NCBI RefSeq assembly: GCF_013378075.1 | Contig: NZ_CP051131.1 | Span: 248,001-312,000 of the forward strand | DNA length: 64,000 bases | From: Parasphingopyxis algicola | GTDB lineage: Bacteria > Pseudomonadota > Alphaproteobacteria > Sphingomonadales > Sphingomonadaceae | Reading direction: 5' to 3' | Part shown: positions 1 through 64,000 of the stretch, piece after piece | Position numbering within the stretch: the first letter of the stretch is position 1 | Layout of the letters: each line of letters opens with the position of its first letter | Notes under the pieces: model-generated | The model's database searches: none | What the model was told of the DNA's origin: nothing | Seen by the model: only the letters and a program-made list of their open reading frames with translations | Program-made: the position numbers and the translations under genes

Positions 1-387
1 ATCGCGGACCATCAGCGGCTGGACGAGATTGCCGACGATCGAGCTCTCATTCTGCAGATCGTTGTGGAGGCCCAGCCCCTTGTGCGCGAGATGCTCGCGA
101 ATACGCGCCATCGCGAGGTTGGACCCGTCCTTGCCGCCGAACTCCTTGGGCAGCGCGAAGCGATAATGGCCGGCGGCATCGGCGCGGCGGCGCATCTCGA
201 CGAGCAGCTCCTCCCATTCCTTGCGCGGCAGACCGTTGTTATCCCAGTCGGTCCGCGCATGTTCGCGGCGATGGTCGAAGAAACGGATATTGTCGTCCTG
301 CTGCTCGAGCGGCCTGATCTCGGCCTCGATAAAACTATCGAGTTCGCCGAGATAATCCTCGATCTCCTGGGGAATTTCGAAACTCAT
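1..387 (-). CDS. acyl-CoA dehydrogenase, N-terminal part (runs off the window)
   Basis: The 129 visible residues begin MSFEIPQEIEDYLGELDSF and show the helical N-terminal domain of acyl-CoA dehydrogenases, including a stretch reading RFALPKEFGGKDGSN that is typical of the family. These FAD enzymes catalyse alpha,beta-dehydrogenation of acyl-CoA thioesters. The FAD-binding and C-terminal domains lie outside the window, so substrate and catalytic residue cannot be judged. The ATG overlaps the TGA of the upstream phosphotransferase-like gene by four bases (ATGA), which implies translational coupling. The pair recalls eukaryotic ACAD10/11, where both domains are fused; that functional link is inference. 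Confidence 0.85.
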   Translation of the reverse strand, partial: MSFEIPQEIEDYLGELDSFIEAEIRPLEQQDDNIRFFDHRREHARTDWDNNGLPRKEWEELLVEMRRRADAAGHYRFALPKEFGGKDGSNLAMARIREHLAHKGLGLHNDLQNESSIVGNLVQPLMVRD

Positions 388-1784
388 GGGCGGCTCCACT
401 GTTTGAGGGCGGCGGCGAGGCCGGGATATTTGGGCTGGTCGATGGACAGGCGTTCGAGTGCGGTCAGGCGCAGATGGGCGAGCAAGGCCGGGTCGGTCGG
501 GGAGAGGCTGCCATCGGCGAGACCGTCGCGCAGTCCATCGACCGTCAGACCGAGCCCGTCGAGCCGCTCCTGCTGCCGTGCCGCGAAGATCGGTCCCAAT
601 TCGGTTTCGCGTTGCAGCATACCCATGGCGTTCTTGGCCACGCGCGCCTGGAAAAGGTCGCGGCCCTTGGCGTTCGGGATCACCTCGTCGCTGTCCCAGC
701 CGATCAGCGCTTCGAGCAATTCGGCGCTGTGCGTTTCGCCGTCACGGGCGGGCGGCTCGGGCGGCGGCCATTCGATGGTCCGGCCCTTGCTCTCGCCGAC
801 CACCGGATCGAAGAGCAGCAGCAGATCGACCTCGACCTCGCTCACCCGCCGTCCGATGACCACCCGCTCCAGGCTGCGGTCGCGGCCCGACCGCCATATC
901 TCCGTCATGCCGAGACAGCAGACGCCCCACCAGAGAGTCGAGTAGATCAGCCAGAAATCGAAGCGCGCGCGGTCGACGGGCGCACCGCCGGCTTCGGCAT
1001 AGGCGGCGAGAAACGGTTCGATCTCGGCAAAACCGCCGACCGGCCTGTCATGCCGGGTGAAGCGCCAGCTCGGCGTGCAGATATAGGCGAGATCCTGTGC
1101 CGGATCGCCGATATGGGCGAGCTCCCAGTCGAGGATCGCCGCGATGCCGTTCCCGTCGATCATCAGATTGCCCATGCGGAAATCGCCGTGGAGCAGACGG
1201 GGTTCGCCGGGCGCCGGGAGGTGATCCTCCAGCCAGCGCAGCGCGTAATCGAACACCGGCATCGCCGCGCCGGAATCGCGGTAGCGCTCGCCGAGATCGG
1301 CGAGCACGGCCGCCGTTTCGTCGTACGGGATGTTTGCGGGCAGCATGTCGAGCGGAACGGCGTGGATTTTGGCCAGCTCCATCGCGCATTGTCTCGCCAG
1401 GACCTGTTCGGCCTCGGCAAATTCCGGATTGCCGAGGATTTTGTGCGGCAGGGTTTCGCCTGCGATCCGGGCCATCAGATAGCCTTTGCCCAGTCCGTCA
1501 TCCGGTTCGAGAATACCGAGCATCGGCGGTGCCGCGATATCGCGGTCGCAGGCCAGCGCGATCAGCCGCGCCTCGCTTTCCATCGAAATGCGCGCCAGCT
1601 CTTCGCTGCGTTCGCCGCTGCCCGGCGCGCGGCGCAGGACGAGCTTTCGTGTCCCATAATCGAAGCCCCAGCTTTCCATGTTCGCGCCGCCGGTCAGCCG
1701 TCTGAGATTGGCGATCTCCGCATCTTCGTCGAACAGGCGCGCGCAAAAGGCGGCGAGCTGGGTTTCGAAGGCAGGGTCGGACAT
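384..1784 (-). CDS. phosphotransferase family protein (APH-like, ACAD10/11-type partner)
   Basis: A 466-residue aminoglycoside-phosphotransferase/choline-kinase-fold protein. The Brenner-type catalytic loop LLHGDFRMGNLMI and the metal-binding segment ILDWELAHIGDPAQDLAY are both intact, so an active ATP-dependent kinase is plausible. Homologues next to or fused with acyl-CoA dehydrogenases act on hydroxyacyl-CoA substrates, so a lipid-catabolic role is more likely than antibiotic resistance; that is inference from context. The C-terminal third (about residues 340-466) lies beyond the kinase core and resembles an extra helical segment. It overlaps the next gene by four bases. No clear Shine-Dalgarno precedes the ATG, so the start is moderately certain. 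Confidence 0.85.
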   Translation of the reverse strand: MSDPAFETQLAAFCARLFDEDAEIANLRRLTGGANMESWGFDYGTRKLVLRRAPGSGERSEELARISMESEARLIALACDRDIAAPPMLGILEPDDGLGKGYLMARIAGETLPHKILGNPEFAEAEQVLARQCAMELAKIHAVPLDMLPANIPYDETAAVLADLGERYRDSGAAMPVFDYALRWLEDHLPAPGEPRLLHGDFRMGNLMIDGNGIAAILDWELAHIGDPAQDLAYICTPSWRFTRHDRPVGGFAEIEPFLAAYAEAGGAPVDRARFDFWLIYSTLWWGVCCLGMTEIWRSGRDRSLERVVIGRRVSEVEVDLLLLFDPVVGESKGRTIEWPPPEPPARDGETHSAELLEALIGWDSDEVIPNAKGRDLFQARVAKNAMGMLQRETELGPIFAARQQERLDGLGLTVDGLRDGLADGSLSPTDPALLAHLRLTALERLSIDQPKYPGLAAALKQWSRP

Positions 1785-1875
1785 GGGTTGACGCTAGCGG
1801 CAACCGGACGGGCCTTCAACGCTTGCATCGCGATGCGGCGCTGCCTAGTCGGAACGCAAACAACAGGGGTCTATC

Positions 1876-2811
1876 ATGCGGGCATTCATCTTTCCGGGGC
1901 AGGGCAGCCAGGCCGTCGGCATGGGCGCCGCGCTAGCCGAAGCGAGCGCGGTGGCGCGGGAAACGTTCGAGGAGGTGGACGAGACGCTCGGGCAGAAACT
2001 TTCCAAGCTGATGCGCGAAGGGCCCGAGGACGAGCTGACGCTGACCGAGAATGCCCAGCCCGCGATCATGGCGAACGCGATCGCCACCTTGCGGGTGCTC
2101 GAGAAAGAGGGCGGTGTCACGCTTGCCGACACGGCCGATTTCGTCGCCGGGCACAGCCTGGGCGAATATACGGCGCTCTGCGCGGCCGGCGGGTTCGATC
2201 TCGCCACGACGGCGCGTTTGCTCAAACGACGCGGCCAGGCGATGCAGGCGGCTGTGCCGGTGGGCGAGGGGGCGATGGCGGTGTTTCTGGGCCTCGATTT
2301 CGCGCCTGCGCAGGAAGTGGCCGAGGCTGCCGCCCAGGGCGAGGTTTGTGTGATCGCCAATGACAATGCGCCGGGTCAGATCGTGATTTCCGGCCACAAG
2401 GCGGCGGTCGACAGGGCCTGCGAGATGGCGAAGGAAAAGGGGGCGCGCCGTGCGATGCCGCTCACCGTATCGGCGCCGTTTCACTGCCCGCTGATGAAGC
2501 CCGCGGCCGATGCGATGGAAGAGGCGCTGGCTGGTGTCGAAATCCATCCGCTGTCCGCGATGCTCTATGCGAATGTCACAGCCTCGGCGGTCGGCGAGCA
2601 TGAGGCGATCCGCGGGCTTCTGGTAGAGCAGGTGACGGCGATGGTCCGCTGGCGCGAAAGCATCGCGGCGATGGCGGACGAGGGCGTGAACCAGTTTGTC
2701 GAGTTCGGCGGCAAGGTCGTTGCGCCGATGGTCAAACGCATCGCGCCCGACGCTGACCAGAAGAGCGTTGTCTCGATGGACGATATCGAGGCGCTGGCGA
2801 GACAATCGTGA
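1876..2811 (+). CDS. fabD: malonyl-CoA:ACP transacylase
   Basis: This 311-residue protein transfers malonyl from CoA to acyl carrier protein, supplying the extender unit for cytosolic type II fatty-acid synthesis. The GQGSQ motif is at residues 8-12. The nucleophile Ser94 sits in GHSLGEY and the catalytic His203 in APFHCPLM. Length and start match the family. It heads the cluster fabD, fabG, acpP, fabF, mltG. The last codons overlap a GTG start of a GxxExxY gene that interrupts the usual fabD-fabG junction. No separate promoter was identified with confidence in the 90-bp gap from the divergent upstream gene. Confidence 0.96.
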   Translation: MRAFIFPGQGSQAVGMGAALAEASAVARETFEEVDETLGQKLSKLMREGPEDELTLTENAQPAIMANAIATLRVLEKEGGVTLADTADFVAGHSLGEYTALCAAGGFDLATTARLLKRRGQAMQAAVPVGEGAMAVFLGLDFAPAQEVAEAAAQGEVCVIANDNAPGQIVISGHKAAVDRACEMAKEKGARRAMPLTVSAPFHCPLMKPAADAMEEALAGVEIHPLSAMLYANVTASAVGEHEAIRGLLVEQVTAMVRWRESIAAMADEGVNQFVEFGGKVVAPMVKRIAPDADQKSVVSMDDIEALARQS

Positions 2812-3218
2812 ATCACGCGAAGACGCAAAGACGCGAAGGAGTTGATCGCGAGGCAGTCGCCACGGACATCATAGATGCCGCGCTCGCACTGCATAAAGAT
2901 CTGGGGCCCGGATTGCTGGAAAGCGTGTACGAGATGGTCCTGGCCGCCGAACTGGAACGGCGGGGCCATTCGATCATTCGTCAGCGCCCGGTTGATATAG
3001 AATACAAGGATTTGCGCTTCGATGCCGCGTTCAGGATCGACTTGCTAGTCGATGACTGCGTGTTGATCGAGGTGAAATCGGTAGAGCGTTTAAGCCGTGT
3101 CCATCAAAAGCAGTTGCTGACCTATCTCAAATTGACAAAGCAGCCCCTTGGGCTGCTTATCAACTTTGGCGGAGCAACTCTCAAAGAAGGCCTCCATCGC
3201 GTCGTCAACAATTATTGA
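2808..3218 (+). CDS. GxxExxY family protein
   Basis: A 136-residue protein with the family signature GLLESVYE at about residues 42-49. Residues DLLVDDCVLIEVKSVERL resemble a PD-(D/E)XK-type core (acidic residues followed by E-V-K), so a nuclease-like fold is possible but activity is unknown. Translation starts at GTG overlapping the fabD stop (GTGA). The first residues (NHAKTQRREG) are encoded by the left arm of a perfect 25-bp inverted repeat whose right arm begins two bases after the stop codon. The gene is visibly more A/T-rich than fabD or fabG, which suggests acquisition. It probably relies on readthrough from fabD. Function is not established for the family. Confidence 0.85.
   Translation: MNHAKTQRREGVDREAVATDIIDAALALHKDLGPGLLESVYEMVLAAELERRGHSIIRQRPVDIEYKDLRFDAAFRIDLLVDDCVLIEVKSVERLSRVHQKQLLTYLKLTKQPLGLLINFGGATLKEGLHRVVNNY
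2814..2838 (+). repeat. left arm of 25-bp inverted repeat bounding the GxxExxY gene
   Basis: The 25 bases, built from two related GAAGACGC/AAAGACGC blocks, are the exact reverse complement of 3221-3245. The arm lies inside the N-terminal coding sequence. Confidence 0.93.
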
Positions 3219-3220
3219 TA

Positions 3221-3245
3221 CTTCGCGTCTTTGCGTCTTCGCGTG
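3221..3245 (-). repeat. right arm of 25-bp inverted repeat bounding the GxxExxY gene
   Basis: This is a perfect reverse complement of 2814-2838. It starts two bases after the GxxExxY stop and lies 33 bases before the fabG start, so the repeat brackets exactly one gene. Confidence 0.93.
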
Positions 3246-3277
3246 TATCCATCCACCCAAAATCAAAAGGCAATCCC

Positions 3278-4015
3278 ATGTTCGATCTTTCAGGCAAAAC
3301 CGCGCTGGTGACCGGCGCGTCGGGCGGCATCGGGTCCGCGATCGCCAAGGCGCTGGCGGCGCAGGGCGCGAAAGTCGCGCTGTCCGGCACGCGCGACGAG
3401 GCGCTCAAGGCGGTGGCGGCGGCGATCGGCGGCGATCCGGTGATTTTGCCGTGCAACCTCTCCGATCCGGAAGCGGTCGATGCGCTGATCCCCGCGGCGA
3501 TCGAGGCGCTCGGGCAGCTCGATATCCTCGTCAACAATGCCGGTGTGACGCGCGACAATCTCGCGATGCGGATGAAGGACGAGGAATGGAGCGACGTCAT
3601 TCGCATCAACCTGGAAGCCGCATTCCGGCTGGCGCGCGCCTCGCTGCGCCCGATGATGAAGGCGAAGGGCGGGCGGATCATCTCGATCACGTCGGTCGTG
3701 GGCGCCACCGGCAATCCGGGACAGGCCAATTATGCGGCCTCCAAGGCCGGTCTGGTGGGCATGTCCAAGGCGCTGGCCCAAGAGGTCGCGAGCCGCGGGA
3801 TCACGGTGAATTGCGTCGCTCCGGGCTTTATCCGATCCGCGATGACGGAGGAACTGCCCGATGCGCAGAAAGAGGCGCTGATGACCCGGATTCCGGCCGG
3901 AAAACTGGGCGAGGGCGAGGATATCGCCGCCGCCGTCGCCTATCTCGCATCGGACGAGGCGGCCTATATTACCGGCGAAACCTTGCATGTGAACGGCGGA
4001 ATGGCGATGTTATAG
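3278..4015 (+). CDS. fabG: 3-oxoacyl-ACP reductase
   Basis: A 245-residue short-chain dehydrogenase that reduces 3-oxoacyl-ACP with NADPH in fatty-acid elongation. The Rossmann motif TGASGGIG is at residues 12-19, NNAG at about 86-89, and the catalytic Ser139, Tyr152 and Lys156 are in place. The ATG at 3278 gives the normal N-terminus (MFDLSGKTALVTG); an in-frame ATG at 3215 would add 21 residues translated through the inverted-repeat arm and is unlikely. Its distance from fabD is enlarged by the inserted GxxExxY gene. Confidence 0.96.
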   Translation: MFDLSGKTALVTGASGGIGSAIAKALAAQGAKVALSGTRDEALKAVAAAIGGDPVILPCNLSDPEAVDALIPAAIEALGQLDILVNNAGVTRDNLAMRMKDEEWSDVIRINLEAAFRLARASLRPMMKAKGGRIISITSVVGATGNPGQANYAASKAGLVGMSKALAQEVASRGITVNCVAPGFIRSAMTEELPDAQKEALMTRIPAGKLGEGEDIAAAVAYLASDEAAYITGETLHVNGGMAML

Positions 4016-4096
4016 CTTGCCGTCAGATGAACGGGCTTGCGCCAGAAAGCGCTGCCCTTTAGGAAAACCGGGAAACATAAGAGCAAAGGATATTCC

Positions 4097-4333
4097 ATGA
4101 GCGATACTGCCGATCGGGTGAAAAAGATCGTCACCGAGCATCTCGGCGTCGAGGCCGACAAGGTTACCGAAGATGCGGCCTTTATCGATGATCTGGGCGC
4201 GGACAGCCTCGATATCGTCGAACTGGTCATGGCGTTCGAAGAGGAATTCGGCGTCGAAATTCCCGACGATGCCGCCGAGGATATCGCGACCGTGAAGGAT
4301 GCGATCACCTATATCGAAAAACAGAACGCCTGA
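4097..4333 (+). CDS. acpP: acyl carrier protein
   Basis: A 78-residue acidic acyl carrier protein. The phosphopantetheine attachment site is Ser37 in the motif GADSLD. It carries growing acyl chains between the fab enzymes. The ATG at 4097 is preceded by an AAAGGA Shine-Dalgarno, which decides against a 20-residue-longer in-frame start at 4037. It lies between fabG and fabF as in most proteobacteria. Confidence 0.97.
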
Positions 4334-4384
4334 TCGCGATTGCGATAAGGGAGCCCGGTCGAAAGACCGAGCCAGATGGATTAG

Positions 4385-4420
4385 AACGGCTCCCCGGTCC
4401 GATACCCGGGGGGCCGTTTT
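4385..4420 (+). terminator. Rho-independent terminator-like hairpin between acpP and fabF
   Basis: AACGGC pairs with GCCGTT and, inside it, CCCCGG with CCGGGG around a short loop, followed by TTTT. Its position between acpP and fabF suggests partial termination that would yield an excess of acpP transcript; that is inference. Confidence 0.7.
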
Positions 4421-4468
4421 GCTGTTATCGGGTCCGCCTGTCGGGCCTTGAACGAGGGAGGCACTGAA

Positions 4469-5725
4469 ATGCGCCGTGTAGTTGTCACCGGACTGGGATT
4501 GGTCACGCCGCTCGGCGGCGATGTCGAGACCAGCTGGAAGAACCTGACCGCCGCAAAGTCGGGCGCTGGCCAGATCGCCCGGTTCGATCCGTCCGACCAG
4601 AAATGCACGATCGCCTGCGAAGTGAAGCCGGCCGATCATCCCTATGGGTTCGATCCCGGCCTGCGCGTCGACCACAAGGTCCAGCGGCAGGTCGATCCCT
4701 TCATCATCTACGGTATCGATGCCGCCGGCCAGGCGCTCGAAGATGCCGGGCTGACCGAGATGTCCGAAGAAGATCGGATGCGGGCGGGCTGTTCGATCGG
4801 TTCTGGTATTGGCGGCCTGCCGGGTATCGAGAGTGAATCGCTGGTCCTCGCCGAACGTGGCCCGGGCCGTGTCAGCCCGCATTTCGTGCACGGCCGGCTC
4901 ATCAACCTGATCTCGGGGCAGGTCAGCATCAAATACGGCCTGATGGGTCCGAACCATGCGGTCGTGACCGCCTGCTCGACCGGCGCCCACTCGATCGGCG
5001 ATGCGGCGCGGATGATCGCGCTCGACGATGCCGATGTGATGCTGGCCGGCGGATCGGAATGCGCGATCTGCCCGATCGGCATTGCAGGGTTCGCCCAGGC
5101 AAAAGCGCTGTGCACCAACCGCAACGACGATCCCGAGGCGGCCAGCCGTCCTTATGACAAGGATCGCAGCGGCTTCGTCATGGGCGAAGGGGCCGGGGTG
5201 GTCGTGCTCGAGGAATATGAGCGCGCCAAGGCGCGCGGCGCGACCATCTATGCCGAAGTCGTCGGCTATGGCCTGTCGGGCGATGCCTATCACGTTACCG
5301 CACCACATCCGGAAGGCGTGGGCGCCTATCGCTCGATGGAGATGGCGCTGCGCAAGGCCGGGACAAATCCCGACGACATCGACTATATCAATGCGCACGG
5401 CACCTCGACCATGGCCGATCTCATCGAGCTGGATGCAGTGAAGCGATTGTTCGGCGATGCCGCCAATTCGCTGTCGATGAGTTCGACCAAATCGGCGATC
5501 GGACACCTTCTGGGCGGTGCCGGGGCGGTGGAATCCATCTTCTGCATTCTCGCCCTCCGCGACCAGATCGTCCCGCCGACATTGAACCTCGACAGTCCGG
5601 AGGACGGCACGGAGGGCATGGACCTCGTTCCGCACCAGGCGAAGGAGCGCGAAGTGAAGGCCGTGCTCAACAACAGTTTCGGCTTCGGCGGCACCAATGC
5701 CAGCCTCGTGATGCGAGCCGTTTAG
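4469..5725 (+). CDS. fabF: beta-ketoacyl-ACP synthase II
   Basis: A 418-residue thiolase-fold condensing enzyme that elongates acyl-ACP with malonyl-ACP. The nucleophile is Cys169 in TACSTG. The two catalytic histidines lie in NAHGTSTM (near residue 310) and GHLLGG (near residue 346), as in FabF. The ATG at 4469 follows a strong GAGGGAGG Shine-Dalgarno, so the seven-residue-longer start is rejected. A hairpin terminator separates it from acpP, and mltG follows after 12 bases. Confidence 0.96.
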   Translation: MRRVVVTGLGLVTPLGGDVETSWKNLTAAKSGAGQIARFDPSDQKCTIACEVKPADHPYGFDPGLRVDHKVQRQVDPFIIYGIDAAGQALEDAGLTEMSEEDRMRAGCSIGSGIGGLPGIESESLVLAERGPGRVSPHFVHGRLINLISGQVSIKYGLMGPNHAVVTACSTGAHSIGDAARMIALDDADVMLAGGSECAICPIGIAGFAQAKALCTNRNDDPEAASRPYDKDRSGFVMGEGAGVVVLEEYERAKARGATIYAEVVGYGLSGDAYHVTAPHPEGVGAYRSMEMALRKAGTNPDDIDYINAHGTSTMADLIELDAVKRLFGDAANSLSMSSTKSAIGHLLGGAGAVESIFCILALRDQIVPPTLNLDSPEDGTEGMDLVPHQAKEREVKAVLNNSFGFGGTNASLVMRAV

Positions 5726-5737
5726 GGAATAACAGTC

Positions 5738-6709
5738 ATGCGTAAGCTCGGTTGTCTGGGGCTCATTGTTGCGGGGTTGCTGATCGCCGGGCTTGTCGCC
5801 GCGCTGCGCGCGTGGGGCGGCGAGGGGCCGCTGGAAGAACCGGTCGCCGTGGTGATCCAGGAAGGCGAAACGCTGACCGATGCGGCGGGGACGCTGGAGG
5901 AAGCCGGCGTCATCCGGTCGCAAAGCCGGTTCCTTCTCTTCGCGCGGTTCCTCGGCAACAATGCCCCGATCCGGACCGGCGAATATGAAATGCCGGCCCG
6001 GGTCAGCCAATCCGAAGCGTTGCGCATCTTGCAGGAAGAGCCACCGATCCAGCGGTTCGTGACGATCCCCGAAGGCATGCCGGCGGTGCTCGTCCATCAG
6101 CGGTTGATGGCGACCGAGTTCCTGACCGGCGAGATACCGGTTCCCGAAGAAGGATCTGTCCTGGCCGACAGCTATGCCTATGAACGCGGCGAAAGCCGGG
6201 CGGATGTACTGGCGCGCATGCAACTGGCGCTCGACGAGGAACTGGCCGCGCTCTGGGCGGCGCGGAGCGAGGATATCGCCGTCTCCACGCCCGAGGAAGC
6301 GATCATCCTCGCCTCGATCGTCGAGAAGGAAACCGCGGAACCCTCCGAGCGTCCGCTGATCGCCGGGGTCTATTCTAACCGGCTGCGGATCGGGATGCGG
6401 CTCCAGGCCGATCCGACGATCATCTACCCGATCACCCAGGGACGTGCGCTGGGCCGTCGCATCCGGCGCTCGGAGATCGACGCGCGCAACGATTACAACA
6501 CCTATTCCATGGCCGGTCTGCCGCGCGGGCCGATCGCCAATGTCGGGCGAGAGGCCATCGAAGCCGTGCTCAACCCGGCCGAAACCGATGCGCTGTTCTT
6601 CGTTGCCGACGGCAGCGGCGGGCATGTGTTCGCCGAGTCCTATGGCGAGCATCGCGAGAATGTCGAACGCTGGTACGATTTGCGGCGGCAGCGCGGCGAG
6701 ATGGATTAG
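5738..6709 (+). CDS. mltG: endolytic transglycosylase MltG
   Basis: A 323-residue inner-membrane lytic transglycosylase that cleaves nascent glycan strands and sets their length. Residues 5-27 form a single membrane anchor, followed by a LysM-like segment (VVIQEGETLTDAAGTLEEAG) and the YceG domain. The catalytic Glu is in IVEKETA, followed by the conserved GVYSNRL and a C-terminal substrate loop with NDYNTYSMAGLPRGPI. It follows fabF by 12 bases, the usual Sphingomonadales arrangement linking lipid and cell-wall synthesis. Confidence 0.94.
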   Translation: MRKLGCLGLIVAGLLIAGLVAALRAWGGEGPLEEPVAVVIQEGETLTDAAGTLEEAGVIRSQSRFLLFARFLGNNAPIRTGEYEMPARVSQSEALRILQEEPPIQRFVTIPEGMPAVLVHQRLMATEFLTGEIPVPEEGSVLADSYAYERGESRADVLARMQLALDEELAALWAARSEDIAVSTPEEAIILASIVEKETAEPSERPLIAGVYSNRLRIGMRLQADPTIIYPITQGRALGRRIRRSEIDARNDYNTYSMAGLPRGPIANVGREAIEAVLNPAETDALFFVADGSGGHVFAESYGEHRENVERWYDLRRQRGEMD

Positions 6710-6712
6710 CGG

Positions 6713-7153
6713 CTAGCGCAGCCAGCCACGCCGGGTTCCGTTCCGCGCGTACCAGATCTGGAATATGCCGACGAGTACGACGATGATCGGGAAGATCGCG
6801 GCGGACGCGGGCATGATGTCGAGATAGCCGCTCAGGAAAAATGTCCAGACATGCTGGATCAGCACCGCGACCAGCGAAACGACGAACAGCGTGCGCGCCC
6901 AGGATTTGCGGGCGAGAAGGCCGATCGCGCCGCCCAGTCCGCCGAACACCGCAACCGCGAACGCGCCCGTGACCCATCCCGGCGTCGACTGGAAAATGGC
7001 AAGCTCAGCGGCGGACAGGCTCCGGGAGAGTTGCTCGGCGGATGCCGTCGTCAGCATCACATATTGAAACACCCCGATCGCGTTCCAGACCAGTATGACT
7101 GTCGATATCGCCCAGAACGAGCCGGGCGGCTTTCTGCTCAAAACCTTGTTCAC
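6713..7153 (-). CDS. four-helix small membrane protein of unknown function
   Basis: I do not recognise a named family. The protein (about 146 residues) has four hydrophobic segments, near residues 14-34, 60-80, 88-110 and 117-135, with a positively charged C-terminus (RNGTRRGWLR). I chose the GTG at 7153 because it has a GGGGA Shine-Dalgarno six bases upstream; an alternative GTG lies at 7165. It is convergent with mltG, with only three bases between the stops. Probably an inner-membrane protein; partners are not evident from context. Confidence 0.75.
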   Translation of the reverse strand: MNKVLSRKPPGSFWAISTVILVWNAIGVFQYVMLTTASAEQLSRSLSAAELAIFQSTPGWVTGAFAVAVFGGLGGAIGLLARKSWARTLFVVSLVAVLIQHVWTFFLSGYLDIMPASAAIFPIIVVLVGIFQIWYARNGTRRGWLR

Positions 7154-7237
7154 GGCGATCCCCACCGATTTGTCTTATGCGGACGGCCTTAGCCGATTCC
7201 GGCAAAAATGTGAATAAACTGGGGATAACTCTGGTGG

Positions 7238-8179
7238 CTAAAGCCTTAAGCCGGAATATTCCTCGAACCCGGCCATCAGGTTGAGATTCTGCACGGCGGC
7301 GCCCGCCGCGCCCTTTCCGAGATTGTCGAGTATCGCACAGAGCCGGACCTGGCCTGCGTCCGGATTGGCGAAGACCATGATCTCCATCCGGTCGGTTCCC
7401 GCGCAGCGTTCGATCGGGACGAGATCGAGCGCGCCGGTCTCGGCCTCGTCGAGCACGGCTATGAGCGCGCTGTCGGCATAATGGTCCCGCAGGGCCGCGC
7501 GGACATCGCCGGGTCCGGTTCCGCCGCGCATTTGCTCGAGATGCAGTGGAATTTCGACGAGCATGCCGCGATAAAGATTGGCGACCGATGGCGAGAACAG
7601 GGGCGGGCTGTCGAGCCCGCTATGCGCCTGCATCTCGGGAAGATGCTTGTGCCGGAGGGGCAGGGCATAATTGCGGAACGCCGTGCTGGCGGTCCCGCTT
7701 TCGAATTCCTCGATCATCGCGCGCCCGCCGCCCGAATAGCCCGATATGGCATTGACGCTGATCGCGGCGTCGGCCGGCAGGATACCGGCCATCATCAGAG
7801 GATGAGTCATGGCGATGAAAGTTTGCGCATAGCAGCCGGGATTGGCGACATGCTTGCTCGTCGCGATGGCGTTGCGATGGTTCGGTTCCCATTCGGGAAA
7901 GCCATAGGTCCAGTCCGGCGCCGTCCGGTGTGCGGTCGAGGCGTCGATGATTCGCGTGTCGGCGCCATCGAGCATTGCCACCGCTTCCCGCGCCGCTTCG
8001 TCGGGCAGGCAGAGGATGGCGATATCCGCGCTGCGCAGCGCGTCCAGCCGCGCATCGGCATCCTTGCGCCGGTCGTCGTCCAGCACGATCGACGTGATTT
8101 CCGGCCGGTCGGCGAGCCGATCGCGGATTTCCAGCCCAGTCGTCCCGTGGCCGCCATCGATGAATATGGAGGTCGTCAT
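7238..8179 (-). CDS. argC: N-acetyl-gamma-glutamyl-phosphate reductase (short, type 2)
   Basis: A 313-residue NAD(P)H enzyme that reduces N-acetylglutamyl phosphate to the semialdehyde in arginine synthesis. The dinucleotide-binding start IFIDGGHGTTGLEIRDRL and the active-site Cys in NPGCYAQTF are present, and the length fits the short class. The ATG overlaps the stop of the NlpC/P60 gene (ATGA), which sets the start. No other arginine gene is near, so it is expressed with cell-wall functions rather than an arg operon. Confidence 0.93.
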   Translation of the reverse strand: MTTSIFIDGGHGTTGLEIRDRLADRPEITSIVLDDDRRKDADARLDALRSADIAILCLPDEAAREAVAMLDGADTRIIDASTAHRTAPDWTYGFPEWEPNHRNAIATSKHVANPGCYAQTFIAMTHPLMMAGILPADAAISVNAISGYSGGGRAMIEEFESGTASTAFRNYALPLRHKHLPEMQAHSGLDSPPLFSPSVANLYRGMLVEIPLHLEQMRGGTGPGDVRAALRDHYADSALIAVLDEAETGALDLVPIERCAGTDRMEIMVFANPDAGQVRLCAILDNLGKGAAGAAVQNLNLMAGFEEYSGLRL

Positions 8180-9021
8180 CCGGCGATCCTGCGACGCGCC
8201 AGCACCGGTTCGTCGTGCTTTTCGGCGATCCGCGCGATCACGTCGGCCAACGGTTCGGTGCATGTTTTTCCGTTGTGACCGCTGGCATGGATCAGCGTTT
8301 CGCTATCGACCATCAGCCCCACATGCTCGGGGAAGAAGACGAGGTCACCGCGCCGGAGCTCGGCGCCATCGGGCAGGATGTCGCCGGCCGAGGCCTGTTG
8401 GAGATCGCTGTCGCGCTGGACCCGATGTCCGGCCATCCCGAGCGACAGCTGCACCAGGCCCGAACAGTCGATGCCATTGGCGCTGCGGCCGCCGAGCAGA
8501 TAGGGCGTATCGATCAACATCTCCGCAATTGCGACCGGATCGCTGGCGGCTTCGTCGATCGCCCGGGCGTCCGCGAGCGCGATGGAGCCGGTTTCCGTCA
8601 TCAGGCAGTCGCCTTCGGCGGTGCCGGCGACCCGGCTGCCCATGAACAGGGTGGACGGCGCGTTATCGGCCTGGGCCAGCGCCAGAGATGTGGAAATGGC
8701 CGAGACGATGTGCGTGGCCTCGCCGTCGGGAATCAGCGCGTCCTTGCGTACGAAGCCGACAAAATGGTCGTGCAGACCATAGCCCCAGGCCCAGCCGTCT
8801 ACTGTATCGAGGAGGGCGAAACCCTCACCGTATAACAGTTGCGATCCAAGTTCGCTGGTTTCCGAGGGGTCGGCATGAAGGTTGGCGACCGAAAGACCGA
8901 TCCGCCGCGCGACCGGTGCGACGTAATGCGGAAGTGCGATCCGGTCGGCGAGCGCGATATCGGCGATGTCGTCGCGATAGGCGTGAATGCGCGGGTCGAG
9001 ATCGACCGTTGTCGATGTCAG
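8176..9021 (-). CDS. C40 family (NlpC/P60) peptidase
   Basis: The conserved sequence starts at LDPRIHAYRDDIADIALADR and includes two SH3-like domains, then an NlpC/P60 domain with the catalytic Cys in NGIDCSGLVQLSLGMAG and a His in EHVGLMVD...HASGHNG. Such enzymes cleave peptidoglycan stem peptides. The start is unresolved: no ATG, GTG or TTG lies between the upstream MarR stop (9029) and the conserved region. I give a CTG at 9021; the alternatives are a start near 9177 inside the MarR gene in another frame, or a sequencing or frameshift defect. It overlaps argC by four bases. Confidence 0.8.
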   Translation of the reverse strand: MTSTTVDLDPRIHAYRDDIADIALADRIALPHYVAPVARRIGLSVANLHADPSETSELGSQLLYGEGFALLDTVDGWAWGYGLHDHFVGFVRKDALIPDGEATHIVSAISTSLALAQADNAPSTLFMGSRVAGTAEGDCLMTETGSIALADARAIDEAASDPVAIAEMLIDTPYLLGGRSANGIDCSGLVQLSLGMAGHRVQRDSDLQQASAGDILPDGAELRRGDLVFFPEHVGLMVDSETLIHASGHNGKTCTEPLADVIARIAEKHDEPVLARRRIAG

Positions 9022-9028
9022 CGCGAAA

Positions 9029-9403
9029 CTACGCCGCGCTGGCGTTTTCGATTCTGTGAGTGCTGCCGTTGGTGCCGGCTGGCCGGTCGTGACCGATGAG
9101 TTGTTCGAACCGTTCAAGAAAAAGCGCCCCAGTTGATGTCCGCGCGATGAAGATGTTGCGGCGGTCGCTTTCATCACGTTCGCGTCGCAGATAGCCGAGG
9201 GCGGAGAGAGTATTCAAGGCGCGAGTCACAACCGGTTTCGAAACCTGCAGTTTTTCAGCCAGGCCGCGTACCGTGTGCGGTCCGGGGGTCCCATAGATGA
9301 TCAACAATAGAGCCATCTGGCGATTGCTAAGATCAGGCTCGCCCGAGCGGACATAGCCCATCAACGCATTCATCCATTTTCCAAGCGGTTTGCTCGGCAT
9401 CAT
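9029..9403 (-). CDS. MarR-type winged-helix transcriptional regulator
   Basis: A 124-residue DNA-binding protein. The winged helix-turn-helix is visible as HTVRGLAEKLQVSKPVVTRA, then LNTLSALGYLRRERDESDRR, the recognition helix and wing. The ATG at 9403 has an AAGGAG Shine-Dalgarno, so a longer start at 9427 is less likely. It stands first in a run with the NlpC/P60 peptidase and argC. It may regulate the peptidoglycan peptidase or its own promoter in the 130-bp gap upstream; ligand unknown. Confidence 0.85.
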   Translation of the reverse strand: MMPSKPLGKWMNALMGYVRSGEPDLSNRQMALLLIIYGTPGPHTVRGLAEKLQVSKPVVTRALNTLSALGYLRRERDESDRRNIFIARTSTGALFLERFEQLIGHDRPAGTNGSTHRIENASAA

Positions 9404-9533
9404 AAGCTCCTTTCTTGCAACCCACATTTTTGGCGGATCAATAAAGGATTAACGCCCGACGCGCCGGTTGGTTTCATGAGTCTCCCGATTAGTCATCGAA
9501 ACGATCATACAACACATTGTTTTTTATGAATAT

Positions 9534-10928
9534 TCAGGTTTTCGAATAACGGTTTTTCAGCATTTCCCAATGGGCCCGGACGCCGAGCGCTTCGCCGCCC
9601 TTTGGCCGCCCCGGCTTGGCGGTGTTACGCCAGGCGAAAGTGTCGAGATGCGTCCAGGCCGTGCCGTTTTCCACAAATTTGCGCAGGAAAAGAGCTGCGG
9701 TCGAGGCACCCGCCATCGCGACGGACGAGGTGTTGCTGAGATCGGCGACCGGCGATTTCAGCCATTCGTCATAGCCATCCCATAGCGGCAGCCGCCATAC
9801 GGGATCGTCGATTTCCATTCCCGCGTCGGCGATTTCGCTCGCGAGCGCTTCATCGTCGGTGAACAGCGCGGGAAGGTCGGGCCCGAGCGCGGTTCGGGCA
9901 GCGCCAGTCAGCGTCGCGAAATCGATCAGCAGTTCGGGATCGTCCTCGCAGGCCTTGTTCAGCGCGTCGCCGAGGATGAGCCGGCCTTCGGCATCCGTAT
10001 TCCCGATCTCGACGCTGAGCCCCTTGCGGCTCGACAGGATATCGCCCGGGCGGAATGCGTTGCCGGCAATCGCGTTCTCGACGGCCGGGATCAGCAGGTG
10101 CAGCCGGACCGGCAGTTTCCGCCCCATGACGAGGCCCGCCAGCGCCAGTGCATGCGCCGCACCGCCCATATCCTTCTTCATCCAGCGCATACCAGCCGCG
10201 CCCTTGATATCGAGGCCGCCGGAATCGAAACAGACGCCCTTGCCGACGATCGCTATCCGCGGATTCTCCGTGTCGCCCCAGTGAAGTTCGATCAGGCGCG
10301 GTGCCCGGTCGGTCGAGGCGGCCCGGCCGACGGCGTCGATCATCGGGTAACCCTCGGTCAGTTCGGTCCCTGAAACGACCGACAGTTCTGCGCCATGGCG
10401 CGTTGCGATCTCTTCCGCCGCTTCCTGCAGTTCGGCCGGGCCCATGTCGCCGGCCGGGATGTTCACGAGGGTGCGGACCAGGTCGGTGGCATCGGCCAGC
10501 GCGATCAGTTCCTCGATCGTCGCCGGCTTCGATGTCAGCAGGATTTTCGGTCCGTTCGCATCGGACTCCTGTTTGTAACGATCGAACCGATATTGGGCGC
10601 AGAGCCAACCGAACGCCGCCTGGCCCGGATCGCCCTCGGCCAGCCGATAGGTGCCCGCGGGCAGGGTTTCGGCCGCTTTCGCCAAGCACCAGCTCGTCAG
10701 TTTATCCGGGTCCGACACGCCGATCGCCGTCGACCAGTCGTCCGGTGTCTCACCGGTGACGATCGCGAGCTCGCCTTCCTTTCCCGCAAAACCCTGCGCC
10801 TTGACCGATTGACGTTCGCGATCGGGCAGGGCCTTGAACCAGTCGTCGAAGCCATCGGTATTGACGAGATGGAGCGTCTGGGCGGCCTGGCCCTTGTCGG
10901 GCTGGAGCATCGGGGCATATTCGGTCAT
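9534..10928 (-). CDS. M17 leucyl aminopeptidase family protein
   Basis: A 464-residue metalloaminopeptidase. The two-metal site is recognisable in KGVCFDSGGLDIK and NTDAEGRLILGD, with the catalytic Arg in the latter, so the enzyme should be active on N-terminal residues of peptides in the cytosol. The N-terminal third (residues 1-150) is divergent from PepA but matches the shorter sphingomonad/rhizobial M17 subgroup. The ATG at 10928 (MTEYAPMLQ) is preferred to one ten codons upstream. It is divergent from a lipoprotein gene, with a 68-bp shared promoter region. Confidence 0.92.
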   Translation of the reverse strand: MTEYAPMLQPDKGQAAQTLHLVNTDGFDDWFKALPDRERQSVKAQGFAGKEGELAIVTGETPDDWSTAIGVSDPDKLTSWCLAKAAETLPAGTYRLAEGDPGQAAFGWLCAQYRFDRYKQESDANGPKILLTSKPATIEELIALADATDLVRTLVNIPAGDMGPAELQEAAEEIATRHGAELSVVSGTELTEGYPMIDAVGRAASTDRAPRLIELHWGDTENPRIAIVGKGVCFDSGGLDIKGAAGMRWMKKDMGGAAHALALAGLVMGRKLPVRLHLLIPAVENAIAGNAFRPGDILSSRKGLSVEIGNTDAEGRLILGDALNKACEDDPELLIDFATLTGAARTALGPDLPALFTDDEALASEIADAGMEIDDPVWRLPLWDGYDEWLKSPVADLSNTSSVAMAGASTAALFLRKFVENGTAWTHLDTFAWRNTAKPGRPKGGEALGVRAHWEMLKNRYSKT

Positions 10929-10996
10929 AATTGGAGCCTTAGACAGAAGCGGCCGCAAACGCCAAGGCCGTTTGCGCGGCGCTCAGGGGAGGGGCC

Positions 10997-11578
10997 ATGC
11001 CGATATCCATAATCAGAACCACCATAGTCCTGCTCGCCGCAAGCCTGCTTGCCGCCTGTTCGATGCAGGGCATGATCGAGACGATGACCTCGGAAGAGGA
11101 TCGCGCGATGGCGCAGGAATTCGTCGACAATATCCGCAACCGGAACGATGCCGGCATAGAAGCGATGGTCGATCCGGATTTGTGGAAGAGCAGCGCGGAT
11201 CAGTTCGCGCAGGCCGCGGAACTGTTTCCCGATGGCGAAAGCGAAACGAAGATCATCGCCTACAGCATGAACAGCAACGGGCTGGGCGAGAATGCGCGTA
11301 CGGTGAAAGACTTCACGCTCGTCACCACCGATGAACGCCACTGGACCACGACGCGGTTCTCGACCTTTCAGCAAGGCGGCGATCCGGTGATCACGTCCTG
11401 GAATGTCGAAGGCTCGGGCGAACCGCCGGCCGATCTCGAAGTGATGGAAACCGTCGGCAATGTGTTCATGTGGGCCGGCATCGTCGCGCTTTTGATTTTT
11501 GCCGGGATCGTGGCGCTGATCGTCTGGCTCGTCCGCCGATCCAAACGGAAGGACCGGGAACGCGCGGGGATTTCCTAG
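10997..11578 (+). CDS. lipoprotein with C-terminal membrane segment, unknown function
   Basis: A 193-residue protein with an N-terminal lipoprotein signal ending in the lipobox LLAAC (Cys21). A soluble region follows, then a hydrophobic segment near residues 155-178 ([20 protein letters not shown]) and a basic tail [10 protein letters not shown]. The central region resembles the NTF2-like/DUF fold type (short helices then strands), but I cannot name the family. The stop overlaps the convergent rimO stop by four bases. Both a lipid anchor and a C-terminal helix in one small protein is unusual; topology is uncertain. Confidence 0.75.
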
Positions 11579-12963
11579 GATTCGACCGGAACGCCGAACA
11601 GGTCGTGCGCGTCGGCGTCTTCAATCTCGACCCGGACGATATCGCCCGGCTGCAAACCGGTCGCATCGCGCAGATGGACTTCGCCGTCGATCTCCGGCGC
11701 ATCGGCCTGTGACCGGCCGGTCGCGCCGCCATCCTTGTCGACCAGGTCGATGATGACCTTCTGCACCGTGCCGATCTTCGCCTGCAGCTTGGCCGCCGAG
11801 ATCGTCGCGCACTTTTCCATCAGCCGGGCGTAGCGTTCTTCCTTTACCTCTTCGGGCACCGGATCGGGCAACGCGTTGGCGCGCGCGCCTTCGACGGGCT
11901 CGTACCGGAAGGCGCCGACCCGGTCGAGCTGCGCTTCGTCGAGCCAGTCGAGCAGATACTGGAAATCCTCCTCGGTTTCGCCGGGAAAGCCGGTGATGAA
12001 GGTCGAGCGGATCGTCAGATCGGGGCAGATCGTCCGCCACTTGGCGATCCGCTCGAGCACCTTGGCCTCGTTCGCGGGGCGGCGCATGGCCTTGAGGATT
12101 TTCGGCGACGCATGCTGGAAGGGGATGTCGAGATAGGGCGTGATCAGCCCGTCCGCCATCAGCGGGATGACCTTGTCGACATGCGGATAGGGGTAGACGT
12201 AATGGAGCCGCACCCAGACCTCGTTCTCGGGTGTCCCCAGCTTGCCCAGTTCGCGCGCCAGATCGGTCATATGGGCGCGGACCTGGCCGTCCTTCCACGG
12301 CCATTCGGCGTGGCGGATATCGACGCCATAGGCCGATGTGTCCTGGCTGATGATCAGCAGTTCTTTCGTCCCCGCCGCGACCAGTTTCTCGGCTTCGCGC
12401 AGCACCGCATCCGGGCGGCGGCTGGCGAGATCGCCGCGGATCGAGGGAATGATGCAGAAGGCGCAGCGATGGTTGCAGCCCTCTGAAATCTTCACATAGC
12501 TGTAATGGCGCGGCGTCAGCTTGAGGCCTGTTTCGGGCACCAGATCGACATAGGGTGAGGGCGGCATGGGCGCCGCTTCGTGCACCGCGCCGACGACCTC
12601 CTCATATTGCTGCGGTCCCGATACGGCGAGGACATCCGGGAAACGTTCGCGGATTACATCGGCCTCGTTCCCCATGCAGCCGGTGACGATCACCCGGCCG
12701 TTTTCCGCAATCGCCTCGCCGATCGCTTCGAGGCTTTCTTCCTTCGCGCTGTCGAGGAAACCGCAGGTGTTGACGAGCACGACGTCCGCGCCGTCGAAAT
12801 CGGGCGACAGGCCATAGCCGTCAGAGCGCAGCTTGGTGAGGATGCGCTCGCTGTCGACCAGCGCCTTGGGGCAGCCGAGCGAAACCATGCCGACCTTGGG
12901 CGGTGAGGGAAGACGCGCTGCCATGATGGGGCGCGACATAGGGATTTCTGCGGAGATTGTCAT
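11575..12963 (-). CDS. rimO: ribosomal protein uS12 Asp methylthiotransferase
   Basis: A radical-SAM enzyme (up to 462 residues) that adds a methylthio group to Asp88 of ribosomal protein S12. The N-terminal MTTase domain holds [15 protein letters not shown]. The radical SAM cluster site is CNHRCAFC, and a C-terminal TRAM domain ends with [16 protein letters not shown]. Three in-frame starts exist (12963, 12939, 12924); homologues begin shortly before the [16 protein letters not shown] stretch, so the shorter ones are equally possible. It is divergent from a gene starting at 13003. Confidence 0.94.
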
Positions 12964-13002
12964 CCCAATAGTCTTCGACTAGTCCGCGGCGTGGAGGGGC
13001 CG

Positions 13003-13500
13003 ATGGACATAACAATCGCCAAGGGAACCGATCGGGACTGGCTGACCGTGCTACGCGACGACGGCTCCGAGGCGCGGCTGACCTTTCCGAAGAAGGGGCC
13101 GGTCCCGCACGACGCGATCCACTATTTTGTCGAGCGCGGATACGGTTTTTCCCAGGGTTTCTGGGGGCTCGTCGCTGGCGGCCGCGATCCCGCGTCGATC
13201 CAGGAGATGGTCAAGCAGGCGGGCCATGCCAGTGCCAAGCGTTTGCGCCGACCCGAGGAGGCGATCGTCGAACTGCTGCAGGCCGAGCGGCTCGTCGAGT
13301 GCTTCGAGGCGGCGCTCTGGGGCGATGATCTCGACACCGGTACCTTTCATGGCGTTTACCGGACCGCCTGCGAGGCTTCGGCGGTGCCGGCGCCCGCGTT
13401 AAGTGCCGAACAGATTTCAGCCATTTTCGAAGAATTACAACGCTTTGCTAAGGCTTGGGACGCCTTGTCAGTCAGTGATTCGATCAAACTGGATTGGTAG
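13003..13500 (+). CDS. hypothetical protein, about 165 residues
   Basis: I do not recognise the family. The sequence begins MDITIAKGTDRDWLTVLRDD, looks soluble and acidic, and has an alpha/beta N-terminal half (residues 1-60) and helical C-terminal half (from about 70). There is no signal peptide or membrane segment. The start at 13003 is set by a GGAGGGG Shine-Dalgarno. It is divergent from rimO, with 39 bases between the starts, and is followed by a DUF1761 membrane gene after 39 bases. A similar conserved protein type occurs in other sphingomonads as an uncharacterised gene, to my recollection; function is unknown. Confidence 0.75.
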   Translation: MDITIAKGTDRDWLTVLRDDGSEARLTFPKKGPVPHDAIHYFVERGYGFSQGFWGLVAGGRDPASIQEMVKQAGHASAKRLRRPEEAIVELLQAERLVECFEAALWGDDLDTGTFHGVYRTACEASAVPAPALSAEQISAIFEELQRFAKAWDALSVSDSIKLDW

Positions 13501-13539
13501 TATAGCATAGCGTCGTAATATCAGGGGGGAGGACATATC

Positions 13540-13944
13540 ATGGAATTCTATGCCGAAAACTGGCTTGCGATCATCGCCGCTGCGGCGGCCGGCTTTGTCG
13601 TCGGCGGCATCTGGTACGGCCCGGTCATGGGCAAGAAGTGGATGGGCGCAGTCGGCCTCACGGAGGAGGACGTCAAATCCGGCAATATGGGCCTGATCTA
13701 CGGTACCACCTTCGTACTCAGCCTGGTCGCGTCGACGACGCTGGCGCATCTGTTGACCTATTTTCCCGCCGCACCGCTCGGAACGGTTGTATTGATCGCG
13801 GTCGGCGTCGCCGCAGGTTTCATCCTTCCGGCGATCGGCACCAATTATCTGTTCTCGCAGAAAAGCCGGACGCTGTTCCTGATCGATGCGACCTACTGGC
13901 TGCTGTTCTACGCTGCGATGGGTGTCGTGCACGCGTTGCTGTAG
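13540..13944 (+). CDS. DUF1761 family membrane protein
   Basis: A 134-residue protein with four predicted membrane helices (near residues 8-28, 50-73, 78-98 and 108-132). The opening segment AAAAGFVVGGIWYGPVMGKKWM is characteristic of DUF1761. It has a good GGGGAGGA Shine-Dalgarno. The function of the family is not known; it is an integral inner-membrane protein. It lies downstream of a soluble hypothetical gene and is followed by an intergenic hairpin-repeat cluster. Confidence 0.85.
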   Translation: MEFYAENWLAIIAAAAAGFVVGGIWYGPVMGKKWMGAVGLTEEDVKSGNMGLIYGTTFVLSLVASTTLAHLLTYFPAAPLGTVVLIAVGVAAGFILPAIGTNYLFSQKSRTLFLIDATYWLLFYAAMGVVHALL

Positions 13945-13956
13945 AGGAGCCCGTTT

Positions 13957-14070
13957 GTCAGACTCGACCTGTCGGTCAAGGGCCGGTGCGGCGATTTCGC
14001 GCTAGCGAAATTCTGACAAAAGAATCCCGATGCGGTGACGTTGCGTTAGCAACATTCTGACAAGCAAGAA
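13957..14070. repeat. cluster of short hairpin repeats (CGGTGCGGCG ... TCTGACA type)
   Basis: The intergenic stretch holds two adjacent units. One reads CGGTGCGGCG, then a small stem (ATTTCGC / GCGAAAT), then TCTGACA. The next reads GCGGTGACG with a GTTGC / GCAAC stem, then TCTGACA. A further GACC/GGTC hairpin ending in an inverted TGTCAGA precedes them. The same frame recurs at 22547-22736. Confidence 0.7.
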
Positions 14071-14110
14071 TTCCGATCCGACGAACTTCCATCAGGACGT
14101 TTCGGACCGA

Positions 14111-15154
14111 TTACTCCTCGTCGTCGGGCTTGCCGACGATCTCGACGATCAGGTCGCCCTCTAGGATCTGCTTGGCTTCCTCTTCCCAGAAGCCATAGGG
14201 CTTGCCGTTGCGATAGATGCGGACGCCGAGTCCGGTCTGGATCGCGCCCAGTGGCAGGCCTTCCTCCATATGGGTCGCCATGCGCTCGCGCAGCGCGACG
14301 CGGCCGGTCGCCGAGGCGAGGTCGGCCATATAGTCCGAAATATGCGGGCCGTGGCAGGAGCCGGCGAGCAGCAGCCCGGCGAAGCTGACCGGGTTGATGA
14401 CGTTGCTCGCCCCGGCCTGGCGCGCGAGCTGCTCATTGTCCGATGCGCGGACCAGGACGCTGATCGCGAGCTTGGGCGCCAGCGCGCGGGCCGTCAGCAC
14501 GACGAGGATCGAGGTGTCGTCGCGCCCGGACGACACGATCATCGAACGCGCGCGCGCAACGCGGACCTGATTGAGCGTCTTGTCGCGCGAGGCGTCGCCC
14601 TCCATCACGTTGCAGCCGCGTTTTTCCGCGGCTTCGAGGCGGCCATGGTCCTGGTCGATCACGACGATCTCGGATGGGTCGATGCCGCGTTCGAGCAGCT
14701 CGTCCACGGCCTCCGATCCGCTGATCCCGAATCCCGCGACCACGATATGGTTATGCAGATTCTTCTGGATGATGCTCATGCGCCACCTTTCCCAAGTTCG
14801 CTTCAGCACGAAATCATAAGCTGTACCGACAAATATCAGAATCACGAATATTCGAAGCGGAGTCACGATCAACGCGTCGAACATGCGCGCGCGATCGGTC
14901 ACCGGCGTTATGTCGCCATAGCCCGTGGTCGTGATGCTGATCATCGTGAAATAGACGACGTCGCTGAAGCTGACATTGCCGTCCACGGAATCGACGAGCC
15001 CTTCGCGGTCGAACCAGTGAACGGCAACTGCGATACCGATCAGTCCCACTACGGCCCCCACCCGCAGCCACAGCGAACCCCAGCGCGAAAAGCCGCTCTT
15101 GCGCCGAAGCTCTCCGTTCCGATCGGACGGTTGTTGGCGGTTCGGCCCGACCAT
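14111..15154 (-). CDS. potassium channel with TrkA-N/RCK domain
   Basis: A 347-residue two-helix channel subunit. A first membrane helix at about residues 29-46 precedes the pore with the K+ selectivity filter TTTGYGD and a second helix (about 95-115). A cytosolic Rossmann RCK domain (IVVAGFGISGSEAVDELLERG) and a TrkA-C-like tail follow. Probably a ligand-gated inner-membrane K+ channel. The ATG at 15154 shares a base with the upstream stop (TGATG), so it is coupled to the LytM gene. Confidence 0.9.
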   Translation of the reverse strand: MVGPNRQQPSDRNGELRRKSGFSRWGSLWLRVGAVVGLIGIAVAVHWFDREGLVDSVDGNVSFSDVVYFTMISITTTGYGDITPVTDRARMFDALIVTPLRIFVILIFVGTAYDFVLKRTWERWRMSIIQKNLHNHIVVAGFGISGSEAVDELLERGIDPSEIVVIDQDHGRLEAAEKRGCNVMEGDASRDKTLNQVRVARARSMIVSSGRDDTSILVVLTARALAPKLAISVLVRASDNEQLARQAGASNVINPVSFAGLLLAGSCHGPHISDYMADLASATGRVALRERMATHMEEGLPLGAIQTGLGVRIYRNGKPYGFWEEEAKQILEGDLIVEIVGKPDDEE

Positions 15155-16203
15155 CAACTCAGATCCGGCAGATGCTGCGCCGGATCGACCGGCTGGCGAT
15201 TGCGGCGGATTTCGAAGTGGAGCTGTGGCTGGTCGACCTGACCCGTAGCGCCGGCGCGCGCGATCATCTGGCCGCGCTCGACGCGCTGTCCGCGCGCAAC
15301 CTGCAGATCCTCCATATTGCCATAGGCGGTGATCCAGCCATCGCCGTGGTTGAGCAGAACCAGCCCACCATGAACCTGGATTTCGTCGCCGGCGTACAAA
15401 ACGACGCCGTCCGCCGAAGCGAGAACGGGCGTGCCGCGCCGTGCAGCGATGTTGATGCCGTTATTGCGCTGCCCTTCGCCGTTATTGCCGAACGGAGCGA
15501 GTATCGAGCCGGTCAGCGGCCAGCCGAAGCGTCCGGTGAAATTGGCCGGCGAGCGCACCGCTGTGTCGGCCGGAAGGACCTGTCGGGCGGTTCGCACCGG
15601 CGGCGATGCCTCTTCATTCTCCGCAAGCGCCGGTTCGCCGCCGGTGACGATATCGTCGATATCGAGATCGAAGGCGGCTGCCCTCTGTTCGCGCGTCATG
15701 GCGGCGACGGCTGTCCGGCTCGGCAGCAGAATGCGCTGACCGGCGCGCAGGATATAGGGTTCTTCGAGGTCGTTCAGCGTCACCACCTGCGACCAGTCGA
15801 CCCCATAGCTCCGGGCGATACCGATGCCGGTCTCCCCCCGCCGGACCTCGTGGTAGCGGCCCGCGGGAATGTCGAGCCGCTGACCGGGCCGGATGACATA
15901 GGGCGGCGCGATATCGTTGGCGCGCGCGATCGCATCCGCGCTGGCGCCGGTGCGCCGGGCGATCCCGCTCAACGTGTCGCCCGAACGCACCGTGTAGCGC
16001 GTCGCGTCGATCTCGACCGCGTTGGCGGCGACGGTTTGGGTCTGCCAGCTCGGTGCCGGCGCGGGTGGCGGTGCAGGGCGGGCGACGGGCGGGCGCGATG
16101 CGGTGCGCGGGCCGGACGGTGCGGGGATACAGGCGCTAAGCATGAGCGCCGAAAGCGTGAACGCCAAGACCGGGGGCAGCATCCATGGGCTTTGCGCGCG
16201 CAT
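15154..16203 (-). CDS. NlpD-like lipoprotein: two LysM domains and a degenerate M23 (LytM) domain
   Basis: A 349-residue envelope protein. The signal ends in the lipobox LMLSAC. Two LysM peptidoglycan-binding domains follow (YTVRSGDTLSGIARR, then YHEVRRGETGIGIARS), then a proline-rich linker and an M23 fold. The zinc ligands of active M23 enzymes are altered: the H-x3-D position reads NNGIN and the H-x-H motif reads QLHFE. It is therefore likely a non-enzymatic amidase activator like NlpD or EnvC. Synteny with surE supports NlpD, since surE and nlpD are often neighbours. Whether it is the amidase activator here is inference. Confidence 0.88.
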   Translation of the reverse strand: MRAQSPWMLPPVLAFTLSALMLSACIPAPSGPRTASRPPVARPAPPPAPAPSWQTQTVAANAVEIDATRYTVRSGDTLSGIARRTGASADAIARANDIAPPYVIRPGQRLDIPAGRYHEVRRGETGIGIARSYGVDWSQVVTLNDLEEPYILRAGQRILLPSRTAVAAMTREQRAAAFDLDIDDIVTGGEPALAENEEASPPVRTARQVLPADTAVRSPANFTGRFGWPLTGSILAPFGNNGEGQRNNGINIAARRGTPVLASADGVVLYAGDEIQVHGGLVLLNHGDGWITAYGNMEDLQVARGQRVERGQMIARAGATGQVDQPQLHFEIRRNRQPVDPAQHLPDLS

Positions 16204-16280
16204 GGAGCGCTATTACCACGAAATTCGTGGCTTTCCAGAGCCTGGCCCCGGACGGTGTCGAACAAGTCGCCGCCGCCGTG

Positions 16281-17045
16281 TCAGTCGAAAATTGCGCCAA
16301 GGGCTTTCAGCGACTCATGATGGGTCATGTCGAGATGCAGCGGCGAGACGGCGATGTAACCGTCCTCGATCGCCTCGAGATCGGTCGAATGCTCGGGCGT
16401 GCCGACCATCGGGCCAAGGCCGAACCAGTAATAGGGATAGCCGCGCGGGTCCCGGTTCTCGATGATCTGGAGGCGGCCATAATCGCGCATGCCTTGGCTC
16501 ACCGTGCGGATGCCGCGAACTTCGTCCGGCGTGCGGGCCGGGAAGTTGATATTGACGAGGGTGCGCGGCGGGAATCTGTAGTCGCGCAGTTTCTCGAGAA
16601 CGCGGCCGCCCCATTCGCGCGCCGCGGAGAAGGGCACGTCGTCGCCCCTGGCGTCGGGGCCGTATGTCTGGCTGAGCGCAATCGACGGCACGCCCGCGAG
16701 CGCGCCTTCCATGGCCGCCGAAACGGTGCCCGAATAGGTGACGTCTTCGGCAAGGTTGGCGCCCCGGTTCACGCCGGAGAGCAGGAGATCGGGCGGATTG
16801 TCCTTCATCACCCGGTTGATGCCCATCATCACGGCATCGGTCGGCGTGCCGGTTACCGAATAGCGGCGTTCTCCCAGCTCGCGCAGCCGCAGCGGCGCGG
16901 TCAGGGTCAGCGAATGTCCGGCGCCCGACTGTTCCTCGGCCGGCGCGACGACCCAGATATCGTCGCTCAGCGTCGCCGCGATCTCTTCGAGCACGGCGAA
17001 GCCCGGCGCGTTGATGCCGTCGTCATTGGTCAGCAATATGCGCAT
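16281..17045 (-). CDS. surE: 5'/3'-nucleotidase SurE
   Basis: A 254-residue metal-dependent nucleotidase of stationary-phase survival. The N-terminal metal site [15 protein letters not shown] is intact (Asp8, Asp9), and NRGANLAEDVTYSGTVSAA supplies the remaining ligands. It dephosphorylates nucleoside monophosphates in the cytosol. The start overlaps the serS stop by one base (TGATG). The downstream NlpD-like gene lies 77 bases away. Confidence 0.95.
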   Translation of the reverse strand: MRILLTNDDGINAPGFAVLEEIAATLSDDIWVVAPAEEQSGAGHSLTLTAPLRLRELGERRYSVTGTPTDAVMMGINRVMKDNPPDLLLSGVNRGANLAEDVTYSGTVSAAMEGALAGVPSIALSQTYGPDARGDDVPFSAAREWGGRVLEKLRDYRFPPRTLVNINFPARTPDEVRGIRTVSQGMRDYGRLQIIENRDPRGYPYYWFGLGPMVGTPEHSTDLEAIEDGYIAVSPLHLDMTHHESLKALGAIFD

Positions 17046-18328
17046 CAGGGGGCGGGCTCCAAACGGTCCATGCCGTTCATATAGGGTCGCAATGCGTCGG
17101 GTACGATGACCGAGCCGTCGGCCTGCTGATAATTTTCGAGGATCGCGACGATCATCCGGCCGACAACAAGGCCCGAACCGTTGAGCGTATGGACGAAGCG
17201 CGTGCCCTTGGTCTCGCCCTCGGGACGGTAGCGGGCGTTCATCCGCCGGGCCTGAAAATCGCGGCAGGTCGAACAGCTGGAGATTTCCCGATACGTGTCC
17301 TGTCCGGGCAGCCAGACTTCGAGATCGTAGGTGCGCGCCGCACCGAAGCCGAGATCGCCGGTGGCCAGGTTCATCCGGCGGAAGGGCAACTCGAGACGGG
17401 TCAGCACGTCCTCGGCGCAGGCCGTCATCCGTTCATGTTCGGCTTCCGACGCTTCGGGCGTCGTGATCGACACCATTTCGACCTTTTCGAACTGGTGCTG
17501 GCGGATATAGCCGCGGGTGTCGCGCCCGGCCGATCCGGCTTCGGAGCGGAAGCAGCTGGTCAGCGCGACGAAGCGCAACGGCAGGGCTTCCTCGGCCAGG
17601 ATCTCCTCGCGCACGATGTTCGTCAGGCTGACCTCGGCGGTCGGAATCAGCCAGCGCCCATCGGTCGTCTTGAACGAGTCGTCGGCGAACTTGGGAAGCT
17701 GTCCGGTGCCCAACATGCTTTCCTCGCGGACGAGCAGCGGCGGCATCGCTTCCTCATAGCCATGGCCGGCCGTCAGCACGTCGAGGCCGAACTGGCCGAG
17801 CGCGCGGTGCAGCCTGGCGACGGCGCCGCGGACCATCGTAAAACGCGCGCCGGCGATTTTCGCGCCGGTCTCGAAATCCAGGCCGAGCGGCTGGCCGAGA
17901 TCGACATGGTCCTTGACCGGAAAATCGAATTCGGGCGGTTCGCCGACCCGTTTCAACTCGACATTGGCATCCTCATCCGCGCCGAGCGGCACGTCGTCGG
18001 CCGGCAGGTTAGGGAGCCCGGAGAGGCGGACGTCGATCTCGACCGCGATATCGCGTTGCCGGTCCTCGATTTCGGGAAGCCGCGATTTGAGTTCGCCGAC
18101 CTCCGCCATCAAAGCCTGGGCTTTATCCTCGTCGCCCTGAGCCTTGGCCTTGCCGATCATTTTCGACGCTTCGTTGCGGCGTGCCTGGCTCGTCTGCAAT
18201 TCGGTGAGGAGTTCGCGATTGCGTTCGTCCAGCGCCAGGATTTCGGCCGCTATCGGCTCCTGGCCGCGCTTCGCCATCGCGGCGTCGAACGCCTCGGGAT
18301 TTTCGCGGATTTGTTTCAGATCATGCAT
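17045..18328 (-). CDS. serS: seryl-tRNA synthetase
   Basis: A 427-residue class II synthetase. An N-terminal tRNA-binding coiled coil (about residues 25-110, rich in Glu, Lys and Ala) precedes the catalytic core. Motif 2 reads [21 protein letters not shown] and motif 3 includes the stretch ending [18 protein letters not shown]. The ATG at 18328 begins [15 protein letters not shown] as in other SerRS; a start 12 codons upstream is not supported. It heads a run with surE and the NlpD-like gene and is divergent from a host-attachment gene. Confidence 0.96.
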
Positions 18329-18411
18329 GGCGGGCGCTATGACTGGCACAGTCTTTTGGCGCAACCCTCAAGCCTTTCGCGCGTTGGGCTGACAGAAGGA
18401 GAAAAAATTCC

Positions 18412-18870
18412 ATGCGAATGCCGAATGATGTTTTCGTCGTGGTCGCCGATGGCCGCAAGATGCTGTTCTTCCGCAACGAGGGCGACGCCGCATATCCGCA
18501 GCTTGAACTCGAGCGAAAGCGCAAGCAGGAGAATCCGCCCAACCGCGAACAGAAGACCGACGAGGCGGGCCGCAGCTTCTCCAGCGCCGGTGCGCGCCGC
18601 AGCAAGATGCAGGAGACCGACTTCCATCAGCTGGAGGAAGACCGGTTCGCGGCCGAGACCGCCGATCTTCTTTACAAGCGCGCGCATGCCAATGATTTCG
18701 AGAAACTGATCATCGTTGCTCCGCCGCGCACGCTTGGCGAACTCCGGAAGAATTACCATCAGAGTGTCAGCGAGCGGATCATCGGCGAGATCGACAAGGA
18801 TCTGACCGGTCACACGATCGAGGATATCGAGAAGATCATCAAAGCCGCTGACCAAAAAGCCGCTGACTAA
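18412..18870 (+). CDS. host attachment family protein
   Basis: A 152-residue protein of the 'required for attachment to host cells' family (PF10116-like). It starts NDVFVVVADGRKMLFFRNEG and has a central basic, low-complexity segment near residues 35-65 and a C-terminal alpha/beta part (LIIVAPPRTLGELR). The fold is actin/RNase H-like in relatives, and no enzymatic role is established. A GAAGGAG Shine-Dalgarno precedes the ATG. It ends at a strong bidirectional terminator. The name reflects a rhizobial mutant phenotype and need not apply here. Confidence 0.8.
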   Translation: MRMPNDVFVVVADGRKMLFFRNEGDAAYPQLELERKRKQENPPNREQKTDEAGRSFSSAGARRSKMQETDFHQLEEDRFAAETADLLYKRAHANDFEKLIIVAPPRTLGELRKNYHQSVSERIIGEIDKDLTGHTIEDIEKIIKAADQKAAD

Positions 18871-18902
18871 CAGTCATCGGCCGGTATCCGGCCAGAAACA
18901 GA

Positions 18903-18938
18903 AAACGGCGCAATCCAAAGGGGAGGATTGCGCCGTTT
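18903..18938. terminator. bidirectional Rho-independent terminator
   Basis: AAACGGCGCAATCC and GGATTGCGCCGTTT form a perfect stem of 14 bp around an eight-base loop, with T-runs on both strands. It separates the convergent host-attachment gene (+) and the Ser-rich gene (-). Confidence 0.9.
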
Positions 18939-18962
18939 CTCGTCTGTCAGACGAAGCCTGTA

Positions 18963-19865
18963 CTAGGCGGCTGCCTGCTTTCTCTTCTTCCAGCGTCGGC
19001 GCGCGACGAGCGCGGCCGCACCGCCACCGAAGAGCAACAGCATCGGCGGGGCCGGAACGTCCGTTCCGCCGGTCGACGAAGAGCTGCCGCCGCTGGACGA
19101 GGAACTGCTCGACGAACTGGAGCTTGAGCTCGAACTGCTGCTCGACGAGCCGCTGCTGCCGAAGCTGCTCGACCCGCCGGTCGCCCCGGAGGAGGTCGAC
19201 GATGAAGAGCCGCCCGAACTGGACGAGCTGCCCGAAGAGCCAGTACTGCCGTGGCTGCTGCTCCCATGACTGCTGCTGCCATGACCGCCGCTGCTCGTCC
19301 GGCCGCCCGAGGAACTCGAACTCGACGAACTGGAGCTGCTGCTCGACGAGCTCGAACTCGAACTGGACGAACTTGAGGAACCACCGCTTGAAGTGGAGCT
19401 GCTATTCTCGTTCTTGATGATGATATCGCCTTCGCGGACGAAGAAACCGCCGCCTCCGGACGAACTGCCGCCGCCGAAGAATCCCCCGAAGAACCCGCCG
19501 CCGCCGAATCCGCCGCCGCCGCCGATCACGCCGACTTCACCGCCGCCGCCGAACGTCGGGATTTCGCCGATGATCGGGGCCGGGACCTCGTAAACCGCTG
19601 GCGCGGGCGCCGCGACCTGGTTGGTCACGCTGACCACGGTCGGCGCGGGCGCACATGTCGTTCGCTGGATACTGCGGACCCGGCGTACCTTGCGGTGGAC
19701 GCGGGGCCGGTTTCCGATGCTGCGCGCAGCAACGCGGGGCTGCGCCGTGCGCACTTCCGCCGGGCCGCCTGCGGGCGCTTCGGCCACATGGACTGCACCG
19801 CCGCCGACGATCGCGCCGCCGCATGCACAGGCACATAATTTTGCAAGAGCCATTCTGACAGACAT
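18963..19865 (-). CDS. serine-rich secreted protein with PEP-CTERM-like tail
   Basis: A 300-residue low-complexity protein. The N-terminal 30 residues are hydrophobic and resemble a signal sequence containing CACACGG. The middle has a Gly/Phe-rich part (residues about 105-145) and then a long run almost wholly of serine with occasional Gly and Thr (about 155-265). The C-terminus (VPAPPMLLLFGGGAAALVA followed by RRRWKKRK) matches the architecture of PEP-CTERM sorting signals: a short motif, one hydrophobic helix and a basic end. Surface export with heavy modification is plausible. The motif is VPAPP rather than VPEPA, so exosortase recognition is inference. Start at 19865 has a GGAAAGAG upstream. 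Confidence 0.75.
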   Translation of the reverse strand: MSVRMALAKLCACACGGAIVGGGAVHVAEAPAGGPAEVRTAQPRVAARSIGNRPRVHRKVRRVRSIQRTTCAPAPTVVSVTNQVAAPAPAVYEVPAPIIGEIPTFGGGGEVGVIGGGGGFGGGGFFGGFFGGGSSSGGGGFFVREGDIIIKNENSSSTSSGGSSSSSSSSSSSSSSSSSSSSSSSSGGRTSSGGHGSSSHGSSSHGSTGSSGSSSSSGGSSSSTSSGATGGSSSFGSSGSSSSSSSSSSSSSSSSSSSGGSSSSTGGTDVPAPPMLLLFGGGAAALVARRRWKKRKQAAA

Positions 19866-20275
19866 CGGCTTTCTCTTTCCTGTTGTTCAGAACACCGGAC
19901 CAAAGCCGCCTTTCGGCGCGCAATCCGCTGCTCGGCATCGGCACAAGGCATCAACGGAAGATTAATCGCAATATCGTTAACCATGTTTTCAATGGTTAAT
20001 CAGACGTTTGCGGCATCCGCTTTTCAATTTTCGTAGTTAATGTCCCATTGAGGGGCAGTTTCACCGGCGGACGGCTGGTCGATGGAGACCGGGGTCGCGC
20101 GGATCGTTTGGCCGATAACGGGTCCGCAGCGACAATTCGGCGATTCGTCGCTTGTGCGAACCCAAGCGGATGAGTATAGGCCCGCGCCATGGCCGGACGC
20201 CGGATCATCCTTTGATTCGAACGCGTTTCTGCGTCGCAAATTTATCATGCCGGTTCGGCAGTGAAGGAATGGCAC
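19866..20275. other. intergenic region, about 410 bp
   Basis: I see no convincing gene here. An 8-bp inverted repeat TTAACCAT / ATGGTTAA with a seven-base loop lies at 19977-19999. The rest presumably holds divergent promoters for the Ser-rich gene and dksA, but I could not define core elements. Confidence 0.6.
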
Positions 20276-20758
20276 ATGGCAACAGCCGCGCAATCATCCA
20301 AAAAAAGCGGCGCCCGTAAGGCCAAGCAGAACAGCGGCGATCTGAGCCAACCTCCCGAAAGCGATATTGTACTGGATCATGACGCGCCGTTTATGGGTGA
20401 GGCGCACCAGGCCTATTTCCGCCAGAAGCTTATCGACTGGAAAGCGAGCATCGTGCGCGATGTGGACGGGACGCGGGAGCAGCTGCGCGAGGGGCCGATC
20501 CGCGAGCCCGACGCCACCGATCGCGCGTCGAGCGAAACGGACTGGTCGATCGAACTGCGCCGCCGCGACCGGCAGCGCAAACTGGTCGCGAAGATCGACG
20601 CGGCGCTGGGGCGACTCGATAATGGCGAATTCGGTTACTGCGTGGTCACTGGTGAGCCGATCTCGCTGGCACGGCTCGATGCGCGGCCGATCGCGACGAT
20701 GACGGTGGAGGCACAGGAGCGGCACGAGCGCAACGAGCGGCTCACCCGGGACGAATAG
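20276..20758 (+). CDS. dksA: DksA/TraR-family RNA polymerase-binding protein
   Basis: A 160-residue protein that binds the RNA polymerase secondary channel and works with ppGpp. A coiled coil spans roughly residues 45-110 and is followed by the zinc-finger position (GEFGYCVVTGEPISLARLDARP). Only one of the four canonical cysteines remains, which is common in alphaproteobacterial DksA. The first 35 residues are polar and disordered. The ATG at 20276 lies nine bases after GAAGGAA; an in-frame GTG at 20261 is possible. Monocistronic. Confidence 0.88.
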   Translation: MATAAQSSKKSGARKAKQNSGDLSQPPESDIVLDHDAPFMGEAHQAYFRQKLIDWKASIVRDVDGTREQLREGPIREPDATDRASSETDWSIELRRRDRQRKLVAKIDAALGRLDNGEFGYCVVTGEPISLARLDARPIATMTVEAQERHERNERLTRDE

Positions 20759-20788
20759 AATGCGATCCGGCGGAACGCCGCGAACCCG

Positions 20789-20944
20789 TTAATGGGTAAC
20801 GAGTTTTTCTTTGATCTTCAGCTTCTGTTTCTTGAGTTCGGCGAGTTTTATCTGATCGGGTGAGGGGCGCTGCATTTCCGCGTTGATCTTCGCGTCGAGG
20901 CCGGCATGCTTGGCTTCAAGGGCGGACTCATGAGCATTATCCAT
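20789..20944 (-). CDS. YdcH/DUF465-like small protein
   Basis: A 51-residue basic, helical protein (MDNAHESALEAKHAGLDAKI ... KLAELKKQKLKIKEKLVTH). The heptad-like pattern and the ending LKKQKLKIKEKL match the DUF465/YdcH family. Function is unknown; members are expressed abundantly in alphaproteobacteria. It is divergent from a second copy at 21055, with about 110 bp between starts. Confidence 0.82.
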   Translation of the reverse strand: MDNAHESALEAKHAGLDAKINAEMQRPSPDQIKLAELKKQKLKIKEKLVTH

Positions 20945-21054
20945 CACTCTCTCCTCAGCTTGGGATAACGAGGCTAACCCATTTTGCCTCCTCTTGTCTG
21001 CCCCAAATTTCATGGCAGGGCGGCGGGCCGTGGCCTTGCAACTGCGAGGCGTTG

Positions 21055-21270
21055 ATGACATCGCCTTCGGCCATGGAAGATGCGATCCTGAGAGTGAAGC
21101 TGGCGGCGCTGAAATCGGAGCATCGCGACCTGGACGGCGCGATCGACGCGCTGCTCGAAGCGCCGGCGAAGGACCAGCTCCAGCTCGCGCGCCTGAAGAA
21201 GCGCAAGCTGCGCCTGAAGGACGAAATCGCCGAAATCGAGGACCGCCTGCTCCCCGACATCATCGCCTGA
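21055..21270 (+). CDS. YdcH/DUF465 family small protein
   Basis: A 71-residue helical protein. The core ALKSEHRDLDGAIDALLEAP followed by LKKRKLRLKDEIAEIED is typical of DUF465. It may instead start at an internal ATG at 21073 (MEDAILRVK). A paired, divergent arrangement with the 51-residue homologue suggests paralogous duplication. The gene ends before a terminator that serves the opposite-strand heat-shock gene. Confidence 0.82.
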   Translation: MTSPSAMEDAILRVKLAALKSEHRDLDGAIDALLEAPAKDQLQLARLKKRKLRLKDEIAEIEDRLLPDIIA

Positions 21271-21302
21271 CCGCGCGTCAGACGTTCCCGTTTGCAGCAT
21301 GC

Positions 21303-21336
21303 AAAAAAGGGTCGGCCCGGATATCCGGGCCGACCC
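21303..21336 (-). terminator. Rho-independent terminator of the hsp20 gene
   Basis: Perfect 14-bp stem with no unpaired centre (GGGTCGGCCCGGAT / ATCCGGGCCGACCC at 21309-21336) followed, on the minus strand, by six T residues (21308-21303). It lies 23 bases past the hsp20 stop. Confidence 0.92.
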
Positions 21337-21358
21337 CATTCTTCAGACCTCCGGCCGT

Positions 21359-21835
21359 TTACGCGGCTTCGCGATCCTCGTCGTTATGCGCATCGATCGT
21401 CTTCGGGGCATTGTCGCCGCCGATCTCGATCTTGCGCGGCTTCTTCTCTTCGGGGATCTCGCGGGCCAGCTCGACATTGAGCAGGCCGTTCGCATAATCC
21501 GCGCCGGTCACCTTGATGGTGTCGGCCAGTTCGAAGCGGCGCTCGAAGGCGCGCGTACCGATGCCGCGATGCAGGAATTCCCGCGAGGCATCGTCTTCGC
21601 GTTCGGCGACACGGCCAGTGATGATGAGCACATTTTCATGCACCGTCACATCGAGCTCGTCTTCGGCGAAACCGGCCACCGCCATCGAAATGCGATAGGC
21701 GTCGTCGCCCAGCTTTTCGATATTGTACGGCGGATAGGCATTGCCTTCGCCGCGGGTCGCCGCATCGACGAGACGGTTCAGATTCTCGAAACCGACCGAG
21801 GAACGGAGGAGGGGGGTGAAATCAAAACTGCGCAT
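21359..21835 (-). CDS. small heat-shock protein, Hsp20/IbpA family
   Basis: A 158-residue holdase chaperone that binds unfolding proteins in the cytosol. It begins MRSFDFTPLLRSSVGFENL, as in alphaproteobacterial class A sHsps (HspA/IbpA type). The alpha-crystallin domain covers about residues 35-130 with the conserved GLLNVELAREIPEE near its end. The ATG at 21835 has an AGGA Shine-Dalgarno. A sigma-32-like promoter and a hairpin that hides the Shine-Dalgarno lie upstream, and a strong terminator follows, so it is a single-gene heat-shock unit. Confidence 0.93.
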   Translation of the reverse strand: MRSFDFTPLLRSSVGFENLNRLVDAATRGEGNAYPPYNIEKLGDDAYRISMAVAGFAEDELDVTVHENVLIITGRVAEREDDASREFLHRGIGTRAFERRFELADTIKVTGADYANGLLNVELAREIPEEKKPRKIEIGGDNAPKTIDAHNDEDREAA

Positions 21836-21935
21836 GGTCAAAAATCCTTTCGATAAGCGATTTAAGAGTGTTTTCGGCCCGCGGATCGCCCGCGCGGCCT
21901 GTCTCGTCCGTCCCGAAAATGGCGACGGCCTCGAC
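21836..21935 (-). promoter_or_regulatory. ROSE-like RNA thermometer in the hsp20 5' leader
   Basis: In the leader, bases 21863-21842 (minus strand) fold as AAAUCG-CUU-loop-AAG-GAUUU with one bulged G. This pairs the Shine-Dalgarno AGGA with a UCGCU element, which matches the UYGCU signature of ROSE elements. About 70 further leader bases upstream form G/C-rich stems, as expected for ROSE. Confidence 0.7.
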
Positions 21936-21941
21936 ACCGTT

Positions 21942-21970
21942 CAGATGGTATTTCGTCGGCGTTTTTCAAG
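21942..21970 (-). promoter_or_regulatory. sigma-32 (RpoH)-type heat-shock promoter
   Basis: Minus-strand CTTGAAA at 21970-21964 is followed after 13 bases by TACCATCT, close to the RpoH consensus CTTGAAA-N11-15-CCCCATNT. It would start transcription about 100 bases before the hsp20 ATG. Confidence 0.75.
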
Positions 21971-22073
21971 GGGGTGACCAACGCCCCGTATCGGGACATT
22001 TGGCGGTTAACCAGCACCGCTCACCCTATTTGGGCTTGGAGCGAATGGCCGGCCTGTGGCAAGACGCCCGCCT

Positions 22074-22541
22074 ATGCCGGATGGAGTCGCCCAAACCCAG
22101 CTTACGCGCAAGCTCGTGGACTCGCTATATGTCGAGGCCATGGTGCTGGCGGACGAGGCCCGCGCCTATTTCGAAGATCATGGCGTCGAGGCGCGCGACG
22201 GCCTGCGGCCGGCGCAACGCGTCGGTTATGCGGTCGAGTCGCTGAAGGTGACGACGCGCCTCATGCACGTCATCGCCTGGCTCCTGACTTGGCGAGGCGA
22301 AGCCAATGGCGAGATCGATGCGGAGCAGGCGCGCCACCCCGATCGCCGTCTCGGGCTCACCGGCCGCAGTGACCCCGATGTGGTCGACACGCTGCCGGAA
22401 GGTGCCCAGCGCCTGATCGTGGCGAGCGAGGAGCTTTACAAGCGCGTCCGGCGCCTCGAGCAGGAGCTGCTTGCCCCGCCGGAAGAACCCAAGGCGAGCC
22501 CGGCGCGCGGCCTGCTCGGCAGGCTGGAACGGGCTTTCTAG
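22074..22541 (+). CDS. rcdA: RcdA-type protein (DUF1465 family)
   Basis: A 155-residue helical protein of the DUF1465 family, whose Caulobacter member RcdA is an adaptor that helps ClpXP degrade CtrA at the G1-S transition. The conserved run DSLYVEAMVLADEARAYFED and the RLMHVIAWLLTWRGEA segment fit the family. The C-terminus (from about 130) is variable and disordered. The start is taken at ATG 22074; a GTG at 22056 is possible. The gene stands alone, divergent from hsp20. Confidence 0.88.
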   Translation: MPDGVAQTQLTRKLVDSLYVEAMVLADEARAYFEDHGVEARDGLRPAQRVGYAVESLKVTTRLMHVIAWLLTWRGEANGEIDAEQARHPDRRLGLTGRSDPDVVDTLPEGAQRLIVASEELYKRVRRLEQELLAPPEEPKASPARGLLGRLERAF

Positions 22542-22546
22542 TTCGT

Positions 22547-22736
22547 CAGAAACTTCCTGACGGAAGTTCGCCGCACCGCCCTCCGATGGCATCCAGCGAC
22601 GTTTCGCGTCGCCGGAGCCTCTGCCATCTCCGCCCGCTCCCCCTCCCGGCCTCCCCGAGGGTATACTGAATGGGAGGCCGGGAGGGGGAGCGGGCCGGTG
22701 CGGCGCCTGAGCGTTAGCGAAGGTCTGACACACAAA
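22547..22736. repeat. long palindromic intergenic element with outward hairpin repeats
   Basis: Perfect 23-bp inverted arms at 22633-22655 and 22672-22694 surround a 16-base spacer. Outside each arm an outward-facing unit carries CGGTGCGGCG, a stem and TCTGAC: on the minus strand at 22578-22547 (stem AACTTCC / GGAAGTT), and on the plus strand at 22695-22731. The element sits between rcdA and the convergent nitronate monooxygenase gene and could end transcripts from both sides. It looks like a MITE or BIME-type element without its own genes. Confidence 0.8.
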
Positions 22737-22776
22737 TCACGTTGCGGCGCTCAACCGCTAGGTTGAGTCCGGCAAA

Positions 22777-23748
22777 TCAGTACAACCGCGCGAGCAAGCT
22801 CTCTTTCGCCGCGCGATATTCGGCTTCGAGCCGGTCGACCCGGTCGGCGATGCTCTCGACCTTTTCGACGGCGCCGACGCCCTGGCCCGCACCCCAGATA
22901 TCCTTCCAGGCCTTCTTTTCCTGGTTGCCGCCCGAGCCGAAATCCATCGTTTTGTAGTCGCCTTGGGGAAGATCGTCGGGATCGAGCCCCGCATTCTCGA
23001 TCGACTGGCGCAGATAATTGCCTTTCACGCCCGTAAAGAGGTCGGAATAGACGATATCGGCCGCCCGGCCCTCGACCACGCCCTGCTTGTATCCCTCGAC
23101 CGCATTGGCCTCTTCGGTCGCGATAAAGGCCGATCCGATATAGGCGAGATCGGCGCCCATCGCCTGCGCGCCGAGGATTGAGCCGCCCGTCGCCATCGAG
23201 CCGGAGAGCAATAGCGGCCCGTCGAACCATTCGCGGATTTCGGCGACCAGCGCGAAGGGCGAGATCGTGCCCGCATGGCCGCCGGCGCCCGCTGCCACCG
23301 CGATGATCCCGTCCGCCCCTTTTTCGACGGCCTTGCGCGCGAAGCGATCGTTGATGATGTCGTGCAGAGTGATCCCGCCCCAGTTGTGGACGGCCTCGTT
23401 GAGCTCGACGCGCGCGCCCAGCGAGGTGATCGTGATCGGCACCTGCCATTTCTCGCAGGTCGCGAGATCCTCTTCGAGGCGGTTGTTCGACTTGTGGACG
23501 ATCTGGTTGACCGCGAAGGGCGCGGCCGGGCGATCGGGATTGTCGCGATTGTGCGCGGCCAGCTCCTCGGTGATCTGGTGCAGCCACTCGTCGAGCATCG
23601 TCTGCGGCCGGGCATTGAGCGCCGGGAAGGCACCGACGATCCCCGCCTTGCATTGCGCAATGACGAGTTCCGGACCCGAAATGATGAAGAGGGGCGCGCC
23701 CACGAGCGGCAGGCGCAGCGGATCGAAGAGAGGGCTGGGCAAGGTCAT
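22777..23748 (-). CDS. nitronate monooxygenase family protein
   Basis: A 323-residue FMN-binding TIM barrel. The N-terminal PLVGAPLFIISGPELVIAQCKAG, the central GADGIIAVAAGAGGHAG and GGSILGAQAMGADLAYIGS give the flavin phosphate-binding pattern, and His in AGGHAG is the likely catalytic base. Members oxidise alkyl nitronates or propionate-3-nitronate, or act as 2-nitropropane dioxygenase-like enzymes. The exact substrate cannot be read from the sequence. The C-terminal KVESIADRVDRLEAEYRAAK is helical. Confidence 0.9.
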   Translation of the reverse strand: MTLPSPLFDPLRLPLVGAPLFIISGPELVIAQCKAGIVGAFPALNARPQTMLDEWLHQITEELAAHNRDNPDRPAAPFAVNQIVHKSNNRLEEDLATCEKWQVPITITSLGARVELNEAVHNWGGITLHDIINDRFARKAVEKGADGIIAVAAGAGGHAGTISPFALVAEIREWFDGPLLLSGSMATGGSILGAQAMGADLAYIGSAFIATEEANAVEGYKQGVVEGRAADIVYSDLFTGVKGNYLRQSIENAGLDPDDLPQGDYKTMDFGSGGNQEKKAWKDIWGAGQGVGAVEKVESIADRVDRLEAEYRAAKESLLARLY

Positions 23749-23812
23749 TTCGGTTTCCTAGCGAAACCTGTTTCGCTGTCCAGCGGGTAATTTGGATAGG
23801 GCGGGCAGCGTC

Positions 23813-24265
23813 CTATTCCTCTGGCACCAGGATCCGCTCGGGCTGGCCGTCGACATGGACGCGGAACACCACGGCCCGGGCGCCGTCGGGGCCGCCGCGC
23901 GGCGAATGGATGGCCCGCGGCGGAATGACATAGGAGTCGCCCGCCGACAGCGTGATATCCGCTTGGCCCTCTTGAACGTGCACCGCCGAACCTTCGAGAA
24001 CGTAGAGGAACTCCTCGCCCGGATGGTAGTGGCGCGGGACGGCGGCCCCGGCCGGGATGACGACGTCGGAGATGATGACTTCGAGCCCCTCCGCAATCGT
24101 GATCGGCGCGCGCAGCCGCTGGTTCGATCCGGGTGGCGGTACTTCCGCATCATCGTTTTGCGTGTGCTTGACCGGCGCGTGTCCGGCATGATGACTGTCG
24201 TGCGCTGCCGACGGGGCCGCCGCCGCGCACAAGCCGATCGGTAACGATATGAGCAAAAGGCGCAT
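23813..24265 (-). CDS. secreted cupin-domain protein
   Basis: A 150-residue protein with an N-terminal signal peptide (residues 1-21, cleavage likely near PSAAHD) and a His-rich start of the mature part (HDSHHAGHAP). A single cupin barrel follows. Its first motif (PRHYHPGEEFLYVLEGS) holds two His and a Glu for a metal, and the second is AIHSPRG. Periplasmic metal-binding is likely; the substrate is unknown. It runs on the same strand as the upstream DUF3008 gene, with 27 bases between them. Confidence 0.85.
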   Translation of the reverse strand: MRLLLISLPIGLCAAAAPSAAHDSHHAGHAPVKHTQNDDAEVPPPGSNQRLRAPITIAEGLEVIISDVVIPAGAAVPRHYHPGEEFLYVLEGSAVHVQEGQADITLSAGDSYVIPPRAIHSPRGGPDGARAVVFRVHVDGQPERILVPEE

Positions 24266-24292
24266 GGCCGAATTCTCCCTTATGGCCTCGGC

Positions 24293-24478
24293 CTAGTCGC
24301 CGACATGATCCGGTTTGTCGTCGCGGCTCGCGCTGGCCATTTCCTCGAGTTCCTCCTCGCTCATCGACTCGTACATCTCTTTCGACGCGCCTCGAAGGTC
24401 GCTCTCGGGAGTTTCACGCCGTTTCGCCGACAGGGCTGCGCCGGCCGCCTTTTGTTGGGCTTTGGATTTGGCTTTCAT
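24293..24478 (-). CDS. DUF3008-like small protein
   Basis: A 61-residue highly charged protein beginning MKAKSKAQQKAAGAALSAKR, then GASKEMYESMSEEELEEM, which is the DUF3008 pattern. A GGAAGG Shine-Dalgarno precedes the ATG at 24478; the TTG one codon upstream is unlikely. Function is unknown. The protein is probably largely disordered, similar to stress-induced small proteins (KGG/CsbD-like in style); that comparison is an impression only. Confidence 0.82.
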   Translation of the reverse strand: MKAKSKAQQKAAGAALSAKRRETPESDLRGASKEMYESMSEEELEEMASASRDDKPDHVGD

Positions 24479-24583
24479 CAAACATTTCCTTCCTGGTCGG
24501 TGCCTCGCCTTTTCAATGGACGGGTACGGGGACGGGTTCCCCGCTGTTCCCTCATGCCGGGAAACGGCTTAGGGGAGCGCAGC

Positions 24584-25357
24584 ATGTTACAGCTGGCCGC
24601 CCTGTTCGCGCTGACCGCCTTGCTCTACGCCTCGGTGGGTTTCGGCGGCGGTTCGACCTATAACGCGCTGCTCGTCCTCAATGGTACCGATTTCCGCATC
24701 CTGCCGGCGATCGCGCTGGTCTGCAACATCATCGTCGTGGCTGGCGGCAGCTGGCGCTTCTGGCAGGCCGGCCATGTCAGCCTTGCCCGGATACTGCCCT
24801 GGATAATGCTGTCCGTGCCCGCCGCCTGGCTCGGCGGCCGGCTCGCGATATCCGAGACGCTGTTCATCGGAGCGCTCGGCGGTTCGCTTCTGGTCGCCGG
24901 TCTGCAGCTGGCGTTCGAGCGAAAAGGGGCGGCGGACGAAGGCGAGGCGCGTCATGTCGCACGACCGCTCAGCTATGCGGTGGGCGGCGGTATCGGCTTC
25001 CTGTCGGGCATGGTCGGCATCGGTGGCGGGATATTCCTCGCGCCAATCCTCTATCTGCTGCGCTGGGGCGGGCCGCGCGAGATCGCCGGTACGGCGAGCG
25101 TCTTCATCCTGGTCAATTCGCTGGCCGGCCTGGCCGGGCAGCTGATGAAGCTCGAGGCCGATTATGGCGTGGCGAGCGCGGCGGACCTGCTACGTGATTA
25201 TTGGCTGCTCTTTCCCGCAGTCCTGATCGGCGGCCAGATCGGCTCGCGCCTCGGCAGCACGCGCATACCGCCTCTGCTCGTCAAGCGGCTGACGGCCGTG
25301 TTGATCCTCTATGTCGCCGCGCGGTTGCTGTGGCGCTGGTTGGGATTGGTCGGCTAG
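24584..25357 (+). CDS. TSUP family membrane transporter
   Basis: A 257-residue protein with about seven or eight hydrophobic helices and two internal repeats: GFGGGSTYNALLVL near the start and the GFLSGMVGIGGGIFLAPIL motif in the second half. This is the TSUP (TauE/SafE, COG0730) signature. Members export sulfite or sulfoacetate, or import other anions. The substrate is not readable from the sequence. The ATG at 24584 follows AGGGGAGC. It is divergent from the DUF3008 gene. Confidence 0.9.
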   Translation: MLQLAALFALTALLYASVGFGGGSTYNALLVLNGTDFRILPAIALVCNIIVVAGGSWRFWQAGHVSLARILPWIMLSVPAAWLGGRLAISETLFIGALGGSLLVAGLQLAFERKGAADEGEARHVARPLSYAVGGGIGFLSGMVGIGGGIFLAPILYLLRWGGPREIAGTASVFILVNSLAGLAGQLMKLEADYGVASAADLLRDYWLLFPAVLIGGQIGSRLGSTRIPPLLVKRLTAVLILYVAARLLWRWLGLVG

Positions 25358-25373
25358 GCGCCGAGCGCGCGTC

Positions 25374-26123
25374 TTACCAGCGGCGCCACCCACGGCCCCA
25401 TCCACGGCCTCCTCCGCGACCGCCGGAGCTGCTGCGGCCTCCGGAACTTGCGTTATTGCCGCCCGAACTCGCATTGCCGCAGCCACCGGAGCTGGCATTG
25501 TTCCCGCCCGAACTGGCGTTACCGCAGCCGCCCGTTCCCGGACCGCCCGAACTCGCATTGTTTCCGCTGCTCCCGCCGGCGGCAGCACCGCCACCGGAGC
25601 TGCTGCCGCCGGATCCGCCGCCGGATCCGCCGCCGGAACCGCCCGAACTGCCGCCAGATCCGCCGCCGGAACCACCCGAACTGCCGCCGGAACTCGAACC
25701 GCCAGCACTGCCGCCGCTTGACGACCCGTTACCGCCGCCTCCCGAACTGCCGCCGCTCGACGATCCGTTGCCGGCCCTGCCGGATGGCGGACGTGACGAG
25801 CCGCCGCTCGATGTATCCCGTCCATCATTGCCGCCTGACGAAGACCCGCCGCCGGTCGATCCGCCACCGGTCGATCCACCGCCGCCCGATGATCCGCCGC
25901 CGCCGGAAGAACTTCCACCGGACGAACCGCCTTCGCTCGCGCATATCGCCGAACTGCCATCGAGACAGCCGCTGACATCCGTCATGCTGTTGTTGACCGA
26001 GCGGCCGCTGTTCGCGACCCCCGCGACGATGCCCACCGCGACCAGCGCGGCGATCATGCCATATTCGATTACCGACGTGCCGCGCGTGTCGGCGGACAGC
26101 TCGGCGAGCTTCTTTGCGTTCAT
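25374..26123 (-). CDS. Flp-type prepilin domain fused to a long Gly/Ser tail
   Basis: A 249-residue protein. Its N-terminus (MNAKKLAELSADTRG | TSVIEYG) matches the Flp prepilin cleavage site G/XXXXEY, with Gly15 before the cut, followed by a hydrophobic helix (MIAALVAVGIVAGVANSG). From about residue 60 it is almost pure Gly/Ser with Asn/Ala-rich blocks near the end, closing with a basic aromatic tail GRGWGRGWRRW. Flp pilins are normally 50-70 residues, so this fusion is abnormal. No tad or cpa assembly genes are in the window. A GGGGA Shine-Dalgarno precedes the ATG at 26123. The tail may be a flexible surface module. Confidence 0.8.
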   Translation of the reverse strand: MNAKKLAELSADTRGTSVIEYGMIAALVAVGIVAGVANSGRSVNNSMTDVSGCLDGSSAICASEGGSSGGSSSGGGGSSGGGGSTGGGSTGGGSSSGGNDGRDTSSGGSSRPPSGRAGNGSSSGGSSGGGGNGSSSGGSAGGSSSGGSSGGSGGGSGGSSGGSGGGSGGGSGGSSSGGGAAAGGSSGNNASSGGPGTGGCGNASSGGNNASSGGCGNASSGGNNASSGGRSSSGGRGGGRGWGRGWRRW

Positions 26124-26230
26124 AGTCCCCATCCCACGGTTCAGGGACGGGATACCATGAGGATCGTCCATAAATTGTTAACGGACGAACGACCGTTTTC
26201 GGCCGATAGCCGCCGGAAATTAGGCGTTTG

Positions 26231-26653
26231 TCAACCGTAATCCCGATGAACCCCGCGCACCGCTTCGATCAGGAAGGCCGTTGTGAGGCTGAACAGGATC
26301 AGCCCGTTGGCGGCGATGAAGCCGGACAGCAGGCGCCAGGGCTTGTCGAGCAACACATCGCCGAACCCGAGCGTCGTGAAGGAGACCGCCGAGAAATAGA
26401 CGGCCTCCTCGAGCGTCGGGAACAGGCCGAGCAGCAGGAAGGCGGCCGCCCAGAGCCAGACCGCGATCGTCAGCGCCGCGACCATCCACAGCGTCATGCC
26501 GGTGATGAAGGCGATGAGTTTGACGATCCGGCGGCCGGTAACAATCTTTGCACCAAACCGGCGCAGCGCGGCGATCGCGATGCCGATGAAAGCCGCTTCG
26601 ACGATAACGGTCAGCGCGATCAGGACCGAGCCGACGACAATCTGGGCAAGCAT
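26231..26653 (-). CDS. two-helix ion channel family protein
   Basis: A 140-residue protein with a K+-channel-like pore motif (FTTLGFGD) between hydrophobic helices at about residues 47-72 and 112-132; another long hydrophobic N-terminal helix (residues 5-30) is present. No RCK or cyclic-nucleotide domain follows. It probably forms a tetrameric cation channel in the inner membrane. The filter reads LGFGD rather than TGYGD, so selectivity is uncertain. It follows a secreted hypothetical gene by nine bases and may be cotranscribed with it. Confidence 0.85.
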   Translation of the reverse strand: MLAQIVVGSVLIALTVIVEAAFIGIAIAALRRFGAKIVTGRRIVKLIAFITGMTLWMVAALTIAVWLWAAAFLLLGLFPTLEEAVYFSAVSFTTLGFGDVLLDKPWRLLSGFIAANGLILFSLTTAFLIEAVRGVHRDYG

Positions 26654-26662
26654 CGCCGCGCG

Positions 26663-27205
26663 CTATTCGTCGTCGGATTGCGGCGCGACATATGGCCGGG
26701 GAGCCGCAGGCGGGCGGCACCCCAGCGCCGAGGCGACGCCCTTGAGATAGGCGCGCCGGGCGACGCCGCGGATATGCAGCTCCAGCAGCCGGCGTTCGCG
26801 GTCCTCCGCTCCCGAAAGCTCGCGCACCAGGCTGCGAAAGGGAATGAGGCCGCCGACGATCGAAGAGGCGCCGCTCTGCACGCGTTCCAGCGTGTCGTCT
26901 TCGCCGGTCGGGGGTGCATCGGCATCGGGCCCGAGCGCTGCATCGAGCGCTGCAACTTCGGTCCCGATCGCCGAACACCGGCGCCGGGCGATCGGCTGAT
27001 AGGGCGAATCGAGCTCCAGAAGCACTTCTGGCACCCGTTCGGCGCGCAGGTTCAGATCGCTCAAGGGAGTCAGCGCGACCTCGCCGACCGCTTCGCCGAT
27101 CTCCTCCGCCGATGCGCCGTCATCGTCCTGGGCATGGGCCGCGTGGGAAATCGCCATGGGCAGCGCCGCCGCCACCAAGATTCTGGAAATCGACGCAAGT
27201 TTCAT
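26663..27205 (-). CDS. secreted hypothetical protein
   Basis: A 180-residue protein with a clear signal peptide (residues 1-25, cleavage after AHAQ) and an acidic, helical mature region. It contains two Cys (SPYQPIARRRCSAIG and SALGCRPP) that may form a disulfide. No known domain is recognised. The gene precedes a small ion channel gene on the same strand with a nine-base gap. A role in envelope physiology is guessed from export only. Confidence 0.75.
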   Translation of the reverse strand: MKLASISRILVAAALPMAISHAAHAQDDDGASAEEIGEAVGEVALTPLSDLNLRAERVPEVLLELDSPYQPIARRRCSAIGTEVAALDAALGPDADAPPTGEDDTLERVQSGASSIVGGLIPFRSLVRELSGAEDRERRLLELHIRGVARRAYLKGVASALGCRPPAAPRPYVAPQSDDE

Positions 27206-27385
27206 GATGCAAACCCCGCAAAAGCCCTATCAATAGCCGATCCTGCGCCGATCGTCAGCAATCTGTCTGAGATTGCCGGTGGCGCATTCGGAGACAAGTC
27301 CGGCGGCGTCCGGATTCCTTGCCGACGAGCAGCCGACGGGACATGGCATACAACTCGGATTGCCTCGGTCTGGCCCGATCCCGAT

Positions 27386-28633
27386 CTATGGGCGCAGCGG
27401 TTGCCCCGACCCCGCGATGGCATATCGTTTCAGCGTGAGTATCAGCATGATCGCCGCGGCTCCGGTCAGCACCGCGGCGACGATAAACGGCGCGCCGGGG
27501 AAATAGAGACCGGTATCGTCGGCATAGGCGCCGAAAATTCCGGTCATCAGCGGCGGACCCAGCACGCTGGTCAGGCTGATCGTGCTGGCGATCGCGCCCT
27601 GGAGTTCGCCTTGCGCGTTCTCTCCGATACGGGCCGTCATCAATTGCTGCATCGCCGGAAAGGTCATGCCGGCGACGGCGCCGACAAAGATGCCGATAAT
27701 CATGTGCGTCGTCGAGGCCGCAAAGGCGAGGATCAGATAGCTGGGGATCGCGAACAGCAGGGCGATGGCGGCAGTCGGCACGGCGCCGAACCGCCTGATC
27801 GACAGGCCCGTCGCCACGCCCTGCGACAAGGCGAGCAACGTCCCGTAGAGCGTAACCGTGAGTCCGATCGTGAGGGTGCTCCAGGCGAATTTCTCGATGC
27901 CGTAATAGGCCCAGACGGTCACGCTTGCCTGGGATGCGAGCTGCATGAGGAAGATCGCGATCAGGCAGCCGAGGACGAGCGGCGTCTTGGAAAGCTGCAG
28001 GATACTGCCGAGCGGGTTCGCGCGCGTCAGCGTGAAGCGCCGCCGTTTCTCGGGCGGCAGCGTTTCCTTCAGCACGAACCAGCCGATCGCGGCGCCGGAC
28101 AGCGCGAGTACGCTCGCGACGATGAACGGCAATCGCACGCCGAACCCGCCGAGCAGGCCGCCGATCGCCGGGCCGAGCACGAAGCCGGCGGCCCCGGCCG
28201 CGCCGAGCACGCCGAAAACGCGGCCGCGATCTTCGGTCCGGACCGTATCGGCGACGCAGCTGTTCGCGGCGGCCCAGGTCGCGCCCATGACGCCCGAGAT
28301 CACGCGGCCGACGAACAGCCAGGCGAGGGTCGGCGCCCAGGCCATCAGCGCATAATCGAGCCCCAGCGCGGCCAGGGTGAACAGCAATACCGGCCGCCGG
28401 CCATAGCGGTCCGACAGCCCGCCGATGATCGGCGCGCACAGGAACTGCATGATGGCATAGGAAAAGAACAGCCAGCCGCCGATCTCCGCCGCGCGATCGA
28501 GCGTGACCCCGGTCAGTCCGATCACCAGATCGGGCATCACCGGCAGGATCAGCCCGATCCCCGCCATGTCGATGAAGACGATGAACCCGATCAGGGCGAG
28601 GCTGGCGCGAGCACCGTCTCTGTGTGAATCCAT
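27386..28633 (-). CDS. MFS transporter, TetA/multidrug-like
   Basis: A 415-residue 12-helix major facilitator. The loop 2-3 motif GGLSDRYGRRPVLL and motif C (GAAGFVLGPAIGGLLGG) are both intact, as in TetA-type drug:H+ antiporters (DHA1). A link to tetracycline or other drugs is by family only. The ATG at 28633 is preferred to longer upstream starts, which lack hydrophobic or conserved sequence. No TetR repressor is adjacent. Confidence 0.88.
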   Translation of the reverse strand: MDSHRDGARASLALIGFIVFIDMAGIGLILPVMPDLVIGLTGVTLDRAAEIGGWLFFSYAIMQFLCAPIIGGLSDRYGRRPVLLFTLAALGLDYALMAWAPTLAWLFVGRVISGVMGATWAAANSCVADTVRTEDRGRVFGVLGAAGAAGFVLGPAIGGLLGGFGVRLPFIVASVLALSGAAIGWFVLKETLPPEKRRRFTLTRANPLGSILQLSKTPLVLGCLIAIFLMQLASQASVTVWAYYGIEKFAWSTLTIGLTVTLYGTLLALSQGVATGLSIRRFGAVPTAAIALLFAIPSYLILAFAASTTHMIIGIFVGAVAGMTFPAMQQLMTARIGENAQGELQGAIASTISLTSVLGPPLMTGIFGAYADDTGLYFPGAPFIVAAVLTGAAAIMLILTLKRYAIAGSGQPLRP

Positions 28634-29123
28634 GACCCTTCGCCCCCTTTGCCGTTCCCCTAGGTCGGGCCGACGCGCCAAATGGTTCACCGGTCCGGTG
28701 CAAATGGCGCAGCGCCGGAAAACGGGCCGCCAACAACCGGCCATGTCATGCGCCGGCGATCATTGTCAAAAACCTTTGGGGGCAAGCCGCGCGACCCGCG
28801 ACGCGGTTGACATCGGTTGACACGGGCCGGGGCAATGCGCGCGATCCTGGCCCAAAGCCTGTCTTCAGCGTAGCCCAAAGTTTACATAGTTTACACACAG
28901 CGCGCCCTGCGAACGATGCGTGCCCCGTGTCCGGGCGAAGGGGATAAGCGGGGCCCGCATGCGCGCAGGCGGATGTCAAAGAGCCGGCGGCCGGGCCGCT
29001 GGCGTCAGGATATCATGAGTGGGCGCGTGTAGGACAGGAAATAGGATGGGATCGAGTGCTACTTCGGAGTTACTGTGAGTGTCACGGTAATCTACAGTCC
29101 CTTTTTTTCCAGTTCATCTGAAC
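28634..29123. other. intergenic stretch, no complete gene
   Basis: About 490 bp with no convincing gene. It contains 10-bp phased direct repeats CGGTTGACA(T/C) at 28804-28823 and a double GTTTACA at 28880-28895 (9-bp spacing); both could be regulator boxes. A quasi-palindrome TTACTGTGA/TCACGGTAA lies at 29070-29090, followed by a run of seven T. Confidence 0.55.
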
Positions 29124-29149
29124 TCACATTGAGTAGAGCTTGATCCCAT
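29046..29149. repeat. imperfect inverted repeat at the 3' end of the nucleotidyltransferase pseudogene
   Basis: Bases 29046-29064 are the reverse complement of 29131-29149 with three mismatches. One arm encodes the last residues of the pseudogene; the other lies beyond its stop. A long hairpin on either strand is possible. Confidence 0.6.
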
Positions 29150-29447
29150 TTTCTTGGACGCCTGGGCCGACGCGCTCCAAACCCGCGTCTTCCTCATACC
29201 ACTCCAGATGAGCCTCTGCCGACAAAAACAAGTCAGGGCTCGCATCAAATTCATCCTTCCAGAACATTCACGTCGCGTAGCTGGATTCGTCACTTGCTTG
29301 CGGTTTCATCACGATCGCTAAGTCTATGTCGCTATCGGGCCGGTGGTCTCCACGCGCGCGACTGCCGTAGAGATAGACTTGGCTTATCTCTGGATGCGTT
29401 GCTGCCCAGGCCATTATTTTGGCCCGATCTTCCTCATTCAAACCCAT
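29124..29447 (-). pseudogene. minimal nucleotidyltransferase, interrupted by an in-frame stop
   Basis: Reading the minus strand from ATG 29447 gives 59 residues with an intact nucleotidyltransferase signature, YLYGSRARGDHRPDSDIDLA (Gly-Ser, then the two catalytic Asp). A TGA at 29270-29268 follows, and the same frame then continues for 47 residues (MFWKDEFDASPDLFL ... GIKLYSM) to a second TGA at 29126-29124. The downstream part matches what normally follows the catalytic core in ~100-residue members. MNT antitoxins pair with HEPN toxins, but no HEPN gene is adjacent. The stretch is more A/T-rich than its neighbours and sits beside the tRNA-Lys 3' end, so it may be an acquired remnant. A sequencing error at the TGA is possible. 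Confidence 0.7.
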
Positions 29448-29531
29448 AGAAAACCACGCCTCCTCGCTCGATTTGTAGAAACAAACGAGAGACGAAGAAA
29501 CTAAATGGTATAGGCTAAGTGCTTAAAAAAA

Positions 29532-29607
<76 letters not shown>

Positions 29608-29690
29608 ATTCCCCTGGTATATCTGTCGGGAAGGCGGGGCGGTTAGCATGGTGCCCGCGGTTCCGCAAGCTCTGCGGGCAGGTTCTGATC

Positions 29691-30806
29691 CTAGCGGCGC
29701 CGCATCCGGTTTTCGCGGTCGATCGACATCAGGATGCCGATGCAGATCAGCACGGTCAGCATCGCCGATCCGCCATAGGAAACGAGCGGCAGCGGGATGC
29801 CGACGACCGGGGCGAGGCCCATCACCATCATCAGGTTGATCGCGAAATAGAGGAAGATGGTCGTGGAGAGGCCCGCCGCCGTCAACTTGGCGAAGGTCGA
29901 TTGGGCGCGCTGTCCGACGCGGATGCCCCAGCGGATCAGCAACGCGAAACCGAGGATGAGCAGCAGCCCGCCGAGCAGGCCGAACTCTTCCGCCATCGTC
30001 GCGAAGACGAAATCCGTATGCCCCTCGGGCAGATAGGCGAGATGGCTTTGCGTACCGTTGAGGAAACCCTTGCCGAACAGGCCGCCCGATCCGATCGCGA
30101 TCTTCGATTGGGTGATGTGATAGCCGGTGCCGAGCGGGTCGTTTTCCGGATTGAGGAAGGTCAGCACGCGGTTGCGCTGATAGTCCTCGAGCAGGAACTG
30201 GAAGGCGAGGGGGATCGCCGCCGCCACCGCCACGGCGCCGCCGACGAACAGCCGGAGGGGCAGGCCGGCGAGGAACATCACGGTGACGCCCGCGGCGACC
30301 AGAACGACCGTCGTTCCCAGATCGGGCTGGATGACGACCAGCGCGGCGGGCAATCCGATCAGCAGCAGCGCCGGCCAGATCGCCACCGCCCGGCGCAGTT
30401 CGCCCGAGGGCAGCGTGTCGTAATATTTGGCGAGCGCCAGGATCAGCACGGGTTTCATGATCTCCGACGGCTGGATCGTCATGAAACCGAGATTGAGCCA
30501 CCGCTGGCTGCCGCCGCCGACCTGCCCGATAATCTCGACCCCGAGCAGCGCGAGCAAGGTCGCCCCGTAGAGCGGGAAGGCGAAGAATTTCCAATGCTCC
30601 TCGCGAAAGCGCGACAGCATGATCGCCATGGCGAAGAAGACCATGAAACGGATGGCCTGGTTCAGCGCCCAGGGCTGCAGCTGGCCGCCGGCGGCCGAAT
30701 AGAGCACCGCCAGACCGAAACCCGATATGGCGAGGACGAGCAGGATCAGCCGCCAGGGCAGCTGGGCCAGGGGTTCGGGAACCAGCGAATCCTGCAACCC
30801 GCTCAT
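29691..30806 (-). CDS. rodA: rod shape-determining SEDS glycosyltransferase RodA
   Basis: A 371-residue polytopic protein with about ten helices that polymerises lipid II glycan strands during elongation with PBP2. The SEDS-specific VVIQPDLGTTVVL, the loop FLNPENDPLGTGYHITQSKIAIGSGG, and the late LPLVSYGGSAML (which resembles the Asp/Gly-rich FtsW-RodA motif) are present. The ATG overlaps the mrdA stop by four bases. It is the last gene of mreB, mreC, mreD, mrdA, rodA. Confidence 0.96.
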   Translation of the reverse strand: MSGLQDSLVPEPLAQLPWRLILLVLAISGFGLAVLYSAAGGQLQPWALNQAIRFMVFFAMAIMLSRFREEHWKFFAFPLYGATLLALLGVEIIGQVGGGSQRWLNLGFMTIQPSEIMKPVLILALAKYYDTLPSGELRRAVAIWPALLLIGLPAALVVIQPDLGTTVVLVAAGVTVMFLAGLPLRLFVGGAVAVAAAIPLAFQFLLEDYQRNRVLTFLNPENDPLGTGYHITQSKIAIGSGGLFGKGFLNGTQSHLAYLPEGHTDFVFATMAEEFGLLGGLLLILGFALLIRWGIRVGQRAQSTFAKLTAAGLSTTIFLYFAINLMMVMGLAPVVGIPLPLVSYGGSAMLTVLICIGILMSIDRENRMRRR

Positions 30807-32788
30807 TCGCCGGTTTCCGGATTGCGCGCGGAGCGCTCGGCCAGCGGATCGGCCAGTGTTCCGGCCTCGGCCGCGCGCTGGCGGGCGCGATACTCGGCCT
30901 CCTGCAGCGCCATGCGCTCCGTGATGTCGCCGCCCCAGCCGGCTTCATAGCTTTCGAGAAGTTCGATCGCCCGTTCCTGATCGTAGAGATAGGTGAGCAC
31001 GTCGCGCGCGACCGGGTAGGCGGAGCCCGATCCGCCGCCATGTTCGATCACGACGGCCGCCGCATAGCGGGGGTTGTCGGTGGGCGCGTAGCAGACGAAC
31101 AGGCCATGGTCCCGCAGCTCCCAGGGCAGGCTGGCATTGGAGCGGACCCCGCTGCGCCGCTCGGCCATGGTGATGCGGCGGACCTGGGCGGTGCCCGTCT
31201 TGCCGGCCAGTTCGACCCCCTCGACGGGCAATCGCGCGCGCCCGGCCGTGCCCCGCCCGTTGACGACGTCGCTCATCCCCTGGCGCACGATAGCGAGATG
31301 CTCGGCCGTATAGTTCAGCGCTCCGGCGCGTCGCGGCGTCTCGCCGGAAATCAGGTATGGCGTGATGTTGCGGCCGCTGGCCAGCCGCGCCGCCATGACC
31401 GCCAGCTGGAGCGGATTGGTCAGCATATAGCCCTGGCCGATCGTGGCGTTGACCGTATCGTAGGTCTGCCATTCTTCGCCGAAGCGCTGTTGCTTCCAGG
31501 CGGGGTCGGGCACCGTGCCGAAATATTGATACGGGACCGGCAGGCCCTCGAACCGTTCGCCCAGGCCGACGCTGCGCGCCGTATCGGCGAAGGGTTGCAT
31601 GCCGACGCGCACGCCCATCTGGTAGAAATAGATGTCGCAGCTCTCGGCGATCGCGCGGTTCATGTTCACCGAGCCGTGGCCGCCGCGCCGCCAGCAGTGG
31701 AAATTGCCGCCCGCGATCCGCGTCCGCCCGGCGCAAGTCACGGTCTCTTCCGGGTCGATATTCTCGCCGAGCAGGGCGAGCGCGTTCATCGGCTTGATCG
31801 TGGAGCCCGGCGGATAGAGGCCCTGCAGCGTCTTGTTGCGGAGCGGAACATGATCGTCTTCGGACAGCATGTTCCATTCGAGATGGCTGATCCCGTCGGA
31901 AAAACTGTTGGGGTCGTAGGCGGGCATCGAGGTCATCGCGAGAACGCCGCCGGTCTGCGTATCCATCACGACGACCGAACCCGATTCCGGGCCGAGCCGG
32001 CGCGCCGCATAGGCCTGCAGACCCGCATCGATGGTCAGCCGCAGCACATCGCCGCTGACATCCGGCCGGGTCTCGAGCTCGCGGACCAGTTCGCCGCGCG
32101 CCGTCACCTCCGCGCGCCGCGCGCCGGGCTCGCCGCGCAGATGCTCTTCCATCGTCTTTTCGAGCATGTCCTTACCGACCTTGAAGCCCGGCACCATCAG
32201 GATCGGATCGCGGCTTTCCTCATATTCCTCGCGGCTGGGCGCGCCGACATAGCCGACCAGATGCGCGACGGCGGGGCCGGCGGGGTAATAGCGCGAAAAG
32301 CCCTGCAGGGGCGCGACGCCGGGAAGGTCGGGAAGGCGAACGTTGACTGCGGCGAATTTCTCCCATTCCAGCCCGTCGGCGACCTGCACCGGCTGGTAAC
32401 CGGCGGCTTCGTCCAGATCGGCGCGGATGCGGGCGATATCCTCTTCGGTCAGGTCCAGCAATTCGGTCAGCGCGCCGATGACGCGGTCCGGCTCCTGCAA
32501 CCGGTCCGGGATCAGGTCGACGCGAAAATCGGAGCGATTCATCGCGATCGGCTGGCCCGCCCGGTCGACGATCCAGCCCCGCCGCGGCGGGATCAGGCTG
32601 AGCTGGACGCGGTTGCTTTCCGAGAGCAGGTTCCAGCGTTCATTCTCGGCAATCGATATCCAGGCCATGCGCGCGCCGAGCAGGCCGGCGACGCCGAGCT
32701 GGGCGCCGCCGAGCAGCATCGCGCGGCGCGAGTACATGGTCTTGCGCATATTGTCGTTGATCGACAGGGAAGGGCGCCGCCGCTTCAC
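30803..32788 (-). CDS. mrdA: penicillin-binding protein 2 (elongation transpeptidase)
   Basis: A 661-residue class B PBP. A short cytosolic basic start (MKRRRPSLSIND) and one membrane helix (about residues 25-45) are followed by the dimerisation domain and the transpeptidase domain. Catalytic motifs are S-T-I-K in PPGSTIKPMN (near residue 330), S-C-D in ESCDIYFYQ, and KTGTAQVRR. The GTG at 32788 overlaps the mreD stop (GTGA), which fixes the start. The frame is open for 200 codons further upstream across mreD, but that is antisense-like noise. It crosslinks new glycan made by RodA. Confidence 0.95.
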   Translation of the reverse strand: MKRRRPSLSINDNMRKTMYSRRAMLLGGAQLGVAGLLGARMAWISIAENERWNLLSESNRVQLSLIPPRRGWIVDRAGQPIAMNRSDFRVDLIPDRLQEPDRVIGALTELLDLTEEDIARIRADLDEAAGYQPVQVADGLEWEKFAAVNVRLPDLPGVAPLQGFSRYYPAGPAVAHLVGYVGAPSREEYEESRDPILMVPGFKVGKDMLEKTMEEHLRGEPGARRAEVTARGELVRELETRPDVSGDVLRLTIDAGLQAYAARRLGPESGSVVVMDTQTGGVLAMTSMPAYDPNSFSDGISHLEWNMLSEDDHVPLRNKTLQGLYPPGSTIKPMNALALLGENIDPEETVTCAGRTRIAGGNFHCWRRGGHGSVNMNRAIAESCDIYFYQMGVRVGMQPFADTARSVGLGERFEGLPVPYQYFGTVPDPAWKQQRFGEEWQTYDTVNATIGQGYMLTNPLQLAVMAARLASGRNITPYLISGETPRRAGALNYTAEHLAIVRQGMSDVVNGRGTAGRARLPVEGVELAGKTGTAQVRRITMAERRSGVRSNASLPWELRDHGLFVCYAPTDNPRYAAAVVIEHGGGSGSAYPVARDVLTYLYDQERAIELLESYEAGWGGDITERMALQEAEYRARQRAAEAGTLADPLAERSARNPETGE

Positions 32789-33303
32789 AGCGTGAGTCGA
32801 CGCTGGTCCAGCCGCGCGCACAGGCGCAGGATGAACGGGAACAGCAATATCGTCGCGACAATCTGGGGGACGAGCGGCCAGAAGAGCCAGCCGCCGCCCG
32901 TCAACGCATTCAACACCATGGATCCCATGATATAGAAAATCAGCGCGCCTGTCGCGGCCAGCCAGTCGATCCAGTAATCGCGCCACATCGCCCGGTTTTC
33001 CGCGAAGTCCAGCGCAAGCAGGATGATCGTCCACAACAGCATCCCGCCGCCGATCGGATTGCCCGAAAGAAGGTCGTCGAACAGGCCGAAGGGAAGGCCG
33101 GCCCAGATCGGCCAGATTTCGGGGCGGAGAAAACGCCAGGCGAGAAAGATCATGAGCGCGAACGGCGGCAGCAGGGGCGCCTGGGCGACCAGCGGCACCA
33201 GGCAGATCAGCGAACCCGCGATCACGCTTGCCGACGGGATCAGGCTGAGCCGCGTGCGCATCAGCGCGAGATTTTCGTCCGCTGCGTGCAGTCGCCGGTT
33301 CAT
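32785..33303 (-). CDS. mreD: rod shape-determining protein MreD
   Basis: A 172-residue membrane protein with about five helices (for example SASVIAGSLICLVPLVAQAP, LLWTIILLALDFA, and a C-terminal helix LVPQIVATILLFPFIL). The GLPFGLFDDLLSGNPIGGG loop is the conserved MreD region. It is a component of the elongasome between MreC and PBP2. The ATG overlaps the mreC stop by four bases, and its own stop overlaps the mrdA GTG. Confidence 0.92.
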   Translation of the reverse strand: MNRRLHAADENLALMRTRLSLIPSASVIAGSLICLVPLVAQAPLLPPFALMIFLAWRFLRPEIWPIWAGLPFGLFDDLLSGNPIGGGMLLWTIILLALDFAENRAMWRDYWIDWLAATGALIFYIMGSMVLNALTGGGWLFWPLVPQIVATILLFPFILRLCARLDQRRLTL

Positions 33304-34220
33304 GGCGTCTCCGAAAAGCCGGGCCCGGCGCCGGTGCCGGCTGTCTCGTCTTCTTCGGGCGTTTCGGTTTCCTCGACCGGCGGCTCATAGGCGGGCTGGA
33401 CGATCGCGAAATCGAGCGAGGCGGGGTTGGCGAGCGGCGTCGCGAGCGCGGAATCGCCGAACACTTCTGAGATCACGGCGACCGGAACGCCCGGCGGATA
33501 GATGCCGCCGGTTCCGCTCGTCACGAGGATGTCGCCCTGTTCGAACGGATTGCGCCCGGCCTCGAGCGAACGGACCTCGAGGGTGCCGTCGCCGCGACCC
33601 GTCGTGAAGGCCGGGGTGCCGTCCCGCGTCAGCCGGACGGGTACGATGTTGGAGCGGTCGGTGAGCAGCAGCACGCGCGACGCGTGGCGGCCGCTGTCGA
33701 GGATGCGCCCGACCAGGCCGTCGGCGGCGCGCACCGGCTGGCCGGACATCACGCCCTGGTTGCGGCCGGCGAACAGCGTCGCCATGCGCCGCGCACTGGT
33801 GAGGCTCGAATTGACGAGCCGGGCGGTGGCCAGCGTTTCGGTTTCTCCTTCGATGAGATTCAGCAGTTCGCGCAGCCGGCGGTTTTCCTGTTCGGTCGCC
33901 CGGGCTTCGATCAGCTCCCGCCGTGCGGTCTCCAGCTCGGCCCGCAGTTCGGCATTCTGCCGGCCCGCATTCCACCAGTTGCCGACATAATCGTCGATCC
34001 GCCCGCCGCTCTGCACGGCGCCGCGCCCGGTCGAGGAGATCGGCGCGGTGACATCGCTGACGCCGCCGCGGATTGCCGAAAAGCCCTGCGGGTCGAAGAT
34101 CGCGATCAGCACGAGGCCGGCGCCGACAAGCGCGCCGGTGATCGCCACCACATATCCGGCGAACAGGCCGAAACGCGCGCGGCGGGAAAATCCGGGGCGC
34201 TTCGATCCGTTTGAGGCCAT
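33300..34220 (-). CDS. mreC: rod shape-determining protein MreC
   Basis: A 306-residue elongasome scaffold. One N-terminal membrane helix (residues about 18-40) is followed by a coiled coil (residues about 75-115: NAELRAELETARRELIEARA...) and the double beta-barrel domain (VNSSLTSARRMATLFAG ... DILVTSGTGGIYPPGVPVAVI). The C-terminal 40 residues are acidic and low-complexity. It binds PBP2 and spans the periplasm. It lies between mreB and mreD, 31 bases after mreB. Confidence 0.94.
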   Translation of the reverse strand: MASNGSKRPGFSRRARFGLFAGYVVAITGALVGAGLVLIAIFDPQGFSAIRGGVSDVTAPISSTGRGAVQSGGRIDDYVGNWWNAGRQNAELRAELETARRELIEARATEQENRRLRELLNLIEGETETLATARLVNSSLTSARRMATLFAGRNQGVMSGQPVRAADGLVGRILDSGRHASRVLLLTDRSNIVPVRLTRDGTPAFTTGRGDGTLEVRSLEAGRNPFEQGDILVTSGTGGIYPPGVPVAVISEVFGDSALATPLANPASLDFAIVQPAYEPPVEETETPEEDETAGTGAGPGFSETP

Positions 34221-34251
34221 CTGGCCTTCTCCCTTGGCTTATATGGCCGGA

Positions 34252-35385
<1,134 letters not shown>

Positions 35386-35455
35386 CTAACAATTTGCGCG
35401 AATCGTTGTGGATCAACCGCTCGTGCGGTCGCGGGACATGCGGTAAAGACTTTCT

Positions 35456-37267
35456 ATGCCAATTCGCCGCCTTCCCGAACATCTCGTCAACCGCATCGCC
35501 GCGGGCGAAGTCGTCGAACGGCCGGCGAGCGCGCTTAAGGAATTGGTAGAAAATGCCGTGGATGCGGGGGCCACGCGGATCGCCGTGCGACTCGCCTCGG
35601 GCGGTATCGACCGCGTCGAGGTGATCGACGATGGCTGCGGAATGAGCGCCGGGGAAATGGCGCTGGCGCTCGAGCGGCATGCCACATCCAAGCTTCCGGA
35701 CGACGATATCGAAGGCGTCGAAACGCTCGGTTTTCGCGGCGAAGCGCTGCCCTCCATCGCCAGCGTCGCGCGCCTCATCGTGGAGAGCCGGGTGCGCGGG
35801 GAAGAGGGTTGGTCGCGGATCGTCGACAATGGCGAGCTGGTGGAGGAGGGCCCCGCGGCGCTGCCGCCCGGGACGCGCGTGGTCGTCGACTCGCTCTTCG
35901 CCAAGGTACCCGCACGGCGCAAATTTTTGCGCACGCCGCGGTCCGAATATGCGGCCGCGGCGGACGCGATCCGGCGGCTGGCGATGGCGCGGCCCGATAT
36001 CGGCTTCACGCTCGAGCATGACGGGCGGCGCAACATTTCCGTCCAGCCCGGCGAGACGCGCGCGGAACGGGTCGCCGCGCTGACCGACCGGCAGCTGACC
36101 GAAAACAGCGTCGCGGTCGATTATGAGCGCGGCACGGCGAAGCTCGAAGGCGTGGCGAGCCTGCCGACCTTCAATCGCGGGGTCGCCGATCACCAATATC
36201 TCTTCGTCAACGGCCGCCCGGTAAAGGACCGGCTGCTCATAGGCGCGGTGCGCGGCGCCTATCAGGATCTGTTGGCGCGGGACCGGCATCCGGTGCTTGC
36301 CTTGTTTCTCACGGTCCCGCCCGGCGAGGTCGATGTGAACGTCCATCCCGCGAAGACCGAAGTGCGGTTTCGCGAGCCCGGCAATATCCGCGGCCTGATC
36401 GTCGGCGGGCTTCGCCATGCGCTCGACGAGGCCGGATTTCGCAGCGTTCAGCGGCCTTCGGCAGGGGCGCTCGGCAATTGGCAAACGGAGCCTGTCGGCG
36501 CGCAGCCCGGAGCGGCGCCCACAGCTTATCCACAGAGCTATCAACAGAATAACCAACAGCGCGCCGCCTTTTTCACGCCGCCGCCGGGTTCGGACCAGGC
36601 CAGCGTCTGGGATCAGGCGCCCGATTATCAGCCGGCGCCCGAAGGCCGAGCGGAAGCGGCAGAGGCACCGGTACCGGACGCTGCGGACCACCCGCTCGGT
36701 ATCGCGCGCGGGCAAGTGGCCGAAACCTATATCGTCGCCGAAGCGGAAGACGGGCTTGTGATCGTCGACCAGCATGCCGCGCACGAACGGCTGGTGCTCG
36801 AACGGATGAACCGGGCGATGGCCGAGGGCGGCGTCGCGAGCCAGGGCCTGCTCGTTCCCGAAGTGGTGGAACTTGACGAAAGCGCTTGCGACGCGCTGGA
36901 GGAACGGATCGGCGAGCTGACCGAACTTGGCCTCGAACTCGAACGGTTCGGCCCCAAGGCCATGCTGGTCCGCGCGACGCCCGCCATGCTCGGCGCGGGC
37001 CACGTCAAAGGGCTGATCACCGACCTTGCCGACGAGATCGCCGCCTATGACCAGCATCTGAGCCTCAAGGAAAAGCTCGACCATGTCGCCGCGACCATGG
37101 CGTGCCACGGCTCGGTGCGGGCGGGACGGGTCCTCAACGTCGCCGAGATGAACGCACTGCTCCGCGAAATGGAGGTCACGCCGCATTCGGGCCAGTGCAA
37201 TCACGGCCGTCCGACCTGGGTGAAGCTGGGCCATGGCGATATCGAGAAGCTGTTTGGGCGGAAGTGA
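35456..37267 (+). CDS. mutL: DNA mismatch repair protein MutL
   Basis: A 603-residue GHKL ATPase. The N-terminal domain shows NRIAAGEVVERPASALKELVENA (with catalytic Glu and Asn), DDGCGM and the GFRGEALPSI lid. The disordered linker spans about residues 325-420 and is rich in Gln, Ala and Pro. The C-terminal dimerisation/endonuclease domain holds VDQHAAHERLVLE, corresponding to the DQHA(X)2E(X)4E metal motif, and ends QCNHGRPTWV. An active MutL endonuclease is therefore expected, as in bacteria lacking MutH. Confidence 0.96.
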   Translation: MPIRRLPEHLVNRIAAGEVVERPASALKELVENAVDAGATRIAVRLASGGIDRVEVIDDGCGMSAGEMALALERHATSKLPDDDIEGVETLGFRGEALPSIASVARLIVESRVRGEEGWSRIVDNGELVEEGPAALPPGTRVVVDSLFAKVPARRKFLRTPRSEYAAAADAIRRLAMARPDIGFTLEHDGRRNISVQPGETRAERVAALTDRQLTENSVAVDYERGTAKLEGVASLPTFNRGVADHQYLFVNGRPVKDRLLIGAVRGAYQDLLARDRHPVLALFLTVPPGEVDVNVHPAKTEVRFREPGNIRGLIVGGLRHALDEAGFRSVQRPSAGALGNWQTEPVGAQPGAAPTAYPQSYQQNNQQRAAFFTPPPGSDQASVWDQAPDYQPAPEGRAEAAEAPVPDAADHPLGIARGQVAETYIVAEAEDGLVIVDQHAAHERLVLERMNRAMAEGGVASQGLLVPEVVELDESACDALEERIGELTELGLELERFGPKAMLVRATPAMLGAGHVKGLITDLADEIAAYDQHLSLKEKLDHVAATMACHGSVRAGRVLNVAEMNALLREMEVTPHSGQCNHGRPTWVKLGHGDIEKLFGRK

Positions 37268-37293
37268 TGAAACCAGATATGTAAGAGAGCAAG

Positions 37294-37959
37294 ATGGACA
37301 GAGATCAATATCTAGAAGAAGAATATGGCGACCCCGAGAAACGCAGGAAGGCTCTTGAAAAAGCATGGGGTCTCCGGGATTTTGAAATTGATCTCTACTG
37401 GAGGCGGGCTAGCTATTTTTGGACCATCATCGCTGCGATTTTTGCCGGGTATTTCCTGTCCGCATCCTCGAACAGAGAAGTTCTGGAAACATTTACGGTC
37501 GCCTGTCTGGGCTTTATCTTTTCCCTAGCGTGGTACTGCGCGAATAGAGCGGGAAGTTATTGGCAGCGCAATTGGGAGGCTCACGTCGATATTCTTGAGG
37601 ACGATATAGTCGGTCCGCTATATAAAACCGTCCGAAAGCCGACTGAGTTTCGGCTTATTAATCTTACCGGTCCCTACGCTTTCTCGGTGACGCAAATCAA
37701 TGTCAGCTTGTCGCTGACGGTAACGGCCATTTGGTGCGTATTCGTTTATCGCTCAGCCAGTGCGATAGACTGGGGCCGTGGAGCCGAGAGCTTTGCGCCA
37801 TGGTTTGTTGCGGGCGTTTTGCTCGCAGCTACAATATGGATGATATTCGTTAACGGGCCATGGAAGGTGCGCGCAAAACATAACGCAGATCAGGACTTAG
37901 AATTTTCACGCCGTAGGACTGAAGTTACTGATCTAATCTATAACCCCAAAAATGATTGA
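37294..37959 (+). CDS. RipA-like octameric membrane protein family (tentative)
   Basis: A 221-residue protein with a charged N-terminus (MDRDQYLEEEYGDPEKRRKA). Helix pairs lie near residues 45-60 and 66-85 (RRASYFWTIIAAIFAGYFLS and the next hydrophobic segment), with two more near 130-152 and 166-187. The YWRRASYFW...GYF and CANRAGSYWQRNWE features resemble what I recall as 'RipA family octameric membrane protein' entries. Base composition is clearly more A/T-rich than mutL, pointing to acquisition. The stop overlaps the MOSC gene by eight bases. Function unknown. Confidence 0.65.
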   Translation: MDRDQYLEEEYGDPEKRRKALEKAWGLRDFEIDLYWRRASYFWTIIAAIFAGYFLSASSNREVLETFTVACLGFIFSLAWYCANRAGSYWQRNWEAHVDILEDDIVGPLYKTVRKPTEFRLINLTGPYAFSVTQINVSLSLTVTAIWCVFVYRSASAIDWGRGAESFAPWFVAGVLLAATIWMIFVNGPWKVRAKHNADQDLEFSRRRTEVTDLIYNPKND

Positions 37960-38491
37960 AATCATCGCCGTCAGCCGCAAAGCCTTGCACGGCATCGCCA
38001 AGCCCAATGCAGAGACAATCCGCCTTGTCGCCGCTCATGGCGTCGAGGGCGATGTGCATTTTGGAGTCACGGTCCAGCATCGGTCGCGGGTGATGCAAAA
38101 TCCGGATCAACCAAATCTGCGCCAGGTGCATTTGATCCATGCCGAACTGTTCGACGAATTGGCGGTGAGGGGATTTCGGGTCGCGCCCGGCGATATGGGC
38201 GAGAATATTACGACGCGCGGCGTGAATTTGCTCGCGCTGCCCGAAGGTACGGAACTGGTGATTGGGAATAAGGCGCGCCTCCAGATCACGGGGCTGCGCA
38301 ATCCGTGCAAGCAGCTGAACGGGCACGCGCCGGGCCTGATGAATGCGGTGCTGGGCAAGGATGCGGACGGAAATTTGATCCGCAAGGCCGGGGTGATGGC
38401 GCTGGTGCTGGAAGGTGGCGAGGTGCGGGCTGGCGACGCGATTATGGTGCATCTGCCGGAGGGCGAACAGCGAGCGCTGGCGCCTGTTTAA
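37952..38491 (+). CDS. MOSC domain-containing protein
   Basis: A 179-residue MOSC (molybdenum cofactor sulfurase C-terminal) domain, a beta-barrel that binds sulfur through a conserved Cys. That Cys is visible in ITGLRNPCKQLNG (near residue 118), and the core GFRVAPGDMGENITTRGVNLLALPEG is canonical. Such stand-alone MOSC proteins may transfer sulfur to metal cofactors or detoxify N-hydroxylated bases (YiiM-like); the substrate cannot be assigned. It overlaps the RipA-like gene by eight bases and is followed by an intergenic inverted repeat. Confidence 0.88.
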   Translation: MIEIIAVSRKALHGIAKPNAETIRLVAAHGVEGDVHFGVTVQHRSRVMQNPDQPNLRQVHLIHAELFDELAVRGFRVAPGDMGENITTRGVNLLALPEGTELVIGNKARLQITGLRNPCKQLNGHAPGLMNAVLGKDADGNLIRKAGVMALVLEGGEVRAGDAIMVHLPEGEQRALAPV

Positions 38492-38499
38492 CGCACATC

Positions 38500-38583
38500 C
38501 GTCATTCCGGACTTGTTCCGGAATCCAGAGCCAAAAGCGATACCGCCTGCCGCCCTGGATTCCGGAACAAGTCCGGAATGACG
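38500..38583. repeat. 29-bp inverted intergenic repeat (CGTCA...CTTG...TCCA frame)
   Basis: Arms 38500-38528 and 38555-38583 are exact reverse complements. Each arm is itself a hairpin: CGTC, stem ATTCCGGA, loop CTTG, stem TTCCGGAAT, then CCAG. The unit lies between the convergent MOSC and leuA genes and likely acts as a terminator in both directions. Confidence 0.85.
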
Positions 38584-38588
38584 TTGGT

Positions 38589-40262
38589 TTATCGGCTGCC
38601 GACGCCGTTCGCCGCACTCAGCACCGCCCTGACGCTCGCGGTTGCGACATCGCGGCTGATGCCGACGCCGAACGCGGTGTTGCCGTCGCCATCGGTGCAT
38701 TCGAGATAGGCGGCGGCCTGGGCGTCCGAACCATGGCCGATGGCGTGTTCATTATAATTCACGACATCGAGCCGGATGTCCCATTCGTCGCGCAGTGCCG
38801 CGAGGACCGACGAGATCAGGCCGTTGCCGCGCCCGGACACCGAGCGTTCCTCGCCCCTATGGACGATGGTGCCGGTGAAGATGCGGTCCGCCCCGGCGCG
38901 GCTTTCTTCGTAATCCACCAGTTCGAACCGCTGCTCGCCGGCAAGACCATAGCGTTTCTGGAAGGCGTGCCAGATATCGTCGGCATCGAGTTCGCGGCTG
39001 GTGGCGTCCGCCAGTTCCTGCACGACAAGACTGAAATGCGCCTGCAGCCGCTTGGGCAGTTTCAGTCCCTGATCCTGCTGCAAAACCCAGGCGACGCCGC
39101 CCTTGCCGGATTGCGAATTCACGCGGATGACGGCTTCGTAGGACGTGCCGATATCGTTGGGATCGAGCGGCAGATAGGGGACTTCCCATTGCTCGTCATT
39201 GCGCGTTTCCTGTGCCGCGAAACCCTTTTTGATCGCGTCCTGATGCGACCCTGAAAAAGCGGTGAAAACGAGTTCGCCACCATAGGGATGGCGCGGATGA
39301 ACCGGGATCTGGTTGCAATACTCCACGGTGTTCTTGATCTCCTCGATATCGGAAAAATCGAGGCCGGGATGCACGCCCTGCGTGTACATGTTGAGGCCTA
39401 GTGTCACGAGATCGACATTGCCCGTGCGCTCGCCATTGCCGAACAGGCAGCCTTCGACCCGGTCCGCGCCGGCGAGCAATCCAAGCTCGGTCGCCGCAGT
39501 TCCGGTACCTCGATCGTTGTGCGTGTGGAGCGAGATGACGATGCTGTCGCGGCGCGAGATATGCCGGCCGAAATATTCGATCTGGTCGGCATAGATATTG
39601 GGCGTCGCCGCCTCGACCGTCGCGGGCAGGTTGAGGATCAGCGGCTTTTCGGGCGTCGGATCGACAATCGCGATCACCGCGTCGCAAATGCGGATGCTCA
39701 GATCGATTTCGGCGGTGGAGAAGGTCTCGGGCGAATATTCGAAATGCCAGTCGGTCTCCGGATATTTGGCCGCCTGTTCGATCAGGATATCGGCGCCCTG
39801 TTTGGCGATATCGATCACGCCGTCCTCGTCCATCTGGAAGACGATCTTGCGCCAGGCGGGCGAGATCGCGTTGTAGAGATGGACGATCGCCTGTTTCGCG
39901 CCGGCCATGCTCGCGAAGGTCGTCTCGATCAGGTCGCGGCGGGACTGGGTCAGGCCCTGGATGACGACGTCGCCGGGAATCGCGTCGCTATCGACCAGGC
40001 CGCGGATGAAATCGAAATCGGTGGCGCCGGATGCCGGGAAGCCGACCTCGATCTCCTTGAGCCCGATCTTGACGAGCAGGTCGAAGAACCGCCGCTTCTT
40101 CTCCGCATCCATCGGGTCGATCAGCGCCTGATTGCCGTCGCGCAGATCGGTCGAGAGCCAGCGCGGCGGGGCGGTGATCGTCTGCGACGGCCATTGGCGG
40201 TCGGGCAGATCGATTTGCGGAAAGGGTCGGTACTTTTGCGACGGATCGCTCAACATGGGCAT
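38589..40262 (-). CDS. leuA: 2-isopropylmalate synthase (long LeuA type)
   Basis: A 557-residue enzyme that condenses acetyl-CoA with 2-oxoisovalerate, the first committed step of leucine synthesis. The catalytic TIM barrel starts with STDLRDGNQALIDPMD. The metal-binding H-x-H is in HTHNDRGTG, and the regulatory C-terminal domain (about residues 420-557) binds leucine. The type is the long, actinobacterial/sphingomonad form (LeuA2). ATG at 40262 or 40256 (MLSDPSQ) both fit. A leader peptide and paired stems upstream suggest leucine attenuation. Confidence 0.94.
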   Translation of the reverse strand: MPMLSDPSQKYRPFPQIDLPDRQWPSQTITAPPRWLSTDLRDGNQALIDPMDAEKKRRFFDLLVKIGLKEIEVGFPASGATDFDFIRGLVDSDAIPGDVVIQGLTQSRRDLIETTFASMAGAKQAIVHLYNAISPAWRKIVFQMDEDGVIDIAKQGADILIEQAAKYPETDWHFEYSPETFSTAEIDLSIRICDAVIAIVDPTPEKPLILNLPATVEAATPNIYADQIEYFGRHISRRDSIVISLHTHNDRGTGTAATELGLLAGADRVEGCLFGNGERTGNVDLVTLGLNMYTQGVHPGLDFSDIEEIKNTVEYCNQIPVHPRHPYGGELVFTAFSGSHQDAIKKGFAAQETRNDEQWEVPYLPLDPNDIGTSYEAVIRVNSQSGKGGVAWVLQQDQGLKLPKRLQAHFSLVVQELADATSRELDADDIWHAFQKRYGLAGEQRFELVDYEESRAGADRIFTGTIVHRGEERSVSGRGNGLISSVLAALRDEWDIRLDVVNYNEHAIGHGSDAQAAAYLECTDGDGNTAFGVGISRDVATASVRAVLSAANGVGSR

Positions 40263-40307
40263 GAGACTGGCCTGTTTTTCTTCGGTTTTTGCGGGTTTTA
40301 GAAAGGA

Positions 40308-40357
40308 GCCCTTAGGCCGTGTGTGCTGACTGCAGCACGAAAGGCACGCCTAAGGGC
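40308..40357 (-). promoter_or_regulatory. leuA attenuator stems
   Basis: Arms 40357-40348 and 40317-40308 (minus-strand GCCCTTAGGC and GCCTAAGGGC) are perfectly complementary. They enclose an inner hairpin GTGCTG / CAGCAC at 40338-40323. The outer arm overlaps the leader stop codon, so ribosome position would decide folding. No long U-run follows, so the mode could be masking of the leuA start or termination without U-run. Confidence 0.65.
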
Positions 40358-40397
40358 GTGTAAGTCGAAGAATAAGCAGGGCGCGATGCGCTGTCAT
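40350..40397 (-). CDS. leuL: leucine leader peptide of leuA (15 aa)
   Basis: The minus strand encodes MTAHRALLILRLTRP from ATG 40397, with four leucine codons (CTG, CTT, CTT, CTT) and one isoleucine codon in six positions. The stop lies in the first arm of the attenuator. No clear Shine-Dalgarno is seen, as in other alphaproteobacterial leader peptides of weak context. The symbol is used by analogy with leu leader peptides of other bacteria. Confidence 0.65.
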   Translation of the reverse strand: MTAHRALLILRLTRP

Positions 40398-40513
40398 GGC
40401 GACGGGTTGTGACGGCAAACGGTTAACAAGTCCAGTGTTTCCCGTTCGGATTGTCTTAACGGATACTTCATCGCTGGGGGCGCATGGTTCCTCAAATTTC
40501 CAATCCAGCGGAT

Positions 40514-40918
40514 ATGACCATGTATCGCCTCACATATGTCAGCACCGTCCGGCCCGATATCGGCCAGGCGGACTTCGACGATATTCTTATCGAAGCGCGC
40601 GCGAGCAATTTCGCGAACCGGGTCACCGGTCTGCTGATTTGCGACGGCCGGTTTTTCTTCCAGTATCTCGAAGGGACGGAGGCCGCTGTTGAGGCGACGT
40701 TCGACCGCATAGGCCGGGATGCGCGTCATTTTGCCTTGGCGGTTCTCGCCCGCGGGCCGACTGGCGGGCGACGATTTCCTGGTTGGGATATGGCCTTTGA
40801 GAACGTGGAGGGCGGCGTTTCCTTTTCCGAAGCCGTTTTCGAATCCATAGCGAATTTCGGGTCCGATGCCGCGGCCGCGCTCATCGACTATATCCGGGCG
40901 GCCGACCGCGCGGCCTGA
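40514..40918 (+). CDS. BLUF domain photoreceptor
   Basis: A 134-residue single-domain blue-light sensor using FAD. The flavin-binding core is visible: the photoactive Tyr in YRLTYVS (residue 8 region), Asn in EARASNFANRVTGLL, and the essential Gln in FFFQYLEG. No output domain is attached, so it probably signals by protein interaction. An upstream ATG at 40484 adds ten residues; its GGGGGCG could be a Shine-Dalgarno, so the start is unsure. It is divergent from the leu leader by about 100 bases. Confidence 0.92.
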   Translation: MTMYRLTYVSTVRPDIGQADFDDILIEARASNFANRVTGLLICDGRFFFQYLEGTEAAVEATFDRIGRDARHFALAVLARGPTGGRRFPGWDMAFENVEGGVSFSEAVFESIANFGSDAAAALIDYIRAADRAA

Positions 40919-41062
40919 TCCTGTCCGACCGAGAAGCAAAGCCATGCCGGGGGCAATCGAAACTATTGTAACGCGCCGGGATGGGCCGGCGAACCATCGG
41001 GGAGCCCGGCGGACGGAATATCCGACTGCCAAGGCCAAGAGAAGACCCGATGGAGGAAAGAC

Positions 41063-41596
41063 ATGAACAAACTGGTTCTGGCCCTGGCGGCCGCCGCCCT
41101 GAGCGCAGCAGCCTGCGCTCCGCAAACCGTAACCGAAGAAGCGTCCGCCGAAGACATTCTCGCGGAAGTCAACGACGACCGCACCGGACCAGTCTATACC
41201 GGCTCGGGGCGCAACATCGCACTTTCGGGCTATGACGCCGTTTCCTATTTCACCGGCGACGGGACGCCGCAGCCGGGCAATGAGGAATTTGCCGTCGTCT
41301 ATAACGGCGTCCAGTATCATTTCGCGAGCCAGGCCAATGCCGAGACGTTTCAGGCCGATCCGGCGCGCTATGCGCCGGCCTATGGCGGTTTTTGCGCCTG
41401 GGCGACGGCGCGCGGCGATCTCGCTCCGGGAGATCCGGAAGTCTATCGGATCGTCGACGGCCAGCTCTATCTGAACTTCAACGGCGCGGTGCAGCAGCGC
41501 TGGGAAGCCGATATCCCCGGTTTCATCGAAAGCGCCGATGAGAATTATCCGCGCTTCGCGGCAGACGCCCAGGAAGGCGCATCGCTCGACGGTTAG
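41063..41596 (+). CDS. YHS domain-containing lipoprotein
   Basis: A 177-residue protein with a signal sequence ending in the lipobox LSAAAC (Cys18) and an acidic linker. A YHS domain then reads ALSGYDAVSYFTGDGTPQPG, then YHFASQANAETFQADP and YGGFCAWATARG. YHS domains occur in metal-related and copper-handling proteins. Periplasmic face, lipid-anchored; ligand unknown. A GAGGAAAG Shine-Dalgarno precedes the start. A GC-rich terminator follows. Confidence 0.88.
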   Translation: MNKLVLALAAAALSAAACAPQTVTEEASAEDILAEVNDDRTGPVYTGSGRNIALSGYDAVSYFTGDGTPQPGNEEFAVVYNGVQYHFASQANAETFQADPARYAPAYGGFCAWATARGDLAPGDPEVYRIVDGQLYLNFNGAVQQRWEADIPGFIESADENYPRFAADAQEGASLDG

Positions 41597-41611
41597 ATAC
41601 GCTGGAAAGTA

Positions 41612-41647
41612 CGGCGGCGGGCGCGAGATCGTCCGCCGCCGCTTTTT
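41612..41647. terminator. Rho-independent terminator after the YHS gene
   Basis: GGCGGCGGGCG pairs with CGTCCGCCGCC around CGAGAT, followed by CTTTTT. It separates the YHS gene (+) from the convergent I78-type gene (-). Confidence 0.85.
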
Positions 41648-41653
41648 CGTGTG

Positions 41654-42121
41654 TCAGTAACAGTCGATCGTCTCGATCCGGTTCGCATCGTCGAGTTGGA
41701 TGTTGATCCGGTTGGGTTGCAGATCGTCATTTACTCCGTCGCCGGGCCTGATCCAGCGGATATCATCATGACCGACGGCGGCAACGGCTTCGCGCCGGGT
41801 TGCATCGTCGGCAACCCGTCCCACCAAATCCCGCAAACGGTCCGCCCCGCATAGTTCGGGCACTATGCCCAGACAATTGGATCCCGCCGGCCTGCGAATG
41901 TCCGGATTAATGCCGGGGCAGGGCGGCAGATCGCCTTCCGCCGCCGGTTCGGCCGACGGTGCAGGATCGCCATCGGCCACGGCCATGCGTTCTTGCGCGC
42001 GCGTGGCAATCTCGCTCGCTTCGCCAGTGTCGATCGGCTCTGCAGTCTCGGGTTGCGGGCCGCACGCCGACACCGCCAGCATTGCAAGGGAGGCTTTCAG
42101 AGCAGGAAAAAAGATACGCAT
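41654..42121 (-). CDS. I78-family peptidase inhibitor-like lipoprotein
   Basis: A 155-residue protein with a lipobox signal (MLAVSACG, Cys20) and an acidic Pro/Ala-rich linker. The C-terminal region (CGADRLRDLVGRVADD ... INIQLDDANRIETIDCY) has paired Cys and the VG...RWIRPG pattern of the I78 subtilisin-inhibitor family. The likely role is inhibition of serine proteases in the periplasm; that is based on fold similarity only. Convergent with the YHS gene. Confidence 0.78.
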   Translation of the reverse strand: MRIFFPALKASLAMLAVSACGPQPETAEPIDTGEASEIATRAQERMAVADGDPAPSAEPAAEGDLPPCPGINPDIRRPAGSNCLGIVPELCGADRLRDLVGRVADDATRREAVAAVGHDDIRWIRPGDGVNDDLQPNRINIQLDDANRIETIDCY

Positions 42122-42157
42122 GATACACCTCGCGGGTTGAGGCGCATCAATGTAGCG

Positions 42158-43496
<1,339 letters not shown>

Positions 43497-43507
43497 TGCG
43501 GCTTGCT

Positions 43508-44023
43508 CTAGCTCGCTTCCTTGCCGCGGCCAATGGCCACTACACCGGTGCGCGCTACCTCGACGAGGCCGACTTCGCGCATCAGGTCGATGAAACTGTC
43601 GACCTTGTCGCTATTGCCGGTCACCTCGAACACGAAACTGCCCGTCGTCGAATCCACGACCCGCGCGCGATAGACATCGGCGAGGCGCAGCGCCTCGATC
43701 CGGTTGTCGCCCGTACCCGCCACCTTGACCAGCGCCATGTCCCGCTCGACATGCGGGCCGATCTCGGTCAGGTCGGTGACCTTGTAGACGGGGGGCATCC
43801 GTTCGGTCTGGGCGATGATCTGGTCGATCACATGCGGCGAGCCGATGGTGACGATGGTGATCCGGCTGATCGTCTCGTCCTCGCTGACATCGGTCACGGT
43901 CAGGCTCTCGATATTGTAGCCGCGCGCGGTGAACATGCCGGCGATCCGCGCGAGGATGCCCGGTTCGTTGTCGACGAGAATGGAGAGGGTGTGGCGCTCG
44001 GCGGCCTCGGTGCGGATTTTCAT
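43508..44023 (-). CDS. ilvN: acetolactate synthase small (regulatory) subunit
   Basis: A 171-residue regulatory subunit of the valine-sensitive enzyme. The N-terminal ACT domain begins HTLSILVDNEPGILARIAGMF, and the C-terminal part (residues about 85-165) is the second regulatory domain (VFEVTGNSDKVDSFIDLMREVG). The ATG at 44023 has a GGGGAC Shine-Dalgarno; a start six codons upstream is possible. Separated from ilvB by a 133-bp stretch with hairpin repeats. Confidence 0.94.
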   Translation of the reverse strand: MKIRTEAAERHTLSILVDNEPGILARIAGMFTARGYNIESLTVTDVSEDETISRITIVTIGSPHVIDQIIAQTERMPPVYKVTDLTEIGPHVERDMALVKVAGTGDNRIEALRLADVYRARVVDSTTGSFVFEVTGNSDKVDSFIDLMREVGLVEVARTGVVAIGRGKEAS

Positions 44024-44156
44024 GACACGGTCCCCGTCCATCCCGAGCCAAGTCGAGGGATAGGTCCGGGCGAAGCCGAGGACAAAATGGTCTCGGCTTT
44101 GCTCGACCAGATGTCTCGACTGCGCTCGACACTAGCGGATGCTGGTCTGACGCCCA
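44024..44156. repeat. intergenic hairpin repeats between ilvB and ilvN
   Basis: Contains an 8-bp inverted repeat AAGCCGAG / CTCGGCTT (44073-44099) and copies of short TCGACTGCGCTCGAC-like and AGTCGAGGGA segments commonly seen in such spacers. It could reduce ilvN expression relative to ilvB or stabilise the processed mRNA. Confidence 0.6.
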
Positions 44157-45905
44157 TCAGACCAGCGCCTTCGCTTCGTCTTCCATCGTCCCCGAAACGG
44201 TGTCGGATTCGAGGAGCATCTCGGTATGCGCCGCGCCCGACGGGATCATCGGGAAGCAGTTGGCGAGCTTGGCGACGCAGCAATCGACGAGCACCGGCCC
44301 GTCATGCGCGAGCATCGCCTCGATGCCGTCGTCGAGATCGGCCGGATCCTCGATCCGGATGCCTTTCCAGCCATAGGCTTCGGCGAGCTTGACGAAATCG
44401 GGCAGGGAATCGCTATAGCTTTCGGCATAGCGGCCCGAATAGGTCAGCTCCTGCCACTGGCGGACCATGCCCATATATTCGTTGTTGAGGATGAACAGCT
44501 TGACCGGAAGTCGGTATTGGCTCGCCGTGCCGAGCTCCTGGATGTTCATCTGGATCGAGGCTTCGCCGGCAATGTCGATCACCAGCGCATTGGGATTGCC
44601 GATCTGCGCGCCGATCGCAGCGGGCAGGCCATAGCCCATCGTGCCGAGCCCGCCCGAGGTCAGCCATTTGTTCGGGCTTTCGAAGCCGTAATGCTGGGCC
44701 GCCCACATCTGGTGCTGGCCGACTTCGGTCGTGACGATGGGATTGCGATCATGCGTCGCCCGCCACAGCGCCTGGACGGCGGCCTGCGGCATGATCTCTT
44801 TCTTGTTCTCCGGAAAGGCGAGACAGTCGGTCGCGCGCCAGCCGTCGATCCGGGCCCACCAGTCCTGCATATCCGCCTTTTTGAACTGGCGCGCCTTCCA
44901 GATCTTGACGATGTCCTCCATCGCCCGGCCCGCATCGGCGTTGATCGCGAGGTCGACGGGCACGATCTTGTTGATCGAACTGCGATCGATATCGATGTGG
45001 ATCTTCTTGGAATTCGGCGAGAAGGCGTCGAGCCGGCCGGTCACCCGGTCGTCGAACCGGGCGCCGATCGCCACGATCAGGTCCGCCTTGTTCATCGCCA
45101 TATTGGCCTCGAACGTGCCGTGCATGCCGAGCATGCCGAGCCACTGGTCGGACGAGGCCGGGAAGGCGCCGAGGCCCATCAGCGTCGATGTTACGGGTGC
45201 GCCGGTGATCCGTGCCAGCTCGCGCAGGATCATGCTGGCGCCGGGCCCGGAATTGATGACGCCGCCGCCGGTGTACAGGACCGGGCGTTCGGCCGCAGCG
45301 ATCATCTCCGCTGCGGTCTCCACATTTGCGGGATCGGGCTTGTCGCGCGGAACATAGGCCTTGTGCGCGATGGGCCCCGACTTGCGATAGCGGCCAGTGG
45401 CCACCTGCACGTCCTTGGGGATATCGACGACGACGGGCCCGGGGCGGCCGGTGGTCGCGATGAAAAAGGCCTCCTGCACGACATTGCCGAGCGTGTCGGG
45501 ATCTTTGACCAGATAGTTATGCTTGGTGCAGTGGCGCGTGATGCCGACCGTGTCGGCCTCCTGGAACGCATCGGTGCCGATCAGCGTCGTCGGGACCTGG
45601 CCGGTGATGACCACCATCGGTATCGAGTCCATCAGCGCATCGGTGATCCCGGTAACCGCATTGGTCGCCCCGGGGCCTGACGTCACGAGCACGACCCCGG
45701 GCTTGCCGGTCGCCCGCGCATAGCCTTCGGCCGCATGTGCGGCACCTTGTTCGTGGCGGCAGAGAATGTGGCGGATGCGCTTCTGTTCGAACAGGGAATC
45801 GTAGATCGGCAGCACCGCGCCGCCCGGATAGCCGAAAATGACTTCCACGCCGCAATCCAGCAGCGCTTCGACCAATATATCCGCTCCGGCTTTCTCGGCT
45901 GCCAT
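44157..45905 (-). CDS. ilvB: acetolactate synthase large subunit
   Basis: A 582-residue TPP enzyme that makes acetolactate or acetohydroxybutyrate. The N-terminal domain has [18 protein letters not shown] and the conserved Glu in [18 protein letters not shown]. The FAD-binding middle domain follows, and the TPP-binding motif reads AGEASIQMN...LNNEYMG, as in alphaproteobacterial members. The ATG at 45905 begins [15 protein letters not shown] promoter with a palindrome lies in the 84-bp gap behind miaA. Likely first gene of ilvB-ilvN-X-ilvC. Confidence 0.96.
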
Positions 45906-45960
45906 GATCCTCGTCCATTACCCAATGTTGCGCCGCAATAGCAGCGCGGAGACCGGGCTG

Positions 45961-45986
45961 CTAGACAGGCAAAAATTGTCTGTCAA
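45961..45986 (-). promoter_or_regulatory. ilvB promoter with overlapping palindrome
   Basis: Minus-strand TTGACA (45986-45981) is a good -35; 17 bases later a weak -10 (TAGCAG) follows. The spacer is a near-perfect 21-bp palindrome, GACAGGCAA / TTGTCTGTC around AAA (45964-45984), a likely operator. Confidence 0.6.
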
Positions 45987-45989
45987 CGA

Positions 45990-46949
45990 CTATCTCAGTA
46001 ATTTAGTTACAACAATAGTCTCAAAATCATTATATTCTGACTCCTGGATGCGCGGCCACTCGGCCGGCGGCTGATTGGCAAACCAGGTATATTGGCGCTT
46101 GGCATAGCGACGCGTGGCCTGGGCCGCCGCCGCGACCGTCTCGACCCGGTCCATTTCGCCCGCCAGAAACGCAGCGATTTCAGGGACTCCGATGGCGCGC
46201 ATCACGGGCAGGGAGGGATCGAGATCGCGATCGAGCAGCGCCCGTACCTCGTCCACCGCGCCGCTTTCGACCATGTCGGCGAAGCGCCGGTCGCATCGCC
46301 CGTAGAGCCAGTTGCGATCGGGAAGGAGGATGAGTGGCGCGAGCTGGATTTCGTCCGCGATGCCGCCGCGTTTTTCGCGTTGCCATTCATGGATCGGGCG
46401 CCCGGCCGATCGGATCACCTCGAGCGCGCGGGCGATTCGGGTCGTGTCGGCCGGTTTGAGCCGCTCCGCCGATGCCGGATCCTCGCGTTCGAGCGCGGCA
46501 TGCGCGTCGGCAACCGGCAGCGCGCGGATCTCGGCCCGGATGTCGGCGTCGATTTCGGGGATCGGCGCCAATCCCTCGAGCAGGGTGCGGTGATAGAGTC
46601 CGGTGCCGCCGACCAGGATGGCGGGACGGCCGTCGCGATGGGCGGCGGCGATCTCCGCCTTGGCGTCTTCGGCCCAGCGCGCCGCCGAACAGGCGTTTGC
46701 GCCGTCGATATAGCCGAACAGGCGGTGCGGAAGGGCCGCTTCCTCGGCCTCGCTCGGCCGCGCCGTGACGATCCGGAGGTCGCGATAGACCTGGGCGCTG
46801 TCGGCATTGATGATGACGCCGTCCGTCCGTTCCGCGATCCGCATCGCGAGAGACGACTTGCCGCTGGCGGTCGGCCCGGCAATAAGCGCGACCCTGGCCC
46901 CGTTGGTCTCTTCGTTGGAGTTTCCCGGCATGTTCATCGCAACGCTCAT
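45990..46949 (-). CDS. miaA: tRNA dimethylallyltransferase
   Basis: A 319-residue enzyme that adds a dimethylallyl group to A37 of tRNAs reading UNN codons. The P-loop is [15 protein letters not shown], followed by DSAQVYRDL and the [18 protein letters not shown] loop. The C-terminal YAKRQYTWF motif is intact. Three in-frame starts compete: 46949 (MSVAMNMPG), 46937 and 46931. The longest has a GGAAAG upstream. All overlap or abut the divergent serB start, an unusual shared start region. It is followed by ilvB on the same strand. Confidence 0.93.
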
Positions 46950-47811
46950 AGCAGCAGATCGGCTTTCCGCAGGCGATATTTCGCTTGCATCGGACCTGCT
47001 CGCGGAGGCGGGAGCGGACATTCTCGGCCATATGTGGATCGAACCGGACAAGGCCGTCGATATCCGCTTTTCGGGCGATCTCGTATCCGCGCGCGAGGCG
47101 CTGAGCGCATTGGGCTTCGGCATCGATTATGTCGCGCAGCCGGAAGCGGCGCGCGCCAAGAAACTGTTCGTCGCCGATATGGATTCGACGATGATCACCG
47201 TCGAATGCCTGGACGAGCTGGCGGATTATGCCGGTTTCAAGCCGCAGGTCGCCGCGATCACCGAACGGGCGATGCGCGGCGAACTCGATTTCGTCGAAGC
47301 GCTCGACGAGCGGGTCGCGCTGCTCGCGGATATGGATGCGGCTATCGTGACGCGCTGCCACGAGGAACGGGTCGTCGTTTCGCCCGGCGCGGCGACGCTC
47401 GTCCGGACGATGAAGGCGCATGATGTGCACACGGTCCTGGTGTCGGGCGGCTTCACCCTGTTCGCCGATCGGGTGGCGGTTGAGATCGGCTTCGATCGCG
47501 CGGTTGCGAACCGGCTCGACATCGCGGCGGGGCGGCTGACGGGCCGGGTGGTCCGGCCGATCGTCGACAGTGCGACCAAGCAGCGCGTCTTGCAGGAAGA
47601 AACCGAGCGGCTGGAGCTGGGTGCGGCGGAAACGCTGGCGATCGGAGACGGCGCCAACGATCTCGCGATGGTCGAGCAGGCGGGGCTCGGCGTCGCCTAT
47701 CGGGGCAAGCCGAAGCTACGCGATGTGGCCGATGCGCGGATCGATCATGGAGATCTGACGGCCTTGCTGTACGCCCAGGGCTATGCGCGCAAGGACTGGG
47801 TCGAAGGCTAA
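46930..47811 (+). CDS. serB: phosphoserine phosphatase
   Basis: A 293-residue HAD-family enzyme that makes serine in the last step of the phosphorylated pathway. A short N-terminal ACT-like domain (residues 1-80) precedes the HAD core with [19 protein letters not shown] (motif I, nucleophile Asp), [13 protein letters not shown] (motif II) and [19 protein letters not shown] (motif IV). The ATG at 46930 is set by GGAG at 46917-46920. Divergent from miaA with overlapping start regions. A hairpin follows the stop. Confidence 0.94.
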
Positions 47812-47835
47812 GGTTCTATACTAAGTGTAGAACCT
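47811..47835. terminator. hairpin between serB and the PilZ-like gene
   Basis: AGGTTCTA / TAGAACCT form a stem with an ACT/AGT extension around one base. The hairpin overlaps the stop codons of both convergent genes. No T-run follows, so termination is not certain. Confidence 0.55.
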
Positions 47836-48148
47836 AGCTCGACCGCGTCATATCGGCGGCAACGGCGCTCAGGGCAAAGCCGACCGAATCCTCATCGCCG
47901 GCAAAGCTGAGTTCGATCCCGGTCTCGGAAATGGCATGTACCTCGGCGACGATCTCGCCCGCCGCCGGATGGACCAGCTTCACGGTCGATCCGCAGGCCG
48001 GTTGGGCATTGCTCCGGACAGTCGCGCCGCGGCCCGAAACGGTTTCGAGCGCCGCCGGCGCGGGGGCATCGGCGTGGAGCACGCACATGCGCCGTCGCCG
48101 CCACCGCGACGCCATCGATCCACCCTGTATTCCATACGGTCGAGACAT
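47834..48148 (-). CDS. PilZ-like domain protein (tentative)
   Basis: A 104-residue protein starting MSRPYGIQGGSMASRWRRRR. The arginine-rich start and the beta-rich remainder (SGRGATVRSNAQPACGSTVKL, then a strand pattern) resemble short PilZ-domain proteins of sphingomonads, which bind c-di-GMP via an RxxxR motif and a (D/N)xSxxG loop. The second motif is not evident, so c-di-GMP binding is uncertain. GGGGA precedes the ATG at 48148. Confidence 0.55.
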   Translation of the reverse strand: MSRPYGIQGGSMASRWRRRRMCVLHADAPAPAALETVSGRGATVRSNAQPACGSTVKLVHPAAGEIVAEVHAISETGIELSFAGDEDSVGFALSAVAADMTRSS

Positions 48149-48207
48149 GCACTTTCCCCTGGGGAAGGCGCATTAGCCGCGATCGGCAAATATTCGGTTA
48201 AGCGGGC

Positions 48208-49236
48208 CTAGCGTCGGCGGACCGTGATACATTCCGACCCGGCCCGGGTCGCCGCCGCACAGGCCTGTTGGGCCTCAGCGCGTGTGCGGAAGGGGCCGGC
48301 CTGCAGGCGGGTATAGGGTCCGGCGCGCACCAGATAGGGCTGCAGATTGGCGAGCGACGATGCGCGGCCGCTGACCTGACGCCACAGATTTTCGGCGCGC
48401 GGCCGTTCGCGGAACGAACCAAGCTGGATCCGCCAGTCGCCGCTGCGCGCGGCCGGGGCGGCCGACGACGGTTGAGCGGACGGCGACTGGGTCGCCACCA
48501 CAGGCGGTTGCTGCGCTGGAGCGGCAGCCGGCGGCGAAGCGGGTGGCGGCGTCGCCGCTGGCGGGCTGGCGGCGGGCGCGGGAACCGGTACCGGCGTGAA
48601 GGTCGGCGATGGCGCGGGGGCGGGGGTCGGCGGCGGTGGCGGCGCGACCGCAACCTGCGTTACCGGGTTCGCCTCGGCCATTTGCGCGGCCATCGCCGTG
48701 CCCGCCTCGCGTTGCTCGAGCGGAATATAGCGGTCCATCTGCTGCAGGCTGGCCGCGGCCTGGGGTAGGCCGGCGGCGCTCGCATTGCTCATCAGCGCAT
48801 AGGCGCGGACCCAGTCGCGCGGCGCCAGATCGCCGTTAAACAGCGCGGTGCCGTAGATATATTGTGCGCGCGGCTCGCCGCGATTGGCGGCGCGAATGAT
48901 ATAGGGCATCGCGTCTTCGCGATTGCCGTCTTGGAACAGGATCAGGCCGTAATTGGCTTCGGCCCGCAAATGCCCCTGATCGGCGGCTTGTCCGAACAGG
49001 TCGCGCGCGCGCTCCATATCCTGCGGAACGCCGCGACCGAGCTTGTAGGCTTGGCCGAGATTGAACTGGGCGTCGGGATCGCCGGTTTCGGCGAGCGGCT
49101 GCCATTCGGAAACGGCGCGGGCATAATCGCCGCTGCGCCAGGCTTCGACGCCTTCCTGAACCCCGGCATTAACCCCCCATGGCAACGCCAACAGCGCCAA
49201 TGCGGCGCCGATTGCCATCCTGTGTCTCACCGCCAT
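48208..49236 (-). CDS. SEL1-repeat and SPOR-domain protein
   Basis: A 342-residue secreted or periplasmic protein. The signal peptide covers residues 1-25. SEL1/TPR-like repeats follow (ARAVSEWQPLAETGDPDAQF, GQAADQGHLRAEANYGLIL, and a third). A long Pro/Ala/Ser linker spans about residues 195-265. The C-terminal SPOR domain (WRIQLGSFRERPRAENLWRQ ... GPFRTRAEAQQACAA) binds denuded septal glycans. It is divergent from an orphan parA gene whose cluster ends in another SPOR protein. Role in division or envelope; exact partner unknown. Confidence 0.87.
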   Translation of the reverse strand: MAVRHRMAIGAALALLALPWGVNAGVQEGVEAWRSGDYARAVSEWQPLAETGDPDAQFNLGQAYKLGRGVPQDMERARDLFGQAADQGHLRAEANYGLILFQDGNREDAMPYIIRAANRGEPRAQYIYGTALFNGDLAPRDWVRAYALMSNASAAGLPQAAASLQQMDRYIPLEQREAGTAMAAQMAEANPVTQVAVAPPPPPTPAPAPSPTFTPVPVPAPAASPPAATPPPASPPAAAPAQQPPVVATQSPSAQPSSAAPAARSGDWRIQLGSFRERPRAENLWRQVSGRASSLANLQPYLVRAGPYTRLQAGPFRTRAEAQQACAAATRAGSECITVRRR

Positions 49237-49421
49237 CTGCCGATCTCCCCGATTTTCAGCATCTTGCCTATCGCGAATAATAGCAGGGTTAAAGCCGGAT
49301 TAGCAAAACCGTGCCGTCCATTTCCGGGACATCAATCAAAATTTAACGCCAGCCGTTAACCAGATTTTAGTCACCCGAGTGGCAATGCCGCTGATGAAAT
49401 ACCGCCATCAAAGGGGATATC

Positions 49422-50144
49422 ATGCGGGTATTGGCATTAGCATCGCAAAAGGGCGGCTCGGGAAAGACGACGCTTTCCGGGCACCTCGCCGTAGAGGCGC
49501 AGCGAAGTGGCGCGGGACCAGTGGTGTTGATCGATATCGATCCCCAGGGTTCGCTCGCCGACTGGTGGAACGAGCGTGAAGACGACATGCCAGCCTTTGC
49601 GCAGACGACCGTCGCCCGTCTCGCGGCCGACCTCGAGGTTCTCCGGCAGCAGGGTTTCAAGCTCGCCGTCCTCGATACGCCGCCGGCCATCACCATGGCG
49701 ATCCAGAGCGTCATCCAGGTCGCCGAACTCATCGTCATTCCGACCCGCCCGAGCCCGCACGATCTGCGCGCCGTCGGGGCCACCGTCGATCTGTGCGAAC
49801 GCGCCGGCAAACCGCTGATCTTCGTCGTCAACGCGGCGACGCCCAAGGCCAAGATCACCTATGAGGCCGCCGTCGCGCTGTCGCAGCATGGCACGGTCGC
49901 CCCAGTCACGCTCCACCATCGCACGGATTTCGCCGCCTCGATGATCGACGGCCGGACGGTCATGGAGATCGATCCGAACGGCAAGTCCGCCGCCGAAATC
50001 CACGAGCTGTGGGCCTATATCTCCGACCGGCTCGAAAAGAATTTCCGCCGCACCGTGTTCAGCGGGCCCAAATTCCCGGCCCAGCCGGGCACCGTGCAGC
50101 GTCCCGCGACAGGTGGTTTCGGCCGCCGGGTGACAGGCCAGTAG
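49422..50144 (+). CDS. ParA-family ATPase (orphan)
   Basis: A 240-residue MinD/ParA-like Walker ATPase. The deviant Walker A is KGGSGKTT (residues 10-17), the switch I region is DIDPQGSLADW, and the Walker B-like stretch is LAVLDTPPA. A 40-residue C-terminal extension (KFPAQPGTVQRPATGGFG) is atypical. The chromosomal parAB pair is not in this window, so this is a second ParA that likely places a cargo rather than the origin. The next gene carries a ribbon-helix-helix-like domain. Confidence 0.88.
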   Translation: MRVLALASQKGGSGKTTLSGHLAVEAQRSGAGPVVLIDIDPQGSLADWWNEREDDMPAFAQTTVARLAADLEVLRQQGFKLAVLDTPPAITMAIQSVIQVAELIVIPTRPSPHDLRAVGATVDLCERAGKPLIFVVNAATPKAKITYEAAVALSQHGTVAPVTLHHRTDFAASMIDGRTVMEIDPNGKSAAEIHELWAYISDRLEKNFRRTVFSGPKFPAQPGTVQRPATGGFGRRVTGQ

Positions 50145-50154
50145 GAGCGACACA

Positions 50155-50916
50155 ATGGGCGAAGAAAAATTCGCGTCGCTTTCCTCGGGTCTGCTTGCGC
50201 GCAAGGGCGCGGCAAAGCCCGCCATGCGACGCCAGGGGTTCATCAACCCGCAGGGCGACGTCACCGAAGATCTGGGCTGGAACGATATGGGGTTCGAAGC
50301 GCCCCGGCCGATCGAAAGCGATTCCGAGCATCAAGGCGAGGCGCCGCTTCCGGAAGTCCGCAAGCAGCAGGATCAGCTCGCCGAGGGCTTGAACGAGGTG
50401 GTCGAGGAACCGGCCGAGGCGCCGCTTCCGCCTCCCATCGACGAGGCGGAACCCGAACCGGAACCCGAACCCGAACCCTATAGGCCGAACGGTCATGGCG
50501 GTCTGACGCCGATGGAGTCCGAAGATATCGAGTCCGAACCGGCCGAATTCCACGCTGGCGATGCGGACGATGGCGACATGCCGGCGGTTCCCGACACGGG
50601 GCTGCGCCTCCATGGGCGCTCGCCGCTGTCGGAGAAAAAGTCGCCCAAGGCGAAACAGCGCGCGGAAACGCCCGCCGAAGCTCCGGTTGACACGCAGGAC
50701 ATGGCCGAACCGGAGGACAGGGACGTTCCGGCGCGCGAGAAGGTCGCCTTTACCTTGCGGCTCGACAAGGAGCGGCACCTGAAGCTGCGCCTTGCTTCGG
50801 CCGTTACCAACCAGTCGGCCCAGCGTCTCGTCACCGAAGCGCTCGACCAGTTCCTGGAACAGCATCCCGACGTGCGCGCGCTCACCGGACAGGCGTCCGG
50901 CGGCAAGACGCACTGA
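50155..50916 (+). CDS. disordered protein with C-terminal ribbon-helix-helix-like domain
   Basis: A 253-residue protein, hypothetical. Residues 1-190 are highly acidic and Pro/Glu-rich (PLPPPIDEAEPEPEPEPEPY), presumably unstructured. The C-terminal 55 residues (VAFTLRLDKERHLKLRLASA ... SAQRLVTEALDQFLEQHPDV) look like a ribbon-helix-helix DNA-binding fold, as in ParA partner proteins. It follows parA by ten bases and is probably the ParA-interacting partner, but no arginine finger has been shown. Followed by a TPR/SPOR gene. Confidence 0.75.
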   Translation: MGEEKFASLSSGLLARKGAAKPAMRRQGFINPQGDVTEDLGWNDMGFEAPRPIESDSEHQGEAPLPEVRKQQDQLAEGLNEVVEEPAEAPLPPPIDEAEPEPEPEPEPYRPNGHGGLTPMESEDIESEPAEFHAGDADDGDMPAVPDTGLRLHGRSPLSEKKSPKAKQRAETPAEAPVDTQDMAEPEDRDVPAREKVAFTLRLDKERHLKLRLASAVTNQSAQRLVTEALDQFLEQHPDVRALTGQASGGKTH

Positions 50917-50931
50917 TTGAGGAGGGGTATA

Positions 50932-52419
50932 ATGAAACCGAGCATCATCAAGATCGCGGCATCGTCGTTGGCCGTCGGCGCCTCGCTCGCCGGACTGACG
51001 CCGCTTGCCAACGGGGCCTTTTCGACCGGCGCGACCGCAACCGACAGCCGCGCCGCGCAACAGGCCGCCCATGCGGCTGGTGAAGCCCGCCAGGCGCTGG
51101 GCGAGAATGACGGCGTTGCCGCCATCCGCCATGCCGAGCGCGCCGTGCAATCGATGCCCAACAGTGCCGAATATCGCCATCTTCTGGGCCGCGCCTATCT
51201 GGCGGCCGGACGTTTCGCCTCGGCCGAAACGAGCTTCCAGGACGCCCTGACGCTCAATCCCGATCTGAACCGCACCGCGTTCAACCTCGCCCTCGCGCAG
51301 ATCGCGCAGGGCAACCGGTCCGACGCGCTTGCCGAGCTCAACAATCTCGAGGGCCGTATGGGCGCCTCCGATCTCGGGCTCGCCATGGCGCTTGCCGGCA
51401 ATCACGATCGCGCGATCGTGATCCTCCAGCAGGCTGCGCGCGCCAATGGCGGCGACCCGCGGGCCCGCCAGAATCTCGCGCTGACCTATGCGATGGCCGG
51501 ACGCTGGGCGGAAGCCCGGATTACGGCGGCGCAGGATGTCAGCCTCGCCGAACTCGACGGCCGCATGCGCGACTGGACGCAGTTCGCTGCGCCGGAGAAT
51601 GAATGGGATCAGGTCTCGAGCCTTCTCGGCGTGACCGCCGATCACAGCGATCCCGGCCAGCCGGTCCGGCTGGCGCTGGCCCCGCAGGACACGACGGTCA
51701 TGACGGCCGAAGCCGATGTCGGTTCTGACGATCAGGATCCCGTCGTCGCCTTCACGGCGCCTGCCGAAACCGGCGCGGTTGCCGATGTCGAGGCGGTGCC
51801 CGTCATCGAAGCCGAAGAGACGCCGATGCGCGTCGCTGCGGTGGAGACCGAAGACTATTCCGCCCCGGCCGCCGACGCATTCATCGTCGAGGAAGAGGAT
51901 AATTACGAAGTGGCCGATGCCAGCGATGCGATCGCGGCCGCCGCTGCTCCGCCGGCCCAGCCCGTTGTTGCACTGACGGCGCCGGTCGTCGCGGCCTCGG
52001 CACCGGCCGAAGAGAGCTGGCTCGCGGTTCTGCGGGCGGCTCGCGCGCCCGAACGGCCGGTCACGGCCGTCGCGCCTGTCGATCAGCCCGCCGCTCCCGC
52101 AGCATCGCGGAGCTCCAATGGCCGCTACGTCGTCCAGCTTGGCGCGTTTTCGAACCGGGCCAATGTGCGCGTGGCGTGGGATCGTGCCGTACGGCGCTAT
52201 GGCGGCCTCGCCGAATATACGCCGTCGCGCGCGACGTTCGAGCGCGGCCGGACCCTGTATCGCCTGTCATTCGGCGGCTTCGAAAGCCGCCGCGAGGCCA
52301 ACGGCCTGTGCCGGACCCTGCGTTCGCGCGGCCAGGAATGCTTCGTGCGCGCCCGTGCCGGCGATGCGCCGCTGCAAATGGCGGCGCGCAGCGGTGCGGG
52401 GGCAGCGGCGCTCCGCTAG
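50932..52419 (+). CDS. TPR and SPOR-domain protein
   Basis: A 495-residue exported protein. Residues 1-32 form a signal peptide, and TPR-like repeats follow (residues about 45-200: AEYRHLLGRAYLAAGRFASAE ...). An acidic disordered linker (about 250-400) and a C-terminal SPOR domain (YVVQLGAFSNRANVRVAWDRA ... GGFESRREANGLCRTLRSRG) complete it. The ATG at 50932 has an ideal GGAGGGG Shine-Dalgarno. Third gene of the parA operon; its stop lies just before a terminator that overlaps the convergent pyrC-like gene end. A septal or cell-envelope placement is suggested by the SPOR domain. Confidence 0.85.
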   Translation: MKPSIIKIAASSLAVGASLAGLTPLANGAFSTGATATDSRAAQQAAHAAGEARQALGENDGVAAIRHAERAVQSMPNSAEYRHLLGRAYLAAGRFASAETSFQDALTLNPDLNRTAFNLALAQIAQGNRSDALAELNNLEGRMGASDLGLAMALAGNHDRAIVILQQAARANGGDPRARQNLALTYAMAGRWAEARITAAQDVSLAELDGRMRDWTQFAAPENEWDQVSSLLGVTADHSDPGQPVRLALAPQDTTVMTAEADVGSDDQDPVVAFTAPAETGAVADVEAVPVIEAEETPMRVAAVETEDYSAPAADAFIVEEEDNYEVADASDAIAAAAAPPAQPVVALTAPVVAASAPAEESWLAVLRAARAPERPVTAVAPVDQPAAPAASRSSNGRYVVQLGAFSNRANVRVAWDRAVRRYGGLAEYTPSRATFERGRTLYRLSFGGFESRREANGLCRTLRSRGQECFVRARAGDAPLQMAARSGAGAAALR

Positions 52420-52437
52420 CCGGTCAATCCGACGATA

Positions 52438-53664
52438 TCAGGAGGGCGGTCGATCCACGGGTCGGCCGCCCTTTATCGTATGGACGACCTTGCCCTGCAC
52501 CGGCAGTTCGTCGAACGGCGTATTGCCGGCGCGCGAGGCCATGTTCGTCGTGTCGACACGCCAAGGCGCATCCGGATCGAAGACGACCAGGTCGGCAGCC
52601 GCGCCGGTTGCGAGCGAACCGCCATCGACACCGAGTATTCCGGCGGGATTGGACGAAAGCAGCGCAAACAGCCGCGCCATGTCGATATGGCCTTCACGGA
52701 CCAGGTTGAGCGAGAGCGTGAGCAGCGTTTCCGCACCCGACATGCCGGGTTCGGCATCGGCATAGGGCAGGCGCTTCGCCTCGGGCCCCTGCGGATCATG
52801 GGCGGAGCAGATGACGTCGATCGTGCCGTCGGCGAGCGCGACCAGCGCGGCATCGCGATCTTCCGCACTGCGCAGTGGCGGGGACAGTTTGGCGAAGGTG
52901 CGATAGGCGCCGATATCGACATCGCAGAGCAGGAGATGCGCGGATGTGATCCCACAACTGACCTTGATCCCCCGCGCCTTGGCGTCGCGGATCCGATCGA
53001 ACCCGCGGGCCGTGGTGACCGTCCGGAAATGGATATGGGCATCGGCCTGCTCGGCCAGCAGGATATCCCGCGAGATCGCGATCGCCTCGGAAATGGCGGG
53101 CGCGCCGGGCAGGCCCAGGCGCGTGGCCGTTTCCCCTTCGGTGGCGACGGCATGGCCCGAAAGGCCTTCGTCTTCGGCATGGGCGATGACGACGAGATCG
53201 AGCGCGGCGGCATAACGGAGCACGCGGTGCATGACGCCGGCATCGGCGATCCGCTGTCGACCCGTGGAGACGGCGACCGCGCCGGCGCGCTGCATCAGGC
53301 CGTATTCGGTCAGCTCCCGGCCTTGCAGGTCTTGCGTCGCCGCAGCGATCGGATGAATCCAGACGGCCGGCTTGCCGGCCGCCGCGGCGTGCTGGACCAT
53401 AGCCGGTTCGTCGATCGCGGGGGACTGGTCGGGCATCAGCGCGACGCGCGTGATGCCGCCCGCGACAAAAGCGGGGATATCGACGGCGAAGGCGCCCAGA
53501 TCGACGATAGCCGGGGCGAGGTGCAAGCCGCTTGCGTCGAGCGTTGCGGCGCCGTCCGGTGCACTGTCGACAATCATGCCGTCGGCACAGGCGATGTCGC
53601 CCGGCGCTTCCGTGCCCGCCGCCGGATCGACCAGCGTGGCGCCCGTTATCGTCAGCGCGCTCAT
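52438..53664 (-). CDS. pyrC': dihydroorotase-like protein, probably catalytically inactive (PyrC')
   Basis: A 408-residue amidohydrolase-fold protein. The N-terminus [21 protein letters not shown] is typical. However, the metal-binding H-x-H of active dihydroorotases reads VDLGAFAV here, and the D-H-A-P-H motif reads SAHDPQ. These losses mirror the inactive PyrC' subunits that assemble with aspartate carbamoyltransferase in other bacteria. Overlap with pyrB by four bases supports a structural partnership. A true dihydroorotase must lie elsewhere. Inactivity is inference from the motifs. Confidence 0.85.
52443..52474 (+). terminator. Rho-independent terminator after the parA-SPOR operon
   Basis: AGGGCGG pairs with CCGCCCT, followed by TTA. 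It overlaps the 3' end of the convergent pyrC-like gene. Confidence 0.7.
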
Positions 53665-54650
53665 GCCCAGCCCTCCACGCCGCGCTGATTGCGGGTCAGC
53701 ACGTCGAGGCAGGCCATGCGGACGGCGACGCCCATCTCGACCTGTTCGGTGATCGCCGAACGTTCGAGATCGTCGGCGATATCGCTGGCGATCTCGATCC
53801 CGCGGTTCATCGGGCCGGGATGCATAACCAGCGCGTCGGGCGCCGCTTTTTCGAGCCGCTTGCGCGTCAGGCCGTAGAGCGCGAAATATTCGCGCGGGGA
53901 GGGGATGAAGCCGCCCTGCATCCGCTCGTTCTGAAGCCGCAGCATCATCACGACATCGGCGCCCGCGAGCCCGGCATCGAAATCGGTGAAGGGGGTCACG
54001 CCGAGCCGGTCGATCGCCGGCGGCATCAGGGTCGGCGGCGCGATGACGTTCACCTCCGCCCCCAACGCCGTCAGTGCGAGAATGTTGGACCGGGCGACTC
54101 GGCTGTGCAGGATATCGCCGCAGATCGCGACGCGCAGCTTCTCGAACGCGCCGCGCCGCCGCCGGATCGTCAGCGCGTCGAGCAGCGCCTGTGTGGGGTG
54201 CTCGTGCCAGCCGTCCCCGGCGTTGAGCACGGGGCAATCGACCTTGTCGGCGATCAGCTGGACCGCACCGGAGGCTTGGTGCCGGATCACGATGACATCG
54301 GCGCGCATCGCGTTGAGAGTTACCGCCGTATCGATCAGGGTTTCGCCCTTCTTCACGCTCGATTGCGCAGCATGCATGTTGACGACGTCCGCGCCGAGCC
54401 GTTTGCCCGCGATCTCGAACGACAGCAGCGTGCGCGTCGACGCCTCGAAAAAGGCGTTCATCTGCGTGAGCCCCGCGAGCCGGTCGTCATGCTTGGAGGA
54501 TTGCCGGTTCAGGTCTACCCATTGCTCGGCCTCGTCGAGCAGAAAGGTGATCTCCCAGGGCTGGAGCCCGAAAATACCGGTGAGATGCCTGTGCGGAAAG
54601 GGATGCGCGCCTTCGGGTGTGGCCGCAGCAGTGGGAATCGCGTTTTGCAT
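53661..54650 (-). CDS. pyrB: aspartate carbamoyltransferase catalytic subunit
   Basis: A 329-residue enzyme of pyrimidine synthesis. The carbamoyl-phosphate loop [13 protein letters not shown] (residue near 68) and HPTQALLDA with the substrate-binding His are present; Ser in SSVKKGETL completes the site. The extra 15 N-terminal residues before the conserved domain are typical of the class that forms dodecamers with PyrC'. The ATG at 54650 ([11 protein letters not shown]) is well separated from the divergent lipoprotein gene. Confidence 0.95.
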
Positions 54651-54807
54651 TAAAGGGGTGCTTTAGGCGCGATGGGGCGGGGGGGCAATACGGGTTGATT
54701 TCCCCATACCGCGCGCCTTCCGGTGGTCGCGGTCGGATAGTCAAAACTTGCTTTGCATCCCCACTAGGGTGTAATTTTCCGTTTCAACCGCGATGGAGGC
54801 GGAAATC

Positions 54808-55212
54808 ATGAAACGGATACTGATCATTGCCGGGGTGCTTGCGCTGGGCGCCTGCGCGGAAAGCGCGCCCGAGGCGGAGCCTGCGGTAGAAGCGGTGGAA
54901 GAGGAAGCCGCCACCGACTGGTCCGCATGGGTCGGCAGCTACGACATCGCCTATGACGATGGTGGCGAGGCCGCGCTGACGATCGCCGATGGCGGGACCT
55001 ACGAGTTCGTTACTGGCGATGAGACGCGCACGGGGACCGTTGAAATGGGCGACGGCGGCGCAATCTGCTACACCAATGACGATGGTGAAACCCCGACGGA
55101 ATGCTGGATCAACAGCGCGGCGGCCGAAGACGGCAGCTGGCGGTCAACCAGCGATCAGGGCGAAACGGTAACGGTTTCGCGGGTCGCAGCGGACGCGGAA
55201 ACCGAAGCCTAG
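54808..55212 (+). CDS. small acidic lipoprotein, unknown function
   Basis: A 134-residue protein with a lipoprotein signal (MKRILIIAGVLALGAC, Cys16) and an acidic Glu/Ala-rich linker (to about residue 45). A compact beta-rich domain follows (SWVGSYDIAYDD-like strands; two Cys at ICYTND and ECWIN). The Shine-Dalgarno GGAGGCGG sets the ATG. No family recognised. It stands alone, divergent from pyrB. Confidence 0.75.
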   Translation: MKRILIIAGVLALGACAESAPEAEPAVEAVEEEAATDWSAWVGSYDIAYDDGGEAALTIADGGTYEFVTGDETRTGTVEMGDGGAICYTNDDGETPTECWINSAAAEDGSWRSTSDQGETVTVSRVAADAETEA

Positions 55213-55302
55213 CACCAGTCGGGTTGTTGGGCGCAGTGCCTTCTATATGCCCCCGAACTGGGGGTGCAGCGTGCCGGTCGACGGATTTCTGCGCGCAATC
55301 GG

Positions 55303-55767
55303 CTATGATCCGACCAGCGCGTCGATCGCGCCCTGCAGGATAAAGCCCGCAGCCGCCGCATCCACGCGCTCCGCGCGCTTCTTGCGCGTGACATCCGCCT
55401 CGATCATCGCGCGTTCGACGGCCTGGGTGGACCAGCGTTCGTCCCAGAGCAGGATGGGGAGGTCGAGCGCCTGGTCGAGATTGCGCGCAAAGGCGCGGGT
55501 GGACTGGGTTTGCGGGCTATCCGTACCGTCGAGATTGAGGGGGAGGCCGATCACGAGGCCGGCGACCTGCTGTTCGGCGAAGATCGTTCGCAGCCGCTCA
55601 AGATCCTTCGAGAATTTGCTCCGCTTCACTGTCTCCGCTGCGCTGGCGAAGGTCCATCCGGCATCGCAGAGCGCCACCCCGATCGTCTTGCTGCCGACAT
55701 CGAGCCCGGCGAGCCGCCCGCCATCGGGCAGGGCGTCGCGGAATCCGGCGGCGCCGTCGGCGATCAT
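55303..55767 (-). CDS. ruvX: Holliday junction resolvase-like protein RuvX (YqgF)
   Basis: A 154-residue RNase H-fold protein. [14 protein letters not shown] (first Asp) opens the fold, [15 protein letters not shown] continues it, and the E in [10 protein letters not shown] and D in [11 protein letters not shown] complete the acidic active site. YqgF proteins act in 16S rRNA 5'-end processing or junction resolution. Its ATG overlaps the stop of the DUF3089 gene by four bases. Confidence 0.94.
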
Positions 55768-56921
55768 CGCGCGGCCCGGTAGGCGGCGACCCGCCGCTCC
55801 ACATCGGCGCGCAAATTGCTCCAGAAGAGCAGGAAGTCGAAGACGTGGAAATTGTTGCCGGGGAGCACATAGCGGCCGAATTGCTCGGGCGGCTGGCCGA
55901 CCAGCAACAGGCCCTGTTCGTCGCAGCGCGCCGGGACAAGGCCGGGCGCAAGGCTTGCATCGTTCATTTCGTCATTCGGAACGATCGCGCCGAGATTGGC
56001 GTCCGCGGCCGCCGCTTCGCCGTCCGCGCTGCCGCTCAGCGGGTTGACGCAGAGCATGGCGGTGTCGCGGCGCGGCGCGCCCGTATAGCCGGTGCTCTCG
56101 TCGTAGATGCGCGTGATCTGGTTGGGATCGGCGGGCTCCGCGAAGCTCTGGAAGGCGACGATGCAACGGCTGGCGTTGGCGTCTTCGCACGCCGGCAGGG
56201 GCAGGGCCGGCAGGTCCGCCTCGACCGAGATCGGCCAGCCGATCACATAGGCCGCCGCGATCCGGTTTGCGAGCGGCGTCCCGGCGATGCGCTCGTGGAG
56301 CAAGGTCGTCAGGTGCAGGCTGCCCTGGCTGTGCCCGGCGATGACGAAGGGCTGGTCCGCGCCGATCTCGGACAGGAAATAGTCGAACGCCGCGTCCACG
56401 TCCTGATAGGCGAAGCGCAGTGCGACCTCGGCATTGCGATGGTTGGTCAGGAAGGCGCCGACCACGGCCTGGCGGTAAAGCGGCGCCCAGATATCGCCGA
56501 TCTCGTTGAAGACGCTCGCCTGGCTGGCGGCGAACAGCTGCTGGCGTTCGAGCGCGGCCGGGCTCCGCAGCGGCGCGTTCCAGCGGTCGCGGTCGAGATA
56601 GGTGGTCGGGAGAACATAGAAGACCGGGATTCGGTCCCCTTCGTCATTGGCGTTCTCCTCGGGGACGATCTCGTCGGCGTCGTAGTCGACATAATTGTCG
56701 GGCAGCCAGTCGCTCGGCGGATTCTCGATATCGGGCCGGGCCAGCCACATGGCGCGGTTGGCATAGGCGCTGTCCTCCACCTCTTCGAGCATCTCGATGG
56801 TCTCGCCGGGGACGAGCGCCATCTCGAGCAGTTCGTCCTGGAACAGCGTCCAGGCGATCCCGGCGAGCAGGACCAGCACGATGACGATCGCGATCAGATA
56901 GAGGAAGATACGGGCGGCCAT
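55764..56921 (-). CDS. DUF3089 family protein (alpha/beta hydrolase-like)
   Basis: A 385-residue protein with one N-terminal membrane helix (residues about 5-28) and an exported alpha/beta-hydrolase-like domain. The nucleophile elbow is GHSQGS (Ser near residue 200). The DUF3089 pattern is visible in [20 protein letters not shown] and [20 protein letters not shown]. Probably an anchored periplasmic esterase or lipase-like enzyme; substrate unknown. It is cotranscribed with ruvX (ATGA overlap) and divergent from gatC. Confidence 0.88.
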
Positions 56922-57045
56922 GAATGCACTCTTTATCGGTCAGCCGCGCGCCATAGGACAAGCTGTGCGAAAGGCCAACGGCAGAGCGCCGAACATGCGT
57001 TATACGCGCTTGCGGGAAAGGCAGGGCGATGCTAGCCGCGCGGCC

Positions 57046-57333
57046 ATGTCCGTCGATACCGAAACCGTGCTCCGCATCGCGAGCCTCGCCCGCATTGCGA
57101 TGAGCGAAGAACAGGCCGAGCGCCTCAAGCCCGAACTCAACAATATCCTCGGCTGGGTCGAGCAGCTGGGCGAAGTCGATACGTCCGGCGTCGAACCGCT
57201 GGCGGTCGTCATCGAGAACCATACCCGGATGCGCGAGGATGTGGTGACCGACGGCGACAAGCGCGACGATATCCTCGCCAATGCGCCGGTCGCCGAACAC
57301 GGCTTTTTCGCCGTGCCGAAGGTGATCGAATAG
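57046..57333 (+). CDS. gatC: Asp-tRNA(Asn)/Glu-tRNA(Gln) amidotransferase subunit C
   Basis: A 95-residue GatC. The family core [20 protein letters not shown], then [21 protein letters not shown], is intact. It stabilises the GatA-GatB complex that amidates mischarged Glu-tRNA(Gln) and Asp-tRNA(Asn). The ATG at 57046 fits; in-frame extension to 56920 is rejected as non-conserved. First gene of the gatC-gatA-gatB run, whose spacers carry hairpin repeats. Confidence 0.95.
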
Positions 57334-57355
57334 TGATGCAGATTGTCCATCCTGT

Positions 57356-57447
57356 CGTCATTGCGAGCGTAGCGAAGCAATCCAGATCCGCATGCGCCGT
57401 CGCCAACCGCCCTGGATTGCTTCGTCGCTTCGCTCCTCGCAATGACG
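57356..57447. repeat. intergenic inverted repeat between gatC and gatA
   Basis: Arms starting at 57356 (CGTCATTGCGAGCG) and ending at 57447 (the reverse, CGCAATGACG) differ only by a few bases. Each arm folds into a hairpin (CGTCA, TTGC ... GCAA, TCCAG), so it belongs to the CGTCA...TCCA family. Confidence 0.85.
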
Positions 57448-57457
57448 GAGCCAACGC

Positions 57458-58939
57458 ATGACCGACATTACCGATCTGGGCGTTGCGGACATCCGCGACG
57501 GGTTCCGCGGCGGGGCGTTTTCCGCGCGCGAAGTGGCCGATGCGTTCAATGACGCGGTTGCCGGCGCCGAGGCGCTCAACTGCTTCATCGTGACGACGCC
57601 CGAAAAGGCCGTTGAGGCGGCGGAAGAAGCGGATCGCGCGCTTGCTGCGGGCGATGCCGGACCGCTTTCTGGCGTGCCGCTCGGCATCAAGGACCTGTTC
57701 TGCACCGACGGCGTTCAGTCGACCGCGGGAAGCCATATCCTCGAAGGTTTCGTGCCGCCCTACGAGTCCACAGTTTCCGGCAATCTGCTGGGTGCGGGCG
57801 CGGGGATGCTCGGCAAGCTCAATATGGACCAGTTCGCGATGGGCTCGTCCAACGAGACCAGCTATTTCGGCAATGTGGTTTCGCCGTGGAAACGCAATGA
57901 CGGCGGCAACACGCCGATGTCGCCGGGCGGATCCTCGGGCGGCACGTCCTCGGCGATCGCCGCGCATATCGTGCCCGCCGCGACGGGTACCGATACGGGC
58001 GGCTCGATCCGCCAGCCCGCCGCCTTCACCGGCATTTGCGGGATGAAGCCGACCTATGGCCGCTGCTCGCGCTACGGGATGGTCGCCTTCGCCTCGTCGC
58101 TGGACCAGGCCGGCCCGATGGCGCGCAGCGTAAAGGATTGCGCGATCCTGCTCGAAGCGATGGCGGGCCATGATCCCAAGGACTCCACATCGCTCGATGA
58201 GCCGGTGCCCAATTGGGAAGCGGGCCTGAGCAGCGATCTGACCGGCAAGAAGATCGGCATCCCGAAGGAATATCGCGTCGACGATATGCCCGGGGAAATC
58301 GATGCGCTGTGGAAACAGGGTGTCGAATGGATGCGCGATGCGGGCGCGGAGATCGTCGACGTCTCGCTGCCGCACACCAGATACGCGCTGCCGGCCTATT
58401 ACATCATCGCGCCGGCCGAGGCCTCGGCCAATCTCGCGCGCTATGACGGCGTGCGCTACGGCCTGCGCAAGCTGCCCGAGGGCGCGAACCTGCAGGAAAT
58501 GTACGCCGCGACGCGGGCCGCCGGTTTCGGCGACGAAGTGAAACGCCGCATCATGATCGGCACCTACGTACTGAGCGCCGGTTTCTATGACGCCTATTAC
58601 ACGCAGGCGGCGAAGGTCCGGACCCTGATCGCGCAGGATTTCGACCGGGCCTGGGAAAGCTGCGATTATCTGCTGACGCCGACCGCGCCGAGCGCTGCGT
58701 TCGGGCTCGGCGATCTGAGCGACGATCCGATCGCCATGTACCTCAATGACGTGTTCACTGTGCCGAGCTCGCTGGCCGGACTGCCTGCGATCGCCGTTCC
58801 CGGCGGGCTCGATCATCAGGGCCTACCGCTCGGCCTGCAGGTGATCGGCAAAGCGCTGGACGAGCAGGGAGTGATGAATGCCGGGCTGGCGCTCGAGGAG
58901 CGGGCCGGATTCACCCATCGTGCGGAGAAATGGTGGTGA
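57458..58939 (+). CDS. gatA: Asp-tRNA(Asn)/Glu-tRNA(Gln) amidotransferase subunit A
   Basis: A 493-residue amidase-signature enzyme. The catalytic triad is Lys78 (GIKDLFC), cis-Ser about 160 ([10 protein letters not shown]) and Ser183 ([13 protein letters not shown]), all intact, so glutaminase activity is expected. It releases ammonia to GatB. Start ATG 57458 lies ten bases after the repeat, so the repeat forms almost the whole 5' spacer. gatB follows after an 105-bp repeat-containing gap. Confidence 0.95.
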
Positions 58940-58958
58940 GACGGACTTTCACGACATC

Positions 58959-59036
58959 CGCTCACCCTGAGCTTGTCGAAGGGTCGTACTTTTCTTTTGC
59001 TAGAAGGGCAGGGCTTCGACAGGCTCAGCCCGAACG
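58959..59036. repeat. intergenic inverted repeat between gatA and gatB
   Basis: The left arm (CTCACCCTGAGCTTGTCGAA) and right arm (TTCGACAGGCTCAGCCCGAA) are largely complementary around an A/T-rich middle. It is similar in plan to the CGTCA...CTTG...TCCA repeats nearby, with a CTTG-like core. Confidence 0.7.
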
Positions 59037-59044
59037 GAATGTGA

Positions 59045-60541
59045 ATGTCTGACTATCGAATCCAAGGCGCCACCGGCGACTGGGAGGTCGTGATCGGCCT
59101 CGAGGTCCATGCGCAGATCACGTCCAACGCCAAGCTGTTTTCCGGCGCGTCTACGGAATTCGGTAACGAGCCCAATTGTAACGTGTCGCTCGTCGATGCG
59201 GCGATGCCGGGGATGTTGCCGGTCGTGAACGGCGAGTGCCTGCGCCAGGCCGTGCGGACGGGGCTCGCGCTCAATGCGCAGATCAACCGCTGGTCGCGCT
59301 TCGACCGCAAGAATTATTTCTACGCCGACCTGCCGCAGGGCTATCAGATTTCGCAGCTTTTCCACCCGATCGTCGGCGAGGGCGAGATCGAAGTGTCGCT
59401 CGACGAAAAGGACCCCGAGGGAACGGTCAAGACGATCGGCATCGAGCGCATCCATGTCGAACAGGATGCCGGCAAGCTGATGCACGACCAGCATCCCACC
59501 ATGTCATATGTCGATTTGAACCGATCGGGCGTGGCTCTGATGGAAATCGTCTCGCGGCCGGACATGCGATCGCCTGCCGAAGCAGGGGCTTATGTCCGGA
59601 AGTTGAGATCGATTCTCCGCTATGTCGGCTCGTGCGACGGCAATATGGAGCAGGGCTCGATGCGCGCCGACGTGAACGTCTCCGTGCGCAAGGTTGGTGA
59701 AGATTTCGGCACCCGGACCGAGACGAAAAACGTCAATTCGATCCGCTTCATCCAGCAGGTGGTCGAGACCGAGGCGCGCCGCCAGGTCGATCTGATCGAG
59801 GATGGCGGGACGGTGGTGCAGGAAACCCGGCTGTTCGATCCGGACAAGGGCGAAACCCGCTCGATGCGCTCCAAGGAAGATGCGCATGACTATCGTTACT
59901 TCCCGGACCCGGATTTGCTGCCGATCGAGCTCTCCGAGGAATTTGTCGAAGAAGCGCGTGCGAGCCTGCCCGAACTGCCCGACGCCAAGCGGCATCGCTA
60001 CGAAAAGGAGCTGGAACTCAGCGCCTACAACGCCGCCGTGCTGACCGCCGAGGCGGAGACGGCGCGCTGGTTCGAGGCATTGCTCGCCGAAAGCGCCAAG
60101 AAGCAGGGCAAGCCCGAGGCGGATGTCGCCAAGGCCGCGTCCAACTGGCTGATTTCGGACCTGTTCGGCGGACTCAACAAGGCCGGCGTGTCGCTCGAGA
60201 AATCGCCGATCAGCGCGGCGCAGGGCGCCGAACTGCTGGCGCTCGTCGCCGATGGCACGCTCTCCGGCCCGCTCGCCAAACAGGTGTTCGAGATCATGTT
60301 CGAGACCGGCGACGATCCGGAAAAGATCGTCGAGGAGAAGGGGCTCAAACAGACGTCCGACACCGGCGAGATCGAAAAGGTCATCGCCGAGGTGCTCGAA
60401 GAGAATGCCGACAAGGTCGAGGAATATCGCGGCGGCAAGGACAAGCTGTTCGGCTTCTTCGTCGGCCAGACGATGAAGGCGATGGGCGGCAAGGCGAATC
60501 CCAAGGTCGTCAACGAGCTGTTGAGGAAGGCGCTGGGCTGA
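59045..60541 (+). CDS. gatB: Asp-tRNA(Asn)/Glu-tRNA(Gln) amidotransferase subunit B
   Basis: A 498-residue GatB. The N-terminal [20 protein letters not shown] and [19 protein letters not shown] cover the kinase-like catalytic region, which phosphorylates the tRNA-bound Glu or Asp. The C-terminal helical domain (residues about 330-498) with the YqeY/tail fold ends [16 protein letters not shown]. Together with gatCA it replaces glutaminyl- and asparaginyl-tRNA synthetases. A repeat lies directly after the stop. Confidence 0.95.
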
Positions 60542-60547
60542 TAACCT

Positions 60548-60638
60548 CGTCATGCTGAACTTGTTTCAGCATCCACCTGTCATCATGCGATGACCGTGTT
60601 TGTGGAGCAGTGGACCCTGAAACAAGTTCAGGGTGACG
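60548..60638. repeat. intergenic inverted repeat after gatB
   Basis: Arms 60548-60576 and 60610-60638 (29 bases each) are near-complementary with four mismatches. Each arm is a hairpin with a CTTG loop, and the stems differ from each other in a compensated way (see findings). Confidence 0.85.
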
Positions 60639-60661
60639 ATTTTCGTTAAATTCGCGAGTCC

Positions 60662-61462
60662 TTAGAAAAACGGCTGGTTCGCGGGATCGTCCGGATCGAC
60701 GGGCGTGTGGATGCCACATTCGGTCTTGTCCCAGCCGCGCCAACGGCCCGCGCGCGGATCTTCGCCCGGCTTGACCTTGCTGGTGCAGGGCGCGCAGCCA
60801 ACCGAGAGATAGCCTTCGGCCTCGAGCGGGTGGCGGGGCAGGTCATGCTCTTCGAAATAGGCGTCGAGATCGGCCTTCACCCAGTCGCCGAGCGGATTGA
60901 GCTTCAGGCGACCGTCTTCCACTTCGAAGCGCGCGATATTCTCGCGAGTCACCGACTGAAATGCCTTGCGGCCCGAGATCCAGGCATCGAGCCCTTCCTT
61001 GGCGCGGGCCAGCGGTTCGACCTTGCGGATCGCACAACAGCCGTCGGGATCGAACGACCAGCGCAGTTCATTCTCGTCCTTCTCGGCGAGAACCTCGGGA
61101 TCGGGAGTCACGACGGATGCGTTTTTGATGCCGAACGCCTCGATCAGGGTTTCGCGATAGTCGAGCGTTTCGGGAAACATCTTCAGCGTGTCGACAAAGA
61201 CGACCGGAATCGCGGGATCGGCCTTGGCGACGAGATGCAGCAGCACCGCGCTTTCCGTACCGAAGGAGGAGACGACCGCTATTTCGCCGAGCTCGTCTTC
61301 CGCGAATAGCGCGCGCAGCATGGTCTGCGCGTCGACGCCCTCGAACCGCGCGTTCAGCGCGTCGGCATCGGCCTGCGTATAACGTGGGCGCGCATCGATC
61401 ATGTCGAGTGCGCGGGCGGCGTTACTGGCCATGTCGTCTGCTCCAGATTGGTCTGCGGTCAT
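60662..61462 (-). CDS. cysH: phosphoadenylyl-/adenylyl-sulfate reductase
   Basis: A 266-residue assimilatory reductase that reduces activated sulfate to sulfite. CC in GCCAIRKVEPL and C-x2-C in GCAPCTSK are the iron-sulfur cysteines diagnostic of the APS-reducing type, and the catalytic Cys is in WDKTECGIH. The start ATG 61462 overlaps the upstream DUF934 gene by 41 bases, so a longer start is not plausible. Part of the SUMT-DUF2849-cysI-DUF934-cysH operon. Confidence 0.94.
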   Translation of the reverse strand: MTADQSGADDMASNAARALDMIDARPRYTQADADALNARFEGVDAQTMLRALFAEDELGEIAVVSSFGTESAVLLHLVAKADPAIPVVFVDTLKMFPETLDYRETLIEAFGIKNASVVTPDPEVLAEKDENELRWSFDPDGCCAIRKVEPLARAKEGLDAWISGRKAFQSVTRENIARFEVEDGRLKLNPLGDWVKADLDAYFEEHDLPRHPLEAEGYLSVGCAPCTSKVKPGEDPRAGRWRGWDKTECGIHTPVDPDDPANQPFF

Positions 61463-61850
61463 CGGCTGCCTCCTGGTACACGTTACTCCAGCGCGAAAGC
61501 GCGGTTTCCGTATCTGCGGGATCGAGCGGTTTTTCGGGTGCGAAACTGTCGAATCCGCACCGCCGCATGAACGCAAGCTGATCGACAAGCACATCGCCCT
61601 GCGCGCGCAGTTCGCCTGTATAGCCATGTTCGCGCAATATCCGGGCGGCAGAATAGCCGCGCCCGTCGCCGAAAACGGAAAAGCCGATCTCGATCAGGGC
61701 GAGCCGGTCGAGATAGGGGATGAGCTGGCGCGCATCCTCGCCATCCTCGAGCCGCACCGCGGTCGCGTTGGACTGATCGAGGAATCCATCGAGCGTCACG
61801 GCCGGCTCTTCATGCGGCTCGTCGTCGCGGAAGCGCAGGACATCAGCCAT
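61422..61850 (-). CDS. DUF934 family protein
   Basis: A 142-residue protein of DUF934, regularly found in sulfite-reduction operons of alphaproteobacteria. Residues IGFSVFGDGRGYSAARILREHGYTGELRAQGDVLVDQL form its recognisable core. Probably an accessory factor for sulfite reductase or its Fe-S/siroheme supply; no activity is established. It overlaps cysI by eight bases and cysH by 41 bases. Confidence 0.88.
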   Translation of the reverse strand: MADVLRFRDDEPHEEPAVTLDGFLDQSNATAVRLEDGEDARQLIPYLDRLALIEIGFSVFGDGRGYSAARILREHGYTGELRAQGDVLVDQLAFMRRCGFDSFAPEKPLDPADTETALSRWSNVYQEAADDRRPIWSRRHGQ

Positions 61851-63477
61851 AAAGCGCCTCCTTGAACGGCTCCATGCCGAGCCGGCGATAGGTATCGACG
61901 AAGCGTTCGCCGTCCTCGCGCGCCTCGACATAGACGTCGGTGACCTTCTCGATCGCATCGACGATCCCGTCCTCATCGAAACCCGGGCCCGTGATCTTGG
62001 CAAGACTCACATCCTCCGCCCCCGATCCGCCGAGCAGCAGCTGGTAATTCTCGACGCCTTTCCGGTCGACGCCCAGGATACCGATATGGCCGGCGTGATG
62101 ATGGCCGCAGGCATTGATGCAGCCCGAAATCTTGAGCTTGAGCTCGCCCAGCTCCTTCTGCCGGTCGATATCGGCGAAGCGCTTGGCGATCTTCTGCGCC
62201 ACGGGAATCGAGCGCGCATTGGCGAGGCTGCAATAATCGAGCCCCGGGCAGGCGATAATATCGCTGATCAGGTCGAGATTGGGGCTGGCGAGATCGGCCT
62301 CGACGAGCGCCTGCCAGAGCGCATGGAGATCCTGCTTCCGGACATGCGGAAGAACGATGTTCTGCGCATGCGTCACCCGGCATTCGTCGAAGCTGTAGCG
62401 TTCGGTGAGATCGGCCATCACTTCCATCTGCGCGGCGCTCGCATCGCCCGGGATGCCGCCGACCGGCTTCAGGCTGATCGTCGCGATCGCATAGCCGGGC
62501 TGTTTGTGCGCGCTGACATTCTGGTCGAGCCAGACCGCGAAATCGGGATCGGAGCGGTCGATGTCGTCGCTGAGCCCGGTCTCGAAAGCGGGGTCCTCGA
62601 AATGCGAGAGGATGCGCTCGAGTTCGGCGGCCGGTGCGTCGATATTCTGACCCTGGAGGTGGGTGAACTCCTCCTCGACTTCCTCGATGAACTTCTCCGC
62701 GCCCATCTCGTGGACGAGGATCTTGATCCGCGCCTTGTACTTGTTGTCGCGGCGTCCGTAGCGATTGTAGACGCGCATGATCGCCTCGGCATAGCTGACC
62801 AGCTCGCCGATCGGTACGAAATCGCGGATCAGCGGGGCGATCATCGGGGTCCGGCCCATGCCGCCGCCCGCATAATAGCGCGCGCCGATTTCGCCATCCT
62901 CGTTCTTGACGATCTGGATGCCGATGTCGTGGAGGCGCATCGCGGCGCGATCCTCGTCGGACGCGATGACGGCGAACTTGAACTTGCGCGGCAGGAACGA
63001 GAATTCCGGGTGGAAGCTCGACCATTGGCGCAGAAGCTCTGCATAGGGGCGGGGATCGGCGACCTCGTCGGCTGCCGCGCCCGCAAACTGGTCCGAGCTG
63101 ATATTGCGGATGCAATTGCCGCTGGTCTGGATCGCGTGCATTTCGACCGAGGCGAGATCGGCGAGCAGGTCCGGCGTCTCTTCCAGCTTGATCCAGTTAT
63201 ACTGGATATTCTGCCGGGTCGTGAAATGCCCGTAATCGCGGTCGTACTTGCGCGCGATATGGGCGAGCATCCGCATCTGTGCGCTCGACAACGTGCCATA
63301 GGGAATGGCGACGCGCAGCATATAGGCGTGCAGCTGCAGATAGAGGCCGTTCATCAGCCTGAGCGGCTTGAACTGGTCCTCGGTAAGCTTGCCGGCGAGG
63401 CGGCGCTCCACCTGGTCGCGAAACTCCGCGACGCGCGTGTCGACCATCTCCTGGTCGTAGGAATCATATTTATACAT
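61843..63477 (-). CDS. cysI: nitrite/sulfite reductase (sulfite reductase hemoprotein)
   Basis: A 544-residue siroheme [4Fe-4S] reductase. The cluster motifs are CPGLDYCSLANARS and ISGCINACGHHHAG, both intact. Duplicated ferredoxin-like and siroheme-binding halves are visible (residues about 60-160 and 310-400). The gene context (cysH, DUF2849, SUMT, DUF934) favours sulfite over nitrite as substrate. The ATG at 63477 begins MYKYDSYDQEMVD. It follows DUF2849 with one intervening base. Confidence 0.93.
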   Translation of the reverse strand: MYKYDSYDQEMVDTRVAEFRDQVERRLAGKLTEDQFKPLRLMNGLYLQLHAYMLRVAIPYGTLSSAQMRMLAHIARKYDRDYGHFTTRQNIQYNWIKLEETPDLLADLASVEMHAIQTSGNCIRNISSDQFAGAAADEVADPRPYAELLRQWSSFHPEFSFLPRKFKFAVIASDEDRAAMRLHDIGIQIVKNEDGEIGARYYAGGGMGRTPMIAPLIRDFVPIGELVSYAEAIMRVYNRYGRRDNKYKARIKILVHEMGAEKFIEEVEEEFTHLQGQNIDAPAAELERILSHFEDPAFETGLSDDIDRSDPDFAVWLDQNVSAHKQPGYAIATISLKPVGGIPGDASAAQMEVMADLTERYSFDECRVTHAQNIVLPHVRKQDLHALWQALVEADLASPNLDLISDIIACPGLDYCSLANARSIPVAQKIAKRFADIDRQKELGELKLKISGCINACGHHHAGHIGILGVDRKGVENYQLLLGGSGAEDVSLAKITGPGFDEDGIVDAIEKVTDVYVEAREDGERFVDTYRRLGMEPFKEALYG

Positions 63478-63478
63478 G

Positions 63479-63775
63479 TCAGATTACCCAGTTTCCGGCA
63501 GCCGGATCCGGCGGCGCGATTTTGAGATCGGGGCGGACCGTGGGGCCGGTCGCGCGGACCTTTTCCTTGATATGGACGGGCAGGATGCCGTCGTCCGTGC
63601 GTTCGGCATCGACCAGATAGCAATCGTTGACGGCGCGCTTCGCGATCTCGCGCGCCATCACGTCCGGCGCATTGTCATGCAATTCGGCTGCGTCGGACAC
63701 ATGACGGGACCAGTCATAGCCGGTCCACCAGACGACATCGCCGGTCTTGAGGTCGTTGCCGGTCAGGATCTTCAT
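63479..63775 (-). CDS. DUF2849 family protein
   Basis: A 98-residue protein of DUF2849, a family found almost only beside cysG/cobA and cysI in alphaproteobacteria. The visible core is KTGDVVWWTGYDWSRHVSDAAE. No catalytic residue is assigned. Its start overlaps the upstream SUMT stop by four bases, so expression is coupled to siroheme synthesis. Confidence 0.88.
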   Translation of the reverse strand: MKILTGNDLKTGDVVWWTGYDWSRHVSDAAELHDNAPDVMAREIAKRAVNDCYLVDAERTDDGILPVHIKEKVRATGPTVRPDLKIAPPDPAAGNWVI

Positions 63776-64000
63776 GCCAATTTCTCCGCATTCTCGGCCA
63801 GCGCGACCAGCCGATCCTCGGCCAGCGACCGGTCGACCACTTCGCCGACGATGATTACGGCCGGGCTCGCGACCCGCTCCCGCTCGACGAGCCCGCCGAG
63901 ATCGGCTAGCAGGCTGCGCATCGCCCGGGCACCGGGAAGCGTCGCGCGTTCCACGATCGCGACCGGCATGGACGGCGAAACGCCATCGGAGATCAGCTTG
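63772..64000 (-). CDS. uroporphyrinogen-III C-methyltransferase, C-terminal part (runs off the window)
   Basis: The visible 75 residues (KLISDGVSPSMPVAIVERATL ... ASPAVIIVGEVVDRSLAEDR) end the SUMT domain; the VAIVERAT and PAVIIVGEVV segments are conserved in CobA/CysG. The enzyme supplies precorrin-2 for siroheme used by cysI. Whether it is stand-alone CobA or a CysG fusion is not visible. The stop overlaps DUF2849 (ATGA). Confidence 0.88.
   Translation of the reverse strand, partial: KLISDGVSPSMPVAIVERATLPGARAMRSLLADLGGLVERERVASPAVIIVGEVVDRSLAEDRLVALAENAEKLA

Follow-up and report, generated by a model that had tools for sequence, protein, structure and literature searches.

Among the closest described counterparts of the locus analyzed here is the intervening sequence of the 23S rRNA gene. 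That of Coxiella, as given in the excerpted parts of its description, measures 428 nt, ends in a 28-bp terminal inverted repeat, carries tandem heptamers (GACAGAT) at its 5' end as well as an S23p open reading frame, and is cleaved by RNase III (PMC4990558). To the extent covered by these parts, the present locus displays the same layout: about 430 nt in length, it has a terminal inverted repeat, carries short units in tandem on its 5' side and encloses one small open reading frame in the loop. It differs, however, in that this inverted repeat surrounds the gene of a predicted nuclease and is located between the protein genes fabD and fabG instead of 23S rRNA. REPIN/RAYT (TnpAREP) systems, in which RAYT is an HUH tyrosine enzyme, offer another parallel. 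In these systems, short dispersed hairpins are accompanied by a nuclease gene present once or in a few copies, and hairpins tied to a gene are likewise found across the family studied here, yet not in the genome of our locus itself, which holds two arms only. In contrast to RAYT, the GxxExxY protein belongs to the PD-(D/E)XK type, only PF13366 and TIGR04256 and no HUH nuclease matching it, and its arms are tandem 8-mers. With Cas4/RecB-family nucleases it appears to share the fold as well as PD-(D/E)XK and QxxxY motifs. Cas4 proteins carry iron-sulfur cysteines; unlike Cas4, the GxxExxY protein comprises only 136 aa, and its gene is flanked by fabD and fabG, not by cas genes. Gene-less inverted-repeat copies, as observed here, are also reminiscent of MITEs, whereas a target duplication was not found. 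Among the titles, beginnings of abstracts and text passages searched, no publication was found that links GxxExxY genes to inverted repeats; the names TIGR04256 and PDDEXK_3 did not occur in this literature, and GxxExxY and PF13366 were rarely named.

The window, i.e., the whole stretch of 64,000 nucleotides of the Parasphingopyxis algicola genome that was analyzed, contains the GxxExxY gene between two genes which we take to be fabD and fabG (Table 1); a relative of the fabD protein is present in all 10 genomes of the genus. Orientation of the flanking genes by their longest open frame was set aside, since GC-rich DNA tends to contain long open frames on the antisense strand as well. The perfect 25-bp inverted repeat claimed in a preliminary description of this DNA is indeed present, its two 25-nt arms being 100% complementary and 382 nt apart. 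Likewise, the insert is more A/T-rich than its neighbors, as had been proposed, with a GC content of 53.5% in the gene vs 66.5% in fabD and 65.7% in fabG, and the GC content of the gene lies below that of its flanks in 72 of 73 relatives. Each arm is made up of three 8-mer units of the form RCGCRRAG, and the left one provides the codons for residues 3-10 of the protein, provided that GTG is used as start. A 23-nt arm pattern with up to three mismatches matches only the two arm sites in the window, where 0 matches are expected, which rules out a chance origin of the inverted repeat; with a 24-nt pattern and again up to three mismatches, no arm copy beyond these two was detected in the 3.67-Mb genome. 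Across 81 gene-bearing relatives, the element spans 430-563 bp (median 462 bp). The segment 2808-3252 folds strongly as single-stranded DNA (z -8.06). A known Rfam RNA was rejected as identity of the element, since the loci scanned gave no Rfam match (one scanned locus, L108 from the same genome, is without the element).

Table 1 Features of the GxxExxY locus (positions refer to the window; the gene names fabD and fabG are our assumption)
Feature	Position	Strand	Basis or remark
fabD (malonyl-CoA-ACP transacylase), upstream host gene	1876..2811	+	ORF
GxxExxY / PDDEXK_3 gene, 136 aa	2808..3218	+	ORF, PF13366, TIGR04256; GTG start overlaps fabD stop
Left arm, three 8-mer units	2814..2838	+	Encodes HAKTQRRE if GTG at 2808 is the start
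GxxExxY motif G35-E38-Y41	2910..2930	+	Conserved in 104 (G), 103 (E) and 106 (Y) of 106 sequences
PD-(D/E)XK core D78 ... E88-x-K90	3039..3077	+	D in 106, E in 106, K in 105 of 106 sequences
QxxxY motif Q102-Y106, presumably of Cas4/RecB type	3111..3125	+	Of 106 sequences, 105 have Q and all have Y
Right arm, perfectly reverse-complementary to left arm	3221..3245	-	Starts 2 nt past the stop codon
Proposed element, 432 bp including both arms	2814..3245	.	Arms and DNA fold
fabG, downstream host gene	3278..4015	+	ATG at 3278; same frame open from an earlier TTG

The encoded protein is assigned to PF13366 with 130 bits (cut-off 22, E 6.9e-38) and to TIGR04256 (GxxExxY) with 133.4 bits (cut-off 35, E 4.5e-39). 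Its AlphaFold2 model reaches a mean pLDDT of 89.7 and finds its best fold match in the PDB with SSO0001 (4ic1), presumably a Cas4 protein, at E 3.0e-3, a probability of 1.00 and a TM-score of 0.55. Next in rank come splicing endonucleases, MGME1, an Argonaute-associated Cas4-family protein and others; no match in this fold search reaches E 0.001, and the PDB sequence search returned no match. Among the PADLOC profiles, Cas4 gave E 1.3e-4 and a reverse transcriptase (RT)-associated PDDEXK profile 2.3e-4. With a median dN/dS of 0.078 (179 pairs of 80-98.5% identity, pairs with saturated synonymous sites dropped) and near-invariant nuclease motifs, the protein is under purifying selection. Judged from model and profiles, it looks like a minimal nuclease of the Cas4/RecB type. 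In the excerpted text of one report, the same gene was named cas4 by one program and GxxExxY by another (PMC8934634).

How regularly the arms accompany the gene was assessed by comparing the sequences that flank each gene on its two sides and scoring the inverted repeat they form against shuffled controls. Within the family of the window, 53 of 249 genomes yielded 78 PF13366 matches, of which 75 were used after leaving out two fragments and the window's own gene; a further two lay at contig ends, so that 73 loci were scored. Of these, 66 exceeded the highest shuffle (12.5), while among 1334 control windows with identical geometry at these loci only 21 did so. The median score was 24.5 for a locus's own arms vs 9.5 for arms paired with those of another locus, and 37 of the 73 loci surpassed the 99th percentile (24.0) of such cross-locus pairings, a share limited by the fact that arms have a consensus in common. 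Among close homologues, the window included, 80 of 81 loci scored above every shuffle (14.0); this set partly overlaps with the 249 genomes (L004, G051), and the two are therefore not independent. For a second proteobacterial group (f28), from which all 30 GxxExxY loci listed originate, two were dropped at contig ends, and 25 of the remaining 28 lay above their shuffles among the matches listed. Eight genes taken from five other proteobacterial families, two fragments being left out, contributed three such loci, two of them very strong. Plasmid records from other phyla, of which six out of seven matches were read, showed an inverted repeat at two loci, clear in Bacteroides (22.5 vs 11.5) and narrow in Bernardetia (18.0 vs 16.0); phage records contained no GxxExxY match. 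The link between gene and arms is thus strong in two groups and patchy elsewhere, with arms at 5 of 14 loci outside the family and f28.

The recurrence of the inverted pair at other GxxExxY loci, by which the preliminary description had proposed to check its reading, is accordingly borne out in the family, the close homologues and, among the matches listed, f28. Genes without a repeat, which it had regarded as a sign of coincidence, do exist: no shuffle-beating score was obtained at 7 of 73 loci in the family, 3 of 28 in f28 (among the matches listed), 5 of 8 in the other proteobacterial families and 4 of 6 on plasmids; the majority of family and f28 loci, however, possess the repeat. Its suggestion that the repeat has been co-opted as coding sequence holds for the left arm of the window, given the GTG start, but needs to be restricted for the relatives. 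There, an in-frame start codon precedes the left arm in only 16 of 69 loci tested, the remainder having leader sequence at this place, and hence the coding left arm of the window represents the less common state. The right arm, in turn, begins before the stop codon in 78 of 80 repeat-bearing loci including the window, the exceptions being the window itself and L081, and thus encodes the C-terminal tail. As separate observations, one Sphingomonas MAG (L048, 3001-3411) carries the same gene with matching arms between genes which we take to be yebC- and ruvC-like instead of fabD and fabG, and on a Fusobacteria plasmid (L229, near 1501-1884) the copies of a GATTTAATCCGTGTACCTAT repeat that flank a GxxExxY gene are in direct rather than inverted orientation.

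Units of 8 nt prevail in the family (53 of 66 loci), while f28 shows 9-10 nt in 20 of 25 loci among the matches listed. The same scoring was applied to S23p genes (PF05635) from 299 genomes of the phylum, where one of 30 loci was dropped at a contig end. Among the matches listed, 17 of 29 loci scored above all shuffles (15.0), in a sample with a mispaired 99th percentile of 27.9 and with tandem arms that can raise scores, and the units measured 7 nt in 16 of these 17. Hence, with S23p between 7-mer arms and GxxExxY between arms of its own units, two unrelated proteins reside in inverted arms built from tandem units. S23p-type genes between long inverted arms were seen, e.g., in L274, L277, L281 and L301, with TAGGCAG, GTGAGTA and GGCGAAT as 7-mers.

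The arm units vary from locus to locus (CGCAGAG, CGCGGAG, CGCAAAG, CACGAAG, CGCCAAG and others), while the two arms of one locus remain alike. Based on 23 positions in those 62 of 81 loci that have three clear units on both sides, arms within one locus differ by a mean of 1.2 mismatches per 23 nt. The same arm compared between species shows 3.1-3.2 differences at 70-80% protein identity and 4.2-4.5 at 60-70%, but 1.1-1.3 at 80-90% and 0.1-0.5 above 90%; in close species, the same arm therefore differs about as little (80-90% identity) or less (>90%) than the two arms of a locus. In 10000 shuffled pairings of arms, none was as low as the true one, and a non-consensus base was shared by both arms 101 times and confined to one arm 68 times (62 loci). 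Picking the best-matching pair of arms, which could favor matching, and picking both arms independently gave the same numbers.

Sites with and without an insert, as known for mobile elements in general, occur among the relatives. In the genus of the window, the fabD-fabG junction is readable in eight of nine relatives, and in two of them (G236 and G195) fabD directly adjoins fabG without any insert. This provides the empty site that had been sought and supports the view that the insert separates two normally adjacent genes. In G249 and G252, arms of the CACACAAAG dialect are present without a gene just behind the fabD stop codon, with unshuffled inverted-repeat scores of 28.0 (in part due to a nested palindrome) and 17.5 vs 7.0 and 9.5 at the empty sites. 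The junction of G251 shows, by eye, a 3' arm only, and that of G253 holds another palindrome; in G074 and G142 (L117, L118), an apparently different short ORF fills it. Beyond this junction, a gene-bearing element of genome G108 lies between two genes that are separated by approximately 41 nt in G169 and 108 nt in G023, and three gene-less hairpins of G108 are missing at the same sites in G169. The element of G104 is absent from G015 and G166, where the junctions are rearranged, and was not counted as a clean empty site. A GTAGCTAGCAACAGAAACCCCCACC segment (L196 1880-1950, L303, L304), which may be a small RNA, was seen beside one element site and again in the element-less junctions of G015 and G166. 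With identities of only about 70-92% between the genes compared in these relatives, gain and loss of the insert are indistinguishable.

The target duplications considered in the preliminary description did not emerge: in 81 elements, direct repeats of 3-9 nt outside the arms were in no clear excess over mispaired flanks, the element boundaries in this test being approximate because arm ends were set by alignment. A transposon generating target duplications (DDE insertion sequence, MITE) was rejected on these grounds. With respect to genomic place, 24 of 75 family genes are located before a fabG-type start, 23 at five other shared places (eight before a DNLTHSLVG-type start, six before ETKAGDPGAFA, four before REIAK, three and two at the other two) and 28 elsewhere. 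On a tree of 72 proteins (117 columns, 32 of 69 inner branches open), these places require 14 changes compared with a shuffled mean of 37.8. Gene-bearing copies thus rarely change place, most of the genes being passed on at the position they already occupy. Even at the fabD-fabG position, which many sphingomonads share, the two arms of a locus match each other, and their perfect match in the window is therefore no sign of recent insertion. The element at this position is most likely old, kept and long settled. Of the minimal mobile or cargo unit originally envisaged, the recurrence in two groups, the insert-free loci and the gene-less hairpins therefore stand, but target duplications were not found and the places are clustered.

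Hairpins without a gene were traced with a three-unit pattern (up to one mismatch) in the same 249 genomes of the family. The pattern is present in 40 of 53 gene-bearing vs 27 of 196 gene-less genomes (odds ratio 19, p 1.8e-17, uncorrected for kinship), so that 27 genomes have the repeat without a GxxExxY gene; the 13 gene carriers in which it is missing include 11 with an inverted repeat that the pattern does not fit. Within 28 mixed genera, gene carriers have more raw copies in 19, fewer in one and equal numbers in eight; after subtraction of two arms per gene, they have more in 16, fewer in three (g2, g5 and g52) and equal numbers in nine (p 0.004). Genome G108 harbors eight genes and 116 arms at up to one mismatch, with 0 hits for a reversed-pattern control, compared with one and no arm in its gene-less congeners G169 and G023; at up to three mismatches, G108, G169 and G023 contain 157, 2 and 1 arms, and the control gives 48, 3 and 1. 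Gene-less hairpins are scattered away from the gene. Many of the G108 arms inspected pair as hairpins with arm starts approximately 31-46 nt apart, a few at 130-142 nt, and one such hairpin searched in plasmids gave no match.

The hairpins of G108 often lie inside a second, CGTC-type palindrome, and something else may therefore have spread them. Octamer hairpins nested in this way are found at L180 1126 and 9585, L181 977, L182 1299 and 3775, and L183 878, the outer palindrome reading CGTCGGCCCCGCGCAGGCGGGGCC... and resembling CGTC-tagged REPs; the octamer loop at L179 14208 contains a further repeat. CGTC-tagged palindromes are, in the excerpted text on them, known mainly from alphaproteobacteria (PMC3733652). 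Heptameric intergenic repeats, partly in inverted pairs, are described from Xanthomonas and, according to passages of that report, were not generally found with mobile elements (PMC4692102). In four genomes of genus g2 (G186, G095, G157 and G001), three of which lack a GxxExxY gene, hairpins occur with reversed arm order (minus then plus), their arms lying about 40-50 nt apart.

With a probability of roughly 0.5, we consider the feature to be a gene-bearing stem-loop element, in which arms of about three 8-mers enclose the gene of a minimal Cas4/RecB-like nuclease that would act on its own arms, and which has gene-less relatives. Its best reading is that of an element of 0.43-0.56 kb with an anatomy like that of the S23p intervening sequences and a logic that may resemble that of REPIN-RAYT. 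Arms and gene occur together in two groups, the arms co-vary, sites exist with and without the element, and the nuclease motifs are intact. From this, we infer recognition and cutting of the arms by the nuclease, copying of the arms and mobilization in trans. In (single-stranded) DNA, the arms would pair into an extruded hairpin or cruciform, which the nuclease encoded between them would recognize and cut. Repair or template switching would then copy one arm onto the other, keeping both matched, and might occasionally place a copy of the hairpin, either alone or together with the gene, at another intergenic site. The short hairpins would represent non-autonomous copies that depend on the nuclease in trans, in the way REPINs depend on RAYT.

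An alternative, which we regard as unlikely, assigns the arms to an RNA stem in the fab transcript, similar to the 23S intervening sequences cut by RNase III, with the gene as a passenger that processing of the transcript renders tolerable. The same anatomy together with RNase III cleavage is indeed documented for Coxiella in the excerpts mentioned (PMC4990558), and the strong fold (z -8.06), albeit computed as single-stranded DNA, is consistent with it. Selection for an RNA stem would be expected to leave more G-U than A-C mismatches between the arms. This applies to the fabD-fabG set (G-U 37, A-C 23, others 15), but across the family, at loci scoring 17 or more, A-C (55) is as common as G-U (47), next to 73 others. 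Lacking a consistent G-U preference, the mismatches make a constraint or a copying process that acts on DNA more probable than one that acts on RNA; on these counts, an mRNA stem was rejected as the main constraint and kept as a rival. The missing Rfam match and the gene-less hairpins scattered away from the gene also speak against it.

Unlikely, too, appears an ordinary, vertically inherited gene whose arms are a byproduct of slippage and quasipalindrome correction in purine-rich leader, ribosome-binding or tail-coding repeats. Even where no element is involved, inverted repeats can be perfected by template switching, and the low dN/dS (0.078), the clustering of places on the tree, the target duplication not found and the position of the left arm, mostly upstream of the start, all agree with such a gene. 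It would, however, leave unexplained the dispersed gene-less copies tied to gene presence, the loci without the whole insert, and the recurrence of this design in f28 with units of different sequence. That the arms are ends of a non-autonomous element which relies on an unrelated transposase for its movement and carries the nuclease gene as cargo seems very unlikely to us: in its favor, gene-less copies are common in some genomes and several G108 hairpins lie inside CGTC-type palindromes, but the same gene family is found between such arms in unrelated groups, and target duplication was not found.

Returning to the stem-loop element with its own nuclease, a wider claim can be put forward tentatively, at odds clearly below even. 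The elements might constitute a new class of minimal selfish element, in which a Cas4-like nuclease is encoded inside its own substrate, an octamer DNA hairpin, whose arms would be kept alike by cutting and repair and whose gene-less hairpins would spread in trans. S23p with its heptamer arms would be a second, unrelated protein of the same design, and protein-in-hairpin elements, each family having repeat units of its own, would form one broad unrecognized kind that includes the 23S rRNA intervening sequences. More generally, a gene between self-matching inverted repeats in many relatives suggests an undescribed kind of tiny genetic element. For GxxExxY proteins, which are curated as families PF13366 and TIGR04256, the link between nuclease, arms and hairpins offers a concrete candidate substrate. 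The finding may likewise be relevant to intergenic short tandem repeats whose origin is unexplained, and it places the old question of the 23S rRNA intervening sequences and S23p in a wider frame.
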